From assembly GCF_900291955.1 (NCBI RefSeq), contig NZ_OLMR01000001.1, forward strand, positions 186,001-250,000: a DNA stretch of 64,000 bases, read 5' to 3'. This DNA comes from Pseudoruminococcus massiliensis. GTDB taxonomy: Bacteria; Bacillota; Clostridia; Oscillospirales; Acutalibacteraceae. A program made the position numbers and the translations under genes. Positions 1-64,000 of the stretch are shown here, in pieces. The notes below the pieces were generated by a model that made no database searches, had not been told where the DNA came from, and saw only the letters and a program-made list of their open reading frames with translations. The first letter of the stretch is position 1, and each line of letters opens with the position of its first letter.

Positions 1-2375
1 AAGCCTGCAAGCTTGGCAACCTCTACACCATAGCTATCGTCAGCAGCACCTCGAACTATTCTTCGCAGGAATGTAATATCATCTCCACGCTTTTTAACAG
101 CAATATTATAATTCTTAACGCTGTCAAGGTTGTCCTCAAGCACTGTCAATTCGTGATAGTGTGTTGCGAAAAGCGTTTTTGCACCAAGCTTTTTCTTATC
201 TGCAACAAATTCAAGAACCGCTCTCGCAATGCTCATTCCGTCAAAGGTTGATGTTCCTCTGCCTATCTCATCAAGAATAAGTAAGCTATCCTTTGTGGCA
301 TTTTTCAGAATATATGCAACCTCGTTCATCTCTACCATAAATGTAGATTGACCTGTTGTCATATCGTCAGATGCACCTATTCTTGTAAAAATACTATCGC
401 AGATTGATATTTCCGCAGATTTTGCAGGAACAAAGCTGCCTATTTGAGCCATAAGCACTATCAAGGCTACGCTTCTCATATAAGTAGATTTACCTGCCAT
501 ATTTGGGCCTGTTATAATTGCAACACGATTTTCTGCTGAATCAAGTGTAACATCATTCGGTACAAACGGCATAGTTTTTAAAAGTCTTTCAACAACAGGG
601 TGTCTGCCGTCTTTTATTATGATTTTGCCGTTTTGTGTTATATCAGGCTGACAATAGTTATTGTCAAAGGCTGTCTGTGCAAGCGAGGCAAGTGTATCAA
701 GCATAGCAACGGCTCTTGCTGTACTTTCAATCTGCTCAATATGCTTTGCAGTCTGCTTTCTGATTTCCTCAAAGATGGTATACTCAAGTGCAAATGAACG
801 CTCTTTTGCTCCAAGTATTCTTCTCTCAACTTCCTTGAGTTCTTCTGTTATGTATCTTTCGCAGTTTGTGAGAGTTTGCTTTCGGATATAATCATTCGGA
901 ACTGAATCTTTATATAAATTCGTAACTTCTATATAATATCCGAAAACACGATTATAGCCTACCTTTAGTTTAGGTATGCCTGTGCGTTCTCTCTCTCTTG
1001 ATTCTATTCCTGAAAGAAGCTCTGCACTGTTATTCATATCATAACGAAGTTCATCAAGCTCTTTATTACAGCCCTCCTTGATGATTCCACCCTCACGAAC
1101 TGAAAACGGCGGACTTTCAACAATGGAACCTTCGATTAAATCCTTCAAATCTTCAAGAAGATTAAGCTCTGAAAGCTGCTCTTTCATAAGTGTACTTTCA
1201 GAATTTTTGATAGCCTCTTTTATTTCAGGAAGCTTATTGAAAGCTGACAGCAAAGAAATTAAATCTCTCGCATTAGCCGAACCATAGACTATCTTTGTCA
1301 TAATTCGCTCAATATCAGGGATTCCACCGAGAGCATCTCGCAAATCAATTCGCATCTGAACATTGTCAAAAAGCTCTGCAACGGCATTTTGTCGGCGTGT
1401 AATTTTGCCGACATTTACAAGCGGTTTTTCAATAAAGCTCTTTAAAAGTCGTTTACCCATAGAGGTTTCGCACTTATCAAGAACCCACAAAAGCGAACCA
1501 TAACGCTTTTTTTCGTGCAAAGTTTCGGTAAGCTCAAGATTACGCTTTGCTGAAAAATCAAGGCTCATATACTCACTCTCAGCAAAGGGAATAATCTTTG
1601 TTATTCGTTCTAAGCCTGTCATCTGTGTTCTCTCAAGATAGCCTAAAAGTGCCGCAGACGCAAGCTTACTTTCCTTAGAATATGAATTTCCTAACATATC
1701 CTCAATAGCATCATCAAAATGCTTTTTAAGGGTTTCATTAGCGTTGTATTCGTCAAAGTCTGTATCGTCAAGTGCTTCTACTGAACAAACGATTTTTTCT
1801 TTGAGAAATGGTACAAGCTCTTTAAAACTGAGAACTCCTGTACTGATTAGTATTTCTTTTGGAGAAAATTTCAGTAATTCGTCCTTAATTGAGCGAATTA
1901 TATCCTTACCCTTTACAGTTGATGCAACAAATTCACCGGTAGATGTATCACAGAAAGCAAGTCCAGCTATTCCCTTTTCACAGTATATACAGCCGATATA
2001 GCTATTCTGTGTTTCATCGAGCATAGTAGGCTCTATAACTGTACCTGGTGTTACAACTCGGATAATATCACGCTTAACAAGTCCTTTAGCCTTTGCAGGG
2101 TCTTCTGTCTGTTCACAAATTGCGACCTTATAGCCCTTTTGAACTAACTTGGCAATATATGGCTCACAGCTATGGAAAGGTACTCCGCACATAGGCGCTC
2201 TTTCTTCTTGTCCACAATCTTTGCCTGTAAGAGTTAAGTCGAGTTCCTTTGATGCGGTTATGGCATCATCAAAAAACATCTCGTAAAAGTCACCGACACG
2301 ATAGAATAGTAGTGCGTCCTTATTTCGCTCCTTGACCTCAAAATATTGTTTCATCATAGGCGAAAATTCTGCCAT
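1..2375 (-). CDS. mutS: DNA mismatch repair ATPase MutS (3' end cut by window edge)
   Basis: MutS recognises mismatches and recruits MutL. I translated 791 codons on the minus strand. The mismatch-recognition domain starts at the N-terminus, with a GDFYEMFFDDA block (residues about 28-38) typical of domain I. The ABC-type ATPase is near the C-terminus, with Walker A GPNMAGKST (about residue 623) and Walker B LLILDEIGRGTSTFDG (about residue 700). The reading frame runs off position 1, so roughly the last 60-100 residues are missing. The ATG at 2375 follows a strong AAGGAGGTGATAGCA ribosome site. It lies downstream of miaB and ricA, the gene order seen around ymcB-ymcA-mutS in Bacillus. No frameshift was seen. 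Confidence 0.97.
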   Translation of the reverse strand, partial: MAEFSPMMKQYFEVKERNKDALLFYRVGDFYEMFFDDAITASKELDLTLTGKDCGQEERAPMCGVPFHSCEPYIAKLVQKGYKVAICEQTEDPAKAKGLVKRDIIRVVTPGTVIEPTMLDETQNSYIGCIYCEKGIAGLAFCDTSTGEFVASTVKGKDIIRSIKDELLKFSPKEILISTGVLSFKELVPFLKEKIVCSVEALDDTDFDEYNANETLKKHFDDAIEDMLGNSYSKESKLASAALLGYLERTQMTGLERITKIIPFAESEYMSLDFSAKRNLELTETLHEKKRYGSLLWVLDKCETSMGKRLLKSFIEKPLVNVGKITRRQNAVAELFDNVQMRIDLRDALGGIPDIERIMTKIVYGSANARDLISLLSAFNKLPEIKEAIKNSESTLMKEQLSELNLLEDLKDLIEGSIVESPPFSVREGGIIKEGCNKELDELRYDMNNSAELLSGIESRERERTGIPKLKVGYNRVFGYYIEVTNLYKDSVPNDYIRKQTLTNCERYITEELKEVERRILGAKERSFALEYTIFEEIRKQTAKHIEQIESTARAVAMLDTLASLAQTAFDNNYCQPDITQNGKIIIKDGRHPVVERLLKTMPFVPNDVTLDSAENRVAIITGPNMAGKSTYMRSVALIVLMAQIGSFVPAKSAEISICDSIFTRIGASDDMTTGQSTFMVEMNEVAYILKNATKDSLLILDEIGRGTSTFDGMSIARAVLEFVADKKKLGAKTLFATHYHELTVLEDNLDSVKNYNIAVKKRGDDITFLRRIVRGAADDSYGVEVAKLAG

Positions 2376-2415
2376 TGCTATCACCTCCTTAAGTTATTTA
2401 CCTTTTTCACCATCA

Positions 2416-2581
2416 GGGAACCCCCTGCGAGGGTTCCCTACGAAAAACATTCCACTGGAATGTTTTTCTACCCTCCTGCGCTTTGCGGAACATAAAGTAT
2501 TTCGCTCTCTACGGAGAGCGACCAAAGGCTCTGCCTTTGGAAACCGCAAGCTTTTGAAAAAGCTTGTGCAAAACTTTTAAG
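2416..2581 (+). repeat. Interspersed hairpin repeat, copy 1 (subtype B)
   Basis: This intergenic block between ricA and mutS is a chain of palindromes: GGGAACC..GGTTCCC (2417-2438), AACATTCC..GGAATGTT (about 2447-2468), CGCTCTC..GAGAGCG (about 2503-2520), CCAAAGGC..GCCTTTGG (2522-2540) and AAGCTTTT..AAAAAGCTT (about 2548-2566). It ends in the tail GCAAAACTTTTAA. The last three modules and the tail recur at 60090-60172. It reads on the strand opposite to the flanking genes. Confidence 0.85.
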
Positions 2582-2600
2582 TATAATTAGACAAGTTTGG

Positions 2601-3014
2601 TCACGCACCACAGCCACCGCAGGTTTCGCAGCTGCCTGAGCAGCTGCTCTGTGTATAATCTGCTGTTTCTGGGTCTGCTCCCTGTGCTGACTGATTGATA
2701 ATTGCAAGAACTCTATTTACAACAACATCAAATTCTGCCTTAGCCTCATTATAAGCTATCATATTTTCGTTAGACATAATGATTGCATAAGCGTGACGCA
2801 TTTCTGCGTTGAGCTGCTGCATTTTTTCATCGCTTCTATCTGCCTTTGATGCTTCATTATTTATTGCCATACGCTTTAAATTAAATTCGCCAATAGCATT
2901 CTGAAGTTCTTCGTCTTCCTCGCTCTGCTGTCTTGCAAGCTCAAGCTTGAGATAAAGCTCGTCTTTCTGAAGCTGTCTGCCGATTTCTCTTGCCATTTCT
3001 ATTATATCTGCCAT
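2601..3014 (-). CDS. ricA: YlbF/YmcA (RicA/RicF)-family protein with cysteine-rich tail
   Basis: A 137-residue, mostly helical charged protein of the YlbF/YmcA family. In Bacillus, members form the RicA-RicF-RicT complex, which carries Fe-S clusters and promotes RNase Y-dependent mRNA maturation; that role is carried over by family. The last 15 residues hold five cysteines (CSGSCETCGGCGA), fitting a metal-cluster ligand tail. The gene sits 14 bp downstream of miaB and upstream of mutS, as ymcA does between ymcB and mutS, which favours RicA over RicF. The ATG follows GGAGATTTTAAAA. Which paralogue it is remains uncertain. Confidence 0.8.
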   Translation of the reverse strand: MADIIEMAREIGRQLQKDELYLKLELARQQSEEDEELQNAIGEFNLKRMAINNEASKADRSDEKMQQLNAEMRHAYAIIMSNENMIAYNEAKAEFDVVVNRVLAIINQSAQGADPETADYTQSSCSGSCETCGGCGA

Positions 3015-3028
3015 TTTTAAAATCTCCT

Positions 3029-4444
3029 TTATACTAATTTTCCTTTTAATATCCAGTTTCTTGCTTTTGTGACCTCTACATTTTGGAATGTTCCTATGAG
3101 GTCTTCACTGCCTTCAAACTCGACTATTATATTTTCCTCTGTTCGAGAGGTAAGCTCGCCATTTGGCTTTGCACTCTCGACAAGTACCCTATATGTCTTT
3201 GAAACCATAGATTCACAGCGTTTTGCGGCAATCTCTTCTTGAACCTTTAAAAGTTCGGAGAACCACTTTGATTTTTCTTCATATGGAATCGGGTCGTCCA
3301 TTTTTGCAGCTGGAGTGCCAACTCTTGGAGAGAATATGAATGTAAACAATGAGGTATATTCAACCTCTTTGATAAGGCTCAAGGTCTGTTGAAAATCTTC
3401 ATAAGTTTCACCAGGGAAACCTACTATAATATCACTTGTAAGAGAAAGATTCGGGATTTTCTCCTTGGCATAGTTTACTATCTCCATATAACGCTTTCTG
3501 TCATAGTGGCGGTTCATAAGCTTTAAAATTCTGTCACTTCCTGACTGGAAAGGCAAATGAATATGGTTGCATATCTTATCGTGTGACGCAATAACATCAA
3601 TCAATTCATTTGATAAATCTTTCGGATGTGAAGTCATAAAGCGAAGTCTGAAATCGCCGTCAAGCTCAGCTATATCTGCCAACAATGACGCAAAGGTCTT
3701 TTTGCTTTCGAGAGTTTTTCCATAGGAATTTACATTCTGTCCGAGAAGTGTAATATCCTTATAGCCTGCGGCAATCATATCACGAGCTTCTTGCATAATT
3801 ACTTCTGGCTCACGACTTCTCTCTCTGCCACGAACATAAGGGACAATACAGTATGTGCAGAAATTATTGCAGCCATACATAATTGAAAGCCAGCCCTTGA
3901 AAGTTCCGTCACGCAAGGTTGGTATATTCTCATGAATTATTCCATCATCATTGCCACGAGCAACTATTCTATGATTTTCTGTAATTGTGGAATATAACAG
4001 CTTTGGGAAATTATGAATTTCGTGTGTTCCGAAAACAAGCGAAACAAACGAAAAGCTCTTATAAATTCTCTCTGCTATATGTTCCTGCTCCATCATACAG
4101 CCACATAATGCTATAATCAATGATGGATGACGGCGTTTTATATTTTTTAATGCACCGACATTTCCGAAAACTCTATCCTCGGCGTGTTCACGAATAGCAC
4201 AGGTATTAAAAATTATAATATCTGCTTCGTTTTCATCTTCGGTAAAGTCACAGCCCATTTCTTTGAGCATTCCCTTTAGCTTTTCGCTATCAGCAACATT
4301 CTGCTGACATCCATATGTTCTGACAAGAGCCATCGGCACTTCGCCTCTTGCACGAAATTTAAGAATATCGCTCAAGAGTTCGGAATATTCGTGAATCCCG
4401 TTCAAATCAGCTGTGTTAAGATTTTGATTAAGTTGATTATCCAA
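3029..4444 (-). CDS. miaB: tRNA-2-methylthio-N6-dimethylallyladenosine synthase MiaB
   Basis: A radical-SAM methylthiotransferase that adds the 2-methylthio group to i6A37 of tRNAs. The N-terminal UPF0004 domain begins with RTYGCQQNVADSEKL. The radical-SAM cluster motif is CNNFCTYCIVPYVRGRERSR (CxxxCxxC). A TRAM-like domain closes the protein. No ATG fits. The open frame extends to a TTG at 4534 without a ribosome site, whereas the TTG at 4444 is preceded at 8 nt by GGAGAG and gives 471 residues, a normal MiaB length, so I chose 4444. First gene of the miaB-ricA-mutS run. Confidence 0.95.
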   Translation of the reverse strand: MDNQLNQNLNTADLNGIHEYSELLSDILKFRARGEVPMALVRTYGCQQNVADSEKLKGMLKEMGCDFTEDENEADIIIFNTCAIREHAEDRVFGNVGALKNIKRRHPSLIIALCGCMMEQEHIAERIYKSFSFVSLVFGTHEIHNFPKLLYSTITENHRIVARGNDDGIIHENIPTLRDGTFKGWLSIMYGCNNFCTYCIVPYVRGRERSREPEVIMQEARDMIAAGYKDITLLGQNVNSYGKTLESKKTFASLLADIAELDGDFRLRFMTSHPKDLSNELIDVIASHDKICNHIHLPFQSGSDRILKLMNRHYDRKRYMEIVNYAKEKIPNLSLTSDIIVGFPGETYEDFQQTLSLIKEVEYTSLFTFIFSPRVGTPAAKMDDPIPYEEKSKWFSELLKVQEEIAAKRCESMVSKTYRVLVESAKPNGELTSRTEENIIVEFEGSEDLIGTFQNVEVTKARNWILKGKLV

Positions 4445-4564
4445 AATGAACTCTCCGTTCCTAAAAATATTGCAAAAATAGACCTTATAAAAGGTATTCC
4501 GTATTATTTTATCACAATCAGGCTTTTTCTTCAAGGGTTTTCAAAATTTAGCAAATTGGTATGT

Positions 4565-4695
4565 TTAATGTTAAGGGCTTTGCCCTTAACACCCACGAGG
4601 GACTCCGTCCCTCGACCCTGCGAGCCTTTGAAAAGGCTCAAGCGAAACTTTTAATTTTTTTAGAAAAGTGCATTAGCTAATCGGTAGTTCACTGA
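4565..4695 (+). repeat. Interspersed hairpin repeat, copy 2 (subtype A)
   Basis: Located between the ppk end and the miaB start. Modules in order are TTAAGGGC..GCCCTTAA (4569-4588), GAGGGAC..GTCCCTC (4596-4614), GAGCCTTT..AGGCTC (about 4621-4640), and the tail GCGAAACTTTTAA (4642-4654). A weaker downstream block resembles TTAGAAAAG...TTAGCTAATCGG. Copies 3 and 7 match module by module. Confidence 0.88.
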
Positions 4696-4725
4696 AAAAT
4701 TTCCCGACCGCATCAACTTGATTCT

Positions 4726-4767
4726 AAAAAATATTAAAGGCGTGAAGATAATCCCCACGCCTTTTTA
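4726..4767 (-). terminator. Rho-independent terminator after ppk
   Basis: The stem GGCGTG/CACGCC at 4739-4761 is followed on the minus strand by a T-rich run (TTTAATATTTTTT), just past the ppk stop codon. A TTTTT on the plus side means it may work in both directions. Confidence 0.8.
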
Positions 4768-4773
4768 TAGCTT

Positions 4774-6906
4774 TTAGTTATTTTCGCTTTCTTTTGGCAC
4801 AAACATTGGTTGTTGCCTATCGTTCTTGACTTCTTCTAAAGCCTCTTTTGCAAGTCTGTAAAATTCAAGCTGTGAATTAAGCGGTTGTTTTCCTCGCTTA
4901 TCAATCATAACATATGTCATATCACTTTTTTGAACTCTTGCATTTATAGTATCGTTCATCATAATATCGAGCATACCGAAAACACGCTTTTTCAAATCCT
5001 CATCTTCAACTGGGAAAACAAGCTCAACTCTCTTATCAAGGTTTCTCTGCATCCAGTCCGCTGAACCAATATATACAACTGGTTCTCCGCCATTCTCAAA
5101 CTTAAAAATTCTACTATGCTCCAAAAGCTGACCGACTATACTTATTACAGTAATATTCTCGCTGACACCCTCTATTCCAGGGATAAGACAGCAAATTCCA
5201 CGAACGATAAGTGTAATCTTGACTCCCGCTCTTGAGGCATCATAAAGGAGTGAAATCAAATCTGGGTCAACCATTGAATTAACCTTGATTATAATGCCTG
5301 ATGGAAGGTCATTCTTGGCATTTGCTATTTCTCTCTGAACCATAGATTCAAAGAATGTACGAAGTCCGAGTGGTGCGACATTCATTTTGAGATATTCAGG
5401 CGGTGCAGAATAACCTGTAATAACATTAAATAATGATGATGCGTCACGACCGAAAGATTCACGACAAGTGAACATACCAATATCTGTATAGAATCTTGCG
5501 GTAATATCATTATAGTTACCTGTTCCAAGGTGAAGATAACGGCGAATACCGTCTTCCTCTCGGCGCACAACAAGCAAAATTTTGCAATGGGTTTTAAGTC
5601 CCTGCAAGCCGTAAATTACATGGCAACCAGCTTTTTCGAGCTTTTTCGCCCATACGATATTATTTTCTTCATCGAATCTTGCTTTAAGCTCAACAAGTAC
5701 TGTAACCTGTTTGCCATTTTCTGCGGCACGAATCAATGCGGCAACAATCGGAGAATTTCCGCTGACACGATAAAGTGTTTGCTTGATAGCAAGAACATCT
5801 TCGTCCTCTGCGGCAGCCTGAACAAAACGAATAACCGAATCAAAGCTTTCAAATGGGTGGTGTACAAGTCTATCCTTTTCACGAATAGCCTCAAAAACAT
5901 CATCATATCCATAGAAATCTGCTGGTGGTGTCACTGGTTTAATTGGCTCAAATCTTAAATCGTCACAACCCTTGATAGAACCAAACTTTGATAAAAATGT
6001 TAAATCGAGCGGTCCTGGAATTTCATAAATTTCGCCCTCATTTACTTTGAGCATATCTACAAGAAATTCTCTTAATGCTTGGTCACACTTTTGGGCAATC
6101 TCAACTCGGACTGGTTCGCCTCTCTGACGCTTTTTGATAGATTTCTCAATAGCAACCATCAAATCCTCTGCTTCTTCGTCAATATCAAGGTCTGAATCTC
6201 TTGTAAGTCTGAAATCTGCATAAGCTTCAATAGTATAAAGCTGGAAAAGCTTATTGAGGTTATTCTTAATAATATCCTCAAGCATAACAAAGTATCTGCC
6301 GTTCTCGCTCGAAACCTCAAAAAATCTTGGAATAATTGACGGAACTTGAACTACTGCGAAAGCATCTCCGCTATCCTTTGCAAGTCTTACTGCGATATTA
6401 AGTGTCTTATTTGCAAGGAATGGAAATGGACGACTTGTATCAACTGCAAGTGGAGTTAATACTGGAAAAAGCACATTATCAAAATAGCTATCGCACTTTT
6501 CTTTGAGTTTATCGTCCATATCCTCATATTTTAAAAAGAAAAGCTTGTGCTTTTTAAGTGCAGGAATTATTGAACGGGATAGGCATGAATATTGCTTATC
6601 CATAAATATATGTGTCTTTTCTATAAGCTTCTCAAGCTGTTCGGCAGGCGTAAGACCAGAGGGGTCTTTCTTCTTATAACCAGAATGTACCTGGTCCATA
6701 AGTCCTGCAACTCTTACCATAAAAAACTCATCAAGATTAGAGGCAGTGATTGCAAGAAACTTAACTCTCTCCAAAATTGGATTTTCTTTTTCGTGTGCTT
6801 CCTCAAGAACTCGATAATTGAAATCCATCCAGCTTAGTTCACGATTATTGAATGGATAGCTATTTTCTTTATCTTTTTCCTTTAGCTTTTTAATCTTATC
6901 TGACAC
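4774..6906 (-). CDS. ppk: Polyphosphate kinase 1
   Basis: Ppk1 makes polyphosphate reversibly from ATP at the membrane. It is 710 residues, the usual length. The N-terminal block NRELSWMDFNYRVLEEA is diagnostic. The two catalytic histidine contexts of the phospholipase-D-like halves are present: HLGTGNYND (phosphorylated His) and LEHSRIFKF. FYTDIGMFT and the GSADWMQRNLDKRVE block are also conserved. The ATG is 14 bp after the ppx stop, so the two form an operon. A terminator follows. No lesion was seen. Confidence 0.97.
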   Translation of the reverse strand: MSDKIKKLKEKDKENSYPFNNRELSWMDFNYRVLEEAHEKENPILERVKFLAITASNLDEFFMVRVAGLMDQVHSGYKKKDPSGLTPAEQLEKLIEKTHIFMDKQYSCLSRSIIPALKKHKLFFLKYEDMDDKLKEKCDSYFDNVLFPVLTPLAVDTSRPFPFLANKTLNIAVRLAKDSGDAFAVVQVPSIIPRFFEVSSENGRYFVMLEDIIKNNLNKLFQLYTIEAYADFRLTRDSDLDIDEEAEDLMVAIEKSIKKRQRGEPVRVEIAQKCDQALREFLVDMLKVNEGEIYEIPGPLDLTFLSKFGSIKGCDDLRFEPIKPVTPPADFYGYDDVFEAIREKDRLVHHPFESFDSVIRFVQAAAEDEDVLAIKQTLYRVSGNSPIVAALIRAAENGKQVTVLVELKARFDEENNIVWAKKLEKAGCHVIYGLQGLKTHCKILLVVRREEDGIRRYLHLGTGNYNDITARFYTDIGMFTCRESFGRDASSLFNVITGYSAPPEYLKMNVAPLGLRTFFESMVQREIANAKNDLPSGIIIKVNSMVDPDLISLLYDASRAGVKITLIVRGICCLIPGIEGVSENITVISIVGQLLEHSRIFKFENGGEPVVYIGSADWMQRNLDKRVELVFPVEDEDLKKRVFGMLDIMMNDTINARVQKSDMTYVMIDKRGKQPLNSQLEFYRLAKEALEEVKNDRQQPMFVPKESENN

Positions 6907-6920
6907 AGCATTCTCCCCCT

Positions 6921-8483
6921 TTATTTAAAAAATGGTGTTTTTACTACAAGTCTTAGTTTTATTCCAAAAACATCTTCAAATAGTGTTGTACACTCGCTAA
7001 ATGCCCACTTTTCAAGATGAACATTTTTATCTGTTTCAGCATAAACTATAAGCTCGTTTTCTTTAAGCTTTAGGCTTATATTATCGAATTTGCAGTTTTG
7101 TGATTTATCTAAGGCGTTTGCTACGCAAAGTATCGTGCAAAGCTTTGTTACAACAAGACTATTTTTATGAGAAAGATTTTCGAAAGGCTCTGTTATATCT
7201 ATCATGTGCATTTCATCAGTACTTGCTGTTGTGGCAATAAGAAGTGATTCTTCTGCAGTAAGTCCATAAAATTCTGTATTTTTCAGAATATCATATGTAC
7301 CAAGAAGTTTGTGATGTGTATTTATGAATGAACCACTTTCATGCAATATGCAGGCAAGCTCTAAGATAAGTCTGCGTCTTGCATTAAGACCATGAAGCTT
7401 CTTGAGTTTATCAAATATAGCAAGAGCATATTTGCATACGGCTTCATAATGTTTGCTATCACAGCCATAATGCTTTGCTAAAGCTCTTGCACAAGAGGCC
7501 GCATTCTTTGCAACATGCTCTTCATAGCTATTCTTTTCAGATTTAAGCAAAAGCTGTACCATAAGTGCATCAGATATATGAGTATCTACTGCGACAATTT
7601 CATTTGCCTTTGTCAGCTTTAAAAGATGTATGTAAAGTGCAGAGGCTGTGTAGAGAAGCTCTGCATCTGCAGCTGTTATATTAAATTTTTTGCACATATC
7701 ATTAAGTGGCATTTTTCTTAACTGATTATAAAAATTCTCTATTGCTTCAAGCTTTATCCGATAATTTCCATTAGTAGATTCTACACCACATTGTTTTGCA
7801 ATAGTTCTAACCATTGAGCCAGACAAAACTATATTGTTTATGCCCTTATTGACATTTTCATATACAACCTTATCAAGAACAGAATCTATATATTCGTCAA
7901 GAGCGGTATAGTATTCATCAAGAGTTCCATCGTCCATATCAAGAATTTCCATAAGCTTCATTGAACCTATGGAAAAATTTCTTGTATATTCCATAATACC
8001 CTTTTTATAAACAGAAAGGGCGATACTTCCTGTTCCGAGATATGAAATGAGTGTATTTGCAAGACTGCTTTCATCAATACCTGAGCGTCTTATAATTTCA
8101 TTGAAAATTAAGCTTTTTGCTCGGTCAAGGCCAAAGACCTCTATATTTATATCATTTCTGATTTTAAGCTGGTCGATTACAAATTCACGGTTAGTTGCTT
8201 CTCTGAAAACAGAAGTCGCAACAGCTTTATACTGTGTAATACCGTATTCGTTCATAATTCTCATGAAGCCATCGAGAACCTTTGAAATTTCCTTAAGGCT
8301 TTCAAAGCTGATTTTCTTTGTTACGAAAACCTCATGACCAAGATTAAGAGGATATGATAGTGTATCTACAAGCTTTATTTCACCAAGAGAAAGGCTTGCT
8401 ACCTTCATATTTACAGATTCCGAACCAATAGTTATAACAGCGGCAATATTTTTATTTTCCTTTACATTTTTTCGTTTATTCAC
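6921..8483 (-). CDS. ppx: Exopolyphosphatase / Ppx-GppA family phosphatase
   Basis: A 520-residue protein of the actin-fold Ppx/GppA family, which hydrolyses terminal phosphates of polyphosphate or converts pppGpp to ppGpp. The phosphate-loop regions appear as AVITIGSESVNMKVA at the N-terminus and YLGTGSIALSVYKKG about residue 150. A C-terminal HD-like helical half carries ELACILHESGSFIN. It is immediately upstream of ppk, so synthesis and degradation of polyphosphate are co-transcribed. The active site looks divergent from E. coli Ppx (SESVN in place of S(N)S), so substrate choice is open. Confidence 0.88.
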   Translation of the reverse strand: MNKRKNVKENKNIAAVITIGSESVNMKVASLSLGEIKLVDTLSYPLNLGHEVFVTKKISFESLKEISKVLDGFMRIMNEYGITQYKAVATSVFREATNREFVIDQLKIRNDINIEVFGLDRAKSLIFNEIIRRSGIDESSLANTLISYLGTGSIALSVYKKGIMEYTRNFSIGSMKLMEILDMDDGTLDEYYTALDEYIDSVLDKVVYENVNKGINNIVLSGSMVRTIAKQCGVESTNGNYRIKLEAIENFYNQLRKMPLNDMCKKFNITAADAELLYTASALYIHLLKLTKANEIVAVDTHISDALMVQLLLKSEKNSYEEHVAKNAASCARALAKHYGCDSKHYEAVCKYALAIFDKLKKLHGLNARRRLILELACILHESGSFINTHHKLLGTYDILKNTEFYGLTAEESLLIATTASTDEMHMIDITEPFENLSHKNSLVVTKLCTILCVANALDKSQNCKFDNISLKLKENELIVYAETDKNVHLEKWAFSECTTLFEDVFGIKLRLVVKTPFFK

Positions 8484-8524
8484 AAAAGAACCCCCTATCT
8501 ATGGATATAAGCGTTATTGTTTTT

Positions 8525-8553
8525 ATTATATCAGTTCGACAAAATTTCCGCAA
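8525..8553 (-). promoter_or_regulatory. Sigma-A promoter of ppx-ppk
   Basis: TTGCGG (8548-8553), a 17-bp spacer ending in TGA, and TATAAT (8525-8530) on the minus strand, 42 bp upstream of the ppx ATG. Confidence 0.75.
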
Positions 8554-8638
8554 GCAAAGCTTAAATATTTTACATAATTTTACAAACTGTTTACTAAGTG
8601 GGATATATATATATTTTATTAAGCAAATACATAAATAA

Positions 8639-8790
8639 AAAATGGCGGACAAAGTCCTCCATTTAAAAGTAAGAAAAGTTAAGGGCGTTGCCCTTAAAAC
8701 CTACGAGGGACTCCGTCCCTCAATCCTTCGAGCCTTTGAAATGGCTCAAGCGAAACTTTTAATTGTCTAAGATAAGTTTATTAGCTAAGG
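8639..8790 (+). repeat. Interspersed hairpin repeat, copy 3 (subtype A with leading module)
   Basis: This fills most of the 318-bp gap between ppx and the next gene. It begins with a module TGGCGGAC..GTCCTCCA (8642-8661), then AAAAGTAAG, then TTAAGGGC..GCCCTTAA, GAGGGAC..GTCCCTC, GAGCCTTT..GGCTC and the tail GCGAAACTTTTAA (about 8752-8764), followed by a TTAGCTAAGGGG-like end. The leading module is also present in the copies at 38131 and 60033. Confidence 0.87.
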
Positions 8791-8801
8791 GGAAGCAAGG
8801 A

Positions 8802-9338
8802 TTATTTTTTCTTTCCAAGAATTTCTTTTCTTATATATGCAAAGGTTTCGTCCTCGCCATTATCTCTTAACATTATTAAAAGCTTTTCAAGCAAGACCGC
8901 TGTTTCCGGGTGAATCATATAGTGGTCTTTTGACCTTGAATAATAATTGTAAGCATCAGCATCGGTATACTTATCGCCATTATAATTTTTGCTTGCGGCA
9001 ACCCTATCACAGAACATCTCTATAACATATTTTATAGGCATCTTTAGACCTGCCATCTGCTTACCTTTATCAAGCGAATAATCTATCCAATATTCAAGAT
9101 GATGTTTATTTCTGCCTTTATGATGAAGCCAAGCATAGCTTACACCCTTATCTTCTCTTTCAGCATCGTTTGGACTTCTTGTTCCTTGATAATATTTCAC
9201 ACCTGCCCAAAATTCTGTCGGAGAATATTTTGACATATCATGCAAGAGTCCTTGTTTATATAAGCCAGCCTTAAAGCAATGTTTCATAACAAGCCATTTA
9301 TGATGATTTATTGTTTTTAAATGCTTAAAAAATTTCAT
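8802..9338 (-). CDS. DUF5662-like protein (HD-like histidines), function unknown
   Basis: A 178-residue soluble protein. Histidine/aspartate clusters LLHDMSKYSP and WLHHKGRNKHH are arranged like the metal ligands of HD-type phosphohydrolases, and the whole resembles the uncharacterised DUF5662 family. No signal peptide or membrane segment. It is a lone gene between a hairpin repeat and the secG terminator. The enzymatic role is unproven. Confidence 0.75.
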   Translation of the reverse strand: MKFFKHLKTINHHKWLVMKHCFKAGLYKQGLLHDMSKYSPTEFWAGVKYYQGTRSPNDAEREDKGVSYAWLHHKGRNKHHLEYWIDYSLDKGKQMAGLKMPIKYVIEMFCDRVAASKNYNGDKYTDADAYNYYSRSKDHYMIHPETAVLLEKLLIMLRDNGEDETFAYIRKEILGKKK

Positions 9339-9354
9339 TTTATCACCTATTATA

Positions 9355-9390
9355 ACATAAAAACGGCACAGCCTACAAGCTATGCCGTTA
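9355..9390 (-). terminator. Terminator after secG
   Basis: The stem ACGGCA/TGCCGT with extended pairing (9363-9388) is followed on the minus strand by GTTTTTAT. Confidence 0.78.
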
Positions 9391-9413
9391 AAATCTTTAT
9401 TATATTTCTATGA

Positions 9414-9662
9414 TTAAGAGAAGAATGCGATAGCATTAAGTGCTATAACCAAGAGGAAGAATACAATAGCAATTATTCTTGTCCATCTTGCAAGGAAAGA
9501 ATCGAGTGAGCGTGACTTGTGCTTTGAGTAGAATGTATCTGAGCTTCCACCCATAATAGCACCCATACCCTGTTGATGTCCCTCTTGAAGCATAATGATA
9601 ATAACAATCACAACTGCCAAAAGAAGAAGAACTGCACCCAAAACGATTTCCCAAATACTCAT
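9414..9662 (-). CDS. secG: Preprotein translocase subunit SecG
   Basis: A small inner-membrane partner of SecYE, 82 residues. Two transmembrane segments (residues about 3-24 and 57-79) flank the family hallmark LQEGHQQGMGAIMGGSSDTF. The frame is open upstream to 9692, but AGGAGGAAATTATCA directly precedes the ATG at 9662, so that start is used. It is transcribed from its own promoter. Confidence 0.95.
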   Translation of the reverse strand: MSIWEIVLGAVLLLLAVVIVIIIMLQEGHQQGMGAIMGGSSDTFYSKHKSRSLDSFLARWTRIIAIVFFLLVIALNAIAFFS

Positions 9663-9723
9663 TGATAATTTCCTCCTAAAATCTATAAACAAAAATAAGT
9701 AAATTCATTTCAATAGCTTTATT

Positions 9724-9752
9724 ATTTTATCACAATAGCGAAAATAATGCAA
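9724..9752 (-). promoter_or_regulatory. Promoter of secG
   Basis: TTGCAT (9747-9752), a 17-bp spacer ending TGTGA, and TAAAAT (9724-9729) on the minus strand, 62 bp before the ATG. Confidence 0.72.
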
Positions 9753-9802
9753 GCACTTTTTTAACTTTTATTTATAAAATTCGGAAGAAAATTCTAATTT
9801 TC

Positions 9803-11158
9803 TTATTTTGTCGCGAGGTTATACATAGCCTCAAGGCAAATTTGTGCATGGAGGAAGAATTTTTCTTCGTCCATACTTTCATCAACAGCATGGATATTGC
9901 ATTCTTCGTTCATAATCGCACCAAATGCAACACCTCTGTTTTGGAGAGTTCTTGCGTAAGTGCCACCACCTGTCGAGAAAAGATTGGCTTCTTCGCCTGT
10001 TATAGTCTTATATGCGTCCTTGAGAAGTCCGATAATCGGAGCAGTTTCAGGAACATAAAGCGGAGGATTATTTGCTTTAATCTTAATCTTCAAGCCATCA
10101 TATGCGGCACGCTGACGAATTTTGAAGATAATATCATCACTATCAGCTGATACTGGGTATCTTATATCGAGAGTAGCTTTCATATAAGTTTCGCCAATAT
10201 CTACTGTGCCGACATTTACTGTCAAAGCTCCTGATTGTTTATCACTACACTTGATTCCAAGTGAAAAGCCATCTGTTTCAAGACCGACAGCATCATCAAG
10301 AAATGCACAAAGACTACCAAGAACTGTTTGACCAAAATTAGCAGCAAGAAGTCTTATAAGATTGGTTGCTGCATTAAAGCCAAGCTCAGGAGTTGAACCA
10401 TGAGCTGCCTTGCCCTTTGAAATAATCTGCATACCGTCTATTGTGTAATCGAAATCATAATCGCCTGGTTTTGCATCAGCAAAACGGCGGAGCTGATGGT
10501 CTTCTGTTTCGGAGCAATCTATAAGTGCATAGGCTTTTGCTGCAACTGCATTGATTGCGTTTCCTGCTTTCATAGCAGTAAGAGTTTTTGCATTGTTTTC
10601 GTTAGAGTAAACCTCAATTTGGAGGATACCCTTTTCAACATTACAAATTCCGTATTCAAGGTCTGGAGTAAAGCCCATATTCGGAAGTGGCTGTTTTGAG
10701 AAATATCTATCCATATCAGCCATACCAACTTCCTCAGAAGCACCGAAAATAGTACGAAGTCTGCGTTTAAATGAAACTCCACTATCCTTTAATGCCTTTA
10801 AGCAATAAAGAGCAATTATTGCCGGACCTTTATCATCGGCTATTCCTCTGCCATAAAGTCTGCCATTATTTCTTGTGAGTGCGAATGGTTCAACACTCCA
10901 ACCGTCACCGCTTGGTACTACATCAACATGAGAAAGTACAGCGGCTATTTCGTCACCCTTACCATACTCGGCATGACCTGCAATGTCATCAACATTCTCT
11001 GTTGTGAGTCCCATTTCTTCCGCTCTCTTGAGAATGAATTTTAATGCCTCAGACGCATCTTCCTGACTTTTTGACGAAACGGACTGTATCTTTAAAAGTT
11101 CGTCTAAATCTTTTAAAATATCTTCCTTATAATCAAGAATTTTTTCACCAAAGCTCAT
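9803..11158 (-). CDS. M20-family dipeptidase (PepV/Sapep type)
   Basis: A 451-residue zinc dipeptidase or Xaa-dipeptidase, cytoplasmic, releasing amino acids from short peptides. Metal-ligand motifs are VLSHVDVVPSGDGW (His-x-Asp), GRGIADDKGP (bridging Asp) and FGASEEVGMADM (Glu-Glu). The C-terminal ligand region GGGTYARTL resembles the Sapep/PepV subfamily. The ATG is 26 bp after the yfhO-like stop, so the two are probably co-transcribed. Exact substrate range cannot be read from sequence. Confidence 0.9.
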   Translation of the reverse strand: MSFGEKILDYKEDILKDLDELLKIQSVSSKSQEDASEALKFILKRAEEMGLTTENVDDIAGHAEYGKGDEIAAVLSHVDVVPSGDGWSVEPFALTRNNGRLYGRGIADDKGPAIIALYCLKALKDSGVSFKRRLRTIFGASEEVGMADMDRYFSKQPLPNMGFTPDLEYGICNVEKGILQIEVYSNENNAKTLTAMKAGNAINAVAAKAYALIDCSETEDHQLRRFADAKPGDYDFDYTIDGMQIISKGKAAHGSTPELGFNAATNLIRLLAANFGQTVLGSLCAFLDDAVGLETDGFSLGIKCSDKQSGALTVNVGTVDIGETYMKATLDIRYPVSADSDDIIFKIRQRAAYDGLKIKIKANNPPLYVPETAPIIGLLKDAYKTITGEEANLFSTGGGTYARTLQNRGVAFGAIMNEECNIHAVDESMDEEKFFLHAQICLEAMYNLATK

Positions 11159-11184
11159 AATATCACCTATCCTTATTTAATATT

Positions 11185-13716
11185 TTATTCTAAATCAGAT
11201 TCATTATTTTTGTCTTGAGAACTATTTTCAGGTTCTTTTTCGATTTCTTGTGGAATATTCTCCTCGACCTCTGAATTTGCGTAGCTGGAAATATCTATCT
11301 CATCTGTTTCAATATTATCTTCAGAAAGAGCATGTTTTCCCTCTTTTTTCTTTTTAAGCTTTGTAGGAATAAGCATATAAGCTATAAAAACAACTACGCA
11401 AGCACCTGTTACACCTAAACCAAGTGTGAAATTAGGTGTTTTATAATCAAAACGAATTTCACATCTTGTATTAGCAGGAACTCTTACAGCCATAAAGCCA
11501 ACATTTACCTTTTCAATATCGGTTTGCTTACCATTTACATATGCTGTCCAGCCCTTTGTGTATGGTACGCTAAAGAATACAAGCTCATCACTATCCTTTG
11601 TTGTGATGTGGGAAGTAAAGCCACCATTATCAAACTTTGTGTCTGTGCAAGTAAGCTTATTTCTATTCTCGCAATCCTTCTTATATTCTTCTTCGGTATA
11701 TTCATACTTATAGATATTCTTTGCCTTAGTAAGAATATCACCATATTTTTCAGCTTGCTCATCTGTGAGAACCATAGCTTTGAGCAAGAGCAAGTGACGG
11801 TTAGATTCGGAACACTGTTCATACTGTTTTTCTGTAATATATTCATCATAGGTGAAACCATATGGAATATAGCAATCATTTGTATAAACATCAAAATTAT
11901 TCTGTTTATTGAGATATGTCCAGTATGGCATCTTTGTTTCCTTTGTGACAACATTTCTGAATTTGCCATTGTAGTTAAAGAGATATTTGCAAGAAAGGAA
12001 ACTTCTTAAACCGTAATAATCTGCCTCAGGTCTTGATGCAACTGAACGCTCTACACCGACAGATTCATAAAATTCCATTATAGAACCCGGCACAACGCTC
12101 TGGAATGCCTGAATAGTAGGAATCTGCCAGAACATACCCATATTATCCATACAATCATAGAAATCCGAACGAACATCCTTTATGTCATCAAGCTCTAATC
12201 TATTACCACCATCAATAACATCTGAAATTATAAAATCACTCTTATATTGTCCCTGGTCTTTACCTGTGCCAACAATATAGAGGGAATAACCTGCGCAGAA
12301 GATTGAAAGCAAAATAGATGTAACCTTCATAAAGTTCTTATTCTTATTTTTCCAGAGATAAAGTACAATAGTTGTAAGAACAAGTCCTATAAGTGCAAAC
12401 GCAACATAAATCCAGAAGCGTTCAGGATATTCCATTAAACCATAGGTCGTAGTTTCTATACCGTTGACCTTCTCTGTCTTTGGCATAAGCCCGATAGCTG
12501 CTGCTATACCTACTGTAATTCCGAATGTAAAATTCAGACCATACTTGAAATTTGCTCTTTCACTATCAAGACAAAGTATAGTCGCAAGAACCATAACAAG
12601 TGTAAGCATATAATACCATCTTGCATAATATGACGCATTAAACAACTGGAATGCGCTATTTAATATCGGAACTAACGCACAAAGGAAAAGCATTGGAAGC
12701 AGATATTTCAACCACTTATACTTTTTCTTTCTAAGCTTCATAAAGCTGAATACGCCAACCATACTGAACATTGGCAGATATGCCGCAACAGAAGCCCATT
12801 TTGCATTTGAATCCGGAGTGAAGTTTGGTCTTGCTGGTAAATCTGGCGGGAAGAAGAAGGATTCTATAATATGCATATATCTCTGCTCCCAACCATATAA
12901 CAAAGCACTCCAACCACTTGGTGAATTTGATATACGAGGATTTTCTGTTATAGTTGCAAGCGTTGGCAAGAAAATAAACGCACTTGCCGCAAAACCAAGT
13001 ACTGCCTCAAAAATAATTTGAATTAACTTTTTAAAAGTAAATTCAAAATCTCCACAAGCAAGCTTTACTAACCAATAAAGAATCGCAAAAACCGCTTGTC
13101 CTGCAAAAAAATAGTAGTTTATAGTACAGCTTAGAAAGGCTGTAATTACAAGTACGCCCTTGCGTCCTGTATACATAATTTCGTCAACCGCTGCAAGAAG
13201 CAGTGGAAATGTAATCATTGCTTCGTGGAAATGATTAAAGAATATGTTATAAACTCCAAAGCCTGAAAATGCGTAAAGTATGCCACCTATAACTGCATAG
13301 TCTTTATTTTTGACATATCTTTTCAAATATACAAAAGCAGAAAGTGAACAGCAAGCAAATTTCAGAACATACAGTGGTCCCATAAGATGCGGTACAGCTG
13401 GACTTGGGAAAAGCATTGTCAGCCAAAAGAACGGACTTGCTATCATATAAAAGCTATATGAACCAACTATATCTGCTCCAAGGTCTGTGGTATTGCTCCA
13501 ACCAAAATTTCCGTTTTGAATAGAATCATGAATCATCTGATAAAACGGTATCTGCTGAACATTAAAGTCGCCGTAATAAAGAAAATATCCTTTATCCATT
13601 ATAATAAATGGAAGAAAAAGCACTATTGCTATTATAGCAGGAATTAAAAATGCTTTTAGATAATAATGCCCCTTTTTGTTGCCGAGGAGCGTATTCTGAG
13701 GAATGTCGTTTTCCAT
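11185..13716 (-). CDS. YfhO-family polytopic membrane protein (GT-C-like)
   Basis: An 843-residue protein with about twelve hydrophobic segments in the first 480 residues, an extracellular-type region (about residues 490-760), a last membrane span near residue 775, and an acidic tail rich in Glu, Asp and Asn. Length and layout match YfhO proteins, which act in lipid-linked glycosylation of lipoteichoic acid or wall polymers in some Firmicutes. The first-loop YFLYYGDFNVQQIPFYQ fits a GT-C fold Asp motif. Start ATG follows GGAGAGATAAA. Upstream of the M20 peptidase gene. The sugar substrate is unknown. Confidence 0.85.
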   Translation of the reverse strand: MENDIPQNTLLGNKKGHYYLKAFLIPAIIAIVLFLPFIIMDKGYFLYYGDFNVQQIPFYQMIHDSIQNGNFGWSNTTDLGADIVGSYSFYMIASPFFWLTMLFPSPAVPHLMGPLYVLKFACCSLSAFVYLKRYVKNKDYAVIGGILYAFSGFGVYNIFFNHFHEAMITFPLLLAAVDEIMYTGRKGVLVITAFLSCTINYYFFAGQAVFAILYWLVKLACGDFEFTFKKLIQIIFEAVLGFAASAFIFLPTLATITENPRISNSPSGWSALLYGWEQRYMHIIESFFFPPDLPARPNFTPDSNAKWASVAAYLPMFSMVGVFSFMKLRKKKYKWLKYLLPMLFLCALVPILNSAFQLFNASYYARWYYMLTLVMVLATILCLDSERANFKYGLNFTFGITVGIAAAIGLMPKTEKVNGIETTTYGLMEYPERFWIYVAFALIGLVLTTIVLYLWKNKNKNFMKVTSILLSIFCAGYSLYIVGTGKDQGQYKSDFIISDVIDGGNRLELDDIKDVRSDFYDCMDNMGMFWQIPTIQAFQSVVPGSIMEFYESVGVERSVASRPEADYYGLRSFLSCKYLFNYNGKFRNVVTKETKMPYWTYLNKQNNFDVYTNDCYIPYGFTYDEYITEKQYEQCSESNRHLLLLKAMVLTDEQAEKYGDILTKAKNIYKYEYTEEEYKKDCENRNKLTCTDTKFDNGGFTSHITTKDSDELVFFSVPYTKGWTAYVNGKQTDIEKVNVGFMAVRVPANTRCEIRFDYKTPNFTLGLGVTGACVVVFIAYMLIPTKLKKKKEGKHALSEDNIETDEIDISSYANSEVEENIPQEIEKEPENSSQDKNNESDLE

Positions 13717-13756
13717 TTTATCTCTCCTTGTATTTTTGCTTTATTTATATATAAAA

Positions 13757-13827
13757 ATATCCTAAATTCATAGGATATGCAATAATTTATATAAGGCAAT
13801 TTTATCACACATACCTATAAAATTCAA
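13757..13827 (-). promoter_or_regulatory. Promoter and 5'-UTR hairpin of the yfhO-like gene
   Basis: TTGAAT (13822-13827), a 17-bp spacer ending TGTGA, and TAAAAT (13799-13804). An 8-bp-arm palindrome ATATCCTA/TAGGATAT (13757-13778) lies in the untranslated leader, 41-62 bp before the ATG. Confidence 0.72.
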
Positions 13828-13854
13828 GCATATCGAAACAGACTCACAGGGTTT

Positions 13855-13882
13855 TTGAATGAGCAGACTAAAATGATATAAT
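13855..13882 (+). promoter_or_regulatory. Plus-strand promoter ahead of a degraded locus
   Basis: TTGAAT (13855-13860), a 16-bp spacer ending ATGA, and TATAAT (13877-13882). It diverges from the yfhO promoter. Downstream there is only a short AT-rich palindrome (about 13901-13921), no convincing gene until the remnant starting near 14018. Confidence 0.55.
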
Positions 13883-14017
13883 CAAGTAGAAATGGGTTAT
13901 ATAATAAAAAATTATATAGGAAATAGAAGATACACAAAGTGTTGATTATAATGCTTTTAGCGGTTATTTGTGGGGCACTATCGTTAAAAGTAGAAATATT
14001 AGCAAGAAAGAACGGTT

Positions 14018-14761
14018 ATGATATACACCCCAAAAGTTAAACACTTTTGGGGTGTGTGGTGTGTATTATTTAAAATGGATATTACTGATAAACAACTCAA
14101 ATGCTTGCTTGATAAAATGTTACAAATTAGTTTTGTTTATAATTTATCTGCTCATTTAAATTCCACCGAAAGAAGCAAATCAATATTGTCCATTGCCGTA
14201 TGGTATTTTGACGGCGTGGCATATAGCACTTTGCCAACCATTACTAAGTTTGAAAGCGGGAAAAAATATGTATATTCTGTTATGTTGTTGCCAAAAATCG
14301 GATATACCTTCAGCAAGGAAGTCACCGTTACAGTGAACGGAAACACAGTGACAGCAGTTCCCGCCACAGACGGATATCTGAGTCTTCCTAATGTAAAAAC
14401 TATTACGCCGACCGCAATCACTCAGGTAAACATTGAGAGCCTATATAATTATGGTGTAGGCGATTTTCCCAGAAAAACGGCAGAACCGTTTGATGAAGAA
14501 GCAGACAAATATGAGATTGCCCACGAATTCTGTAAATAAATGGAAAACAGCAATCCTGTTGCGTTCTGGTACTCTGACGAAAACAAATATATTCCATCTA
14601 TGAAGAAAATCACACAGTTTGAAGCAGTTAAAGACTATATGTATTACATTGAGTTGAGAGCAAAAGCTAGATACACTTTCGCTGACAACTTGAGTATAAG
14701 AAAGCTTTATTGGGAGAAATTCCATATTTCTTGCATATTCTTAATATGTTTTCCTAAATAG
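14018..14761 (+). pseudogene. Remnant of a repeat-containing surface protein, interrupted by an in-frame stop
   Basis: Two open stretches, 14018-14539 and 14540-14761, share one frame and are split only by a TAA at 14537-14539. Each contains a copy of the same module: W-Y/F-x-D followed by ITKFESGKKYVYSVML..GYTF in the first and ITQFEAVKDYMYYIEL..RYTF in the second. Such beta-rich modules are typical of large exported clostridial proteins. There is no signal peptide, no good ribosome site, and the 5' end begins inside a palindrome, so I read this as the decayed tail of a surface protein. Two short independent genes are the alternative. Confidence 0.6.
14025..14055. repeat. Perfect 13-bp inverted repeat (ACACCCCAAAAGT)
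   Basis: Arms at 14025-14037 and 14043-14055, loop of 5 nt. It overlaps the apparent 5' end of the remnant ORF. It looks like two abutted outward-facing ends of an IS or MITE, or an orphan terminator stem. No transposase is nearby. Confidence 0.6.
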
Positions 14762-14840
14762 TACAAACTGACTATTGTCCACTTATATTTTTGAATGTAT
14801 TTCGGATTTCTTGAAGACATTTTTTATTCCTCTTATTACA

Positions 14841-14883
14841 AAAAGCACCAATCGATTCATTCAACCGATTGGTACTTTATTTT
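14841..14883 (-). terminator. Bidirectional terminator
   Basis: The stem CCAATCG/CGATTGG (14848-14872) has T-rich flanks on both sides (GCTTTTTG on minus, ACTTTATTTTG on plus). It ends the small minus-strand gene at 14908. Confidence 0.72.
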
Positions 14884-14907
14884 GTTATGTATTAAAAGTT
14901 TTATATC

Positions 14908-15201
14908 TTAGCTTTCATCTGATATAATCTTCATAGCATTCTTCGTCATAGAATTCCTTGACGAAGAATGTACAACAACATCATTCTCAGGCATAATGAA
15001 GCTGAGAACATATCCCTTTTCATTATCGTAGCTAAGCATCAGCTCTGCTCCCTCTAACCAAAACGAATAGTCCGTATCGGTTGCTAACATAGAGTAATAT
15101 AATATAACCTTTTCTCCAGCACAGTATCGGTCTTTTGCGTTCGTATACCAAAATTTTTTACCGCAGTAATCAACCTTATACTTCTTTTTAAACAAATACA
15201 T
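14908..15201 (-). CDS. Small protein of unknown function
   Basis: A 97-residue protein with no signal peptide or membrane span. It starts YLFKKKYKVDYCGKKFWY and has a C-terminal SFIMPENDVVV strand followed by a polar SSRNSM segment, a pattern of short beta-rich proteins common in Ruminococcus-like genomes. I do not recognise a function. A GGGAGG ribosome site sits only 2 nt before the ATG at 15201; a TTG 6 nt further in (YLFKK) would have better spacing. It follows a 52-codon membrane ORF and is followed by a terminator. Confidence 0.6.
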   Translation of the reverse strand: MYLFKKKYKVDYCGKKFWYTNAKDRYCAGEKVILYYSMLATDTDYSFWLEGAELMLSYDNEKGYVLSFIMPENDVVVHSSSRNSMTKNAMKIISDES

Positions 15202-15221
15202 CACCTCCCTTCTGAATTATG

Positions 15222-15380
15222 TCACTCAACATTTTTCATAATCTTTATGCCAATCCAAATAAAGAAAATTGTTGCAATTATCAATACAATCATCGCCACT
15301 AACAGATTCCATAGTCCAATTAACGCACTTAATGCAGGTGAAACTGCCAAAAGTGCAATCACCTTTGCAAGTTGCATCAT
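15222..15380 (-). CDS. Predicted 52-residue membrane protein
   Basis: The minus-strand translation begins MMQLAKVIALLAVSPALSAL and ends KIMKNVE. It contains two hydrophobic helices joined by an IGLWN turn. Upstream lies an extended -10 TGTTATAAT (around 15428-15436) with a poor -35. The stop is 21 bp before the start of the 97-residue gene, so the two would share a transcript. The ribosome site (GAAAAGAAG) is weak, so expression is not certain. Confidence 0.45.
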   Translation of the reverse strand: MMQLAKVIALLAVSPALSALIGLWNLLVAMIVLIIATIFFIWIGIKIMKNVE

Positions 15381-15669
15381 ATACTTCTTTTCATTCTTGA
15401 GCTTATGTAATCTTATATAATTATTATAACATAAACTTTCAAAAAGTGAATCATAAATATGATATTTTGTTTTAAATCGGATAGTTATCTGTTTTTATGA
15501 TTTTTTATTTTTGCAAATTACAATAGCAAATTGCGAGAAATATATAACTCCTTATAACTTATACATATTTAACAATATCAAATAACCTATATATTCCTGC
15601 CTCTATTTAATATAATCAATGGAAACTCTTATTTCTTATTTTAAAAATTTAAGAATTTAAGAATCTTAA

Positions 15670-15810
15670 TATTTTACACCAAATTCCCGAAAAAATATAA
15701 AAATTTATACTAATAAGATTATTATATTAAAAAATATAAGTACAGTATTTATCAGTGTTTAAAAGGATTTAAAAGGTTATAAAATTAATAGTTGCATTTT
15801 GATAAAAAAC
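15670..15810 (+). repeat. Left boundary direct repeat of the mobile element (attL-like)
   Basis: A 141-bp AT-rich sequence matching 28544-28684. The first 103 bp (15670-15772) are identical and the remainder has four scattered differences. It contains the -35-like TTGCAT that in the right copy belongs to the ppiB promoter. It bounds, with its partner, a segment holding two recombinases, an excisionase-like gene and phage regulators. Confidence 0.85.
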
Positions 15811-16072
15811 TACCTTTTCAATAAATCAAGTCCATAAAAGCCGTATAACCAAGCCATTTATAAGCACTTTGAGTTCTAAGAATTTTAATTTTGACACCTA
15901 TTTGACACCAAAGTTTAAGAAAGCCTTTAATCGTGATTTTATCTTAAAAAATATAATAATTTTTTAGAGCTGAAAATTTAAAGTGTTATGTGTAGATGAA
16001 CCACTTAATATTACACTATTAAGCAATATCTATCTTCAAAATGTAAATATGGGGTAATATGTTCTTATATGT
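15811..16072. other. Non-coding left end of element with integrase-arm-like repeats
   Basis: No gene seen. TTTTGACACCTA occurs at 15889-15900, with a second GACACC at 15904. The same motif occurs near the right end (28469 and 28534), fitting arm-type binding sites for the tyrosine integrase. Confidence 0.5.
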
Positions 16073-16102
16073 AAAAAAGGTACAGCATAAAGCCATACCT
16101 TA
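16073..16102 (-). terminator. Terminator after the serine recombinase gene
   Basis: The stem AAGGTA/TACCTT is followed on the minus strand by TTTTTTAC, immediately after the stop codon at 16106. Confidence 0.72.
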
Positions 16103-16105
16103 TAG

Positions 16106-16741
16106 TTATTGCAACTTGTTTTCATATTTTTTAACCAAATTATAAAATGTATTTCTTTTTAAGTTTAATATTTCCATTGCATAAGTTGCAGTGATTTTCT
16201 TATTTTTCCATTGGTTATATATTTCTACCCAATTTTCAGGAAATGTTTTAGGTGGTCTGCCTATTGCATTTCCTTTTTTGCCTATTCTTTTTCCGTCAAT
16301 AATTTTCATTGAAGCAATTCCTTCAGCTTGTCTTTTTTTAATGCGTTTTCGCTCATCTTCAGCTATTGATGTGAGAACTTCAATGATGATGTTATTAACC
16401 ATATCAAAAATCCACTCATTACCTTCTACATTATTTAATGTACTTGGTATATCTAATATTTTTACCTTTACACCTATTGATTGAAAATATCTTAATTCCT
16501 CTTTTAACTGTTCTTTATTTCTTCCTAATCTATCAAGTGAAGTTACATATAATGTATCACCTTTTATAAGTTTACCAATTCCACATTTTAATGATTTATA
16601 GCCATCTCGGTTAAAATCTTTACCACTCGCCTTATCTACGATAATCATATCTTCCGAAACATACTCACTTAAAGCTTGAATTTGCCTTGCAAGACTTTGT
16701 TCTTTAGTTGATACTCTTGCATAACCTACAATTTTACTCAT
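16106..16741 (-). CDS. Serine recombinase (resolvase/invertase family)
   Basis: A 211-residue small serine recombinase. The catalytic serine lies in VGYARVSTKEQS. The conserved LYVTSLDRLGRNK block follows, then the E-helix ending EDERKRIKKRQAEGI, then a C-terminal helix-turn-helix (ATYAMEILNLKRNTFYNLV). It probably acts as a resolvase or invertase on element DNA. The upstream TTG at 16753 is rejected because GGGAG is better placed for the ATG at 16741. No inverted-repeat invertible segment was recognised beside it. Confidence 0.92.
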   Translation of the reverse strand: MSKIVGYARVSTKEQSLARQIQALSEYVSEDMIIVDKASGKDFNRDGYKSLKCGIGKLIKGDTLYVTSLDRLGRNKEQLKEELRYFQSIGVKVKILDIPSTLNNVEGNEWIFDMVNNIIIEVLTSIAEDERKRIKKRQAEGIASMKIIDGKRIGKKGNAIGRPPKTFPENWVEIYNQWKNKKITATYAMEILNLKRNTFYNLVKKYENKLQ

Positions 16742-17435
16742 AACAAACAACACTCCCGAAATTCATTTGAAATAATTATATCAAAAGTGTTTATATAAGT
16801 CAATGAGATTTATAAACATTTATAAATATTAGCATATAAAGTTTTATAAACATAAAATACACTGCTTTTTGATATTTAATAAAGTATACTTTTATAAACA
16901 CTTATAACAATTTCAGCTTTTAAAATGATGAAATAAATATCGCTGTGTGTTTTTCGGACAGCGTTTTTAGAACTTAAAATAAACTAATCCAATCTTGATA
17001 TTCTTATCTCAATTACAAAATGTTATTGAGTTTTGAATCCTTATTGAGCGTATGCTTGGCGGACTCTCAATATTGTTACTTCTATCTCTTAACGATTAGA
17101 CACATAATCTTAATGTTGGTTTTAGCTTTTTTAAAAAACAATCTATCTTAATTAACAAAGGGGTAACATCTCGTTACCCCATATCTATCCTATAATCAAT
17201 ATTAGCTCAACTAATACCAATAAGCTATTTAAAAGTATATCATACATTAAAGCATAATCATTAAGTCAATAGTTGTATTCCGCTCTCGTGATTAAGTACA
17301 TCTAATATAACTACTTAACCTAAAGCATTTTAACTTTTGAGAGCGGTAATAATATGTCATAATTCTTATTATGAAAAATAAAACACGAATTTTATTCACT
17401 ATTATTTTTACTCCTTTATTTATTTTTATGACATT
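16742..17435. other. 694-bp non-coding stretch with hairpins
   Basis: No gene seen. It contains a terminator-like hairpin CGCTGT/ACAGCG plus TTTTT (16941-16968, plus strand), a perfect stem GGGGTAAC/GTTACCCC (17160-17180), and a nested dyad CCGCTCTC - TTAAGTA - TACTTAA - GAGAGCGG (17280-17346). The last lies just past the end of the gene at 17436 and shares motifs with the response-regulator leader. Confidence 0.55.
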
Positions 17436-18002
17436 TTATACATTTGCAAAAGAAAGTGCACTGCTATTCAACACAACTTGTCTTTCTTTTTCGCTCCATG
17501 ACATCACCCAGCCTTCTGTTTCTTGCTTTAAATATTTTATTTCAAAATTCATCCAAATTTTATAATAATGTTTATCGCTATTACATAATTCAATAAATTT
17601 TTCTACAGTTTTATCAAGTGAACAATTTTCAAAAACCTTTCTTTCTTCACAATAATATGATAATTCCCAATCTGTTACTTCTTGCATAGGTTCATCAATA
17701 ACAATAGTAAATTTATACCCTTGACCGCTTTTTATTGTTTTTGCTGCACTATTATATAAAAACGCATTAAGTGTTAATGACCTAAGAATTGCTGGTACAT
17801 TTTTATCGCAATAAAAATCAGATACTGTACAAGTCCTTTTAAGAACCTCCTCTCTTTTCTTTTGTGCTTTCTCTTCTCGCATTCTAAAGGCTTCCCTTTT
17901 TCTTTGCTCCTGCTCTTTCAGATATTTATTATATCTTTTATTAGTAAAACATTGATTAGGATTGCTTCTTCCTATAATAAGCCCAAGTAAAAAATCTAAC
18001 AT
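17436..18002 (-). CDS. Unknown protein with N-terminal hydrophobic segment and coiled coil
   Basis: A 188-residue protein. The first 12 residues (MLDFLLGLIIG) are hydrophobic, followed by a basic/acidic helix rich in KEQEQRKREAFRMREEK (residues about 28-60), then a mixed alpha/beta domain. The ATG at 18002 is preceded by GAGGTGTTAATT, preferred to the longer frame at 18020. It is third in a minus-strand run with the RHH regulator and the Uma2-family gene (39-bp gap). Function not recognised. Confidence 0.6.
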   Translation of the reverse strand: MLDFLLGLIIGRSNPNQCFTNKRYNKYLKEQEQRKREAFRMREEKAQKKREEVLKRTCTVSDFYCDKNVPAILRSLTLNAFLYNSAAKTIKSGQGYKFTIVIDEPMQEVTDWELSYYCEERKVFENCSLDKTVEKFIELCNSDKHYYKIWMNFEIKYLKQETEGWVMSWSEKERQVVLNSSALSFANV

Positions 18003-18041
18003 AATTAACACCTCATCCATTTGTCAATATGTTTATTGCTT

Positions 18042-18587
18042 TTAAAGTAACTCGGATATATTTATTTCAAGTGGTGTAGCTTTATCTTTATAAATCCAAA
18101 CGGGGATTATTTCGGTAAAATCATACTTTTCCATATCAAAATCTTCATCAAAGTGGTAAACTGTTACACTCTGCTTTTTAGGGTCTACTATCCAGTATTC
18201 ACGCACACCATAAGCTTGATAAAGGTTTAGCTTTAATAAATAATCGTGTATAGCATTACTTGAAACAATTTCAATTATCCAATCAGGAGCACCAGAACAG
18301 CCTTTATCGGTTAGTTTACTTGAATCACATATTACGGATATATCAGGAATAACAACGGTACTTTCAGATAGCTTTACATCAAAAGGAGCGGTATATACTT
18401 CGCATTTTCCTTTGTTTTTTTTGATATAGTTGAATATTGTAGCTGACAATTCCATTGATATTTTTTGATGTATTCTAAGTGGTGACGGCGACATATCGTA
18501 GATAACACCTTCAATCAGTTCTACACAAGTTCCTTCGGGAAGTGCGTAAAAATCTTTTATTGTGTATTTAATATCCTTTGCCTGCAT
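18042..18587 (-). CDS. Uma2-family (DUF820) endonuclease-like protein
   Basis: A 181-residue protein of the PD-(D/E)xK-fold Uma2 family. Conserved blocks in order are a GVIYDMSPSPLRIHQ loop, VVIPDISVICD (Asp ligand), GAPDWIIEIVSS (Glu of the ExV/ExK motif) and KLNLYQAYGVREYWIVDP. The family is very common in cyanobacteria and many Firmicutes, and its biological role is unsettled. It lies 32 bp downstream of a ribbon-helix-helix gene inside the mobile element. Confidence 0.88.
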   Translation of the reverse strand: MQAKDIKYTIKDFYALPEGTCVELIEGVIYDMSPSPLRIHQKISMELSATIFNYIKKNKGKCEVYTAPFDVKLSESTVVIPDISVICDSSKLTDKGCSGAPDWIIEIVSSNAIHDYLLKLNLYQAYGVREYWIVDPKKQSVTVYHFDEDFDMEKYDFTEIIPVWIYKDKATPLEINISELL

Positions 18588-18619
18588 ACTGTTTACCCCA
18601 CTTTCATTTATTTTATTTC

Positions 18620-18823
18620 TTACTTTCCTATCATTTCATTATCTCGGCTTATAGTTTCTTTTATAGCTCTCTTTATGAAGCCGTTTAAACTCTCTCCTTT
18701 GCTTTCAGCGTGGGCTTGAATTTTTGCTTTAGAGCCTTTTTTAATAGCTATATTTATACGGTCATAAGCCTTTGCATTATATCTGTTATTTGCTTCAATT
18801 CGTGCTTTACTGTTATTTGGCAT
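18620..18823 (-). CDS. Ribbon-helix-helix (Arc-like) regulator or antitoxin
   Basis: A 67-residue basic protein. The segment DRINIAIKKGSKAKIQAHAE forms the strand and first helix, and KGESLNGFIKRAIKETI forms the second helix of an Arc/CopG-type fold, resembling antitoxin-like RHH proteins. ATG follows AAGGTGGTTATAAT. Its promoter overlaps a perfect dyad (18891-18907), which fits self-repression. Whether the Uma2-like neighbour is a toxin partner is not shown. Confidence 0.75.
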   Translation of the reverse strand: MPNNSKARIEANNRYNAKAYDRINIAIKKGSKAKIQAHAESKGESLNGFIKRAIKETISRDNEMIGK

Positions 18824-18873
18824 ATTATAACCACCTTTTTATTTTTAGAATATACCTATCATATTTTATCATT

Positions 18874-18907
18874 ATTTTATCACAGATTGATACACTTAAC
18901 AAGTGTA
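18874..18907 (-). promoter_or_regulatory. Promoter of the RHH gene with operator dyad over the -35
   Basis: TTGTTA (18897-18902), 17-bp spacer ending TGTGA, TAAAAT (18874-18879). The -35 is the centre of the perfect inverted repeat TACACTT-AAC-AAGTGTA (18891-18907). ATGTAC repeats follow at 18911 and 18922. Confidence 0.7.
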
Positions 18908-18950
18908 AATATGTACAAAATATGTACTTAAACATTGTATAACATACCTA

Positions 18951-19043
18951 TTGAATACAATTAAACAGTGTATTATAATAAATACAGCTAAGAAAACCAA
19001 TCCATAATCTATTACTTAATTTTAAGTAATAATAATTAAGTAC
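18951..19043 (+). promoter_or_regulatory. Promoter and palindromic leader of the LytTR regulator
   Basis: TTGAAT (18951-18956), 17-bp spacer, TATAAT (18974-18979). The leader holds a perfect 18-bp palindrome TTACTTAATTTTAAGTAA (19012-19029) and a further TTAAGTAC (19036-19043). TTAAGTAC also occurs at 17292. Confidence 0.7.
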
Positions 19044-19057
19044 AAAGGAAAATAAGT

Positions 19058-19756
19058 ATGAATATTGCATTTTGTGATGATGACAAAGCTACTCTTGAAA
19101 ATTTAATAAAATTAACAAAAGATATTATTGCTAAGTATGATAATTACAATTTTGAGTTTAACTTCTTTGCTTATACCAGTCCATTAGAACTCTTAGAAGC
19201 ACATTCAAAAAATCCTTTTGATGTTGTTTTTCTTGATATTGATATGCCAGAAATTAATGGATTAAACTCAGGTGACAAGCTATACACTCAAAATGAAAGC
19301 ATTATTATTTTTTATGTAACAAACTATACAGAATTTATTGGTGAATCTATCAAGCATAGAGTATATCGTTTTATAAAAAAAGGAGATGAAAAAGCATTAA
19401 CCGAAGGTATACAAGCTATGCTTGAAGATTTTGCTACACTTCATCAAAGATATGTCTATAAATACAAAGGACAATATTACAGTATAGTTTTAAATCGAAT
19501 TTTTTATTGTGAAAGTAAAGGTCATAATATTAAAATTGTTACTGACAACGATATTTTTACTCAAAGAATTTTAATTAAAAATTTGATAAAAGAACTACCT
19601 CCTGTATTTTGTCGTTGTCACTCTGGATACATTGTTAATCTTAGAAAAATAAGAGATATAGAAAGAAACAAAATAACACTTATCAATGGTGTTGAAATTC
19701 CTATGAGTGCCAAATATTCAACTGAAGTGATTATTAAATTTACAACTTATTTTTAA
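19058..19756 (+). CDS. LytTR-family response regulator (AgrA/LytR type), orphan
   Basis: A 232-residue two-domain protein. The receiver domain has the acidic pair in FCDDD (residues 5-8), the phospho-acceptor Asp in VVFLDIDMP (about residue 62), and conserved Thr/Lys positions (FYVTNY, FIKKG). The LytTR DNA-binding domain spans residues about 135-232 (FYCESKGHNIKIVT, CRCHSGYIVNLRKI). Ribosome site AAAGGAAAATAAGT. No histidine kinase gene is adjacent, so the signal source is unknown; its position in the element suggests control of element or cargo genes. Divergent from the RHH gene. Confidence 0.93.
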   Translation: MNIAFCDDDKATLENLIKLTKDIIAKYDNYNFEFNFFAYTSPLELLEAHSKNPFDVVFLDIDMPEINGLNSGDKLYTQNESIIIFYVTNYTEFIGESIKHRVYRFIKKGDEKALTEGIQAMLEDFATLHQRYVYKYKGQYYSIVLNRIFYCESKGHNIKIVTDNDIFTQRILIKNLIKELPPVFCRCHSGYIVNLRKIRDIERNKITLINGVEIPMSAKYSTEVIIKFTTYF

Positions 19757-19770
19757 TACACTTAAACGAA

Positions 19771-19810
19771 AACCGCTCTCAAAGTAATAACTCTGAGAGC
19801 GGTTAATTTT
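19771..19810 (+). terminator. Terminator after the LytTR regulator
   Basis: Arms AACCGCTCTCA (19771-19781) and TGAGAGCGGTT (19794-19804) are followed by AATTTTTATT. Confidence 0.8.
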
Positions 19811-19835
19811 TATTGAATTAAACATTAAAAATAAA

Positions 19836-20092
19836 TCATTGTTTAACTCCAAGATAGTCCATAAGGGCATTTTGTAAAATTTTAGAACAATTTACATCAT
19901 CTTTATCAGCCATATCTGCAAGCCAAGTTGGAAGTGAAAGTGTTTTTTACAAAACGATTATTTAGTTTATCACGAAACGACGACATAAACATTTCTATGA
20001 CTGTTGGAACCTGATTTTTTCTAATACAATATCCTGAATTGCAGTTGGAGTGGGGATTTCTTCTTCACCTTCTTAGCTCAAATTCAAACTCA
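19836..20092 (-). pseudogene. Broken hicB-family antitoxin gene
   Basis: Minus-strand translation gives EEIPTPTAIQDIVLE, then (after a shift) QVPTVIEMFMSSFRDKLNNR, then (after a second shift) TLSLPTWLADMADKDDVN..SKILQNALMDYLG and a stop at 19836. This is the order of the HicB C-terminal half, ending in the Leu-Pro-x-Trp-Leu helix-turn region. Both shifts fall at runs of A (one base short near 20023, one base long near 19955). No start and no hicA toxin gene were found. The match is from memory of the family. Confidence 0.6.
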
Positions 20093-20511
20093 TCAATTTT
20101 TTCGCATATATATAAGTAAATGAATATACTCTCCTCACAAATTTATGCACGCTTTTAATACCCTATTTCGTGCATAAACTATATTCCTTAAATATATAAA
20201 ATAAGATTATATAAATATTATAACGGTCTGAAAATAAAAAATTGAGGTTGAAGGGTGAAAATCGAGGGCGGAATAGACTAAAAAATTAAGAAAAATTTTC
20301 TTTTAAGTGAATTAAATATCAGCTCATAGAATAACTCTATCTTGCTTGACTGCTCAATTTTGAGCGGCCTTCATATAAATTAGAATAGCTCTATTTCGCT
20401 CAAAATTGCCCTGTAACACATTTTATTCCGATTTTAGTATAGTTTATACCCTTTTATTTAAAACGCTTATAAGGCTTTAAAATCTAAGCATAACAATATA
20501 TTTTTAGAAAT
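20093..20511. other. AT-rich non-coding stretch
   Basis: No gene recognised. A palindrome GCTCAATTTTGAGC occurs near 20350, with a related CGCTCAAAATTG near 20396. Confidence 0.4.
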
Positions 20512-20550
20512 TAAAAAATAAGCTGACAGAACACATTGTTCCATCAGCTT
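20512..20550 (-). terminator. Terminator of the four-gene cargo operon
   Basis: Arms AAGCTGA/TCAGCTT (20520-20550) with inner GAACA/TGTTC pairing are followed on the minus strand by ATTTTTTAATTT. It lies 24 bp past the stop of the last gene. Confidence 0.77.
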
Positions 20551-20573
20551 AAATATATAATATTGAGAGCGGT

Positions 20574-21497
20574 TTATTTATCATCATTTTCAATTAAATA
20601 TCTATTTGGTGTTGGCTGTAAATCTTCCGTTTTACTAATATCTCTTCTATAATTTATACGAGGTGGAATATATTTTAATATTTTATCTTTTCCATAATGT
20701 TGATAATATCCTCTGACATACCAACAAGGTTTTATTTTCCGATAAATTCTTATGTTATCAATATTAGTTTTATGTGTTTCATCAGATAATACATATCTTG
20801 ATATTTTTGATTTTAAAACGATTTTTTGCCTATAACCAGCATTACCATTTTTCTTTTTACTTTTTTTAGGTTCTTCTACCTTGATTAATTTATATTCAAC
20901 ATCTGGATTATAGTGCTGCATATAATAAGATATTGCATTTACAAGGTCGAGTGCAAATGTGCCTATTTGTCTTGCATAATCCGACATATTATAAATCCCA
21001 TATTTTGCAGCCATTCGATTCTTAAAATCTATTGAATTATCATCATATTTATTTAACTTAACTTTTATACCATAAAATTCACCATCTTCACTCGGTGTGT
21101 TTTTATATACACATTCTACTGTCCATACTTTTTCAATCTTATTATCTTTCTCAGTTTCAAATACAGTTATTTCCCACTCGGTAGCAGAAAAATATTTTAC
21201 ATAATAATATCGAACAATATCTTCAGATAAACCATTTTCTTTCAATGCTTTATCTATAGCCTTTTTCTGGTCTTCGATAGAAAGATTAGAAAAATAAACA
21301 GTTTCCTCAAAACTCTTTTCTATAATCTTTCTATTTGCACCTTTTTCTGTTAATATAATTGTATAATCACTAAATAAAGGTGGAACATATTCTCTCCTGA
21401 TGTGTTTTTCAAGAGAATCCCATATTTTTTCCAAAAAATTATTATCAACTTCAATAATAGTTTTACTTAAAATTTGTTGAAAAGAAATATCAGACAT
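20574..21497 (-). CDS. Unknown protein, last gene of cargo operon
   Basis: A 307-residue soluble protein. A charged N-terminal half (EKGANRKIIEKSFEETVYF) is followed by a basic KKSKKKNGNAGYRQK hinge (about residues 212-226). The C-terminal motif CWYVRGYYQHYGKDKILKYIPP resembles a Trp-x-Val-x-Gly...Lys-x-Ile-x-Pro ending found in several phage and plasmid proteins of unknown role. ATG at 21497 follows AGGTGGAAAATAT. Fourth in a run with the winged-helix/PIN gene, an HTH gene and an LRR gene; a terminator follows. No function assigned. Confidence 0.6.
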   Translation of the reverse strand: MSDISFQQILSKTIIEVDNNFLEKIWDSLEKHIRREYVPPLFSDYTIILTEKGANRKIIEKSFEETVYFSNLSIEDQKKAIDKALKENGLSEDIVRYYYVKYFSATEWEITVFETEKDNKIEKVWTVECVYKNTPSEDGEFYGIKVKLNKYDDNSIDFKNRMAAKYGIYNMSDYARQIGTFALDLVNAISYYMQHYNPDVEYKLIKVEEPKKSKKKNGNAGYRQKIVLKSKISRYVLSDETHKTNIDNIRIYRKIKPCWYVRGYYQHYGKDKILKYIPPRINYRRDISKTEDLQPTPNRYLIENDDK

Positions 21498-21529
21498 ATA
21501 TTTTCCACCTACTTTATATAAGTATTAGT

Positions 21530-22126
21530 TTATTCAAATTCAGTTTCAGGTGCAAGTGAAAGAATTTTTTGTCTTGATTGCTCATCAAGATTTTTACAAC
21601 CTTTAAAAGCGTATTTACTTATATAATTTACGCTTTCAGGAATAGAAATACTTCTTAAATTAAAGCAATATATAAAAGCACTATCTTCTATTCTTTCTAT
21701 TCCACTTTCGATTTTTACTGTACCTATATTTCTTTGAGAAAATGACATAAATATAATCTTTTTTATTTTAATAAATCCTATTTCATTTGGAATTATAATA
21801 TCTACTGGTTCAATTTCTCTTTCCTCTGCTTCTTGCTGAAATATTTCATCATAATTGCTAATACTTGCTTCTTTATAATTATTTCTATCTAACCAAAGAG
21901 AAAATTTACCATATTTAGCGAATCTATATCCGTCTTTAGATGTGCTTATTTTAGTTTTTCCACTTTCCTTTTTCCTCTTTTTAGTTATTTCTCTATCCAA
22001 TAAGTTTCTTTTATTTTCCTTATCGTTATACCATTCTTTTAGTGTTTCAAATGGTATTTCATAATGATTTGCAAATTCCGCTATTGTCATTCCTGAATTA
22101 TCTATCACTTCTTTTACAGTCCACAT
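21530..22126 (-). CDS. HTH plus BspA-type leucine-rich-repeat protein
   Basis: A 198-residue protein. The N-terminus (TVKEVIDNSGMTIAEFANHYEIPFETLKEW, quoted in parts: SGMTIAEFANHYEIP and ETLKEWYND) looks like a phage-type helix-turn-helix. The C-terminal 70 residues are BspA/LRR_5 repeats: SGIERIEDSAFIYCFNLRSI and PESVNYISKYAFKGCKNL. Combining a DNA-binding head with an LRR tail is unusual for an intracellular protein. The ATG at 22126 follows AAAGGAAGTATAATT and is preferred to the TTG at 22144. It sits 21 bp from the preceding HTH gene. Confidence 0.65.
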   Translation of the reverse strand: MWTVKEVIDNSGMTIAEFANHYEIPFETLKEWYNDKENKRNLLDREITKKRKKESGKTKISTSKDGYRFAKYGKFSLWLDRNNYKEASISNYDEIFQQEAEEREIEPVDIIIPNEIGFIKIKKIIFMSFSQRNIGTVKIESGIERIEDSAFIYCFNLRSISIPESVNYISKYAFKGCKNLDEQSRQKILSLAPETEFE

Positions 22127-22147
22127 AATTATACTTCCTTTCAAATA

Positions 22148-22492
22148 TTAATTATTTTTATTCTTATTTTTCCATTGGCGATAATATAAAGCTTTTTCAG
22201 ATATTTCATCATCTGGTAGTCCATATGCACCCTTTGCATATGGTGTATGAGCATTTAATACCTTCATACTTATATTTAATTGTTTACAAATCTCTTGATT
22301 AGTAAAACCTTGACATTTTAAATCAAATATATTATTGGCAAGTTCATCTTCTATGTCAATACCAGCAGATAATAAAGTTTTAATAACTTTAGAGTAAGAT
22401 ATTCCTAAATTTTTTCCAACCGCAGACTTAGAAGAAGCCGATTTATATTCATTGATTATATCTTTAAAACTTATTTTAAAATCTGCCTTCAT
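22148..22492 (-). CDS. Small protein with two helix-turn-helix segments
   Basis: A 114-residue, mainly helical protein. Residues about 20-45 (SAVGKNLGISYSKVIKTLLS) and 58-82 (GFTNQEICKQLNISMKVLNA) both read as helix-turn-helix units, followed by a basic tail ending KNKNKNN. Likely a DNA-binding regulator or adaptor of the operon. Start follows GGTGATAATATG. It lies 31 bp after the winged-helix/PIN gene. Family not recognised. Confidence 0.6.
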   Translation of the reverse strand: MKADFKISFKDIINEYKSASSKSAVGKNLGISYSKVIKTLLSAGIDIEDELANNIFDLKCQGFTNQEICKQLNISMKVLNAHTPYAKGAYGLPDDEISEKALYYRQWKNKNKNN

Positions 22493-22523
22493 ATTATCAC
22501 CACTAAATTATTAATAAAATTTT

Positions 22524-24347
22524 TTAAATTTTATATTTATCAAATACTTCTTTTCCAAGAATTTTTTCAAATTCTTTTTTCTTCTTTTCTTTTTCTTTAC
22601 TTGCAAAATATTCTGCAATAAATTCACTCTTCTTTTTTAATAAACCTTTTTTACTAAAAATTAAATCAAATACGCCCCAAACACCAAGTAGAATTACAAT
22701 TATATTACATATTAACCCCCAAATACTTGTATATTCTTCAAAACATTTAGATATATTAACAACCATATCGCATAGTGATATTAATATAATAATAAAAATT
22801 ACTAATGTAAAAATAGTAAATATAATTTTCATTACATATCTTTTAATTTTATTTGCACTTTTAGATATTTCTGATATAGCATTGTCTATAGCTTTTTTAT
22901 TTTTATCTTGTTCTTCTTGATATTTTTGAAGCATCTGCTCAGATTTTCCATATTCATTACCTAAATACATTTTTTTGATATAATTCTGTAATTCAGGCAC
23001 ATGACTTTCCTTTATATTTTTAGGATTACCATTTGTCATATTCATCAACTGCCGTCTACAATAAATATCAGTACGAATTGCAACTGCTTCTTCGTCAGAT
23101 ATGCCGCCATTTTTTCTATATTTTTCTACTATATCAAAAAAATTTTCCATAAATGTGTTGGATGGTTCAAGACTTATTAACGCATTTTCGATTAACTTAG
23201 ATTTTGGATAGTCCTTATTTGTTGAATAATTTTTTATCCAAATAATTGATGACAAATCAATATCAGAAATTACACATGATATTTCATTTTTATTTCTCTG
23301 GCTAAAGAAACTATTTACATTTGCTTCTAATTTAGTATTAGGTGTAACAAAAATATATCCACATTTTTCAATTTCATTAGATTTATTTCCAGTTCTTAAA
23401 GCATAAATACTTGAAACACTATTAACATCTAAATCAAGTGCTTGTTGATTCTTATACAAAATATTATTTCCTATGAAATCTCGTAATTCTGCACAGTTAA
23501 TATCACATTTTTTGTAATCATCTTCATTAAAATTTGGATTAATAATTTCAATCCCTATTGAAGAAATTCTTCTTTCTAATATTGCTAAAAAATTATCAAC
23601 ATCATTAGGTGTAAATCTTTGTTCATCCCACGCTTCAAGTGTATTAAATGATGTTGGTTTTTGATATGGATTTTCCAAATTGTGTTTATATGCTCTTAAT
23701 ATATTTTTTATTTCTAACATTGTATGTTGAAAACAGCACACCTTTGCACCTTTATTCTTTAACATTTCTATCATTTCAAGTGCATTCTCTTTTTCAGCTT
23801 TCAATTTAAATCCAAGAGCCTGAATGATAATTGTTGTGTCTAAAAAGAAAGAAGTATCTTTAAATTTAGATTTAACCATATTTCCAGTTTTTGACTCCGT
23901 AGATATAGCTGCTGACACAAAAAAACCTTTAACCATATCATTTATATAATCAAAAATAATGCTTTGTCTATTATTTTCATCTATTATAAAGTTTGCAATA
24001 TAATAATCTAATTTTCCATTCTTCTGAGTTACCATTTCTAAAATTTTAGGATTTTTGACAACAATAAATCCTTTTGTTACAAAAAAATCTATTAAAGCTT
24101 TTATAGATTCATCTGTATTATAAGATGATTGAAAATGTTCATTTAAATATTGAGACAAAGATTCTCCAACTTTTTCTCTATGTTCTTTATATATTTGTCT
24201 TTGTTGATAAATCTTTTCTGCCTCAGAACTTAAAGATTTAATCAATATATAATTATTATGTTTTTTTATTAATATTTTAGGTGAAAGCCTATTCAATAAG
24301 CATCTAATAACATTTGTTGGATATTTACATATCCAAGAGCCTTGCAT
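22524..24347 (-). CDS. Large winged-helix / PIN-like / two-TM protein
   Basis: A 607-residue protein, first gene of the operon. Residues about 10-45 (NVIRCLLNRLSPKILIKKHN) resemble the end of a winged helix. The centre has PIN-type nuclease features: KDTSFFLDTTIII (Asp, about 170), FQHTMLEIKNIL (Glu, about 210), ALDLDVNSVSSIYALR (Asp, about 305) and YIFVTPNTKLEA. Two hydrophobic helices (about 508-530 and 545-565) precede a Lys/Glu-rich tail ending VFDKYKI. A membrane-anchored nuclease is therefore plausible; catalysis is not shown. The ATG at 24347 has no clear ribosome site and the winged helix looks N-terminally short, so the 5' end may be truncated. Confidence 0.6.
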   Translation of the reverse strand: MQGSWICKYPTNVIRCLLNRLSPKILIKKHNNYILIKSLSSEAEKIYQQRQIYKEHREKVGESLSQYLNEHFQSSYNTDESIKALIDFFVTKGFIVVKNPKILEMVTQKNGKLDYYIANFIIDENNRQSIIFDYINDMVKGFFVSAAISTESKTGNMVKSKFKDTSFFLDTTIIIQALGFKLKAEKENALEMIEMLKNKGAKVCCFQHTMLEIKNILRAYKHNLENPYQKPTSFNTLEAWDEQRFTPNDVDNFLAILERRISSIGIEIINPNFNEDDYKKCDINCAELRDFIGNNILYKNQQALDLDVNSVSSIYALRTGNKSNEIEKCGYIFVTPNTKLEANVNSFFSQRNKNEISCVISDIDLSSIIWIKNYSTNKDYPKSKLIENALISLEPSNTFMENFFDIVEKYRKNGGISDEEAVAIRTDIYCRRQLMNMTNGNPKNIKESHVPELQNYIKKMYLGNEYGKSEQMLQKYQEEQDKNKKAIDNAISEISKSANKIKRYVMKIIFTIFTLVIFIIILISLCDMVVNISKCFEEYTSIWGLICNIIVILLGVWGVFDLIFSKKGLLKKKSEFIAEYFASKEKEKKKKEFEKILGKEVFDKYKI

Positions 24348-24480
24348 AAACGGTCTAACTTCAAATTAGGTCGTCAAAAACCAACCTATCTATTATATAG
24401 TGATAGGATTTTAACTCCTATCATACTAAGAATACCTTGTTTTGGAGCAATAGCTTATTGAAAGGGGTAAACGATTTATT
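24348..24480. promoter_or_regulatory. Intergenic region with dyad upstream of the cargo operon
   Basis: A 7-bp perfect inverted repeat GATAGGA/TCCTATC (about 24402-24422) lies next to a minus-strand TATAAT (about 24394) without a clear -35. It may hold the operon promoter and operator. Confidence 0.35.
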
Positions 24481-24494
24481 CACACCTCTAACCT

Positions 24495-24715
24495 AATTAA
24501 ATTCGTCTAAAGAAATCGACCAATGCCACGGTAGACCTAATGGAACAGCCCGCAAAAGATTTAACGACAATAAGGCACACTTTATTGAGGGTGTTGATTA
24601 CTTCGTCCGAAAAACGGACGAAGCTGCAACAGAGTATGGAGTAATAGCTCCAAACGGCTTAACCCTCATTACCGAGAGCGGTTATCTAATGCTTGTGAAG
24701 TCCTTGAAATTTAAT
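24495..24715 (+). pseudogene. Fragment of a phage ORF6N-type antirepressor
   Basis: Plus-strand translation gives KEIDQCHGRPNGTARKRFND, AHFIEGVDYF and later GLTLITESGYLMLVKSL, the order and spacing of an ORF6N/phage regulatory domain. An in-frame TAA at 24494 removes the start, and after MLVKSL the sequence loses all similarity, so the gene is broken at both ends. It shows phage ancestry of the element. Confidence 0.7.
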
Positions 24716-25033
24716 ATAAATGTTAGTTTTTTACTATTTCTCTCTATTTTTTGTTATAATTCATACCTCAAAAAACAGATATATATAGTGTACGATTTTT
24801 TTCGTGCGGGAGAAGTCAAATTCTCTCAGCAGGGGCAGTCTTGCTATTTGGTCAATTACGCCAATACCACAGAAAGGAATAATTTTACTTGATGATTTTG
24901 AACAACATAGATTTTCAGTAAACAGGGCTATTTTACATATTTTATTATGGTTGCTTTGTAGCTAACCCTATGAAGTGGCATAGCTTGGTATCACAGATTA
25001 AATTTTTAGAATTATGAAAATGAGGAATAACAA
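24716..25033. other. Non-coding stretch before the Rha-like gene
   Basis: No gene recognised. It likely contains residual antirepressor DNA and the promoter of the plus-strand gene at 25034; no consensus promoter stood out. Confidence 0.35.
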
Positions 25034-25681
25034 ATGAAAAACTTAACATTCAATTACAAGAATCAAGCATTTACTGATAGCACAATCATTGCACAAGGTG
25101 CAGAAGTCGAGCATAGAGCGGTAATACAACTTATAACAAACCATCTTGATGATGTATCGGAGTTTGGAAGGGTCGCATTTCAAATGATACCCTTTGAAAC
25201 AAATGGAGGTATTCAAAAGATGAAAGTTTGTCGACTAAATGAGCAACAAGCAACTTTTGTAATATCACTTATGAAAAATACTAAACCTGTTGTAGAGTTC
25301 AAAAAAGAATTAGTAAAGCAATTCTACGAAATGAAACAAATCATTGAAAAGCTTGTAAAAATATCAGGGTACAATGCAAAATTAAACAAAGAAATAAAAT
25401 TATTGTATGAAAATCCGAAAGATTATTATTTTATTAACGAAAATAAAATGATTAACTGTATTGTAACAGAAATGTCATCACAAAAGTTTAAACAAATAAA
25501 TAATATTAAAAAAGGAACAATGCGAGAACATTTTTCATATGAACAGCTACAACTTTTAGAAAAAATCATAAAGAAAGATATATTCTTATTTAAACAATTT
25601 CCAAATTACGATTATAAACAGCGTAAGAACTATCTTGAAAATTATAAACTTGAATTAGAAAAAGTCAATAATAGAGAATAA
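25034..25681 (+). CDS. Rha-family phage regulatory protein
   Basis: A 215-residue protein. The N-terminal 115 residues match the pRha pattern: STIIAQGAEVEHRAVIQLI, EFGRVAFQMIP, then the LNEQQATFVISLMKNTKPVV segment and EFKKELVKQFYEM. The C-terminal half is a lysine-rich helical extension (YEQLQLLEKIIKKDIFLFKQ). Rha-type proteins modulate phage lytic growth or repressor function. ATG follows AATGAGGAATAACAA. First of a plus-strand run leading to the integrase. Confidence 0.8.
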   Translation: MKNLTFNYKNQAFTDSTIIAQGAEVEHRAVIQLITNHLDDVSEFGRVAFQMIPFETNGGIQKMKVCRLNEQQATFVISLMKNTKPVVEFKKELVKQFYEMKQIIEKLVKISGYNAKLNKEIKLLYENPKDYYFINENKMINCIVTEMSSQKFKQINNIKKGTMREHFSYEQLQLLEKIIKKDIFLFKQFPNYDYKQRKNYLENYKLELEKVNNRE

Positions 25682-25722
25682 ATTGTAACCATTATATAAA
25701 AAAGAAAGGTAAGGCATTTATT

Positions 25723-26025
25723 ATGAATAACAACTATGAGATTAACGAAATTGAGAACTACTTGAATGTATCAGGCAATAATACTAAAAACACAGACCTA
25801 AAAGCAATATCCAACACAAATAATGTAGAAAATTACACAGTATCTATTGACAAAAAAATATACCTAACCATCAAAGAAACTTCACTACTATTTAATATAG
25901 GCATAAGCAAGATAAGAAATCTTACTCAAGAGAGAGATTGCCCCTTTGTGCTATTTAATGGTAGCAAGTGTTTAATAAGTCGAAAGAAATTTGAGAAGTT
26001 CTTAGATAGCAAGCATTCTATATAG
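25723..26025 (+). CDS. Excisionase-like helix-turn-helix protein
   Basis: A 100-residue protein. The C-terminal 60 residues (KKIYLTIKETSLLFNIGISK, IRNLTQ, FVLFNGSKCLISRKKFEKFL) follow the winged-helix pattern of Tn916-type Xis/MerR-like excisionases. An Asn-rich N-terminal extension of about 40 residues precedes it. Ribosome site AAAGAAAGGTAAGG. Its place upstream of a tyrosine integrase supports a directionality-factor role, by inference. Confidence 0.75.
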   Translation: MNNNYEINEIENYLNVSGNNTKNTDLKAISNTNNVENYTVSIDKKIYLTIKETSLLFNIGISKIRNLTQERDCPFVLFNGSKCLISRKKFEKFLDSKHSI

Positions 26026-26067
26026 TAGGAACATATGTTCTTATTTCACTCGAAAGGATATGATAAA

Positions 26068-26268
26068 ATGAATATATTAACTCCAATTAAAGCTATAAGT
26101 GCTAAGTGCCTTGATTGTTGTTGCGATAGTGTGAAAGAAGTCCGCTTGTGTCCTATCACTAACTGTGCTTTATACCCATATAGGCTCGGACACAGACCAA
26201 AGAAAGACAAATCAGATATTACAACTTATAGTAAAAACCCCTCTAAAGATAGCAATAAAAACGATTAA
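26068..26268 (+). CDS. Small cysteine-rich mobile-element protein
   Basis: A 66-residue protein. The core ISAKCLDCCCDSVKEVRLCP..NCALYPYRLGHRPK carries six cysteines, probably binding zinc, with a basic tail. Similar short Cys-rich ORFs are frequent beside integrases of phages and conjugative elements in Clostridia; function unknown. The ATG at 26068 has AAAGGA 9 nt upstream; a longer frame from 26035 lacks a good site. Confidence 0.7.
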   Translation: MNILTPIKAISAKCLDCCCDSVKEVRLCPITNCALYPYRLGHRPKKDKSDITTYSKNPSKDSNKND

Positions 26269-26302
26269 ACAAATATAAAGTAGTTTTATAGAGAAAGGTG
26301 TA

Positions 26303-26395
26303 TTGAATAAAAAATCCGCTTGTAGCTATGCGATAAATCAAAAAGAAAGCAAATTATCAATACACCGCTCTCATAACAAAGAAAGGATTTATTAA
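26303..26395 (+). CDS. Possible 30-codon leader ORF
   Basis: The TTG at 26303 is preceded by GAGAAAGGTGTA. The frame runs 30 codons (ending NKERIY) to a TAA at 26393, two bases before the next gene's ATG. Tight coupling and a good ribosome site are the only support; it may be chance. Confidence 0.25.
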   Translation: MNKKSACSYAINQKESKLSIHRSHNKERIY

Positions 26396-26397
26396 GA

Positions 26398-27054
26398 ATG
26401 AAGAATATTATTACTGTTAATAACATTAAGTATGCAAGAATTGAGGAAACAAAAATGAACGCAGAAGATATTTACAATCTTTACTATGACTATATAAATG
26501 AAATAGTCGATTTTAAGAATATGTACCTTTGTAACCATAACATACAAGAGAATAAGCTAAGTAGTGACTTCTTAGATAATATTTATGATGATTTTGAAAT
26601 TATAATATCAGAGAATTTCCCAATGCTTATTGAAGATGAGATTGAGAACCTTAGTTTAGCCTTTGTATGCCTATTTGTTCTATCAGAAGTGCCTAAGCTG
26701 CCTAATAAAGCATTTAGAGAGTTTATAAGGGATTTAGGCTTTTCTCCTACATATTGTATAGTTAAAGAAACCTATAACGAAAATGTAGCTAATAAGTTAG
26801 CTCTTGAATATGGTGGTACTCTTGTAGTTGATGAGAGCGGTAATATTATACCTGAATTTAACAACATATACGATAACAAGAACTATATAGATGAGCTATT
26901 TAACTTAGGAATGGTAAAAGAAGATACTACACCACTTAATAAAAGAGTAAGTATTGAAGATATACAAGACTATATATGCAACTATGCTGAAGATATTGAG
27001 TATAAGTATTCTATTATCAATGATTATATAGAAGATAAGTGCAATCAATTCTAA
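26398..27054 (+). CDS. Unknown acidic element protein
   Basis: A 218-residue acidic, soluble protein. The centre has a helical block SLAFVCLFVLSEVPKLPNKA followed by FREFIRDLGFSPTY, and a YGGTLVVDESGNIIPEF segment with a beta-hairpin look. No motif recognised. ATG follows AAAGGATTTATTAAGA. It lies between the Cys-rich protein and the integrase and is closed by a terminator. Confidence 0.65.
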   Translation: MKNIITVNNIKYARIEETKMNAEDIYNLYYDYINEIVDFKNMYLCNHNIQENKLSSDFLDNIYDDFEIIISENFPMLIEDEIENLSLAFVCLFVLSEVPKLPNKAFREFIRDLGFSPTYCIVKETYNENVANKLALEYGGTLVVDESGNIIPEFNNIYDNKNYIDELFNLGMVKEDTTPLNKRVSIEDIQDYICNYAEDIEYKYSIINDYIEDKCNQF

Positions 27055-27081
27055 ATTTATTAAGATACTAAGTTGAATTGT

Positions 27082-27130
27082 AAAGCCTTTAGTGCTATTA
27101 TTTATTTGTCACATTAAAGGCTTTCTTTTC
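27082..27130 (+). terminator. Terminator between unknown gene and integrase
   Basis: Arms AAAGCCTTTA (27082-27091) and TAAAGGCTTT (27115-27124), then CTTTTCTT. It separates the integrase transcript from the upstream run. Confidence 0.65.
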
Positions 27131-27154
27131 TTGTTATGAAAGGAATTTGATACT

Positions 27155-28375
27155 ATGACAACAAAGAAAGCTATTAAAAGAAAAGATAATAAAGGCACTG
27201 TTTTAAAAGATGGTGAGTTTCAAAGAAAGGACGGTAGATATTGCTATAAGTATAAAGATTATAGAAGCAAAACAAATTATATTTATGCTAATACCTTAAA
27301 TGAATTAAGAGAAAAAGAAAATCAATTACAAAAATCTCTTATGAAAGGCTTAGAATCTAATGATGTTAATTTAAATTATGTGTTTGAGTGTTGGTCTGAA
27401 ATTCATCAAGTCAAGCCTTCTACAATGTCAAATTATATTGCTATGTATAATAAGCATATAAGGAATATTTTAGGTGATTTAAAAATTAAGGATATAAGAT
27501 ATTCCTTGATAGCTATTATTTATAAGAATTTGTTATCTAATGGTTTAAAATTAGGTAGTGTTAGAGATATACATAACTTACTTCATTCTATAATTGATTT
27601 AGCTGTTAAAGATAATTTAATAGCTAAAAATCCTTGTGATGGTGCTTTAGATGGAGTTAAAAAGTTTGCTAAGCCCACAGAGAAAAAACAAGCCTTAACC
27701 ACTAAACAACAATCAATATTCTTTGAATATATCAAATCTTCAAGGTATAGAGGTTGGTTGCCATTGTTTACAGTTTTATTCGGTACTGGTTGCCGTATAG
27801 GTGAAATATTAGGCTTAACTTGGAATGATATAGATTTTAAAAATAATCTTATATCTATCAATCATACATTAGAATACATAAGAGTTCCAAATGAAAAATA
27901 TAAAATAAATATAAGCACACCAAAGACTAAAACAAGTGTTAGGCATATACCAATGCTTGATGAAGTTAGAAAAGCTTTACTTAATATAAGAGAATTTCAG
28001 CTTAACACAACATTGAATACTTTAAAAGTTGATGGATATACAGGTTTTATTTTCACAAATAAAAATGGCAATTTATATTATAAGAATAATATTAACAATG
28101 CAATAAACAATATAGTTAATTCTTATAATAAGCGTGAAACTGAAATAGCAAAATCAGAGAATAGAGAACCTGAATTATTACCACATTTTTCTTGTCATAT
28201 AGCAAGGCACTCATTCGCTACTCGTTTATTTGAGAATGAAGCTAATATAAAAACTATATCTGAACTTTTAGGACACAGTAATATATCAACAACTATGAAT
28301 ATTTACACAGATGTTTCTATTGACAAAAAACAAGAAGCTATAAAAGAAATTCAAGGCAAAATAAAAATATCATAA
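27155..28375 (+). CDS. int: Tyrosine recombinase / integrase
   Basis: A 406-residue Tn916/phage-type integrase. An N-terminal AP2-like arm-binding domain ([20 protein letters not shown]) is followed by a SAM-like core-binding domain (about residues 65-165) and a catalytic domain with the first Arg in [14 protein letters not shown], the HxxR pair in [12 protein letters not shown], a second His in [10 protein letters not shown] and the Tyr in MNIYTDV. It is adjacent to the right boundary repeat, as expected for site-specific integration. Ribosome site AAAGGAATTTGATACT. Confidence 0.95.
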
Positions 28376-28543
28376 ACTAAGTATTATTATAATTATACTC
28401 ACCTAATATTATGTGATACAAATTATGCAAATAAATATTATATATCCAATGTATATGGTTGTTTTGCATTTTGACACCTAAAAAAATTATCCCTTAAAAA
28501 ATAACCTCTATTTTATGCGGTTTATAGGCTTAATTTTGACACC
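28376..28543. other. Right-end integrase arm-like region
   Basis: TTTTGACACCTA at 28469-28480 and 28534-28545, in the same orientation as at 15889. No gene. Confidence 0.5.
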
Positions 28544-28684
28544 TATTTTACACCAAATTCCCGAAAAAATATAAAAATTTATACTAATAAGATTATTATA
28601 TTAAAAAATATAAGTACAGTATTTATCAGTGTTTAAAAGGATTTAACAAGTTATAAAATTAAGGGTTGCATTTTGATAAAAAAT
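28544..28684 (+). repeat. Right boundary direct repeat of the mobile element (attR-like)
   Basis: Partner of 15670-15810; see that entry. Its end supplies the -35 of the ppiB promoter. Confidence 0.85.
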
Positions 28685-28693
28685 AATATAAAA
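28664..28693 (+). promoter_or_regulatory. Promoter of ppiB spanning the element junction
   Basis: TTGCAT (about 28665-28670), a 17-bp spacer and TAAAAT (about 28688-28693). The -35 lies inside the boundary repeat and the -10 outside it. The left repeat copy has the TTGCAT but no -10. Confidence 0.65.
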
Positions 28694-28763
28694 TCATATG
28701 GTAACTCAAGATTATCCAATATATATCTTGTGAAATTTTGAAAATCAGAAAGGATATTTTTTT

Positions 28764-29282
28764 ATGAGCAATCCTATTGTTACTTTTACTATGGAAAACG
28801 GCGATGTTATTAAGGCTGAGCTTTACCCTGAAATCGCACCAAATACAGTAAATAACTTTATCTCTCTTGTTAAAAAGGGATATTATAATGGTCTTATCTT
28901 CCACCGTGTAATAAACGGCTTTATGATTCAGGGCGGTTGCCCAGAAGGAACAGGCTTTGGTGGACCTGGTTACAGCATAAAGGGCGAATTTACAATGAAC
29001 GGATTTAATAATAGCCTTAAACATACTGAAGGCGTTCTTTCCATGGCTCGTTCAGGTAATCCTAATTCTGCTGGCTCACAGTTTTTTATTATGCACAAGA
29101 ATGCTCCACATCTTGACGGTCAGTATGCTTCATTCGGCAAGGTAATTGATGGTATGGATATCGTAAATAAGATTGCTGAGTGTGATACAGATTTCACAGA
29201 TAAGCCACTTGTTCCACAGATTATGAAGAATGTAACAATTGATACAATGGGCATCGACTATTCCGAGCCTGAAACTTGCTAA
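28764..29282 (+). CDS. ppiB: Peptidyl-prolyl cis-trans isomerase, cyclophilin type
   Basis: A 172-residue cytosolic cyclophilin catalysing proline isomerisation. Active-site Arg and Phe are in FHRVINGFMIQGGCPEGTGFGG. Further conserved blocks are GVLSMARSGNPNSAGSQFFI and HLDGQYASFGKVIDGMD. No signal peptide. ATG follows AGAAAGGATATTTTTTT. It is the first core gene beyond the right element end and has its own terminator. Confidence 0.96.
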   Translation: MSNPIVTFTMENGDVIKAELYPEIAPNTVNNFISLVKKGYYNGLIFHRVINGFMIQGGCPEGTGFGGPGYSIKGEFTMNGFNNSLKHTEGVLSMARSGNPNSAGSQFFIMHKNAPHLDGQYASFGKVIDGMDIVNKIAECDTDFTDKPLVPQIMKNVTIDTMGIDYSEPETC

Positions 29283-29300
29283 TTCAAAATTTATAAATTG

Positions 29301-29342
29301 AAACTCCTTTTGCTGATTAACTAATAGCAAAAGGAGTTTTTA
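29301..29342 (+). terminator. Terminator of ppiB
   Basis: 14-bp arms AAACTCCTTTTGCT (29301-29314) and AGCAAAAGGAGTTT (29326-29339), then TTTAT. Confidence 0.9.
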
Positions 29343-29348
29343 TGATAT

Positions 29349-29383
29349 AAAAAAACGGCAAAAGCTACAAAAACTCTTGCCGT
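29349..29383 (-). terminator. Terminator after the small conserved gene
   Basis: Stem ACGGCAAGAG/CTTTTGCCGT on the minus strand followed by TTTTTTTATA. Confidence 0.8.
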
Positions 29384-29424
29384 CATTTTATGATAATTCA
29401 GTACTATAAGCTGTTAAAAAGTTA

Positions 29425-29712
29425 TCACTTTTCGTCTTTTTTATCCTCAGGCTTCTTTGCATCACCCATATCACCAAGAAGATTAAAACGGAAAAGTCTT
29501 GTTTCATCTTCTGGCTTAGAGCAGATAATGTAAGCATCACTGATTTTTCCGCCCTCAATAAGCTTAGTAAGACCAACGAGCTGGCAAAGCTTACTCTTGA
29601 GGTTAAGGTGGTCTCCGTCACGAGTTACGAGGAAAACATCTCCCTCACAAGTATCAAGAACCGAAAGGAAGGACTGAACATCAATATTGTGTAATTCGAG
29701 CATAGGTGCCAT
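29425..29712 (-). CDS. Small conserved clostridial protein, function unknown
   Basis: A 95-residue soluble protein. The core GDVFLVTRDGDHLNLKSKLC, LVGLTKLIEGG and ETRLFRFNLLGD is a pattern I associate with a short conserved family in Clostridia without a proven role. The charged C-terminal tail is Lys/Asp/Glu rich. ATG follows GAGGAGGAATTCT. It has its own consensus promoter and terminator, so it is a monocistronic gene. Confidence 0.75.
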   Translation of the reverse strand: MAPMLELHNIDVQSFLSVLDTCEGDVFLVTRDGDHLNLKSKLCQLVGLTKLIEGGKISDAYIICSKPEDETRLFRFNLLGDMGDAKKPEDKKDEK

Positions 29713-29777
29713 AATAGAATTCCTCCTCTAAAATTATTAACTTAATTTAGATGTAACACTTTTTCTGTTACAAATAT

Positions 29778-29805
29778 ATTATAGCACAAAAATCATACTT
29801 GTCAA
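29778..29805 (-). promoter_or_regulatory. Promoter of the small conserved gene
   Basis: TTGACA (29800-29805), 16-bp spacer ending TGTGC, TATAAT (29778-29783). Confidence 0.8.
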
Positions 29806-30017
29806 TCACAAAGCCCCTTACATAATCTTAATTTGTTTAATATTTCAATTCTTAGAGATATATAATTCTATTAATTCTGCATAAAACTTCCTATAAATTT
29901 TTATGCAAATCGAAGGCTTTTCAGCGATTAAGTCAGTTAGGGGAAGTTATTTTTGTTTTCTATGCTGAAATTTCAAAAACCTATAAATTTTATAGATTAT
30001 TTCAAATTACAAACTAA
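29806..30017. other. Non-coding stretch
   Basis: No gene. The segment around 29918-29945 (GCGATTAAGTCAGTTAGGGGAAG) resembles the far end of the interspersed repeats near 8775, so it may be a worn fragment. Confidence 0.3.
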
Positions 30018-30818
30018 TTATTTTGCTGGGAAGAAGAAATTTACAGTCATATCAAGGTAGTTAAGACCACTATATTCGGGATATTTCTCATTGACCTTTT
30101 TCTTCATTTCATCAGCGTTATCACACTCAAGAGCGATTTCCTTTATATTATTAAGATAATCTACCTTAGTTCTGACATCTTTCAAATCTTCTGGTGTATA
30201 GTGAGAAGTCAAGACGAGGTCAAAGCCCTTGCGAATATAGTAATTAAGCTGAGAAATAATTCCATCTGCGTGTGGGCAACCTGCTACAATAGAGTGGCAG
30301 TCATGACCAAGCATATGAGTATAAACACAGTTAATTTCAGGAATTTCTATATCATATGCCTCGGCATTAGATTTAATATTAAGCTTAATGCCAGCAATCT
30401 CAAACTCTCCATCTTCGATAAGCCCTGCCTTGCAAACAGATGAATCAAATATCTCACCAAAAGCATTTGTAAAGTTTTTGATAAGACCTGCACCACCTCC
30501 GACACTATTATACTCTAATGATGATTTAGTACCATAGGCAGTAACCTCAGGCATAAAGCTTGCACCAGCAGCGTGATAAGCGACCATCTTTCCGACAAGC
30601 TCAATGTTATTTTCTTTGATAAAAGCAGTAAGCTCTTCAATGTTATCATAGAAGCAAGGAAGTTCTATGCAAACGCCCTTTCCATTTTTTACAAGAATAA
30701 AAACCTCATCATCTATAAGGTCATTTGTTTTATAAGCATAAAGCTTAACTGCACCAAAATCATATTCGCTAACTACACCCTTGTTTAAAGCAGTTGTCTT
30801 ACAATTTTCCTTTTTCAT
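30018..30818 (-). CDS. MBL-fold-like protein under likely Rrf2 control
   Basis: A 266-residue cytosolic protein. Alternation of strands with GKMVAYHAAGASFMPE, THMLGHDCHSIVAGCPHADG and FDLVLTSHYTPEDL suggests a metallo-beta-lactamase fold, but the canonical HxHxDH metal motif is absent, so ligands may be re-arranged or lost. ATG follows GGAGGTAATTTAAT. It lies 142 bp downstream of an Rrf2-family gene, and its promoter is bracketed by two equal dyads. Substrate unknown. Confidence 0.6.
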   Translation of the reverse strand: MKKENCKTTALNKGVVSEYDFGAVKLYAYKTNDLIDDEVFILVKNGKGVCIELPCFYDNIEELTAFIKENNIELVGKMVAYHAAGASFMPEVTAYGTKSSLEYNSVGGGAGLIKNFTNAFGEIFDSSVCKAGLIEDGEFEIAGIKLNIKSNAEAYDIEIPEINCVYTHMLGHDCHSIVAGCPHADGIISQLNYYIRKGFDLVLTSHYTPEDLKDVRTKVDYLNNIKEIALECDNADEMKKKVNEKYPEYSGLNYLDMTVNFFFPAK

Positions 30819-30848
30819 ATTAAATTACCTCCGTAATAGTTATTTGTG

Positions 30849-30912
30849 TTGTAACTATCTTTATTACAATTAGAATATATCACATCATCGTTGTAATGTC
30901 AATGGTTACAAC
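30849..30912 (-). promoter_or_regulatory. Promoter with two TTGTAA-N9-TTACAA operators
   Basis: TTGACA (30897-30902), 17-bp spacer ending TGTGA, TATATT (30874-30879). Operator 1 is TTGTAA (30891-30896) - 9 bp - TTACAA (30906-30911) and covers the -35. Operator 2 is TTGTAA (30849-30854) - 9 bp - TTACAA (30864-30869), downstream of the -10. Centres are 42 bp apart. Confidence 0.75.
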
Positions 30913-30922
30913 TATTTTTTTT

Positions 30923-30955
30923 AAAAAAAATTTCCGCACCCTCTTGGATACGGAA
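30923..30955 (-). terminator. Terminator of the Rrf2 gene
   Basis: Stem TTCCG/CGGAA with inner CC/GG pairing (30932-30955), then TTTTTTTT on the minus strand. Confidence 0.8.
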
Positions 30956-30960
30956 GTCAA

Positions 30961-31401
30961 TTAATTTTCTTCTCTTATAAATTTTTGTGTATCAGAAATT
31001 ATTTCAGCTAAGGTAATATTTTTCATTTCTTTTTCCATAGCCCTTTGTACTCTTTCAAGTTTTTCATCAAGAGCATTATGAATATTTCTACCCACAGGAC
31101 AATTTGGGTTCGGATTCTCGTGAAAATGAAAAAGCTCACCATTATCTACACATTCAACAGCATTATAAATATCAAGCAAAGTTATCTCATCAAGAGGCTT
31201 TGCAATTTCTGCACCACCACTTCCACGAGCAACATTCACAATTCCTGCGGCTTTAAGTTGTTGCAATATTCTTCTTATTATAACAGGATTAACATTAACG
31301 CTTCCTGCAAGGAAATCGCTTGTTAGTTTATAGCTATCTTTAAATGTATCTATACAATCTAAAATATGTACAGCTATTGTAAGTCTGCTTGAAATCTGCA
31401 T
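30961..31401 (-). CDS. Rrf2-family transcriptional regulator
   Basis: A 146-residue winged-helix regulator. The N-terminus MQISSRLTIAVHIL is typical, followed by the recognition region VNVNPVIIRRILQQLKAAG and the wing VARGSGGAEIAKP. Only one conserved cysteine (NPNCPVGRNI) is present, so a classical three-Cys Fe-S cluster (IscR/NsrR type) is unlikely; it resembles YwnA-like members. The ATG at 31401 follows AAGGAGATTTTTT; the longer frame at 31446 is rejected. It probably controls the MBL-like gene downstream. Confidence 0.9.
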   Translation of the reverse strand: MQISSRLTIAVHILDCIDTFKDSYKLTSDFLAGSVNVNPVIIRRILQQLKAAGIVNVARGSGGAEIAKPLDEITLLDIYNAVECVDNGELFHFHENPNPNCPVGRNIHNALDEKLERVQRAMEKEMKNITLAEIISDTQKFIREEN

Positions 31402-31432
31402 AAAAAATCTCCTTATCAAATTTCTTGAAGTA

Positions 31433-31462
31433 ATTATATCACTCACATATATTAAGTGTCAA
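31433..31462 (-). promoter_or_regulatory. Promoter of the Rrf2 gene
   Basis: TTGACA (31457-31462), 18-bp spacer, TATAAT (31433-31438). No TTGTAA dyad is present here. Confidence 0.78.
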
Positions 31463-31471
31463 TTTAGCTTT

Positions 31472-31511
31472 AAAAATAAAAATGCGAACCTCGTTTTGAG
31501 ATTCGCATTTC
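31472..31511 (-). terminator. Terminator of gltBD
   Basis: Stem AAATGCGAA/TTCGCATTT (31480-31510) followed by TTATTTTTA on the minus strand, directly after the gltD stop. Confidence 0.82.
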
Positions 31512-31524
31512 TTAATTTTATATA

Positions 31525-33009
31525 TTACTTTAAGCCCGCATAGCCCATAAGATACTCGTCTACATCAGCGGCAGCATCTCTGCCCTCTCTGATAGCCCAT
31601 ACAACAAGAGATTGTCCTCTGTGCATATCTCCTGCTGTGAATACCTTTTCAACATTTGTCTTAAACTTGCCAGCCTCAGTTGCAACATTGCTTCTTGCAT
31701 TAGTTTCAACGCCAAAAGCATCTGCAATATATCCCTTAGGACCTAAGAAGCCTGCTGCAATAAGTACAAGCTCTGCCTCAAGATATTGCTCTGAGCCTTC
31801 AACTGTCTGCATAACATTTCTGCCATTCTCGTCCTTGACGAAATGAACATTAACAATAACAACACCCTTGAGATTACCGCCCTCGTCCTTGACAAATTCC
31901 TTAACAGTTGTCTGATAGCGTCTTGGGTCTGAGCCAAATACAGTAATAGCCTCCTGTTGACCGTAGTCTGTCTTACAGATGCGAGGCCATTCAGGCCAAG
32001 GGTTATTCTCTGCTCTGCTATCAGGGAGCTTAGGCATCATTTCAAGCTGAATAACAGACTTACAGCCATGACGGATAGATGTGCCAACGCAGTCGTTACC
32101 TGTATCACCGCCACCGATAATTATAACATTCTTATCTTTTGCAGAAATATAATTTCCGTCCTCAAGATTAGAATTTAAAAGACTTTTTGTTGTTGATGTA
32201 AGGAAGTCAACCGCAAAGTAGATTCCGTTTGCATCTCTTCCAGAAACATTTATATCACGAGGATTTCCTGCACCACAAGCAAGAACGACAGCATCGTAAT
32301 CATTGAGAATTGAATTAGCATCGTAATTTTCGCCTACATTTGCGTTTGTTACGAAATTAACTCCCTCTGCCTTCATAAGCTCTATTCGTCTTTCGATAAT
32401 ATGCTTTTCAAGCTTCATATTAGGGATACCATACATAAGAAGTCCGCCAAGACGGTCGTCCTTTTCGTATACAGTAACGCTGTGACCTCTCATATTAAGT
32501 TGAGCCGCACAAGCAAGGCCAGAAGGACCTGAACCAATAACAGCAACTCTCTTGCCTGTTCTGACTTTCGGAGGATTAGGCTTAATCATACCAGTTTCAA
32601 AAGCGTTTTCGATAATGAAGTTTTCATTTTCCTTAACGCTTACTGGCAAGCCATTAAGTCCACAAGTACAAGCTGCCTCACAAAGTGCAGGACAAACTCT
32701 TGAAGTAAACTCCGGAAAGTTATTTGTCATCAAAAGACGATGAGCAGCCGCATCAAATTCACCTGTATATACCAGCTCATTCCACTCTGGGATAAGATTG
32801 TTGAGCGGACAGCCCGAAACCATACCCATAATCGGCCTGCCGTTCTGACAAAACGGTACACCGCAGTCCATACATCTTGCAGCCTGCTTCTGTCGTTCTT
32901 CAGCCTGCATAGGTGTATGAAATTCGTTAAAATTCTTTATTCTCTCTGAAGGCTCTGAACCTTTGTTATTTTTTCTTTCAAATTCCATAAAACCTGTTGG
33001 TTTAGCCAT
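31525..33009 (-). CDS. gltD: Glutamate synthase small subunit
   Basis: A 494-residue NADPH-dependent beta subunit that feeds electrons to GltB. N-terminal Fe-S cysteines are in ARCMDCGVPFC, SGCPLNNLIPEW and RVCPALCEAACTCGL. The FAD-binding GSGPSGLACAAQLNMRGH and the NAD(P)H-binding IIIGGGDTGNDC motifs follow. It is 13 bp after gltB and is followed by a terminator, so it ends the gltBD operon. Length is normal. Confidence 0.96.
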   Translation of the reverse strand: MAKPTGFMEFERKNNKGSEPSERIKNFNEFHTPMQAEERQKQAARCMDCGVPFCQNGRPIMGMVSGCPLNNLIPEWNELVYTGEFDAAAHRLLMTNNFPEFTSRVCPALCEAACTCGLNGLPVSVKENENFIIENAFETGMIKPNPPKVRTGKRVAVIGSGPSGLACAAQLNMRGHSVTVYEKDDRLGGLLMYGIPNMKLEKHIIERRIELMKAEGVNFVTNANVGENYDANSILNDYDAVVLACGAGNPRDINVSGRDANGIYFAVDFLTSTTKSLLNSNLEDGNYISAKDKNVIIIGGGDTGNDCVGTSIRHGCKSVIQLEMMPKLPDSRAENNPWPEWPRICKTDYGQQEAITVFGSDPRRYQTTVKEFVKDEGGNLKGVVIVNVHFVKDENGRNVMQTVEGSEQYLEAELVLIAAGFLGPKGYIADAFGVETNARSNVATEAGKFKTNVEKVFTAGDMHRGQSLVVWAIREGRDAAADVDEYLMGYAGLK

Positions 33010-33022
33010 TTTGTCCGCCTCC

Positions 33023-36000
33023 TTACTTTTTAGTTGTCATATAGAATGCTTCGATTTTTGCTTGCTCAGGGCTCATACCCTTTTCTTCAAGAACGAAGAT
33101 AGCCTGCATCATCTTAGCATAATCATTTGGAAGAATCTTCTTGAACTTAGGCAGATAATACTCGAAGTTATCGAGTATTTCCTTGCCCTTAGGAGAACCA
33201 GTCGCATCAACATGCTGTTGAATAATATCTCTAAGCTCTGCAATGTCATACTTATCCTTAACACCGCCGATAGAAACAAGTTCCTTATTCATCTTCATAT
33301 AGAGGTCGGAATCCTCATCAAGAACATAAGCAATACCGCCACTCATACCTGCGGCAAAGTTTTTGCCAGTTTTTCCGAGAATAACAACTCTACCACCAGT
33401 CATATATTCACAGCCGTGGTCGCCGACACCCTCAGCAACAGCGATTGCACCTGAATTTCTTACGCAGAAACGTTCACCAGCAACACCGCTGATAAATGCC
33501 TTACCACTTGTTGCACCGTAAAGTGCGACATTACCGATAATGATATTTTCATCTCTTTTGAAGTTAGAACCCTTTGGAGGATAAACCTTAAGCTTACCAC
33601 CGGAAAGACCCTTACCGAAGTAATCGTTGCTATCGCCTTCAAGTTCAAGTGTTAAACCCTTTGGAATAAATGCACCAAAGCTCTGACCACCCGCACCATG
33701 ACATCTTACAACGAAGAAATCATCATCAAGAGTATTATCGTGATAGCGTTTTGTAATCTCTGAACCAAAAATTGTACCAACTGAACGGTCTGTATTTGTA
33801 ATATCAATATCAATAGATTTCTTGGTCTTATTTTTAAGAGCAGAACCGAGCTTCTTCATAATAACCTTTTCATCTATTGTCTTTTCAAGCTCAAAATCAT
33901 ACTTATCAGCAGGATTGAATATTCTTGGAACATCTTCTCCAACATAAGGATTACGGAGAATATTTGTCATATCAATCTTGCTTTCCTTAGAGCCACCCTC
34001 AGTTTCCTTTACTCTTAGGAGGTCGGAACGGCCAACAAGCTCATCAACAGTTCTTATACCCAGCTTAGCCATATACTCTCTGAGTTCCTGTGCGATAAAG
34101 TGCATAAAGTTTATGACATATTCAGGCTTGCCCTTAAATCTCTTTCTAAGTTCAGGATTCTGAGTTGCTATACCAACAGGACATGTATCGAGATTACATA
34201 CTCTCATCATTACACAGCCCATTGTGACAAGCGGAGCAGTAGCAAAGCCGTATTCCTCTGCACCAAGAAGTGCTGCAACGAGAACATCACGACCTGTCAT
34301 AAGCTTACCATCTGTTTCAATAACAACCTTAGAACGCAAGCCGTTCATAATAAGAGTCTGATGAGTTTCAGCCAAACCAAGCTCCCATGGAAGACCTGCA
34401 TTATAGATTGAGTTTCTCGGAGCAGCACCAGTACCGCCGTCATAACCGGAAATCAATACAACTCCTGCGCCTGCCTTAGCAACACCGGCTGCGATTGTAC
34501 CTACACCAGCCTCAGAAACAAGCTTTACAGAGATTCTTGCATTCTTGTTTGCATTTTTAAGGTCATAGATAAGCTGTGCAAGGTCCTCGATAGAATAAAT
34601 ATCGTGATGTGGTGGCGGAGAAATAAGACCAACACCAGGGGTTGAATGTCTTGTCTTAGCAACCCAAGGATAAACCTTCTTACCAGGAAGATGTCCACCC
34701 TCACCAGGCTTAGCACCCTGTGCCATCTTAATCTGAATTTCCTGAGCACTTACAAGATATTCAGAAGTTACGCCGAAACGACCAGAAGCAACCTGCTTAA
34801 TTGCAGAACAGCGGTTAAGACCGTCCTTACCGATTGTAAGACGCTCAACATCTTCACCGCCCTCGCCAGAGTTAGACTTACCGCCGATAGTATTCATAGC
34901 GATAGCCATTGTTTCGTGAGCCTCTTGTGAGATTGAACCGTAAGACATAGCACCAGTCTTAAAGCGGTGGCAAATGCTCTCAACGCTCTCTACTTCATCA
35001 ATAGAAATTCCACCATCTTCTGGGAAGTTGAAGTCAAGCAAGCTTCTGAGATTCATATGTCTGTCTTCTTTGTTGATAGCCTCAGAATACTGCTTAAACA
35101 TATCATAGTTGCAGGTTCTTGTAGACTCTTGAAGAAGATGTATAGTTTCAGGATTATAGAGATGCTCTTCCTTGCCACTTCTAAGCTTATGACTGCCCGC
35201 ACTATTTACTTCAAGAAGAACATTAAGTCCAAGTGGGTCATATGCTGCGGAATGAAGCTTCTCTGAACGCTTGCTTATATCATCAAGAGTAATACCGCCT
35301 ACACGGCTTACTGTATTTGTGAAGTATTTGTCGATAACCTCTTTAGAAATACCGATAGCCTCAAAAATTTTAGAACCAAGATAAGAACGAATTGTAGAAA
35401 TACCCATCTTAGAAGCAATCTTTACAATACCGTGAAGAACTGCTGAATTATAGTCATATACAGCCGCATAATAGTCCTTATCCAAAGCACCTGTATCAAC
35501 AAGATTACGGATAGTTTCCTGTGCGAGATATGGGTTAATAGCACAAGCACCATAACCAAGAAGTGTTGCGAAATGGTGAATTTCGCAAGGCTCTGCACTT
35601 TCAAGGAGCATAGAAACAGAGGTTCTCTTCTTTGTAGAAACGAGATGCTGCTGAAGTGCTGAAACTGCAAGCAATGACGGAATAGCAACATGGTATTCGT
35701 CAACGCCTCTATCTGAAAGAATAAGAATATTTGCACCGTCTTTATAAGCTTTATCAGCCTTTAAGAAAAGCTGGTCAATAGCCTTAGCAAGGTTTGTATT
35801 CTTATAATATGTTAAAGGAATAACTGCCGGCTTAATTCCCGGAACATTCATATTCTTAATCTTGAGCATATCAGTGTTTGTCAAGATAGGATTATGAATT
35901 TTAAGGACATGACAGTTTTCAGGCTTTTCATCAAGAATATTACCATCAGAACCGATATAAACGCTTGTATCAGTAACTATCTCCTCACGAATTGCGTCAA

Positions 36001-37585
36001 ACGGTGGGTTTGTAACCTGTGCGAAAAGCTGCTTAAAGTAGTTGAAAAGAGGAGCCTTTTCATCTGCAAGTGGAGGAATTGGTACATCTGCACCCATAGC
36101 CGCAATAGGCTCTGTGCCATTTTTAGCCATAGGAAGAATACTTGTTCTGATTTCCTCATATGTGTAACCGAAAGCCTTTTGAAGTCTTACAAGCTGTTCA
36201 TCATCAAAGTGGATAACATTCTTATTAGGAATCTTCAAATCCTTGAGGTGAACGAGGTTGTTATCAAGCCATTCACCATAAGGCTGTCTATGCGAATAGT
36301 AGTCCTTAATATCAGTATCGTCAATAAGCTTACCCTTTGTTGTATCAACAAGGAGCATCTTACCAGGACGCAAACGCTCTTTTACAAGAACCTTTTCAGG
36401 TGGAATATCTATACAGCCAACCTCTGATGAAAGTACGAGGAAACCGTCTGTTGTAATATAATATCTTGATGGTCTAAGACCGTTTCTATCTAGAACCGCA
36501 CCAACTATATCGCCATCAGAAAAGATAATTGATGCAGGACCGTCCCAAGGCTCCATCATTGTTGCGTAGTATTGATAGAAATCTCTTCTTGTGTTTGAAA
36601 TTGTCTTGCTGTTTTCCCAAGGCTCAGGAATTGTAATCATAACTGCAAGCGGAAGCGGGATACCAGCCATCATCATAAATTCAAGAGAGTTATCGAGGCG
36701 AGCAGAGTCGGAACCGTTTGTATCAACAATCGGAAAAACCTTATCAATATCGTCCTTGAAAATGTCGCTTGAGATTGAATCTTCTCTTGCAAGCATTCTG
36801 TCGGCGTTACCTGTGATAGTATTAATTTCACCATTATGAACGATTATACGGTTTGGGTGAGCCTTCTGCCAGCTTGGATTTGTATTTGTACTAAAACGGC
36901 TATGAACAGTCGCAATAGCTGAAGTATACTTTTCGCTCTGAAGGTCATAGAAGAACTGACGAAGTTCTTTAACAAGGAACATACCCTTATAAACGATAGT
37001 TCTGCTTGAGAGTGAAACAACATAAGTTTCCTCGTTGCTCTGCTCAAAAACTCTACGAGCAACATAGAGCTTTCTATCAAAAGGGAGACCCTTTTCTACA
37101 TTTTCAGGACGCTTAACAAAGCCCTGCATAATGTATGGCATACTATCGAGAGCTTTTTGACCGATAACAGAAGGATTTGTAGGAACTTCTCTCCAGCCGA
37201 GGAACTCCATGCCCTCTTTTTCTATAACGATTTCAAAAAGCTTCATAGCCTGCATTCTTTTTAGGTTATTTTGTGGGAAGAAAAACATTCCGACACCGTA
37301 ATCTCTTTCTTCACCAATGTCAAAACCAAGCTTAGCTGTTTCGGTCTTAAAGAATTCGTGTGAAACCTGCAAGAGAATACCAACACCGTCACCAGTCTTG
37401 CCCTCTGCATCTTTACCAGCTCTGTGTTCGAGAGTTTCAACAATGCTCAAAGCATTGTCTACAACCTGACGAGATTTTATACCATTGATATTGACTACGG
37501 AACCTATACCGCAGTTATCATGCTCAAAACGGGGGTCATAAAGTCCCTGTTTTGCGAAAGGTTCCTGATTTCTGAAATTATCCAT
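33023..37585 (-). CDS. gltB: Glutamate synthase large subunit
   Basis: A 1520-residue alpha subunit, converting glutamine plus 2-oxoglutarate to two glutamates. The class-II glutaminase nucleophile Cys is in HDNCGIGSV (about residue 25), after a short propeptide. The synthase domain includes a GAKPGEGGHLPGKKV loop. The 3Fe-4S cysteines are in CVMMRVCNLDTCPVG (about residue 1150). The C-terminal GXGXG repeat domain includes GNVALYGATSGKAF. ATG follows AAAGGAGAATTACTTCTG. Expression is probably gated by the leader terminator upstream. Confidence 0.97.
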   Translation of the reverse strand: MDNFRNQEPFAKQGLYDPRFEHDNCGIGSVVNINGIKSRQVVDNALSIVETLEHRAGKDAEGKTGDGVGILLQVSHEFFKTETAKLGFDIGEERDYGVGMFFFPQNNLKRMQAMKLFEIVIEKEGMEFLGWREVPTNPSVIGQKALDSMPYIMQGFVKRPENVEKGLPFDRKLYVARRVFEQSNEETYVVSLSSRTIVYKGMFLVKELRQFFYDLQSEKYTSAIATVHSRFSTNTNPSWQKAHPNRIIVHNGEINTITGNADRMLAREDSISSDIFKDDIDKVFPIVDTNGSDSARLDNSLEFMMMAGIPLPLAVMITIPEPWENSKTISNTRRDFYQYYATMMEPWDGPASIIFSDGDIVGAVLDRNGLRPSRYYITTDGFLVLSSEVGCIDIPPEKVLVKERLRPGKMLLVDTTKGKLIDDTDIKDYYSHRQPYGEWLDNNLVHLKDLKIPNKNVIHFDDEQLVRLQKAFGYTYEEIRTSILPMAKNGTEPIAAMGADVPIPPLADEKAPLFNYFKQLFAQVTNPPFDAIREEIVTDTSVYIGSDGNILDEKPENCHVLKIHNPILTNTDMLKIKNMNVPGIKPAVIPLTYYKNTNLAKAIDQLFLKADKAYKDGANILILSDRGVDEYHVAIPSLLAVSALQQHLVSTKKRTSVSMLLESAEPCEIHHFATLLGYGACAINPYLAQETIRNLVDTGALDKDYYAAVYDYNSAVLHGIVKIASKMGISTIRSYLGSKIFEAIGISKEVIDKYFTNTVSRVGGITLDDISKRSEKLHSAAYDPLGLNVLLEVNSAGSHKLRSGKEEHLYNPETIHLLQESTRTCNYDMFKQYSEAINKEDRHMNLRSLLDFNFPEDGGISIDEVESVESICHRFKTGAMSYGSISQEAHETMAIAMNTIGGKSNSGEGGEDVERLTIGKDGLNRCSAIKQVASGRFGVTSEYLVSAQEIQIKMAQGAKPGEGGHLPGKKVYPWVAKTRHSTPGVGLISPPPHHDIYSIEDLAQLIYDLKNANKNARISVKLVSEAGVGTIAAGVAKAGAGVVLISGYDGGTGAAPRNSIYNAGLPWELGLAETHQTLIMNGLRSKVVIETDGKLMTGRDVLVAALLGAEEYGFATAPLVTMGCVMMRVCNLDTCPVGIATQNPELRKRFKGKPEYVINFMHFIAQELREYMAKLGIRTVDELVGRSDLLRVKETEGGSKESKIDMTNILRNPYVGEDVPRIFNPADKYDFELEKTIDEKVIMKKLGSALKNKTKKSIDIDITNTDRSVGTIFGSEITKRYHDNTLDDDFFVVRCHGAGGQSFGAFIPKGLTLELEGDSNDYFGKGLSGGKLKVYPPKGSNFKRDENIIIGNVALYGATSGKAFISGVAGERFCVRNSGAIAVAEGVGDHGCEYMTGGRVVILGKTGKNFAAGMSGGIAYVLDEDSDLYMKMNKELVSIGGVKDKYDIAELRDIIQQHVDATGSPKGKEILDNFEYYLPKFKKILPNDYAKMMQAIFVLEEKGMSPEQAKIEAFYMTTKK

Positions 37586-37621
37586 CAGAAGTAATTCTCC
37601 TTTACAGTTAATTTATAGGTC

Positions 37622-37746
37622 AAAAAATGCGTCCACCATTAGAGCCCATTCCCCATTTTGTGCGGAATGAGCCCAAATTGGTGAACGCCATTATTCCCAA
37701 TACTCATTTACTCGTTTAGAATATCATATATATTCTTGTTTGTCAA
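37622..37746 (-). promoter_or_regulatory. gltBD promoter and leader terminator (attenuator)
   Basis: Promoter TTGACA (37741-37746), 17-bp spacer ending ATGA, TATTCT (37718-37723). A 60-nt hairpin (37629-37688) follows: outer arms GCGTTCACCA/TGGTGGACGC (10 bp), inner arms GGGCTCATTCC/GGAATGGGCTC (11 bp with wobble pairs). ATTTTTTG follows. The stem stands between promoter and gene, 37 nt before the ATG, so transcription must pass it. Confidence 0.78.
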
Positions 37747-37982
37747 GCTTTTATGCAATATTTTTTTATTAAAATTCATAATTCCAGTTAGTATATGATA
37801 GTTTCATAAAATTTCAACAATTTTTTTGCAAGAATTTTTCTTTTTATTTCAAGTGACAAACCGTTTAATAAGCCTTTAAAGTTCTTCTTGTTGATTCGGT
37901 AATTCATTGCTAAAGTATTAATTTGCGTCAATAAACTGTCTAAGCAAAACCGATTATGCGTCTTAGAAGCGACAACTCGCCA

Positions 37983-38110
37983 CAAAGTTTTGCTCAAGCT
38001 TTTAAATAAAGCCTGCAGTGTCGAGGGAAGGAGTCCCTCGTGGATTTTAAATGTGCAATGCCTTTAAAATTCTTTACACCTTAAATTCGGACTTTGCTCG
38101 CACTAAATCA
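37983..38110 (-). repeat. Interspersed hairpin repeat, copy 4 (worn, reverse orientation)
   Basis: Read on the minus strand, it follows subtype A: AGTGCGAGC..AAAGTC, TTTTAAAGGC..TTTAAAA, CACGAGGGACTCCTTCCCTCG, GGCTTTATTTAAAAGCTTGAGC, then AAAACTTTG. Several arms no longer match perfectly. It is the only copy seen in this orientation. Confidence 0.6.
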
Positions 38111-38130
38111 CTAATATTGCTGACCAAATA

Positions 38131-38220
38131 AAATGGCGACGGATAAAATCCGTCGCTCAAAAGTAAGATATGTTAAGGATTTCGGTCTTAAAAACCATCA
38201 AAGGCTCAAGTGAAACTACA
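38131..38220 (+). repeat. Interspersed hairpin repeat, copy 5 (worn)
   Basis: ATGGCGACGGATAAAATCCGTCGC leading module, AAAAGTAAG link, degenerate TTAAGGA..TCTTAA, missing GAGGGAC module, then AGGCTCAAGTGAAACTA tail. It is divergent from copy 4, 20 bp away. Confidence 0.6.
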
Positions 38221-38235
38221 TAAGCTACAAAGGTT

Positions 38236-39876
38236 TTATTTATTTTTCAACTCTATCTCTGTGACACACTTTAATATTTCCTCTTGTTCCTTCTGTATCT
38301 CTGGGTCATTAGAAAGCATTGGTTTTATATCCTTATGCTTTAAAACTCTATCCTTATAATTCTTGGTAATTTTATATACAGCTGGTGAAAGTACGATAAC
38401 ACCTACGAGGTTAGGTATCATCATCATTCCATTGAATGTATCAGATATATCCCAAGCAAGTGATGATGTCATAACCGCACCAAAGATAATTATAAGAACA
38501 AAGAATATCCTATATGCAAAGGTTGATTTTACACCGAAAAGAAATTCCCATGCCTTTGTGCCATAATGTGACCATCCAAGAACGGTTGTAAACGCAAAAA
38601 GGAAAATAGCAATAGCAATAAACATACTCCCTATATTTATACCACCTATTGAAAATACGCTATCAAATGCTTTTGCAACAAGTGTTGCATCGCCTGTTGT
38701 TCCCTCTGCAAGCTTGCCTGTATTAAGTTCAATTACTCCTGATGTTAAAATTACAAGTGCTGTCATTGTGCATACGATAATTGTATCAACAAAAACTTCA
38801 AATATTCCCCAGAAGCCTTGTCTTGCAGGCTCTTGAACATTAGAATTTGAATTAACCATAACAGATGAACCGAGACCTGCTTCATTTGAGAAAACTCCAC
38901 GCTTAAAACCAAGTGTAATGACTTGAGAAATTGTCAAACCAACAGCTCCACCCCACGCTGCATTAGGGCTGAACGCAAATTTAAATATGGCAGTAAAAGC
39001 ATTTCCTATTTGTGAGTAATTAACTCCTATAACTATAAGAGAAGCAACTATAAAGAAACAAACCATAAATGGAACTACTTTTTCAGCAAAAATTGCGATA
39101 CGCTTAATTCCACCTATAATAATCAAGCCAGCAATAATCATAATTACCAAGCCAATGATAATCTTATATAAATCAGTGCCAAGAATACTTATATTTGAGA
39201 GAGCCTCTATCTTAAATGCACCTTCAAGGTTTGCAACTATCTTATTTACCTGTCCCATATTTCCTATACCAAACGAAGCAAAAATAGTGAATATTGCAAA
39301 AAGTATTGCAAGAACTTTTCCTAAAGTCTTGCAGTTTTTCTTAGCACCAAGTCCGTCACGAAGATAGTACATTGCTCCGCCAGACCATTCTCCATCAGCA
39401 TTTTTCTTTCTATAATAGATACCAAGCACATTTTCGGAATAGCTGGTCATCATACCTACTATAGCTGCTATCCACATCCAGAATACCGCACCAGGACCGC
39501 CAGAAACTATCGCAGATGCAACGCCTGCGATATTACCTACTCCAACAGTTGCCGCAAGAGCTGTACATAATGCTTGAAACTGTGTAATTGATGCCTTATC
39601 ATGATGAGAATGTCCCTTTACGCTCTTATGGAACATTTTTCCAATAGTCATTTTCATCCAATGCTTAATATGTGTAATCTGAAAGAATTTATTAACTAAG
39701 GTCATTATAATGCCTGTTCCTAAAAGCAAATAAAGACCTATTTTCATCCAGACAAAATCATTTATTATATCATTAATTTCTGAGACATTATCAAAAAAAC
39801 TTTTGTCTTGACTGCAACCGCTCAATGTCATTAAAAGCAGGCTCGCCATTGCTAATAAACCAATTTTTTTCTTCAT
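38236..39876 (-). CDS. Sodium:alanine symporter (AGCS family)
   Basis: A 546-residue membrane transporter importing alanine or glycine with Na+. About eleven membrane spans. Family signatures are TVGVGNIAGVASAIVSGGPG, EWSGGAMYYLRDGL and GVFSNEAGLGSS. Unusually, the protein starts with a bacterial lipoprotein-type signal (LLAMASLLLMTLSGCSQD, lipobox L-S-G-C at residues 18-21) before the usual first span, about 45 residues longer than typical members. ATG follows AGGGAGAGTAAT. It lies upstream of gltBD but has a 650-bp gap and so a separate transcript. Confidence 0.92.
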   Translation of the reverse strand: MKKKIGLLAMASLLLMTLSGCSQDKSFFDNVSEINDIINDFVWMKIGLYLLLGTGIIMTLVNKFFQITHIKHWMKMTIGKMFHKSVKGHSHHDKASITQFQALCTALAATVGVGNIAGVASAIVSGGPGAVFWMWIAAIVGMMTSYSENVLGIYYRKKNADGEWSGGAMYYLRDGLGAKKNCKTLGKVLAILFAIFTIFASFGIGNMGQVNKIVANLEGAFKIEALSNISILGTDLYKIIIGLVIMIIAGLIIIGGIKRIAIFAEKVVPFMVCFFIVASLIVIGVNYSQIGNAFTAIFKFAFSPNAAWGGAVGLTISQVITLGFKRGVFSNEAGLGSSVMVNSNSNVQEPARQGFWGIFEVFVDTIIVCTMTALVILTSGVIELNTGKLAEGTTGDATLVAKAFDSVFSIGGINIGSMFIAIAIFLFAFTTVLGWSHYGTKAWEFLFGVKSTFAYRIFFVLIIIFGAVMTSSLAWDISDTFNGMMMIPNLVGVIVLSPAVYKITKNYKDRVLKHKDIKPMLSNDPEIQKEQEEILKCVTEIELKNK

Positions 39877-39971
39877 ATTACTCTCCCTATTCCAAATTTA
39901 TGCAAAGCTGTCATAAATTTTACAAATACAATAAAATTTTAACATAATTAAGCAAAAAAAACAATGTTTCT

Positions 39972-40020
39972 AAAAAAAAGAAATCCCCAATTATCAGGTA
40001 ATTTCTGATAATTGGGGATT
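39972..40020 (-). terminator. Terminator of the amylase gene
   Basis: 16-bp perfect arms AATCCCCAATTATCAG/CTGATAATTGGGGATT (39982-40020) followed on minus by TCTTTTTTTT. Confidence 0.92.
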
Positions 40021-40048
40021 ATATTTGCCTACTGTTTAGTTAATTACA

Positions 40049-43000
40049 TTATTTTACATTAACTGTAAAATACTTTGTAACAGTCTTGCCTGTTGAGTCT
40101 GCAATCTTAACAGCATACTGATAGCTGATTGCACGAGCTGGCTTATGTGTGAAGCTTGTAGCTGTTGTTGTGCCTGTGAGAGCTGTCCAATTAAGGTTTG
40201 TCTGTGGCTTGCAGAAATACTTATACTTATAAGGAGCTGTGCCACCTGTTGCCTTAGCTGTCATTGTAACTGTCTGTCCTTTTGTGATAGCAGTTGCACT
40301 GATTGTTGAAGCATTTGTAAGAGTTGCAGCTGCACTTACCTTAATTGTGAAATACTTTGTGCTTGTCTTACCCTTTGAATCTGCAATCTTAACAGCATAC
40401 TGATAGCTGATTGCACGAGCTGGCTTATGTGTGAAGCTTGTAGCTGTTGTTGTTCTTGTGAGAGCTGTCCAACCTGAAGCACCCTCTGGCTTGCAGAAAT
40501 ATTTATACTTATAAGGAGCTGTGCCACCTGTTGCCTTTGCTGTCATTGTAACTGTCTGTCCCTTTGTGATAGCAGTTGCGCTGATTGTTGAAGCATTTTT
40601 AAGTGTTGCAGCTGCACTTACCTTAATTGTGAAATACTTTGTGCTTGTTTTACCCTTTGCATCTGCAATCTTAACAGCATACTCATAGCTGATTGCACGA
40701 GCTGGCTTATGTGTATAGCTTGTTTCTGTTGTTGTGCCTGTGAGAGCTGTCCAGCCTGAAGCACCCTCTGGCTTGCAGAAATATCTATACTTATAAGGAG
40801 CTGCGCCACCTGTTGCTGAAGCTGTCATTGTAACTGTCTGTCCTTTTGTGATAGCAGTTGCACTGATTGTTGAGTTGTTTACAAGCTTTGTTGGAGCATC
40901 ACTCTTATAAACATAGCTTACAGTTATTGTATCTGATGTATAAACGCCAGATGCGTTTGCTGGAGTAGAAGAAAGTGTATAGCCGTCAAAAGTCTTAGCT
41001 GTTGTTGTGTACTTATTAGTACCGTCAACCATACCCTTGAGTGTTTCCTGAGCAAGAACCTTACCGTCATTGCTTGTGTAAACAACATTTACCTTACCTG
41101 TTGGATAAACCTTTGCATTTTTAATCCAAACTTCTCCTGTTGATTCGTAGCCCTTAGCACCAGCTGATGGCTCCTGAACACCTGAACCGTTATTGAAGAT
41201 AACCATTGCGGATTCTGTATCTGCTGCTTCACCAACGAACCAACCATCACCCTCTGCTGTCATCTGAGTTCCAGGCCACTTACCATTATACTCAGTAGCT
41301 GCTTTACCCTCTTCTGTATATGTATACATATATACAGATGACCAGTTTTTAGCATTGTAGTAGTGAATTTGAAGATTTGTAGGCTCTACATAGTTATACT
41401 TGAATACAACACTAATATTGCCAGACTTATATGTACCTGTTGCATTGCTTGTTTGTGTGAGGTCAACCTCATAGTTTTTGATAGTCTTAGGAGTTGCGGA
41501 ATATGTTGCACCAATCTTGCCTGTCATTGTTGTAGCATCTGCAAGAGCAGCACCAGTTGAAGCGTCTACATAAGAAACTGAAACTGTACCAAACTTTGAA
41601 GCATCAAGATGATAATAGAAAGTAACCGCTGCATCTGTTTCTGAATATGTGCCAGATGTAGAACCTACTGTTTTTACAAGGTCATATGTTTTTGTAAGCT
41701 CAGCATCAGCAGAAACTGTGTAAGATTCACCGATAAGACCTACCATTGTCTGAGTCTTGAGAACTTCGCCATTATCTTGGTTGATATGCTTAACAATAAC
41801 CTTGCCCTTAGCGCCCTGTGGCTCTTGGAGAAGTATTGTGCCGTTATCACCTGAATTAAATGTAACCTTACCACCAGAAACTACGCATGTTGTATCATCA
41901 TACCAGTTTGTGATAACTGTACCATCGCCCCATACTGAGGAAACATCAATAGTAATATCCTTGTTTGCCTGAGCAAAGAGTGTAGCAACAATCTTATCTT
42001 CTACATCATTCTTGCTATATGTTCTTGAGAATGTGTAACCATTTGAAGAATCATAAGAAGAAATAACCTTGTGCTGACCTGCACCAACTGAAAGGTGGTT
42101 ATTTCTGAATGTACCAACCTTCTGCCAGTGAGAAAGAACATCAGTATCAATAGAATCCCAGTTCATAAAGCCTCTGAATTGATGTCCTGCACCTGGGTCA
42201 ACATTTGCAAAGCTGCTGTTTACCATAGGTCTGTTTGTTTCATCACCGTAGAAAATCTGAACAGCACCTGGAAGCATGAGGAAGAATGAACCAGCATACT
42301 TTCTGTCACCCTTTGCAAGAACTGTATCATGAGAAGAAATGTAGCTCAATACATTGAAGCTATCGTCATTGTTGATAGAGCTTGCGTATCTGCTATATGT
42401 GCTTTCAACAGAACCTGCAGATGGAATATTACTGCTATTTACAGCAGGAGCAAACTCAAAGTTAATCATTGAGTCGAAGCCACCATCTGTATAATATGGG
42501 CTCTTACCAACCTGATGACCGAAGCATTCACCTGTCATCCAGAAATCAAGGTCGTCAAGCTTCTTTGTTGGATTTTCCTGCTTCCACTCTTTAAGAGCAG
42601 CTACGCACTTAGTTTTAAGTATTTTCCATGCTGAAAGCTCAACATGCTTAGCAGTATCGCAACGGAAACCATCAACACCAAAGTCACGAACCCACTCTGC
42701 GAGCCAGTCTGAGAGATAACCTGTAACTGTGTTTGAAGCGCCATATTTGCTTTCTTTAGCGGCATATGTACCCTCTTTAGTCCACTTTGTTTTAAGAAGT
42801 TCAGGAAGTCCTACTTGATCGCTTGAACCTGTCTTAAAGTCAGGCAAGCCTGCGAGTGAACCTTCAATTTCGCCACCGCCTTCTTTATAGCCAGGGAGTC
42901 CGCAACGAACCCAGTCAGAGCCCCACCATTTGCCCCATAAATCAGCTCCAGCAGTATAGTCAATATAGCTGTGATAATCTGTATTATTAACATTTTGATG

Positions 43001-43651
43001 TGCATAATAGTATGATTCCCAGCCTGACTTTATAGCACCAAAACCAAACTCGTCCATATCCTTAAGTGTGTTATAACCTGAGTGGTTCATAACAATATCC
43101 ATAACGATACGGATTCCATGCTCGTGAGCTGTATCAACCAAAGTTTGGAACTCTGCCTTTGTACCGAAGTTTGCATCAGATTCGGTGTAGTCAAGGACAT
43201 AGTAGCCGTGGTATGAGTAGTGAGCAAAACTGTTTCCGTTGCAACCTACGCAATAACCATGAATCTGCTCATATGGAGCAGAAAGCCAAATAGCATTAAC
43301 ACCGAGGTCATTGAAGTAACCTTCATTGATTTTCTTTGTGATACCAGCAAAGTCACCGCCCTGAAAAGCTGCATACTGGTCATAGCTTACTTCATTACCC
43401 TCCTGGTCAAGACCTCTGCCGTAGCTATGGTCATTAGATGTGTCACCGTTATAGAAACGGTCTGTAAGTAGGAAGTAAACTGTCGCATTATCCCATGAGA
43501 ATGGAGTCTCTGTTGAGCTTGCAGTAGTAGAAGCCGCATTTACTTCTGAATTCATTGCAGGAATAGAGCCTGTAACGAAGCTCGTAGCAACCATTGCTAA
43601 GGATAAAGCTGCACTGATGATTTTTGCACCAAATTTGCTTTTTTGTGTCAT
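40049..43651 (-). CDS. Secreted multimodular GH13 alpha-amylase
   Basis: A 1200-residue exported starch-degrading enzyme. The signal peptide ends near residue 40 (VNAAS). The GH13 barrel has all four regions: VMDIVMNHS (about 187), GFRCDTAKH with the nucleophile Asp (about 332), WMTGECFGH with the acid/base Glu (about 373), YISSHDT (about 440). Next are two MucBP-like domains (about 615-755), a CBM26-like starch-binding module (about 757-850, YYNAKNWSSVYMY), a third MucBP-like domain (to about 920) and three near-identical 94-residue beta modules. There is no dockerin or LPXTG. ATG follows GAAGGAAAAAA. Ruminococcus bromii-type enzymes have similar parts. Confidence 0.94.
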   Translation of the reverse strand: MTQKSKFGAKIISAALSLAMVATSFVTGSIPAMNSEVNAASTTASSTETPFSWDNATVYFLLTDRFYNGDTSNDHSYGRGLDQEGNEVSYDQYAAFQGGDFAGITKKINEGYFNDLGVNAIWLSAPYEQIHGYCVGCNGNSFAHYSYHGYYVLDYTESDANFGTKAEFQTLVDTAHEHGIRIVMDIVMNHSGYNTLKDMDEFGFGAIKSGWESYYYAHQNVNNTDYHSYIDYTAGADLWGKWWGSDWVRCGLPGYKEGGGEIEGSLAGLPDFKTGSSDQVGLPELLKTKWTKEGTYAAKESKYGASNTVTGYLSDWLAEWVRDFGVDGFRCDTAKHVELSAWKILKTKCVAALKEWKQENPTKKLDDLDFWMTGECFGHQVGKSPYYTDGGFDSMINFEFAPAVNSSNIPSAGSVESTYSRYASSINNDDSFNVLSYISSHDTVLAKGDRKYAGSFFLMLPGAVQIFYGDETNRPMVNSSFANVDPGAGHQFRGFMNWDSIDTDVLSHWQKVGTFRNNHLSVGAGQHKVISSYDSSNGYTFSRTYSKNDVEDKIVATLFAQANKDITIDVSSVWGDGTVITNWYDDTTCVVSGGKVTFNSGDNGTILLQEPQGAKGKVIVKHINQDNGEVLKTQTMVGLIGESYTVSADAELTKTYDLVKTVGSTSGTYSETDAAVTFYYHLDASKFGTVSVSYVDASTGAALADATTMTGKIGATYSATPKTIKNYEVDLTQTSNATGTYKSGNISVVFKYNYVEPTNLQIHYYNAKNWSSVYMYTYTEEGKAATEYNGKWPGTQMTAEGDGWFVGEAADTESAMVIFNNGSGVQEPSAGAKGYESTGEVWIKNAKVYPTGKVNVVYTSNDGKVLAQETLKGMVDGTNKYTTTAKTFDGYTLSSTPANASGVYTSDTITVSYVYKSDAPTKLVNNSTISATAITKGQTVTMTASATGGAAPYKYRYFCKPEGASGWTALTGTTTETSYTHKPARAISYEYAVKIADAKGKTSTKYFTIKVSAAATLKNASTISATAITKGQTVTMTAKATGGTAPYKYKYFCKPEGASGWTALTRTTTATSFTHKPARAISYQYAVKIADSKGKTSTKYFTIKVSAAATLTNASTISATAITKGQTVTMTAKATGGTAPYKYKYFCKPQTNLNWTALTGTTTATSFTHKPARAISYQYAVKIADSTGKTVTKYFTVNVK
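40054..40899 (-). repeat. Three tandem 282-bp repeats inside the amylase gene
   Basis: Units of 282 bp encode modules that begin with TISATAITKGQTVTMTA and end with STKYFTIKV (TVTKYFTVNV in the last). Units 40054-40335, 40336-40617 and 40618-40899 are almost identical at the DNA level, with changes clustered in one loop (GASGW versus NLNW). Confidence 0.9.
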
Positions 43652-43751
43652 TTTTTTCCTTCTTTCTTAAATCTTGTCAAAATGTTTAATTAACCAAATG
43701 CTTATTTAAAGTAAGTTCCACCTCCGTTGTAGTAAAATTCCAATAAAAACT

Positions 43752-43825
43752 TACTATAACTGCACAATTTTTGCGCAGTTCACATATATAATTTAACCTT
43801 TTTTATTGCAAATTTAATTCTAAAT
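43752..43825 (-). promoter_or_regulatory. Amylase promoter region with operator-like palindrome
   Basis: TTGCAA (about 43805-43810), 17-bp spacer, TATATG (about 43782-43787). A 23-bp imperfect palindrome AACTGCGCA-AAAAT-TGTGCAGTT (43758-43780) sits at the expected start site. This resembles a repressor site, possibly LacI-type; the regulator is not in the window. The rest of the 43652-44009 gap is AT-rich with nothing else recognised. Confidence 0.55.
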
Positions 43826-43955
43826 AAGAAATAAAAGTTAGTTTTTACCTTACAATGCAAATTTCGCTCTTTTAAACAAACAAAATGCAATTTTTTTGGG
43901 TAAATATTCTAACGATTTCAAATTTTTACAAAACAACTGTATCTTATAAAAATGC

Positions 43956-43990
43956 ACAAAAAAATCCCCTGTCTTTCGACAGAGGATTTC
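43956..43990 (-). terminator. Terminator of the S10-spc-alpha operon
   Basis: Arms AAATCCTCTGTC/GACAGGGGATTT with a GAAA loop (43962-43989), then TTTTGTG on the minus strand. Confidence 0.88.
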
Positions 43991-44009
43991 TTATAAGTTA
44001 TATTAAAAA

Positions 44010-44351
44010 TTAGATAAGCTCTATAATAGCCATCTCAGCTGCGTCGCCACGGCGTGGTCCAAGCTTAGTAATTCTTGTATATCCACCGTTCTTATCAGCA
44101 TACTTAGGAGCAATCTCCTTAAAGAGCTTTTGTGCTACATCTTCCTTTGTGATGAAAGAAAGAACGAGTCTCTTATTGTGAAGATTATCTTCCTTAGCTA
44201 TTGTAATGAACTTCTCAGCCAAAGAGCTGACCTCTTTAGCACGAGTTACAGTTGTCTCTATCTTGCCGTTCTCAAAGAGGAATGTTACCATTGCTCTGAG
44301 CATAGCGGTTCTGTGGGCAGTATCCCTGCCGAGCTTTCTTGTACCTGGCAT
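44010..44351 (-). CDS. rplQ: 50S ribosomal protein L17
   Basis: L17, 113 residues. It begins [20 protein letters not shown], the universal start of the family, and ends with the [22 protein letters not shown] core. It is the last gene of the cluster, 32 bp after rpoA and directly ahead of the operon terminator. Confidence 0.98.
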
Positions 44352-44383
44352 AGATATTCACTCCTTTACCTTTTATTGAAGAA

Positions 44384-45337
44384 TTATTCTTCCTCGTTTT
44401 GTAAACTGAAACCGAGACTTGTCAACTTCTCGACAACCTCTTCAAGCGATTTGCGTCCAAGGTTACGGACCTTCATCATATCGTCCTCAGACTTATTGAT
44501 AAGGTCTTCGACTGTATTTATTCCAGCACGCTTTAAGCAGTTAAAGGAACGAACCGAAAGGTCTAGCTCCTCTATTGTCATCTCAAGAACCTTTTCCTTG
44601 CCCTTATCGTCTTTTTCTACCATAATTTCGGTACTGCTACCCTTATCAGATAGATTTACGAAAAGATTAAGATGCTCTGTGAGAACCTTCGCTGCAAGCG
44701 AAACTGCCTCTTGTGCATTTATAACTCCGTTAGTCCAGACGTCGAGCGTTAGCTTGTCATAGTCTGTGATTTGACCTACACGAGTATTCTCGACAGTATA
44801 ATTAACCTTGAGAACAGGTGTGTAGATAGAATCAACGGGGAGAACTCCGATAACATTTTGTGGCATACTTGCCTTATTTTTCTCGGCAGAAATATATCCA
44901 CGACCTCTATCAAGAGTAATCTCCATATTGAGTTTAGCTCCCTCGCCGAGTGTGGCAATGTGCATATCAGGGTTGAGTATTTCAACTTCGCTATCACACT
45001 TGATTGAATCAGCTGTGACATTGCAAGGACCTTCAGCAGAGATATTAACTACCTTAGGACCGTTGCAATAAAGCTTAGCTATAAGACCCTTCATATTGAG
45101 AACGATTTCTGTTACATCCTCTTTAACTCCGGGAATTGTAGAAAATTCGTGGAGCACACCATCAATCTTAATTGATGTTACAGCAACACCTTCGAGAGAA
45201 GAAAGAAGAACTCTTCTAAGGCTATTGCCGAGTGTGTTGCCAAAACCTCGCTCAAGAGGCTCGACTACGAACTTACCGAAAGTACCGTCCGTTGTAAGCT
45301 CGGCTGTGTCTATTCGTGGCTTTTCTATCTCAATCAT
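44384..45337 (-). CDS. rpoA: RNA polymerase alpha subunit
   Basis: The 317-residue alpha subunit dimerises to start RNA polymerase assembly. The N-terminal domain carries [20 protein letters not shown] (dimer and beta/beta' contact). The C-terminal domain carries [20 protein letters not shown] and [12 protein letters not shown], the DNA/activator-binding helices. It lies between rpsD and rplQ as in other Firmicutes. ATG follows AGGAGGTTAGCTA. Confidence 0.98.
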
Positions 45338-45404
45338 TAGCTAACCTCCTTAACAGACAGCGGCATATGCCGCCAAAAAGTGCATCCTGCAATAATCGAC
45401 CGGA

Positions 45405-46001
45405 TTACTTGGAGTACAACTCAACGATAAGGTGAGCTTCTACATCATAATCAAGATCTTCAATGTTTGGCATACGAGTTACCTTTGCTGAGAACTCGTC
45501 TTTGTTAACCTCAAGCCAAAGTGGAACAATTCTTCCGTTTGTTTCTTCTACATTAGCCTTGAACTTAGGGCTGCTCTTGCTCTTATCTCTGAGGGAGATA
45601 ACATCGCCAACCTTAATTCTATAAGAAGGAATATCTACTCTCTTACCGTTTACGAGGAAGTGACCGTGATTAACGAGCTGTCTTGCCTCTCTTCTTGTAA
45701 GAGCGAGTCCCATTCTGAAAACAACATTATCAAGTCTGGATTCGAGGCAAACGATAAGGTTATTACCTGCCTGACCTTCCATCTTAGAAGCGATTTCATA
45801 GTAGTGATAGAACTGCTTCTCAAGAACACCATAGATGAACTTGAGCTTCTGCTTCTCTTTGAGCTGGAGTCCGTATTCAGAAACCTTTCTTCTGCTATTA
45901 GCATTAGGATTCATCTTGGATTCCTTATTGATGCCGACAACGGCTGGGCTGATGCCCAAATATCTGCATCTCTTTAAAACTGGATCTCTCTGAACTGCCA
46001 T
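45405..46001 (-). CDS. rpsD: 30S ribosomal protein S4
   Basis: S4, 198 residues, an early 16S binder. The S4 RNA-binding fold is visible in LDNVVFRMGLALTRREARQL and NHGHFLVNGKRVDIPSYRI. The N-terminal segment DPVLKRCRYLGISP lacks the CxxC zinc motif of some S4 proteins, so it is the zinc-free form. In many bacteria S4 represses its own operon; no leader was analysed here. Confidence 0.97.
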   Translation of the reverse strand: MAVQRDPVLKRCRYLGISPAVVGINKESKMNPNANSRRKVSEYGLQLKEKQKLKFIYGVLEKQFYHYYEIASKMEGQAGNNLIVCLESRLDNVVFRMGLALTRREARQLVNHGHFLVNGKRVDIPSYRIKVGDVISLRDKSKSSPKFKANVEETNGRIVPLWLEVNKDEFSAKVTRMPNIEDLDYDVEAHLIVELYSK

Positions 46002-46027
46002 TTATCTAAACACCTCCAAATTTTATA

Positions 46028-46432
46028 CTAAACGCGTCTTCTCTTAGGAGGACGGCAACCATTGTGTGGGATTGGAGTAACATCTTTAATCATGCTGACT
46101 TCAAGACCTGCTGTCTGAAGAGCACGGATTGCTGCCTCACGACCTGCACCTGGTCCCTTAACATATACTTCAACAGACTTCATGCCATGCTCCATAGCAA
46201 CCTTAGCTGCTGTTTCTGCAGCTGACTGAGCTGCGAAAGGAGTAGACTTTCTTGAGCCTCTGAAGCCGAGCTCGCCGGCACTTGCCCAAGAAATAGCATT
46301 ACCCTGTGTATCAGATATAGTAACAATAGTGTTATTGAAGGTTGACTGAATGTGTGCTGCACCCTTTTCGATGTTCTTGCGTTCACGGCGTCTGCGGACG
46401 CCTGTCTTCTTAGCACCCTTTTGTACTGCCAT
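46028..46432 (-). CDS. rpsK: 30S ribosomal protein S11
   Basis: S11, 134 residues, platform of the small subunit. Core [20 protein letters not shown], the [15 protein letters not shown] block and the C-terminal [11 protein letters not shown] are intact. It lies between rpsM and rpsD (19- and 26-bp gaps). Confidence 0.98.
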
Positions 46433-46451
46433 CGATTATTCCCTCCTAAGA

Positions 46452-46820
46452 TTATTTCTTCTTGTTCGCCATAGTCTTGCGTGGTCCCTTACGAGTACGA
46501 GCGTTTGTCTTTGAACGCTGGCCTCTTACTGGAAGACTCTTGCGGTGACGAACGCCGCGGTAGCAACCGATTTCGATAAGTCTCTTAATATCGAAAGCAA
46601 TGTCTCGTCTGAGGTCACCCTCAACGCGGCAGTTATGATCGATATACTCACGAAGCTTAGAAATATCGTCCTCTGTGAGGTCTCTGACTCTTGTGTCAGG
46701 GTTGATGCCTGTGGCTTCGATAATATTTGTAGCTGTCTTACGGCCGATACCATAGATATATGTGAGGCCGATTTCTATTCTTTTATCTCTGGGTAAGTCA
46801 ACGCCTGCTATACGCGCCAT
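46452..46820 (-). CDS. rpsM: 30S ribosomal protein S13
   Basis: S13, 122 residues, in the head of the 30S subunit. It starts [20 protein letters not shown]; the [10 protein letters not shown] helix-turn and the basic [15 protein letters not shown] tail that contacts tRNA are intact. 34 bp after rpmJ. Confidence 0.98.
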
Positions 46821-46854
46821 ACTTTTAGCACCTCCATAAATTCCAAAGCGTCAA

Positions 46855-46968
46855 TTAACCCTGACGCTGCTTATGCTTCGGATTTTCGCAGATAACCATA
46901 ATCTTGCCCTTACGCTTGATTACCTTGCACTTTTCGCAAATTTTTTTAACAGAAGGTCTGACTTTCAT
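46855..46968 (-). CDS. rpmJ: 50S ribosomal protein L36
   Basis: A 37-residue protein found by direct reading. Start [20 protein letters not shown], then [17 protein letters not shown]. Zinc ligands CxxC...C...H are all present, so it is the zinc-binding form. ATG at 46968 follows GAAAGGATATAA. Located between infA and rpsM, its normal place. Confidence 0.97.
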
Positions 46969-47000
46969 TTATATCCTTCCTTTCATGTTAACAATATATA

Positions 47001-47219
47001 TTACTTGCTTCGCCATGTGATGCGACCCTTAGTAAGGTCATATGGCGACATTTCGATTGTAACCTTATCACCGGGAAGTATGCGAATGAAATTCATTCTG
47101 AGTTTTCCCGATATATGAGCGTTAATTGTGTGTCCATTAGGAAGTTCTACTACAAACTGAGCGTTTGGCAATGCTTCCTTAACTGTACCTTCGATTTCGA
47201 TTACATCCTGCTTTGACAA
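47001..47219 (-). CDS. infA: Translation initiation factor IF-1
   Basis: IF-1, 72 residues, an OB-fold factor occupying the ribosomal A site at initiation. [37 protein letters not shown] and [10 protein letters not shown] are diagnostic. It lies between the KOW protein and rpmJ; ATG follows GGAGGTTATTAA. Confidence 0.98.
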
Positions 47220-47258
47220 TTTAATAACCTCCTCATATCAGTATAAGACAAACCCTTT

Positions 47259-47519
47259 TCAGAGTGCCTGTTCTTTATCATCGGCATTAAAAGCCGAAAG
47301 AAACTTTCTGATTCCACGGTTGGTCTGCATTGAAGCCTCATCAGCAACTATATTAGTTACTGCAAGGTGTATAAGGTTTTTCTTCTTTGTCTTTTCAAGT
47401 GTTCTTCTTTTTCCGTCGCAGATAACTGCAAATTTTGAATCACACTCTAATATAATGAAGAAACCACCCTTATCGTGTCCGCTAAGTGAGCGAACAACCA
47501 ATCCCTTTTGAAATTCCAT
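47259..47519 (-). CDS. KOW-domain RNA-binding protein (L14e-like)
   Basis: An 86-residue protein with a KOW motif (FQKGLVVRSLSGHDKGGFFI) and a basic LEKTKKKNLIHL stretch. It is the small KOW protein commonly found between map and infA in Clostridia and probably binds RNA or ribosomes; its exact role is unknown. The ATG at 47519 follows GAAAGGACGATTGTGGTT; the longer frame at 47543 would overlap the map stop. Confidence 0.85.
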   Translation of the reverse strand: MEFQKGLVVRSLSGHDKGGFFIILECDSKFAVICDGKRRTLEKTKKKNLIHLAVTNIVADEASMQTNRGIRKFLSAFNADDKEQAL

Positions 47520-47539
47520 AACCACAATCGTCCTTTCTC

Positions 47540-48289
47540 TCAAGGAAGTGTCATTATAACAGGTCCATCAGAGGTTATTGCGATTGTATGCTCAAAATGA
47601 GCCGAAAGGCTTCCGTCTGCTGTGACGGTGGTCCATCTATCGCTGAGAACCTTAACCTCGTGGCCACCAGCATTTATCATAGGCTCAATGGCTATTGTCA
47701 TACCAGGTAGAAGGCGTACACCACGCCCTGGTGTGCCGTAATTTGGTACACTTGGATCTTCATGCAGCTTCGCACCTACTCCGTGACCGACGAAATCTCG
47801 TACCACCGAGTAACTGCGCGGCTCGACATACCTCTGTACCGCGCTTCCGATATCGCCGATTCTATTACCTGCTATTGCATTTTTGATACCCTCAAAAAGT
47901 GCTTCACGGGTTGTATCGAGTAGGGCCTGAGCTTCCTTAGAAATATCACCGCAGGTAAAAGTCCATGCGTTGTCTCCGTGATAACCCTGAAGGCAAGCAC
48001 CAACATCTATGCTGACGATATCACCTTGTTTCAAGATTTTACTCTTGCTTGGTATGCCGTGGATGACTACATTATTAACAGATATACACGCACTTGCGGG
48101 AAATCCGCCGTAGCCGAGAAACGACGGGGTCGCCCCCTGTTCCTCGATATACTTACGGACAATCCTGTCGATTTCGAGTGTTGAAACACCCGGTTCAACT
48201 GCTTCACCAGCCAATCGCAAGGCTTTTTGAGAAACTCTGCCCGCATTACGCATGGCAGAGATTTCACGAGTTGTTTTGAGGACTACCAT
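47540..48289 (-). CDS. map: Type I methionine aminopeptidase
   Basis: A 249-residue dinuclear metalloenzyme removing N-terminal Met. Metal and substrate ligands appear in VSIDVGACLQGYHGDNAWTF (two Asp), RDFVGHGVGAKLHEDP (His), MTIAIEPMINAG (Glu) and SAHFEHTIAIT (Glu). The ATG is 2 bp after the adk stop, implying translational coupling. No N-terminal zinc-finger extension. Confidence 0.97.
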   Translation of the reverse strand: MVVLKTTREISAMRNAGRVSQKALRLAGEAVEPGVSTLEIDRIVRKYIEEQGATPSFLGYGGFPASACISVNNVVIHGIPSKSKILKQGDIVSIDVGACLQGYHGDNAWTFTCGDISKEAQALLDTTREALFEGIKNAIAGNRIGDIGSAVQRYVEPRSYSVVRDFVGHGVGAKLHEDPSVPNYGTPGRGVRLLPGMTIAIEPMINAGGHEVKVLSDRWTTVTADGSLSAHFEHTIAITSDGPVIMTLP

Positions 48290-48291
48290 TT

Positions 48292-48924
48292 TTAAGCCTC
48301 AAGAGCTTCTATAAGAAGTCGAGTTGTATCCTCGATTTCTTCCTGACCCTCAACAACTGTGAGCTTACCTTGCTTCTCATAGTAATCCTTAAGAGGTTCT
48401 GTTTCACTATGATAAACATCAAGGCGTGACTTAACTGTGTCAGGATGGTCATCCTTGCGTTGAATAAGGGTGCCTGAGCAAGCGTCGCAAATGCCCTCAA
48501 CCTTAGGCTTTTTATACTCAAGATGATAGCTTGCACCACACTTTTCGCAGACACGGCGTCCGGACATTCTATTTATTATCTTTTCGTCAGGTACTTCAAT
48601 ATCAACTACCTTATCGATAACAATTCCCATCTTATCCAGAGCCTCAGCCTGAGGAATGGTTCTTGGGAAGCCATCGAGAATGAAACCGTCCTTGCAATCG
48701 TCCTTGACGATTCTTTCCTTAATGATGCCGATAACAACCTCATCAGGAACAAGAGCTCCAGATTCCATATAGCTCTTAGCCTTAAGACCCATCTCTGTGC
48801 CGGTTTTCAACGCCTCACGGATAATGTTACCCGTAGAAATTGCGGGAATATTGTAGCGATTGCAGATAACCTCGGCCTGTGTGCCCTTACCTGCACCTGG
48901 TGCTCCGAGAAGTATGATTTTCAT
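48292..48924 (-). CDS. adk: Adenylate kinase (zinc LID type)
   Basis: Adk, 210 residues, interconverts ATP+AMP and 2 ADP. P-loop GAPGAGKGTQAE, AMP-binding GFPRTIPQAEAL, and a LID domain with CEKCGASYH and CDACSG, so a structural zinc site of four cysteines as in other Gram-positives. The ATG at 48924 follows GAAAGGAGTACATTT and is preferred to the longer frame at 48948. Between secY and map. Confidence 0.97.
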   Translation of the reverse strand: MKIILLGAPGAGKGTQAEVICNRYNIPAISTGNIIREALKTGTEMGLKAKSYMESGALVPDEVVIGIIKERIVKDDCKDGFILDGFPRTIPQAEALDKMGIVIDKVVDIEVPDEKIINRMSGRRVCEKCGASYHLEYKKPKVEGICDACSGTLIQRKDDHPDTVKSRLDVYHSETEPLKDYYEKQGKLTVVEGQEEIEDTTRLLIEALEA

Positions 48925-48947
48925 AAATGTACTCCTTTCAGGATTCA

Positions 48948-50264
48948 TCAGTCAAGGAAGCCCTTATAATGACGCATCATCATCTGTGACTCAAGCTGCT
49001 TCAATGTTTCAAGAGCAACACCAACGAGAATGATAACTGATGTACCACCCATCATAAGGCTGCTTGTATTCAAGCCTGTAAGCTTTGAATAGAGAAGCGG
49101 AACAAGAGCGATAATTGCAAGGAATAATGCACCAATCAAAGTAATCTTTGACAATACCTTGGCAATAAAATCTACAGTTGGCTTACCAGGTCTGATACCT
49201 GGAATTGTGCCATTATTCTGACGGAGATTATTGGCCATTTCCACCGGATTATACTGAATTGCAACATAGAAATATGCAAACCCGAGAATGAGCAGGAACT
49301 CAAGAGCGATATAAAGCCAACCGCCCATAGAGAAAGCATCAAAGAAGCTTCTCCAGAAACCTGTAATATTCTTTTCGCCGATAAAGAACTCTATCGTGCT
49401 TGGAATAGAAAGAATCGAGCTTGCGAAGATTATTGGCATAACACCAGAGAGACCAACCTTAATTGGAAGGTGGCTGCTCTGACCACCGTACATTTTACGA
49501 CCAACAACACGCTTTGCGTATTGGATTGGAATACGGCGTTCTGCTTCGTTCATAAAAACGATAAGCCATACGATTACAAGAGATATAATAACATAAAGTG
49601 GAACAAGAATCAAATACTGTGTTTGACCATTTACTCCGAGCATAAAGAAATTATAAAGTCCTGTAAACATATAAGGGATTCTTGCGACGATACCTGCGAA
49701 AAGGATAATCGAAATACCGTTGCCGATACCCTTTTGGTTAATTTGTTCACCAAGCCACATCATAAGAGCTGTGCCTGCAGTAAATGTAAGAATGATAGTT
49801 GCCGCAGCAAAAACGCCATAGAAACCATCAGTATATGTTACTATCTTAGAAGCTGAAAGCCACCAGTAGTAAGCACCGCCTTGTATAAGACCAAGGAGAA
49901 CTGTAACATATCTTGTAATCTTACCTATTTTCTTTCTGCCTTCTTCGCCTTCCTTAGAAAGACGCTCGAGAGCAGGAATTGCAACAGTCAGAAGCTGGAT
50001 GATAATTGACGAGTTAATATATGGTGTAACTGACATAGCGAACAATGTTGCGTTAGAGAACGCACCACCTGACATTGTGTCAAGATAAGCGAGCATACCA
50101 CCATTTTCTGAGAGATTGCCCATAAGTGAGTTCAACGCAGTAATATCAAGAAATGGAACAGGAATAACTGAACCAATTCTGAATATTACGATTATAAAAA
50201 GTGTAAAAAGAATTTTTTTGCGAAGATCAGGAATACCCCAGGCGTTTCTGATTGTTTTAAACAA
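48948..50264 (-). CDS. secY: Preprotein translocase subunit SecY
   Basis: SecY, 438 residues, the protein-conducting channel, ten membrane spans. Start FKTIRNAWGIPDLRKKILFT; plug and pore regions and the cytoplasmic loops (AKRVVGRKMYGGQSSHLPIK, NGTIPGIRPGKPT) are conserved. The start codon is TTG at 50264, immediately after the rplO TAA, preceded by GAGGTGG; this points to coupled translation. Second member of the translocon in this window besides secG. Confidence 0.97.
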   Translation of the reverse strand: MFKTIRNAWGIPDLRKKILFTLFIIVIFRIGSVIPVPFLDITALNSLMGNLSENGGMLAYLDTMSGGAFSNATLFAMSVTPYINSSIIIQLLTVAIPALERLSKEGEEGRKKIGKITRYVTVLLGLIQGGAYYWWLSASKIVTYTDGFYGVFAAATIILTFTAGTALMMWLGEQINQKGIGNGISIILFAGIVARIPYMFTGLYNFFMLGVNGQTQYLILVPLYVIISLVIVWLIVFMNEAERRIPIQYAKRVVGRKMYGGQSSHLPIKVGLSGVMPIIFASSILSIPSTIEFFIGEKNITGFWRSFFDAFSMGGWLYIALEFLLILGFAYFYVAIQYNPVEMANNLRQNNGTIPGIRPGKPTVDFIAKVLSKITLIGALFLAIIALVPLLYSKLTGLNTSSLMMGGTSVIILVGVALETLKQLESQMMMRHYKGFLD

Positions 50265-50705
50265 TTAAACCACCTCGGCCTTTCCTCCGGCGGCTTCAAT
50301 TTTCTGCTTTGCAGACTCAGAATATGCAGCAACCTTAACAGTGAGCTTCTTAGAAATTTCACCATTTCCAAGAATCTTTATGCCATCGTATTCTTTCTTA
50401 ACGATACCTGCGTTAACGAGAGCCTGTGCATCAACCTCTGCTCCGTCCTCAAACTTATTAAGGTCGGAAACATTGATTGCAACTATCTTCTTTGCGAAGA
50501 TATTGTTAAAGCCTCTCTTAGGAACTCTTCTTTGAAGAGGCATTTGACCACCTTCAAAGCCAGGGCGAATGCTTCCGCCTGAACGAGCCTTTTGACCCTT
50601 ATGACCCTTACCAGCTGTTTTGCCTTGACCTGAACCATGGCCTCTGCCGATTCTCTTGCGTTCCTTAGTTGAACCCTCAACTGCTGTTAATTCGTGCAAT
50701 TTCAT
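50265..50705 (-). CDS. rplO: 50S ribosomal protein L15
   Basis: L15, 146 residues. Gly/Lys-rich N-terminal tail ([20 protein letters not shown]) and [20 protein letters not shown] are diagnostic. The ATG at 50705 follows AAGGAGGTGCGAGTAAG; an upstream in-frame start at 50735 overlaps rpmD and is rejected. Confidence 0.97.
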
Positions 50706-50724
50706 CTTACTCGCACCTCCTTCT

Positions 50725-50901
50725 TTAACCTTCAACCTCGATGAGGTGGATTATCTTAGCCACCTTACCCTTTGTTGCGGCGTTGTCTGGCTGAACTGTT
50801 GTGTCACCAGGCTTTTTAAGACCGAGTGAATGGGCGGTTGCAATTTGGTCTTTTAGAACTCCGATAAGACTTTTTTTAAGAGTAATCTTAATTTCTGCCA
50901 T
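50725..50901 (-). CDS. rpmD: 50S ribosomal protein L30
   Basis: A 58-residue protein read directly from the sequence: [20 protein letters not shown], then [14 protein letters not shown] and [13 protein letters not shown]. It has the single-domain L30 pattern. ATG at 50901 follows AAGGGAGGAAGCAAAC. Between rpsE and rplO, its usual place. Confidence 0.95.
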
Positions 50902-50915
50902 GTTTGCTTCCTCCC

Positions 50916-51413
50916 TTAAAGAATTTCTTTAACAGACTTGCCGCGGATAGCAGCAACTTCTTCTGCTGTTCTGAGGCTCTGAAGACCTGCGAGTGTAGCT
51001 CTAACTACATTGCAAGGGTTAGAAGAACGAAGAGCCTTTGTTCTGATATCTCTGATACCGACTGCTTCAACAACAGCACGAACAGGACCACCAGCGATAA
51101 CACCAGTACCAGGAGCAGCAGGCTTCATAATAACCTTACCTGCACCAAAAATACCAACGATTTCATGTGGAATTGTGTTGCCCTTAAGTGCAACCTTAAA
51201 GAGGTTTTTCTTAGCGTCCTCGATACCCTTACGGATAGCGTCTGGAACCTCTCCAGCTTTTCCGATACCGAAACCGACAGTACCGTTGCCGTCGCCTACA
51301 ACTACAAGAGCAGCGAACTTATAAATACGACCGCCCTTAACAGTCTTAGAAACACGGTTGATTGTAACAACGTGCTCTTTCAAATCAAGCTTAGATGCGT
51401 CAATGATAGCCAA
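50916..51413 (-). CDS. rpsE: 30S ribosomal protein S5
   Basis: S5, 165 residues, involved in decoding accuracy. The dsRNA-binding half has [20 protein letters not shown] and [17 protein letters not shown]. The C-terminal half has [20 protein letters not shown]. Spectinomycin-contact loop (VKGGR) is wild-type-like. Confidence 0.98.
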
Positions 51414-51428
51414 AGTTATTCCTCCTTA

Positions 51429-51788
51429 TCAGAATTTAAGACCGCCCTCACGAGCGCCTTCGGCCAATTCCTTGACGCGTCCGTGGAAGATATATCCACC
51501 GCGGTCAAAAACGACCTCTGTGATGTTCTTTTCTGCTGCACGCTTTGCTATAAGAGCGCCAACCTTGCGAGCTGCGTCTTTGTTTCCGCCATAACCATCT
51601 ATATCCTTATCAAGTGATGATGCAGAAGCGAGTGTAACACCCTTTACATCGTCGATAAGCTGAGCGTAGATGTTGTTAGTGGAGCGGAAAACATTAAGGC
51701 GAGGACGAGCCGCTGTACCGCTTACTTTACCACGCACTCTCTTGTGGCGGTTAAGTCTTGCCTTGTTTGTATCAGGCTTTTTCACCAT
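51429..51788 (-). CDS. rplR: 50S ribosomal protein L18
   Basis: L18, 119 residues, binds 5S rRNA. Basic N-terminus [39 protein letters not shown] and the [20 protein letters not shown] end are intact. Confidence 0.98.
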
Positions 51789-51806
51789 AGTTTATTCACT
51801 CCTTAA

Positions 51807-52355
51807 TTACTTCTTGCCGCCCTTACCGGCCTTGCCTTCCTTGCGGCGGATAACTTCATCGGCGTACTTAATACCCTTGCCCTTATATGGCTCAGGTGGA
51901 CGCTTCTCTCTTACTTCAGCAGCAAACTGACCAACCTTTTGCTTATCAGCACCGCTGATGATAATCAAGTTAGGAGTCGGAGCTTCAATAGTAATATCGT
52001 CTGTATCAGAAACGATAACCTGATGTGAAAATCCGAGGTTCATAACAAGATCTTTGCCCTTCTTCTGAACACGGTAACCAACGCCGTTTACTTCGAGCTG
52101 CTTCTTAAAGCCGTTTGTAACGCCTTCAATCATATTAGCGATAAGTGAACGAGTTAAACCGTGCAGTGAACGGTTCTCTTTGTCGTCATTAGGACGCTCA
52201 ACAGTGATAACACCGTTCTCAATCTTTATAATCATATTTTTGTGAACCTTCTGAGTAAGTGTACCCTTAGGTCCCTTAACTGTCATAACACCGTTTTCGA
52301 ACTTAGCATCGACACCGGCGGGAATATTTATGGGTTTTCTTCCAATTCGAGACAT
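51807..52355 (-). CDS. rplF: 50S ribosomal protein L6
   Basis: L6, 182 residues, two homologous beta domains. MSRIGRKPINIPAGV start and the conserved C-terminal REKRPPEPYKGKGIKYADEV block are present, followed by a Lys/Gly tail. Confidence 0.98.
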   Translation of the reverse strand: MSRIGRKPINIPAGVDAKFENGVMTVKGPKGTLTQKVHKNMIIKIENGVITVERPNDDKENRSLHGLTRSLIANMIEGVTNGFKKQLEVNGVGYRVQKKGKDLVMNLGFSHQVIVSDTDDITIEAPTPNLIIISGADKQKVGQFAAEVREKRPPEPYKGKGIKYADEVIRRKEGKAGKGGKK

Positions 52356-52372
52356 TTACTGCACCCCCTCTT

Positions 52373-52771
52373 TTACCAAATGTATGCGAGAACTTCGCCG
52401 CCAACATTTTCATTGCGTGCCTGACGGTCTGTCATAACACCTTTAGAAGTTGAGATGATTGCGATTCCAAGGCCCTTCATAACCTTAGGAAGATTCTCTA
52501 CATCACTATATATACGCAAGCCCGGCTTAGAAACTCTGCGGAGTCCTGTGATAACCGGAGCCTTGTCCTCTGTATACTTGAGAACAACCTTAATAACACC
52601 CTGTTTGCCGTCTTCAGTTACTGTGAAGCTCTTGATATAGCCTTCGTCGAGGAGAATCTGGACGATAGCCTTCTTAAGATTGGAAGCAGGGATTTCGACG
52701 GATTCATGCTTCTGAGTATTTGCGTTACGAATTCTTGTAAGCAAATCTGCGATTGAATCTGTAATTTGCAT
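52373..52771 (-). CDS. rpsH: 30S ribosomal protein S8
   Basis: S8, 132 residues, binds 16S helix 21. [20 protein letters not shown] at the start and the [19 protein letters not shown] region with the GGEVLAYIW end are diagnostic. Confidence 0.98.
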
Positions 52772-52797
52772 ACGGAAACCTCCTTCTTAAAGCCTTA

Positions 52798-52983
52798 TTA
52801 CCAGCTTGCTTTCTTTACGCCCGGAATCTCGCCCTTGTAGGCAAGCTCACGGAAGCATATACGGCATATGCCGAACTTGCGGAGGTATGCATGAGGCCTG
52901 CCGCAAATCTTGCATCTGTTGTATTCTCTAGTAGAGAACTTCTGATCTCTTTGCTGCTTTACTTTCATTGATGTCTTGGCCAC
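52798..52983 (-). CDS. rpsZ: 30S ribosomal protein S14 type Z
   Basis: A 61-residue S14 with two CxxC zinc pairs (CKICGRPH and CRICFREL), the short zinc-binding form standard in Firmicutes. It ends in [12 protein letters not shown]. Between rplE and rpsH as expected. Confidence 0.98.
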
Positions 52984-52995
52984 AATTATCCCTCC

Positions 52996-53535
52996 TTATT
53001 TCTCAAACGGAGCGCCGAGAAGCTTTAAAAGCTCACGAGCCTCTTCGTCTGTCTGTGCTGTAGTAACGAAGCAGATATCCATGCCTCTTACCTTATCAAC
53101 CTTATCAAACTCGATTTCTGGGAAGATGAGCTGTTCCTTGAGGCCCATGTTATAGTTACCACGGCCATCAAAAGAGTTAGCATTGATTCCTCTGAAGTCA
53201 CGAACTCTTGGAAGAGCTACATTGAAAAATCTGTCGAGGAATTCATACATTCTGTTGCCACGAAGTGTTACCTTAACACCGATAGGCATACCCTCACGAA
53301 GTTTGAAGTTTGCAACGCTCTTCTTAGCCTTGCAAACCATAGGCTTTTGACCTGTAATAGCTGCCAAATCGGAAGAAATGGCATCTATTGCCTTCGAGTT
53401 CTCTCTTGCTTCACCTGCGCCGACATTGATAACAATCTTGTCGAGCTTAGGAATCTGCATAACGCTCTTATAGCCGAACTTCTTCATAAGAGCAGGAGCA
53501 ATCTCGGAGATATATACATCTTTCATTCTAGCCAT
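52996..53535 (-). CDS. rplE: 50S ribosomal protein L5
   Basis: L5, 179 residues, binds 5S rRNA and contacts P-site t[42 protein letters not shown] and [20 protein letters not shown] are intact. Confidence 0.98.
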
Positions 53536-53547
53536 TTGTTATCCTCC

Positions 53548-53877
53548 TTAGAGTGCTTCGCCGCATTTTTTGCAAATACGCTGCTTGCTGCCATCAGTAA
53601 GAATCTGATGACCTACACGAGTAGGCTTGTTGCAGTGTGGGCAAACAACCTGTACCTTAGAAGCATACATAGCGCCCTCTGCCTTAACAATACCGCCTGC
53701 TTCGCCCATCTTGCGGGGCTTAACGTGCTTAGAAACAAGGTTTACCTTCTCGATAATAACCTTGCCCTCTTTTGGGCTTACTTGAAGAACTTTGCCCTTC
53801 TTGCCACGCTGTGTGCCGGAGAGTACGACAACAGTATCGCCTGTCTTAACATGAACCTTATTTTTCTTATCAGCCAT
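53548..53877 (-). CDS. rplX: 50S ribosomal protein L24
   Basis: L24, 109 residues, an assembly initiator. KOW motif in VHVKTGDTVVVLSGTQRGKK; a C-terminal CPHCNKPTRVGHQI..CKKCG zinc-ribbon-like segment is present. The ATG at 53877 follows AAGGAGGTGCCGGAA; the longer frame at 53910 would overlap rplN. Confidence 0.96.
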   Translation of the reverse strand: MADKKNKVHVKTGDTVVVLSGTQRGKKGKVLQVSPKEGKVIIEKVNLVSKHVKPRKMGEAGGIVKAEGAMYASKVQVVCPHCNKPTRVGHQILTDGSKQRICKKCGEAL

Positions 53878-53890
53878 TTCCGGCACCTCC

Positions 53891-54259
53891 TTAAAGGACC
53901 TCCGGAGCAAGGCTCAAGATTTTCATATAATCCTTATCTCTGAGCTCTCTTGCTACCGGGCCAAATATACGAGTACCTCTCGGGTTCTTATCGTCTCTGA
54001 TGATAACTGCTGCATTCTCATCAAATCTGATGTATGTGCCGTCATCACGACGTACGCCTCTTGCCGAGCGTACTATAACTGCCTTAACTACATCGCCTTT
54101 TTTAACAACGCCGCCGGGTGCTGCTTTTTTAACTGAAGCTACGACTACGTCGCCTATATTAGCGTACCTCCTGCCGGTACCACCGAGAACGCGAATGCAC
54201 ATAAGCTCTTTCGCGCCAGTATTGTCGGCAACTTTGAGGTAGGTCTGCTGCTGTATCAC
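53891..54259 (-). CDS. rplN: 50S ribosomal protein L14
   Basis: L14, 122 residues, near the IF-6/RsfS contact site. [20 protein letters not shown] start, [19 protein letters not shown] and [15 protein letters not shown] are diagnostic. Confidence 0.98.
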
Positions 54260-54289
54260 AGTGCGTTCCTCCTTTTAATAAACGAAAAA

Positions 54290-54544
54290 TTACTTCGCTT
54301 TCTCTATGATTTCTACAAGACGCCATCTCTTATCCTTAGAGATAGGACGTGTTTCCATTATACGCACACGGTCGCCTACTGAGCACTCGTTCTTTTCGTC
54401 GTGTACCTTAAGTCTAACTGTACGCTTAATAATCTTATTATAAAGCGGGTGCTTAACACTGTTTTCGATAGCAACGACAACAGTCTTATCCATCTTAGTG
54501 CTTACAACCCTGCCTACATCTGTTTTTCTAAGATTTCTTTCCAC
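54290..54544 (-). CDS. rpsQ: 30S ribosomal protein S17
   Basis: S17, 84 residues, OB fold. [33 protein letters not shown] and the [20 protein letters not shown] end match the family. Confidence 0.98.
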
Positions 54545-54564
54545 TTTGCGTTTCCTCCCTTCCC

Positions 54565-54771
54565 TTATGCATTAGTGCTGTCTTGGAGTTCGTTCTGACG
54601 CATAATTGTCTGTACGCGAGCGATGTCCTTCTTAACAGCAGAAATACGCATCGGGTTTTCGAGCTGGTTTATAGCAAGCTGAAAACGCAGGTTGAAAAGT
54701 TCCTCTTTAAGGCTCTTGAGTTTTTCTTCGAGCTCTGTGTTATTAAGTTCTCTGAGTTCTGAAGCTTTCAT
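54565..54771 (-). CDS. rpmC: 50S ribosomal protein L29
   Basis: L29, 68 residues, at the exit tunnel. A helical hairpin: [53 protein letters not shown]. Two bases separate it from the rplP stop. Confidence 0.98.
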
Positions 54772-54773
54772 AA

Positions 54774-55196
54774 TTACTCAACCTCCGTTTCTTCCTTAGT
54801 GACAAACTTGCACTTAACCGGCAACTTCATAGCCGCCAAACGCAAAGCCTCTCTTGCGGTCTCTTCTGGTACGCCGCCAAGCTCAAACATAACTCTGCCT
54901 GGCTTAACAACTGCTACCCAAAATTCCGGTGCACCTTTACCTTTACCCATACGAGTCTCTAAAGGCTTCTTTGTAACCGGCTTATCTGGGAAAATCTTAA
55001 TCCAAACTTTACCGAATCTCTTGCAGTAACGTGTCATAGCAACACGGGCTGCTTCAATCTGGTTTGAGGTGATCCATACAGGCTCAAGTGCCTGAAGACC
55101 GTAATCACCGTAAACAACCTTGTTACCGCGTGTAGCCTTACCGGTCATACGACCTCTGTGAACTCTGCGGTACTTTACGCGCTTTGGTAACAGCAT
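54774..55196 (-). CDS. rplP: 50S ribosomal protein L16
   Basis: L16, 140 residues, near the peptidyl-transferase A site. [40 protein letters not shown] and [20 protein letters not shown] are conserved. Its ATG overlaps the rpsC stop by one base (TAATG). Confidence 0.98.
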
Positions 55197-55861
55197 TATT
55201 TACTGCCTCCTTCCTTGCGGGGCCTGCGTGTTTCGTTGAGAACCTCGCCCTTATAAAGCCAAACCTTAACACCTACGATACCGTATGTTGTGTTTGCCTC
55301 AGCAAAGCCATAGTCGATATCTGCTCTAAGTGTCTGAAGGGGAATTGTTCCCTCGTGATACTGTTCTGATCTTGCGATTTCAGCACCGCCAAGACGGCCT
55401 GAGCACTGAATCTTTATACCCTTAGCGCCGAATCTCATAGCGTGTCCGATAGACTGCTTCATAGCACGGCGGAAAGAAATTCTCTTTTCGAGCTGTTGTG
55501 CAATGTTCTCTGCTACGAGCTGTGCGTTCAAATCAGGGTTCTTAACCTCTACGATATTGATTGCAACTGGCTTGCCGAGGAACTTCTCGCACTGAATGCG
55601 AAGCTTCTCAATCTCACTGCCGCCCTTACCGATAACCATACCAGGCTTAGCACAGTGAATGTGAATTCTTACCTTGGAAGCGTCACGCTCAATCTCAATC
55701 TTTGGGACGCCTGCCGCATAAAGCTGCTTCTTAAGAAGCTTGCGGAGGTTATAGTCCTCAACGAGTGTATCACCGAAATCCTTATCGTTGACATACCAGC
55801 GAGAGTCCCAATTTTTAATTACGCCCACACGAAGGCCGTGTGGATTAACTTTCTGGCCCAT
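55196..55861 (-). CDS. rpsC: 30S ribosomal protein S3
   Basis: S3, 221 residues, mRNA entry site. [20 protein letters not shown] start, KH-domain loop [15 protein letters not shown], and [20 protein letters not shown] are intact. Confidence 0.98.
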
Positions 55862-55879
55862 AATTTACCTCCTCATCAC

Positions 55880-56215
55880 TTATTCTTTCTCTTTGAGTAC
55901 GAGTGTTACGTGCGATGTCTTCTTATCAATTCTGTACGCACGACCCTGTGCTCTCGGACGAATACGCTTGAGAATCGGACCTTGAGATACGAAACACTCA
56001 GCTACATATAATTTAGAAACATCCATATTATGGTTGTTCTCAGCATTTGCCATTGCTGATTTTAGAAGCTTTTCTAAGTCTTCACAAGCAGCCTTGGGGG
56101 TATGCTTGAGGACAGCCATCGCATATTCACAAGGCTTATTACGGATTAAATCCAAAACAATCTTAACCTTGCGTGGTGAAATACGGGCGTATTTAAGCTC
56201 TGCCCTTGCTTCCAT
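55880..56215 (-). CDS. rplV: 50S ribosomal protein L22
   Basis: L22, 111 residues, with an extended loop lining the exit tunnel. [40 protein letters not shown] and [20 protein letters not shown] are diagnostic. The ATG at 56215 sits 9 nt from AAAGGAG; another ATG at 56221 (two codons upstream) is possible. Confidence 0.96.
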
Positions 56216-56235
56216 TTTCATACACTCCTTTCGGC

Positions 56236-56508
56236 TTATTTCGTTGTCTTAGAACCGGCATGGCCCTTGAAGGTTCTTGTCGGAGCAAACTCACCGAGCT
56301 TGTGGCCGACCATGTCTTCTGTTACATAAACCGGAACGTGCTTGCGGCCATCGTGAACCGCAAATGTGTGTCCTACGAAGTCAGGGAAAATTGTAGAAGA
56401 TCTGCTCCAGGTTTTGAGAATCTTCTTCTCGCCTGCTTCGTTCATCTGCTGAATCCTTTTAAGCAGCACAGGCTGTACATAAGGACCCTTTTTAATGCTT
56501 CTTCCCAT
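56236..56508 (-). CDS. rpsS: 30S ribosomal protein S19
   Basis: S19, 90 residues, 30S head. [20 protein letters not shown], the [20 protein letters not shown] block and [15 protein letters not shown] are intact. Confidence 0.98.
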
Positions 56509-56533
56509 AGTTCAAAGCTCCTTTCTGTATGCC

Positions 56534-57367
56534 TTACTTACCGTTTCTGCGTCTGACAATCATCTTGTCAGAGTTCTTATGCTTAGATCTTGTCTTATAA
56601 CCGGCTGTTGGTTTACCCCAAGGTGTTACAGGACTTGGACGACCTACAGGGCTCTTACCTTCACCACCACCGTGTGGGTGATCGTTAGGGTTCATAACAG
56701 AACCTCTGACCTTTGGTCTCCAACCCATGTTACGCTTACGACCAGCCTTACCGATTTTAACATTCTCGTGGTCGATATTGCCGACCTGACCGATAGTAGC
56801 CATACAGGTGTTAGGAACATTTCTAAGCTCGCCTGAAGGAAGTCTCAAAAGTGCGAGATTGCCTTCCTTAGCCATAAGCTGAGCCATGTTACCAGCACTT
56901 CTTGCGAGCTGAGCACCCTTACCAGGATAAAGCTCAACATTATGAATGAAAGTACCTGTTGGGATATTGATAAGCGGAAGTGCATTACCCGGCTTAATAT
57001 CCGCACTAGGACCTGCTGTAATCTTGTCGCCAACCTTAAGTCCGTTAGGAGCGATGATGTAGCTCTTCTCGCCGTCAGCATACTGAACAAGAGCGATGTG
57101 AGCAGAGCGGTTTGGGTCATACTCAAGAGTAAGAACTGTACCCTCTACATCAAACTTCTGACGCTTAAAGTCGATGATACGATATTTTTGACGGTTACCG
57201 CCGCCTCTGTGGCGAACCGTAATTCTTCCGTAGCTGTTTCTACCTGAAGTCTTCTGCTTTGGTGCGAGAAGGCTCTTTTCAGGAGCAACCTTTGAAAGAC
57301 CTGAATAATCAGTGACCGACATATTTCTTCTAGAAGGTGTAGTCGGCTTATAATTCTTTATTGCCAT
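56534..57367 (-). CDS. rplB: 50S ribosomal protein L2
   Basis: L2, 277 residues, essential for peptidyl-transferase assembly. [31 protein letters not shown] and [20 protein letters not shown] (with the catalytic-region His) are conserved. Confidence 0.98.
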
Positions 57368-57443
57368 TCGTATTCACACTCCTCATGATGGCTTTGCGGA
57401 GAAATGGCGTTCTCCATTCATTCTGCCTGTGTTAATTTCAGGC

Positions 57444-57734
57444 TTACATCATGCCTTCAAAAAACTCGATTGTCTTGCTATCTTCTGTAAGAGTAACGAT
57501 AGCCTTTTTCCAAGACGGTGTATATCCGCCTGTTCTGCCCTGACGGCGATACTGGCCTCTTACATTGATTGTGTTAACCTTCTTAACACTTACGCCGAAG
57601 ATTTCCTCGACAGCCTTAGCTATCTCAATCTTACCAGCTGTTTTAGCAACCTTAAAGGTGTACTTCTTATCAACTGCACCTGCCATACTCTTTTCTGTAA
57701 TAACAGGCTTTATAATGATGTCACGAGCAATCAT
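57444..57734 (-). CDS. rplW: 50S ribosomal protein L23
   Basis: L23, 96 residues, docking site for trigger factor and [23 protein letters not shown] and [20 protein letters not shown] are diagnostic. ATG overlaps the rplD stop (ATGA). A 76-bp gap separates it from rplB. Confidence 0.98.
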
Positions 57735-58354
57735 GCGTACACCTCCTCAATCTTTGTTAATGCATCCTTGGCAATGATGAGCTTATCAGCATTGAGAATA
57801 TCATAAACGTTGATTGTGTTAACCTGAGCTGTCTTAACTCCAGGGATATTTCTCGCAGACTTGATAACCTTGTCGTTTACTTCGGGGATGACTATGAGTG
57901 CTTTCTTATCTGCACCAACTGCTGAGAGGAAAGAAACGATTGTCTTTGTCTTGTACTCATCTGCATTGATGCTGTCTACTACGATAAGTTCCTTATCGAG
58001 TACCTTAGATGAGAGAGCAGACTTAAGAGCAAGTCTTCTTACCTTCTTATTAACCGAGAATCTGTAGCTTCTTGGCTTTGGTGCGAAAACAATACCGCCG
58101 TGTGTCCACTGTGGAGCACGAGTCGAACCCTGTCTTGCGTGGCCTGTACCCTTTTGCTTCCAAGGCTTTCTTCCGCCGCCGGAAACCTCTGAACGAGTTA
58201 GAGCGGACTGTGTGCCCTGACGGTTATTTGCAAGGTAGTTAACTACCATTCTGTGCATTGCCGGCTCATTAGGCTCAATACCGAAGATTGCTTCTGAAAG
58301 CTCAACTGTACCTACCTCTTTGCCGGTCATATCTACAACTGCTAAATTAGGCAC
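57731..58354 (-). CDS. rplD: 50S ribosomal protein L4
   Basis: L4, 207 residues, exit-tunnel protein; in several bacteria it also regulates the S10 operon. [20 protein letters not shown] is the loop signature. Whether it acts on the attenuator-like leader at 59545-59575 is open. Confidence 0.98.
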
Positions 58355-58371
58355 TATAATTCCTCCTTCCC

Positions 58372-59067
58372 TTACGCCTTAACACTGTCACGAATTGTAA
58401 CGGTACCACCGTTAGGACCCGGAACAGCGCCCTTGATGGCGATAAGGTTGTTTTCAGCGTCTATCTTAACAACCTGTAGGTTTTGAACGGTGACTCTTTC
58501 AGCACCGAGATGACCTGCCATCTTCTTGCCCTTCCAAACTCTTGAAGGAGTTGAGCAAGCACCCATTGAACCACCGTGACGAGCAACTGGGCCCGAACCG
58601 TGTGTTTCCTTCAATCTCTGGAAGTTCCAACGCTTGATAACGCCTGCGTAGCCCTTACCTTTGCTCTTACCGGTAACATCAATCTTGTCACCCTCAGCAA
58701 AAGCGTCTGCCTTGACAATGTCGCCTACGCTGTAAGCGGAAATGTCAGCAACTCTGAACTCACGAAGAGTTCTCTTAGGAGCTACATCTGCCTTCTTGAA
58801 GTGACCAAGAAGTGGCATTGTGATGTTTACAGGCTGATCCTTGAACTTATCACTGCGGACTCTCTTGCCCTTGCCAGTGCCGTTCTGAATCTTGAGCTTA
58901 ACATCGCCGAAACCAAGCTGAATAGCTTCATATCCGTCATTTTCAACTGTCTTAATCTGAGCAACGACGCAAGGTCCTGCTTCAACAACAGTTACAGGGA
59001 TGACATTACCCTTCTCATCGAAAATCTGTGTCATACCGATTTTCTTACCGATGATTGCCTTTTGCAT
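58372..59067 (-). CDS. rplC: 50S ribosomal protein L3
   Basis: L3, 231 residues, assembly initiator. [40 protein letters not shown] and [20 protein letters not shown] are conserved. An 85-bp gap follows rpsJ. Confidence 0.98.
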
Positions 59068-59152
59068 TTTGTTTCCTCCTTGATAGGTTATTGGTTGGAT
59101 TCGGAATACCTTACCAACTTGACCTCAACCTGCCTGTTGGTCTAAATCAAAA

Positions 59153-59464
59153 TTAAAGCTTAATTTCGATTTCTACACCGGCGGGGAGCTCTAATCCCAT
59201 TAACGCTTCAACAGTTTTGTTTGAAGGTCTGAGAATATCGATAAGTCTCTTATGAGTTCTCATCTCGAACTGCTCACGGCTGTCCTTGTACTTATGAACA
59301 GCACGGAGAATTGTGATGATCTGACGCTCTGTTGGAAGTGGTACAGGACCTGATACTCTCGCACCTGTACGCTTTGCTGTTGCAACAATCTTCTCAGCAG
59401 ACTGGTCAACCAACTGGTGGTCATAACCCTTGATTCTTATCCTGATTTTTTCCTTGACTGCCAC
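59153..59464 (-). CDS. rpsJ: 30S ribosomal protein S10
   Basis: S10, 103 residues, also NusE of antitermination complexes. [40 protein letters not shown] and [18 protein letters not shown] are diagnostic. The start codon is GTG at 59464, preceded by AAGGAGGCGATTACA. First gene of the cluster, behind a long structured leader. Confidence 0.98.
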
Positions 59465-59511
59465 TGTAATCGCCTCCTTATTGTAGTTGGCGGGCGTTCT
59501 CTTTCTAACTT

Positions 59512-59779
59512 AACACCCTGCCGGGTGTTTCGTGAACTACCTTTAAAAAACCGGATTCGGTAATCCGAAATCCGGGTAAATAGTCAGAAAAAGGTCGTAG
59601 TAGTTCTGAGACACAGCAACCCTCAGTATCTCTTAACTTCCTTCTTTATTCTTTCGCCCGGTTTAAAAATCGGACATACTCCACGGAAAAACCGACCCTA
59701 TGGTCGCAACCTCCCGCTTCATCGCATATCTGTCGCAGTCACGCTCAATTATAATACCATACCGACCTGCATTTTGCAA
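59512..59779 (-). promoter_or_regulatory. S10-operon promoter P2 and structured leader with attenuator
   Basis: P2: TTGCAA (59774-59779), 17-bp spacer ending TATGG, TATTAT (59751-59756). Leader hairpins: CGACC/GGTCG then GTTTTTCC (59686-59706); CCGGAT-TCGG/CCGA-ATCCGG then TTTTTT (59545-59575), a clear intrinsic terminator about 80 nt before rpsJ; AACACCC/GGGTGTT (about 59511-59530). GAACTAC and GTAGTTC flank the terminator and are complementary, so alternative pairing is possible. Confidence 0.75.
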
Positions 59780-59893
59780 GCTTTTTTCTTGTGATTTTCG
59801 TAGAAATTCGCATATATTTTTTATGCAAATTTACTAATGATATCTGAACCGTTCTGCATTTTTGCAAAGACTCAATGCCCTCACAACATATTT

Positions 59894-59922
59894 ATTATAT
59901 CACAAACTCTGCAATTTGTCAA
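59894..59922 (-). promoter_or_regulatory. S10-operon upstream promoter P1 (perfect consensus)
   Basis: TTGACA (59917-59922), 17-bp spacer ending TGTGA, TATAAT (59894-59899). Transcripts from here would carry a leader of over 400 nt including all P2 leader hairpins. Confidence 0.82.
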
Positions 59923-60032
59923 TTATTTTTCTTAAATATTTTCGATTATTTTATATTTATTTTAAAGAAACAGTAACGAATTAGCGAATATATTTCGCTT
60001 CTATATAATTGGTCAATAACAAAAGCATTAAA

Positions 60033-60172
60033 TAGGCGGATAAAATCCGCCTATTAGAAAACAAGTGTTGGGCTTCGCGCCCAAAGGTATTTCGCTCTCT
60101 GCGGAGAGCGACCAAAGGCTCCGCCTTTGGAAACTGCAAGCTTTTGAAAAAGATTGAGCAAAACTTTTAATT
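60033..60172 (+). repeat. Interspersed hairpin repeat, copy 6 (subtype B)
   Basis: Modules: TAGGCGGA..TCCGCCTA (60033-60056), TTGGGC..GCCCAA (about 60068-60085), CGCTCTC..GAGAGCG (about 60094-60111), CCAAAGGC..GCCTTTGG (about 60113-60131), AAGCTTTT..AAAAAG, tail GCAAAACTTTTAA. It shares the last blocks with copy 1. It lies between the proS terminator and S10 promoter P1. Confidence 0.85.
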
Positions 60173-60195
60173 TCTATCGACATCACGTTATTTTA

Positions 60196-60239
60196 TATAA
60201 AAAGACACTGCTCAGAAATCACTTCTGAACAGTGTCTTA
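60196..60239 (-). terminator. Terminator of proS
   Basis: Arms AAGACACTG/CAGTGTCTT with inner TTCAGAA/TTCTGAG pairing (60202-60238), then TTTTTATATAA on the minus strand. Confidence 0.85.
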
Positions 60240-60248
60240 TATTATTTA

Positions 60249-61688
60249 TTAGTATTGTTTACCCCAATATACCATATGCTTTGCTGGCTTGCCACAGCAT
60301 ACGCAGGTATCAGCCAAATGCTCCTCAACAAAAGGAATACATCTTGACTTTACGCCACCTGTTTCTTCCTTGAGCTTTTCTTCGCAAGCTGTTTCGCCAC
60401 ACCACATAGCCTTGATAAATCCAGGCTTATTCTTTGCAATATCAAGAAATTCCTCGTGTGTTGTTGCAACAAAAGTTTTTTCCTTAAGATTTTGCAAAGC
60501 TCTGTCATACATTGCGTCATGAATATCTTGCAATGTCTTTGCTATTGTTTCTTCGAGATTTTCAAGAGCAACAACAATCTTTTCTCTGTTATCACGCCTT
60601 ACGATAACGCATTGTCCCTTTTCAATATCCTTAGGGCCAAGCTCTACACGAACAGGTACACCCTTCATTTCATACTGTGAGAACTTCCAGCCCGGTGAGT
60701 TATCACTGTCATCAAGCTTTGTTCTGTAAGTATCAGCAATTCTGTTATAAAGCTCACGAGCCTTATCGAGAACACCCTCCTTATGCTGTGCAATAGGAAC
60801 GATAACAACCTGAATCGGAGAAATCTTTGGCGGAAGTACAAGTCCGTCATCGTCACCATGAACCATAATGATTGCACCAATCATTCTTGTTGATGTACCC
60901 CATGAAGTCTGGTGTGGATACTGTAATGTATTATCTCTGCCTGTAAACTTAATATCAAAGCTCTTAGCAAAGCCATCACCGAAATAGTGTGATGTACCGC
61001 CCTGCAATGCAACACCATTGTGCATCATAGGCTCGATTGTATATGTTTCCTCTGCACCCGCAAATTTTTCTTTTTCAGTCTTTCTGCCAACAACAGCAGG
61101 AATAGCAAGGGTTTCCTTATAGAAATCCTCATAAACCTTGAGCATACGGAGAGTTTCTTCACGAGCCTCTTTTTCAGTTTCGTGCATTGTGTGGCCTTCC
61201 TGCCAAAGGAACTCTGATGTTCTCAGGAAAGGTCTTGTTGTCTTTTCCCAACGAACAACCGAACACCACTGATTATAAAGCTTTGGCAAGTCACGATATG
61301 AATTGATAATCTTTGCGTAATGCTCGCAGAAAAGAGTTTCTGATGTAGGACGAACACAAAGACGCTCTGTAAGCTTTTCGTTTCCGCCTTGAGTTACCCA
61401 CGCAACTTCAGGAGCAAAGCCCTCAACATGGTCTTTTTCCTTTTGTAGAAGGCTCTCTGGAATAAACATAGGCATATATACATTTTCGTGACCTGTTTTC
61501 TTAAAGCGTTCGTCCATATCCTTTTGCATATTTTCCCAGATAGCATAGCCGTAAGGTCTGATAACCATACAGCCCTTAACTCCTGAATAGTCAACAAGCT
61601 CAGCCTTTTTAACTATATCAGTATACCATTTTGCAAAGTCTTCATCTCTTGAGGTTATTGCCTCAACCATTTTCTTTTGATTAGCCAT
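60249..61688 (-). CDS. proS: Prolyl-tRNA synthetase, class 3 (archaeal/eukaryotic-like)
   Basis: A 479-residue class II synthetase charging tRNA-Pro. Motif 2 [20 protein letters not shown], the proline-pocket [20 protein letters not shown] and motif 3 [19 protein letters not shown] are intact. There is no bacterial-type editing insertion. The end MVYWGKQY and the CVCCG zinc-like cysteines are typical of the ProRS3 form frequent in Clostridia. ATG at 61688 follows GAGGGGATTTTTAATA; the longer frame (61727) is rejected. No T-box leader: only about 55 nt from promoter to start. Confidence 0.97.
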
Positions 61689-61748
61689 TATTAAAAATCC
61701 CCTCGGTAATTTATTTTTCAAAAGCAAATCATAATGCCATACCTTATT

Positions 61749-61777
61749 ATTATATAATCAAATTCTGAAATTTTCAA
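61749..61777 (-). promoter_or_regulatory. Promoter of proS
   Basis: TTGAAA (61772-61777), 17-bp spacer, TATAAT (61749-61754), about 60 bp before the ATG. Confidence 0.78.
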
Positions 61778-61848
61778 CTGTTTATTGAGCAAAACTAAAT
61801 TTTGTCAACCGGCATTTCTTCATTCAATCTAATTATATTTTTCATAGC

Positions 61849-62217
61849 TTATGTATCCCCTATAATTTGCCTCTTAATCTTCTTGCTGAAACTGTTTAAT
61901 ACAGTGTTGTACGCAAGGTCAATCATATTTAACAGTTCATCGTCAGGAAAATCGCTCAAGTAGACTGTATTCCAGTAAGGCTGTTGTATAGGTGGACAAT
62001 GATACCCTCTTACCACCTTATCGGGATATAACGACCGAAAAAACTGACCCACATCAGAAGTACATTTAAGTGTAATTTTATAGTCGTTTTCATTCGGATA
62101 AAGCTGTGCAAAAATCTTACCGTTTAACTTATAGCATATCGGGATATTTCCAAACGGATAATCTTCATAGGCTTTGCGCTTACTTAAACAATATTTAATA
62201 ATATCTTCTGTTGACAT
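61849..62217 (-). CDS. MmcQ/YjbR-family DNA-binding-like protein
   Basis: A 122-residue protein of the YjbR (CyaY-like fold) family. DYPFGNIPICYKLNGKIFAQ, the KCTSDVGQFFRSLYP segment and GYHCPPIQQPYWNTVYLSD are characteristic. Members are annotated as double-wing DNA-binding proteins of unclear role. ATG at 62217 has GGTGAAAG upstream; an alternative TTG at 62259 overlaps the tcdA stop. Probably co-transcribed with tcdA. Confidence 0.87.
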   Translation of the reverse strand: MSTEDIIKYCLSKRKAYEDYPFGNIPICYKLNGKIFAQLYPNENDYKITLKCTSDVGQFFRSLYPDKVVRGYHCPPIQQPYWNTVYLSDFPDDELLNMIDLAYNTVLNSFSKKIKRQIIGDT

Positions 62218-62255
62218 AATACTTTCACCAAAATTTTCTCCGTCTAAAACTGTAT

Positions 62256-63014
62256 TCAATTTTTCATACTTAAATCCTTAATAACCTCTCCCGCAATAAT
62301 CAAACCAACAACTGATGGAACAAAAGCTGTACTTCCTGGAATCTGTCTTCTTTCAGTACATTTTCTTGCCGCTCCCGGAGGGCATACACAATGAGCACGA
62401 CAACTAATAGACATATCCTCGATTGGTGTTATTGGTTTTTCCTTTGAATAGACAACCTTTAGCTTTTTAACACCTCTTTTACGAAGTTCTGTTCTCATAA
62501 CTCTTGCAAGTGGACAAACAGAAGTCTTATAAATATCTGCAACCTCAAAAGCCGTTGGGTCTAATTTATTTCCCGCACCCATAGAACAGATTATAGGTAT
62601 TTTTGCTTCATTAGCTTTCATAACAAGCTCTATTTTTCCTGTAACAGTATCAATAGCATCTACAACATAATCATACTGTGAAAAATCAAATTCTCCACTT
62701 GTTTCAGGTGTAAAGAACATTTTATATTTATTCACAGTAATCTTAGGGTTTATATCCTTAATGCGTTCTTCAGCAACATCAACCTTATATTTACCTATTG
62801 TACTTGTCAAGGCAATAATCTGTCTGTTTATATTAGTAAGACAAACTTTATCATCATCAATAATATCAATAGTGCCTACACCGCTTCTTGCAAGAGCTTC
62901 TACGGTATATCCACCGACGCCTCCAACACCAAAAACTGCTACTCGAGAATTTTCGAGTTTCTTCATAGCCTCATCACCCAAAAGTAATTCCGTTCTTGAA
63001 AATCTACCAAGCAT
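62256..63014 (-). CDS. tcdA: tRNA threonylcarbamoyladenosine dehydratase (TcdA/CsdL)
   Basis: A 252-residue ThiF/E1-like enzyme that cyclises t6A37 of tRNA at the expense of ATP. ATP-binding GVGGVGGYTVEALARSGVG, the Asp in IDIIDDDKVCLTNINRQ and CPPGAARKC followed by PGSTAFVPSVVGLIIAGEVI fit TcdA rather than ThiF or MoeB. A predicted C-terminal YjbR gene overlaps its end region. Upstream is the repeat copy 7. Confidence 0.93.
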   Translation of the reverse strand: MLGRFSRTELLLGDEAMKKLENSRVAVFGVGGVGGYTVEALARSGVGTIDIIDDDKVCLTNINRQIIALTSTIGKYKVDVAEERIKDINPKITVNKYKMFFTPETSGEFDFSQYDYVVDAIDTVTGKIELVMKANEAKIPIICSMGAGNKLDPTAFEVADIYKTSVCPLARVMRTELRKRGVKKLKVVYSKEKPITPIEDMSISCRAHCVCPPGAARKCTERRQIPGSTAFVPSVVGLIIAGEVIKDLSMKN

Positions 63015-63047
63015 ATTATCATTCTCTTTTCATAATTAGTATTAATC

Positions 63048-63204
63048 AAAAAGTGCGAACGAAGTTAGCACTTAGAGTGCAAGAGATGTTAAGGGCTTTG
63101 ACCTTAACACACATGAGGGACGGAGTCCCTCAACCCTGCGAGCCTTTAAAAAGGCTCGAACGAAACTTTTATCTGTCCTTAGAAAATTCGGTCAGCTAAC
63201 CGTA
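63048..63204 (+). repeat. Interspersed hairpin repeat, copy 7 (subtype A)
   Basis: AGTGCGAAC..GTTAGCACT leading module (63051-63072), TTAAGGGC..ACCTTAA (63088-63107), GAGGGAC..GTCCCTC (63115-63131), GAGCCTTT..AGGCTC, tail ACGAAACTTTTA, then TTAGAAAAT..GTCAGCTAACCG. Part of the tail recurs at 63340-63357 (AAAACTTTTATCTGTCTTTAG), suggesting a second, truncated unit before polC. Confidence 0.85.
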
Positions 63205-63225
63205 GGGGCGAACTGTGTTCGCCCG
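63203..63225 (+). repeat. Separate short palindrome GGGCGAAC-TGT-GTTCGCCC
   Basis: Perfect 8-bp arms with a 3-nt loop, in the context GTAGGG...CGCTCGG. This resembles a widespread short hairpin of gut Firmicutes intergenic DNA and is joined directly to repeat copy 7. The remainder of the gap to polC has no gene. Confidence 0.6.
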
Positions 63226-63367
63226 CTCGGCAGTTTCTTCAATTGTATCAATAAACTTCCATTATCAACTTAGGAGTTTTGCTTTCAAAATTGATTCCTC
63301 AACTTAACAGCAGAGGCACTCTGCCTTGACCAAAACTTTTATCTGTCTTTAGGAAGTTTTGTTGAAC

Positions 63368-64000
63368 CTAAAACAATGTCATCTGACTACTTTCTGGCAA
63401 ATCTCCGAAAGCTCCTGTTGACTGTAAAAGTTCTATGGCAGTTTTAGATGCTTTTGAGCGGTCACGGAAATCCTCTATTGACATAAATTCTCCGTCCACT
63501 CTTGCGTCCATAAGTCCTTGTGCAGCAGCATCTCCGACCCCAGGTAAGGACGAGAACGGCAAACGAATATTCTCTCCCTCAACAAGGAATTTTCTTGCAT
63601 CAGACTTATATATATCAACAGGCAATGCCTTTATGCCTCTTGCCTGCATCTCATTAACAATCTGAAGCGTTGCAAATTCTGAATTTTCTTTTGCAGAAGC
63701 TTCCTTGCCTTTCATCTTAATATCCTGCATTCTTTTTCTTACAGCATCTCTGCCCTTTGAAACGAGCAATCCATCAAGGTCTTCACTTCGTACTGTAAAG
63801 TATGCGGCGTAGTATTCCTTAGGTCTGTGAACCTTGTACCAACCAAGTCTTAGTGTCGCAATCATATATGCTGCGGCGTGAGCCTTTGGGAACATATACT
63901 TAATCTTCATACAAGAATCAATATACCACTGTGGAACATTATGCTCTTTCATAGCATTGATATGTTCCTGAGTAAGAAGCTTTGTACTTTTACCCTTACG
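63368..64000 (-). CDS. polC: DNA polymerase III PolC-type, C-terminal part
   Basis: The 210 C-terminal residues of the Gram-positive replicative polymerase; the rest lies beyond the right edge. WYIDSCMKIKYMFPKAHAAAY, RLGWYKVHRPKEYYAAYFTV and the helix-hairpin-helix FSSLPGVGDAAAQGLMDA are typical of PolC thumb/OB-end regions. It ends QMTLF, a beta-clamp-binding-like tail (QMTLF fits the QxxLF consensus). The stop is at 63368. Confidence 0.96.
   Translation of the reverse strand, partial: RKGKSTKLLTQEHINAMKEHNVPQWYIDSCMKIKYMFPKAHAAAYMIATLRLGWYKVHRPKEYYAAYFTVRSEDLDGLLVSKGRDAVRKRMQDIKMKGKEASAKENSEFATLQIVNEMQARGIKALPVDIYKSDARKFLVEGENIRLPFSSLPGVGDAAAQGLMDARVDGEFMSIEDFRDRSKASKTAIELLQSTGAFGDLPESSQMTLF

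Follow-up and report, generated by a model that had tools for sequence, protein, structure and literature searches.

Organization of the gltB leader

The stretch of Pseudoruminococcus massiliensis DNA analyzed here (64,000 nucleotides, hereafter the window) carries a glutamate synthase operon on its minus strand. An earlier note on this DNA had named the gene gltB of a gltBD pair, in agreement with the four Pfam families matched by its product (GATase_2, Glu_synthase, Glu_syn_central, and GXGXG) and with the GltD-type flavoprotein encoded behind it. The same note had placed a consensus promoter, and then a hairpin with a T-run, before the gltB ATG, and this arrangement was recovered when all coordinates were re-read on the minus strand. 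The features of the locus, in the direction of transcription, are as follows.

37718..37746, minus strand: promoter, with the -35 element TTGACA at 37746-37741 and the -10 element TATTCT at 37723-37718, TG in front of the latter, spacer of 17 nt
near 37711, minus strand: predicted +1 of the gltB transcript, from the promoter spacing
37677..37701, minus strand: P2, putative antiterminator hairpin AUUGG-GAAU[AAUGGC]GUUC-(A bulge)-CCAAU, from folding and covariation
37687..37692, minus strand: hexaloop AAUGGC with A1 and G4, proposed ANTAR contact, from the sequence and the A1/G4 rule given in the available part of PMC3369931
37629..37688, minus strand: intrinsic terminator hairpin with a 10-bp outer and an 11-bp inner stem, from folding and a covarying helix
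37622..37627, minus strand: U6 tract (T6) of the terminator, from the sequence
37597..37603, minus strand: ribosome-binding site AAAGGAG, from the sequence
33023..37585, minus strand: gltB, glutamate synthase large subunit, 1520 aa, ATG at 37585, from the ORF and Pfam
31525..33009, minus strand: gltD-type flavoprotein subunit, 494 aa, 13 nt behind gltB

The next gene on this strand after gltD, at 30961-31446 (minus strand) and possibly part of the operon, encodes what we take by eye to be an Rrf2-like regulator.

The 130-nt leader folds at -44.5 kcal/mol, compared with -25.6 +/- 3.1 kcal/mol in 200 shuffled sequences, none of which was as good (z = -6.0), and the hairpin is therefore beyond chance. 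In the outer stem GCGTTCACCA pairs with TGGTGGACGC through 10 bp including one G-U, and in the inner stem 37674-37664 pairs with 37652-37642 through 11 bp. A simple terminator scan of the window did not list this hairpin because its stem is interrupted and its loop is over the length limit of the scan. Both same-genus genomes (loci L010 and L011) retain the hairpin upstream of gltB with sequence changes, and likewise the P2 hexaloop hairpin, so that the loss of conservation named earlier as a ground for refutation was not found. An origin of the hairpin as a repeat or mobile element was rejected, as a search of the same genome with the leader returned no second copy and the next match (E 0.017) lay inside an ORF elsewhere.

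Two further elements were observed in the window. A 22-base element of palindromic appearance, GTCGAGGGANGGAGTCCCTCGT, was found at three places with up to 2 mismatches, where none was expected (38020-38041 on the plus strand, 4595-4616 and 8703-8724 on the minus strand), with a similar copy near position 6150 of L055 in the same genome, and looks like an interspersed repeat family. The sole Rfam match at gathering score in the whole window, at 59654-59730 (minus strand) and thus away from the gltB leader, was an S10-Clostridia ribosomal protein leader.

Two mutually exclusive folds

The terminator of the earlier description stands; what that description overlooked is a second hairpin, P2 (37701-37677), and the fact that it sits where the transcript is predicted to begin. 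Folded alone, the P2 piece has as its minimum free energy structure exactly AUUGG-GAAU[AAUGGC]GUUC-A-CCAAU (-6.5 kcal/mol), and the terminator piece folded alone reaches -36.8 kcal/mol. The 3' arm of P2 is the 5' arm of the terminator, and consequently only one of the two folds can exist at a time. The leader thereby combines two features of ANTAR target RNAs: a P2 hairpin that bears A1 and G4 in its hexaloop and overlaps a terminator with one arm, and an intrinsic terminator directly behind P2. The loop signature of such targets, six bases with A at position 1 and G at position 4, is taken from the available part of PMC3369931.

A similar arrangement was found at other nitrogen genes of the same genome. 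The leader of GSIII, which is followed by the Amt-PII fusion gene amt1, has a promoter, the hexaloop hairpin ACAGC[AAUGGC]GCUGU, and an overlapping terminator. The leader of the second ammonium transporter gene, amt2, has a promoter, the hairpin GAC[GAAGGC]GUC, and an overlapping terminator; this module is the weakest, with a stem of 3 bp and G at loop position 1, and amt2 is regarded as probably carrying the module. No module was found in the glnA-ANTAR leader or the amt1 leader. A covariance model of the terminator (R1, described below) gave seven matches in this genome at E up to 2, including gltB, GSIII, and amt2; of the others, C12:419389 was dropped for its lack of a visible promoter and its 3-bp stem, and C8:66048, C4:19331, and C6:52244 were dropped as no module could be parsed.

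Covariation and loop conservation in relatives

A pattern of promoter, hexaloop, and T-run had matches in 37 of 60 relatives, some of which were not modules. Selection by eye and with a script gave 41 modules from the loci collected, and 35 were aligned (alignment A1); the terminators of the other six (L092+1545, L109+1634, L122+448, L138+331, L140+3062, and L140-3389) were long or imperfect or had been delimited wrongly, and these modules were left out. Loop positions 2 and 4-6 are prescribed by the pattern, position 3 is limited in it, and the parsing script accepts only stems of 3 or more, so that the conservation of the loop and inner stem in A1 is partly by construction. The pairing in A1 was high for both P2 (90.0% of cells paired; covariation 0.693 vs 0.315 in shuffles) and the terminator (95.3% paired; covariation 0.558 vs 0.255), with 0 of 500 shuffles reaching the score in either case, and shifting the pairing partners sharply lowered both covariation scores. 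The P2 and terminator helices have columns 16-20 in common, and because both of them covary, the alignment records selection for two mutually exclusive folds.

The P2 count was repeated on R1 matches because the picking of modules had favored stems. R1 has 53 positions and includes terminator pairs only, with no P2 pairs and with the left-arm letters still included. Among 49 R1 matches from genomes outside the R1 seed (some of them in the same genera), P2 again covaried (0.614 vs 0.302; 0 of 500 shuffles). The P2 stem averaged 5.6 pairs, with 79% of stems at 5 or more, in the 78 of 85 R1 loci that could be parsed, a set that overlaps the R1 seed and still counts three apparent wrong-strand picks (L177, L188, and L190); when the left arms were swapped between loci as a control, the mean fell to 3.4 pairs and the share to 23%. 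R1 sometimes matched both strands at one place (e.g., G001:C14:46286 and 46291), which shows that it also picks plain symmetric terminators.

The loop was also evaluated in a set found without loop bias, consisting of 80 GSIII genes fetched by protein similarity alone. Their leaders contained 74 terminators, with 32 overlapping upstream hairpins (loop 4-9, stem at least 5). Half of these hairpins (16 of 32) had a six-base loop, against an expectation of about 2 by shuffling, and AANGGC was the loop sequence in 15 of them. A direct module scan detected 27 modules in the 80 GSIII leaders, of which one (L289) is doubtful, vs 7 of 80 in the antisense control and 1 of 80 inside the gene; the scan found no module in the remaining 53 leaders.

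One hexaloop or two

ANTAR targets are known as pairs of hexaloops. According to the portions available of the studies on eut leaders, EutV needs P1 as well as P2, with a linker of 5-12 nt, and induction drops drastically with linkers of 3 or 14 nt (PMC3369931); both hexaloops are needed in vivo (PMC3369931, PMC8934654). The EutV structure study, as far as its available text goes, found one hexaloop enough for binding and proposed P1 as a recruitment hairpin, considered the need for two hexaloops in antitermination only partly explained, asked about the extent of single-hexaloop sites, and predicted single hexaloops in settings free of the time constraint that transcription imposes (PMC8934654).

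The clostridial modules leave little space for a P1. A promoter lies at most 45 nt upstream in 95 of 124 modules, vs 4.7% at random places, and the median distance from the end of the -10 element to P2 is 9 nt. In 87 of the 95 promoter-bearing modules, fewer than 14 nt of predicted transcript precede P2, which would be too little for a P1 hairpin. In a count that makes no use of promoters, P1-like hexaloops at most 15 nt upstream of P2 were near chance in the 124 modules (5 vs 2.5 expected at stem 4, and 12 vs 6.5 at stem 3), a slight excess implying that a minority may have a P1, yet not as a rule.

The gltB leader could still be an ordinary dual-hexaloop target if transcription started further upstream than predicted or if a weak P1 formed. 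With about 10 nt before the extended P2, it belongs to the eight modules, out of 95, that have the most room, and it has a candidate P1, AGUA[AAUGAG]UAUU, whose equivalent in L011, AGUG[ACAGAA]UAUU, keeps A1 and G4. However, this weak candidate, the sole trace of a P1 hexaloop at a short linker in the leader, folds at 0.0 kcal/mol with a 3' arm that overlaps P2, and the two-hexaloop reading of gltB was rejected on these grounds; moreover, the GSIII and amt2 leaders of the same genome have no room for a P1. Together with the near-chance frequency of P1-like hairpins and the short 5' segments across relatives, these observations make a dual-hexaloop target unlikely, while leaving it the strongest of the alternatives. 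As read from promoter and fold, the gltB leader would work like ANTAR antitermination yet falls outside the dual-hexaloop class as defined. A literature search among open-licence papers found no account of single-hexaloop antitermination leaders or of this regulon.

A candidate ANTAR reader and its co-occurrence with the module

The earlier note had proposed looking for an ANTAR-domain gene in the genome, and exactly one match to PF03861 was found, in a 189-aa protein that scores 59.9 bits against a curated cut-off of 27.3 and whose gene starts 69 nt behind glnA. The genes that follow are presumably carA and carB, named by eye. By its neighborhood beside glnA, this ANTAR gene would be of the NitR type. 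The PDB relatives of the protein are Rv1626 (2.9e-9), AmiR (1.4e-5), and EutV (2.1e-5). EutV holds the loop through K143, K147, Y164, and M172, as given in the available part of PMC8934654, and the corresponding positions in 30 ANTAR proteins of relatives carry R (23), K (6), or Q (1); R (29) or Q (1); H (30); and M (30), respectively. The phospho-acceptor position of the same proteins carries N in 25, D in 2, and Y, G, and S in one each, and the P. massiliensis protein has N, lacking the aspartate that would mark a phosphorylated REC-ANTAR protein of the EutV type. With the contact residues kept and the aspartate mostly gone, hexaloop binding would be expected and switching by phosphorylation would be mostly impossible. 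Receivers without the aspartate have been reported as enriched next to ANTAR domains (PMC4395418, part of the text). From the position of the gene and the missing aspartate, glutamine synthetase or a P-II protein, such as the P-II domain fused to Amt1, are our guesses for the signal input to such a receiver.

The distribution of the module is consistent with an ANTAR reader. R1 matches (cut-off E 0.01) were present in 109 and PF03861 matches in 233 of the 394 genomes of the order sample (both, 103; module only, 6; ANTAR only, 130; neither, 155), and in 94 and 196, respectively, of the 391 genomes of the class sample (both, 87; module only, 7; ANTAR only, 109; neither, 188). The odds ratio was 20 in the order sample (p about 1e-21) and 21 in the class sample (p about 2e-23); the two samples have some genomes in common and the calculation ignores shared ancestry, so that the p-values are too small, and the odds ratio is still large. 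The absence of an R1 match in 130 of 233 and 109 of 196 ANTAR-bearing genomes indicates that other ANTAR targets exist or that R1 is insensitive.

Alternatively, the reader of the hexaloop hairpin might be a small ligand or a different RNA-binding protein, or the hairpin might act through RNA folding alone. Such a reading would be in keeping with the 13 module-bearing genomes over the two samples that gave no PF03861 match, some of them with clear modules (L208, L212, and L316). In these the ANTAR gene may have been lost, have diverged, or be missing from the assembly. Nevertheless, the A1/G4 hexaloop recurred in the set assembled without loop bias, the odds ratio was about 20 in both samples, and four of the six exceptions in the order sample have a same-genus genome with an ANTAR gene (g19, g54, g106, and g148). 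Modules also head operons that end in the ANTAR gene itself: in many genomes the two lie about 7 kb apart on the same contig, and in G039 the order is module, glutamate-synthase amidotransferase part, more glutamate-synthase/redox parts, glnA, and ANTAR gene, where the part names between module and ANTAR gene are our assignments by eye. Positive autoregulation would be predicted for such an operon. We therefore regard a reader other than an ANTAR protein as improbable, somewhat more so than a dual-hexaloop target.

Genes behind the modules

The 107 ORFs behind modules, a set that includes false modules (L077, L123, and L194 look accidental), are mostly nitrogen genes: Gln-synt_C in 42 (GSIII_N in 36), GATase_2 in 35, and ammonium transporter and glutamate dehydrogenase in 4 each, the rest being adenylosuccinate synthetase (2), SAICAR synthetase (2), the CTP synthase N-terminus (1), and a few others. 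Modules precede CTP synthase, PurF-like, PurA, and PurC genes at L142, L143, L160, L163, and L215, which suggests a regulon that in some genomes extends to nucleotide synthesis. At seven loci (L124, L132, L109, L153, L203, L210, and L217) GSIII and a glutamate-synthase amidotransferase gene are divergent, each with its own module. Among culturable species, Ruminococcus sp. YE71 carries a module (L305).

Several leaders have two complete hexaloop-terminator modules in series, with loops mostly 68-98 nt apart (25 candidate locus-strands, many of them the same place seen through overlapping loci). Examples before GSIII or amt genes are L124 2773-2893, L132 2870-2995, L109 1537-1685, and L128 240-367. 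As each tandem module has its own terminator, this arrangement differs from the dual-hexaloop motif.

Intrinsic terminators are common, and the hairpin might be no more than a constitutive partial terminator or the relic of a leader RNA, without regulation; however, P2 covaries in its own right and most of the genes behind the modules serve nitrogen metabolism, and we give this reading very little weight. Least credible is a riboswitch, for glutamine or another ligand, within the hairpin: even though glutamine riboswitches control cyanobacterial nitrogen genes (PMC6316151, part of the text), no Rfam family reached gathering score in the gltB leader, the two matches at E up to 10 were unrelated and far under threshold, and the inner part of the terminator hairpin varies freely in length and sequence among modules.

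Proposed mechanism

These results point with high probability to the gltB leader as a two-state transcription attenuator worked by the ANTAR protein of the genome, which would be of the NitR type and is encoded behind glnA. Of the two possibilities raised earlier, regulated antitermination by an ANTAR protein is thus favored by the exclusive hexaloop antiterminator, the ANTAR gene near glnA, and the association of module and ANTAR genes, and an aptamer within the hairpin is unsupported, with no credible Rfam match here. By default, the RNA would fold into the terminator and transcription would end some 90 nt after the predicted start, at the U tract, leaving a short RNA. The ANTAR protein would bind the AAUGGC hexaloop of the small hairpin at the extreme 5' end of the transcript when nitrogen is limiting, a direction of the signal taken from C. 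saccharobutylicum NitR. P2, being made first, would then be held until the polymerase clears the U tract, and as it uses the 5' arm of the terminator, no terminator would form and gltBD would be transcribed. The same module would serve GSIII-amt1 and probably amt2, and in other Clostridia GS, glutamate synthase, GDH, ammonium transporter, and some purine genes. In contrast to the ANTAR targets on record, every such module has a single hexaloop.

Comparison with known systems

A close parallel to this proposed attenuator is found in the eut leaders of Enterococcus faecalis, targets of EutV/EutW, where P2 also has A1 and G4, the terminator uses the 3' arm of P2 as its own 5' arm, and an ANTAR protein acts on nitrogen-linked genes (available part of PMC3369931). 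The EutV targets differ in needing an upstream P1 at 5-12 nt, for which 87 of 95 clostridial modules have no room, and EutV itself differs in being phosphorylated on an aspartate that 28 of the 30 ANTAR proteins considered here do not have. AmiR of the AmiR/AmiC system of Pseudomonas aeruginosa is likewise an ANTAR protein with a non-phosphorylatable receiver (PMC8934654, part of the text), and in the alignment it shares with all 30 proteins of relatives the histidine at the position of EutV Tyr164; its amiE leader, in contrast, has both P1 and P2 (available parts of PMC3369931 and PMC3369936). The actinobacterial ANTAR RNAs are also a target family found by covariance search, and differ in that the curated members are dual stem-loops joined by linkers of 2-25 nt (available part of PMC8164766).

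The control of glutamate synthase by ANTAR proteins is known in kind, from leaders of Desulfotomaculum reducens (available part of PMC3369931) and from NitR of Clostridium saccharobutylicum, which induces GS/GOGAT genes (glnA/gltAB) on nitrogen limitation by antitermination (PMC6316151, citing Stutz 2007, in the part available). NitR resembles the protein proposed here in being an ANTAR protein of nitrogen genes, and the ANTAR gene of P. massiliensis likewise follows glnA. It is possible that the NitR leaders contain this very single-hexaloop module, in which case the present one would be less novel.

Implications for nitrogen control in Clostridia

Beyond the single locus, and with less assurance than for gltB, we think it probable that Clostridia use a minimal ANTAR attenuator, in which one hexaloop hairpin is formed from the first transcribed nucleotides with no P1, is read by NitR-type proteins without the aspartate, and is placed in tandem in some leaders. 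Its regulon would span ammonium uptake, GS/GOGAT, and purine synthesis, and in some genomes also the operon of the ANTAR gene. Should a single hexaloop be sufficient, the current model, with P1 recruiting the protein ahead of P2 synthesis, would not hold generally, and this large natural set of leaders without room between promoter and P2 for a second hexaloop would allow a direct test of the question raised by the EutV study. Nitrogen control in a big group of Clostridia would thereby gain a concrete regulon and an RNA signature, for which the 53-position model R1 could be used in annotation.
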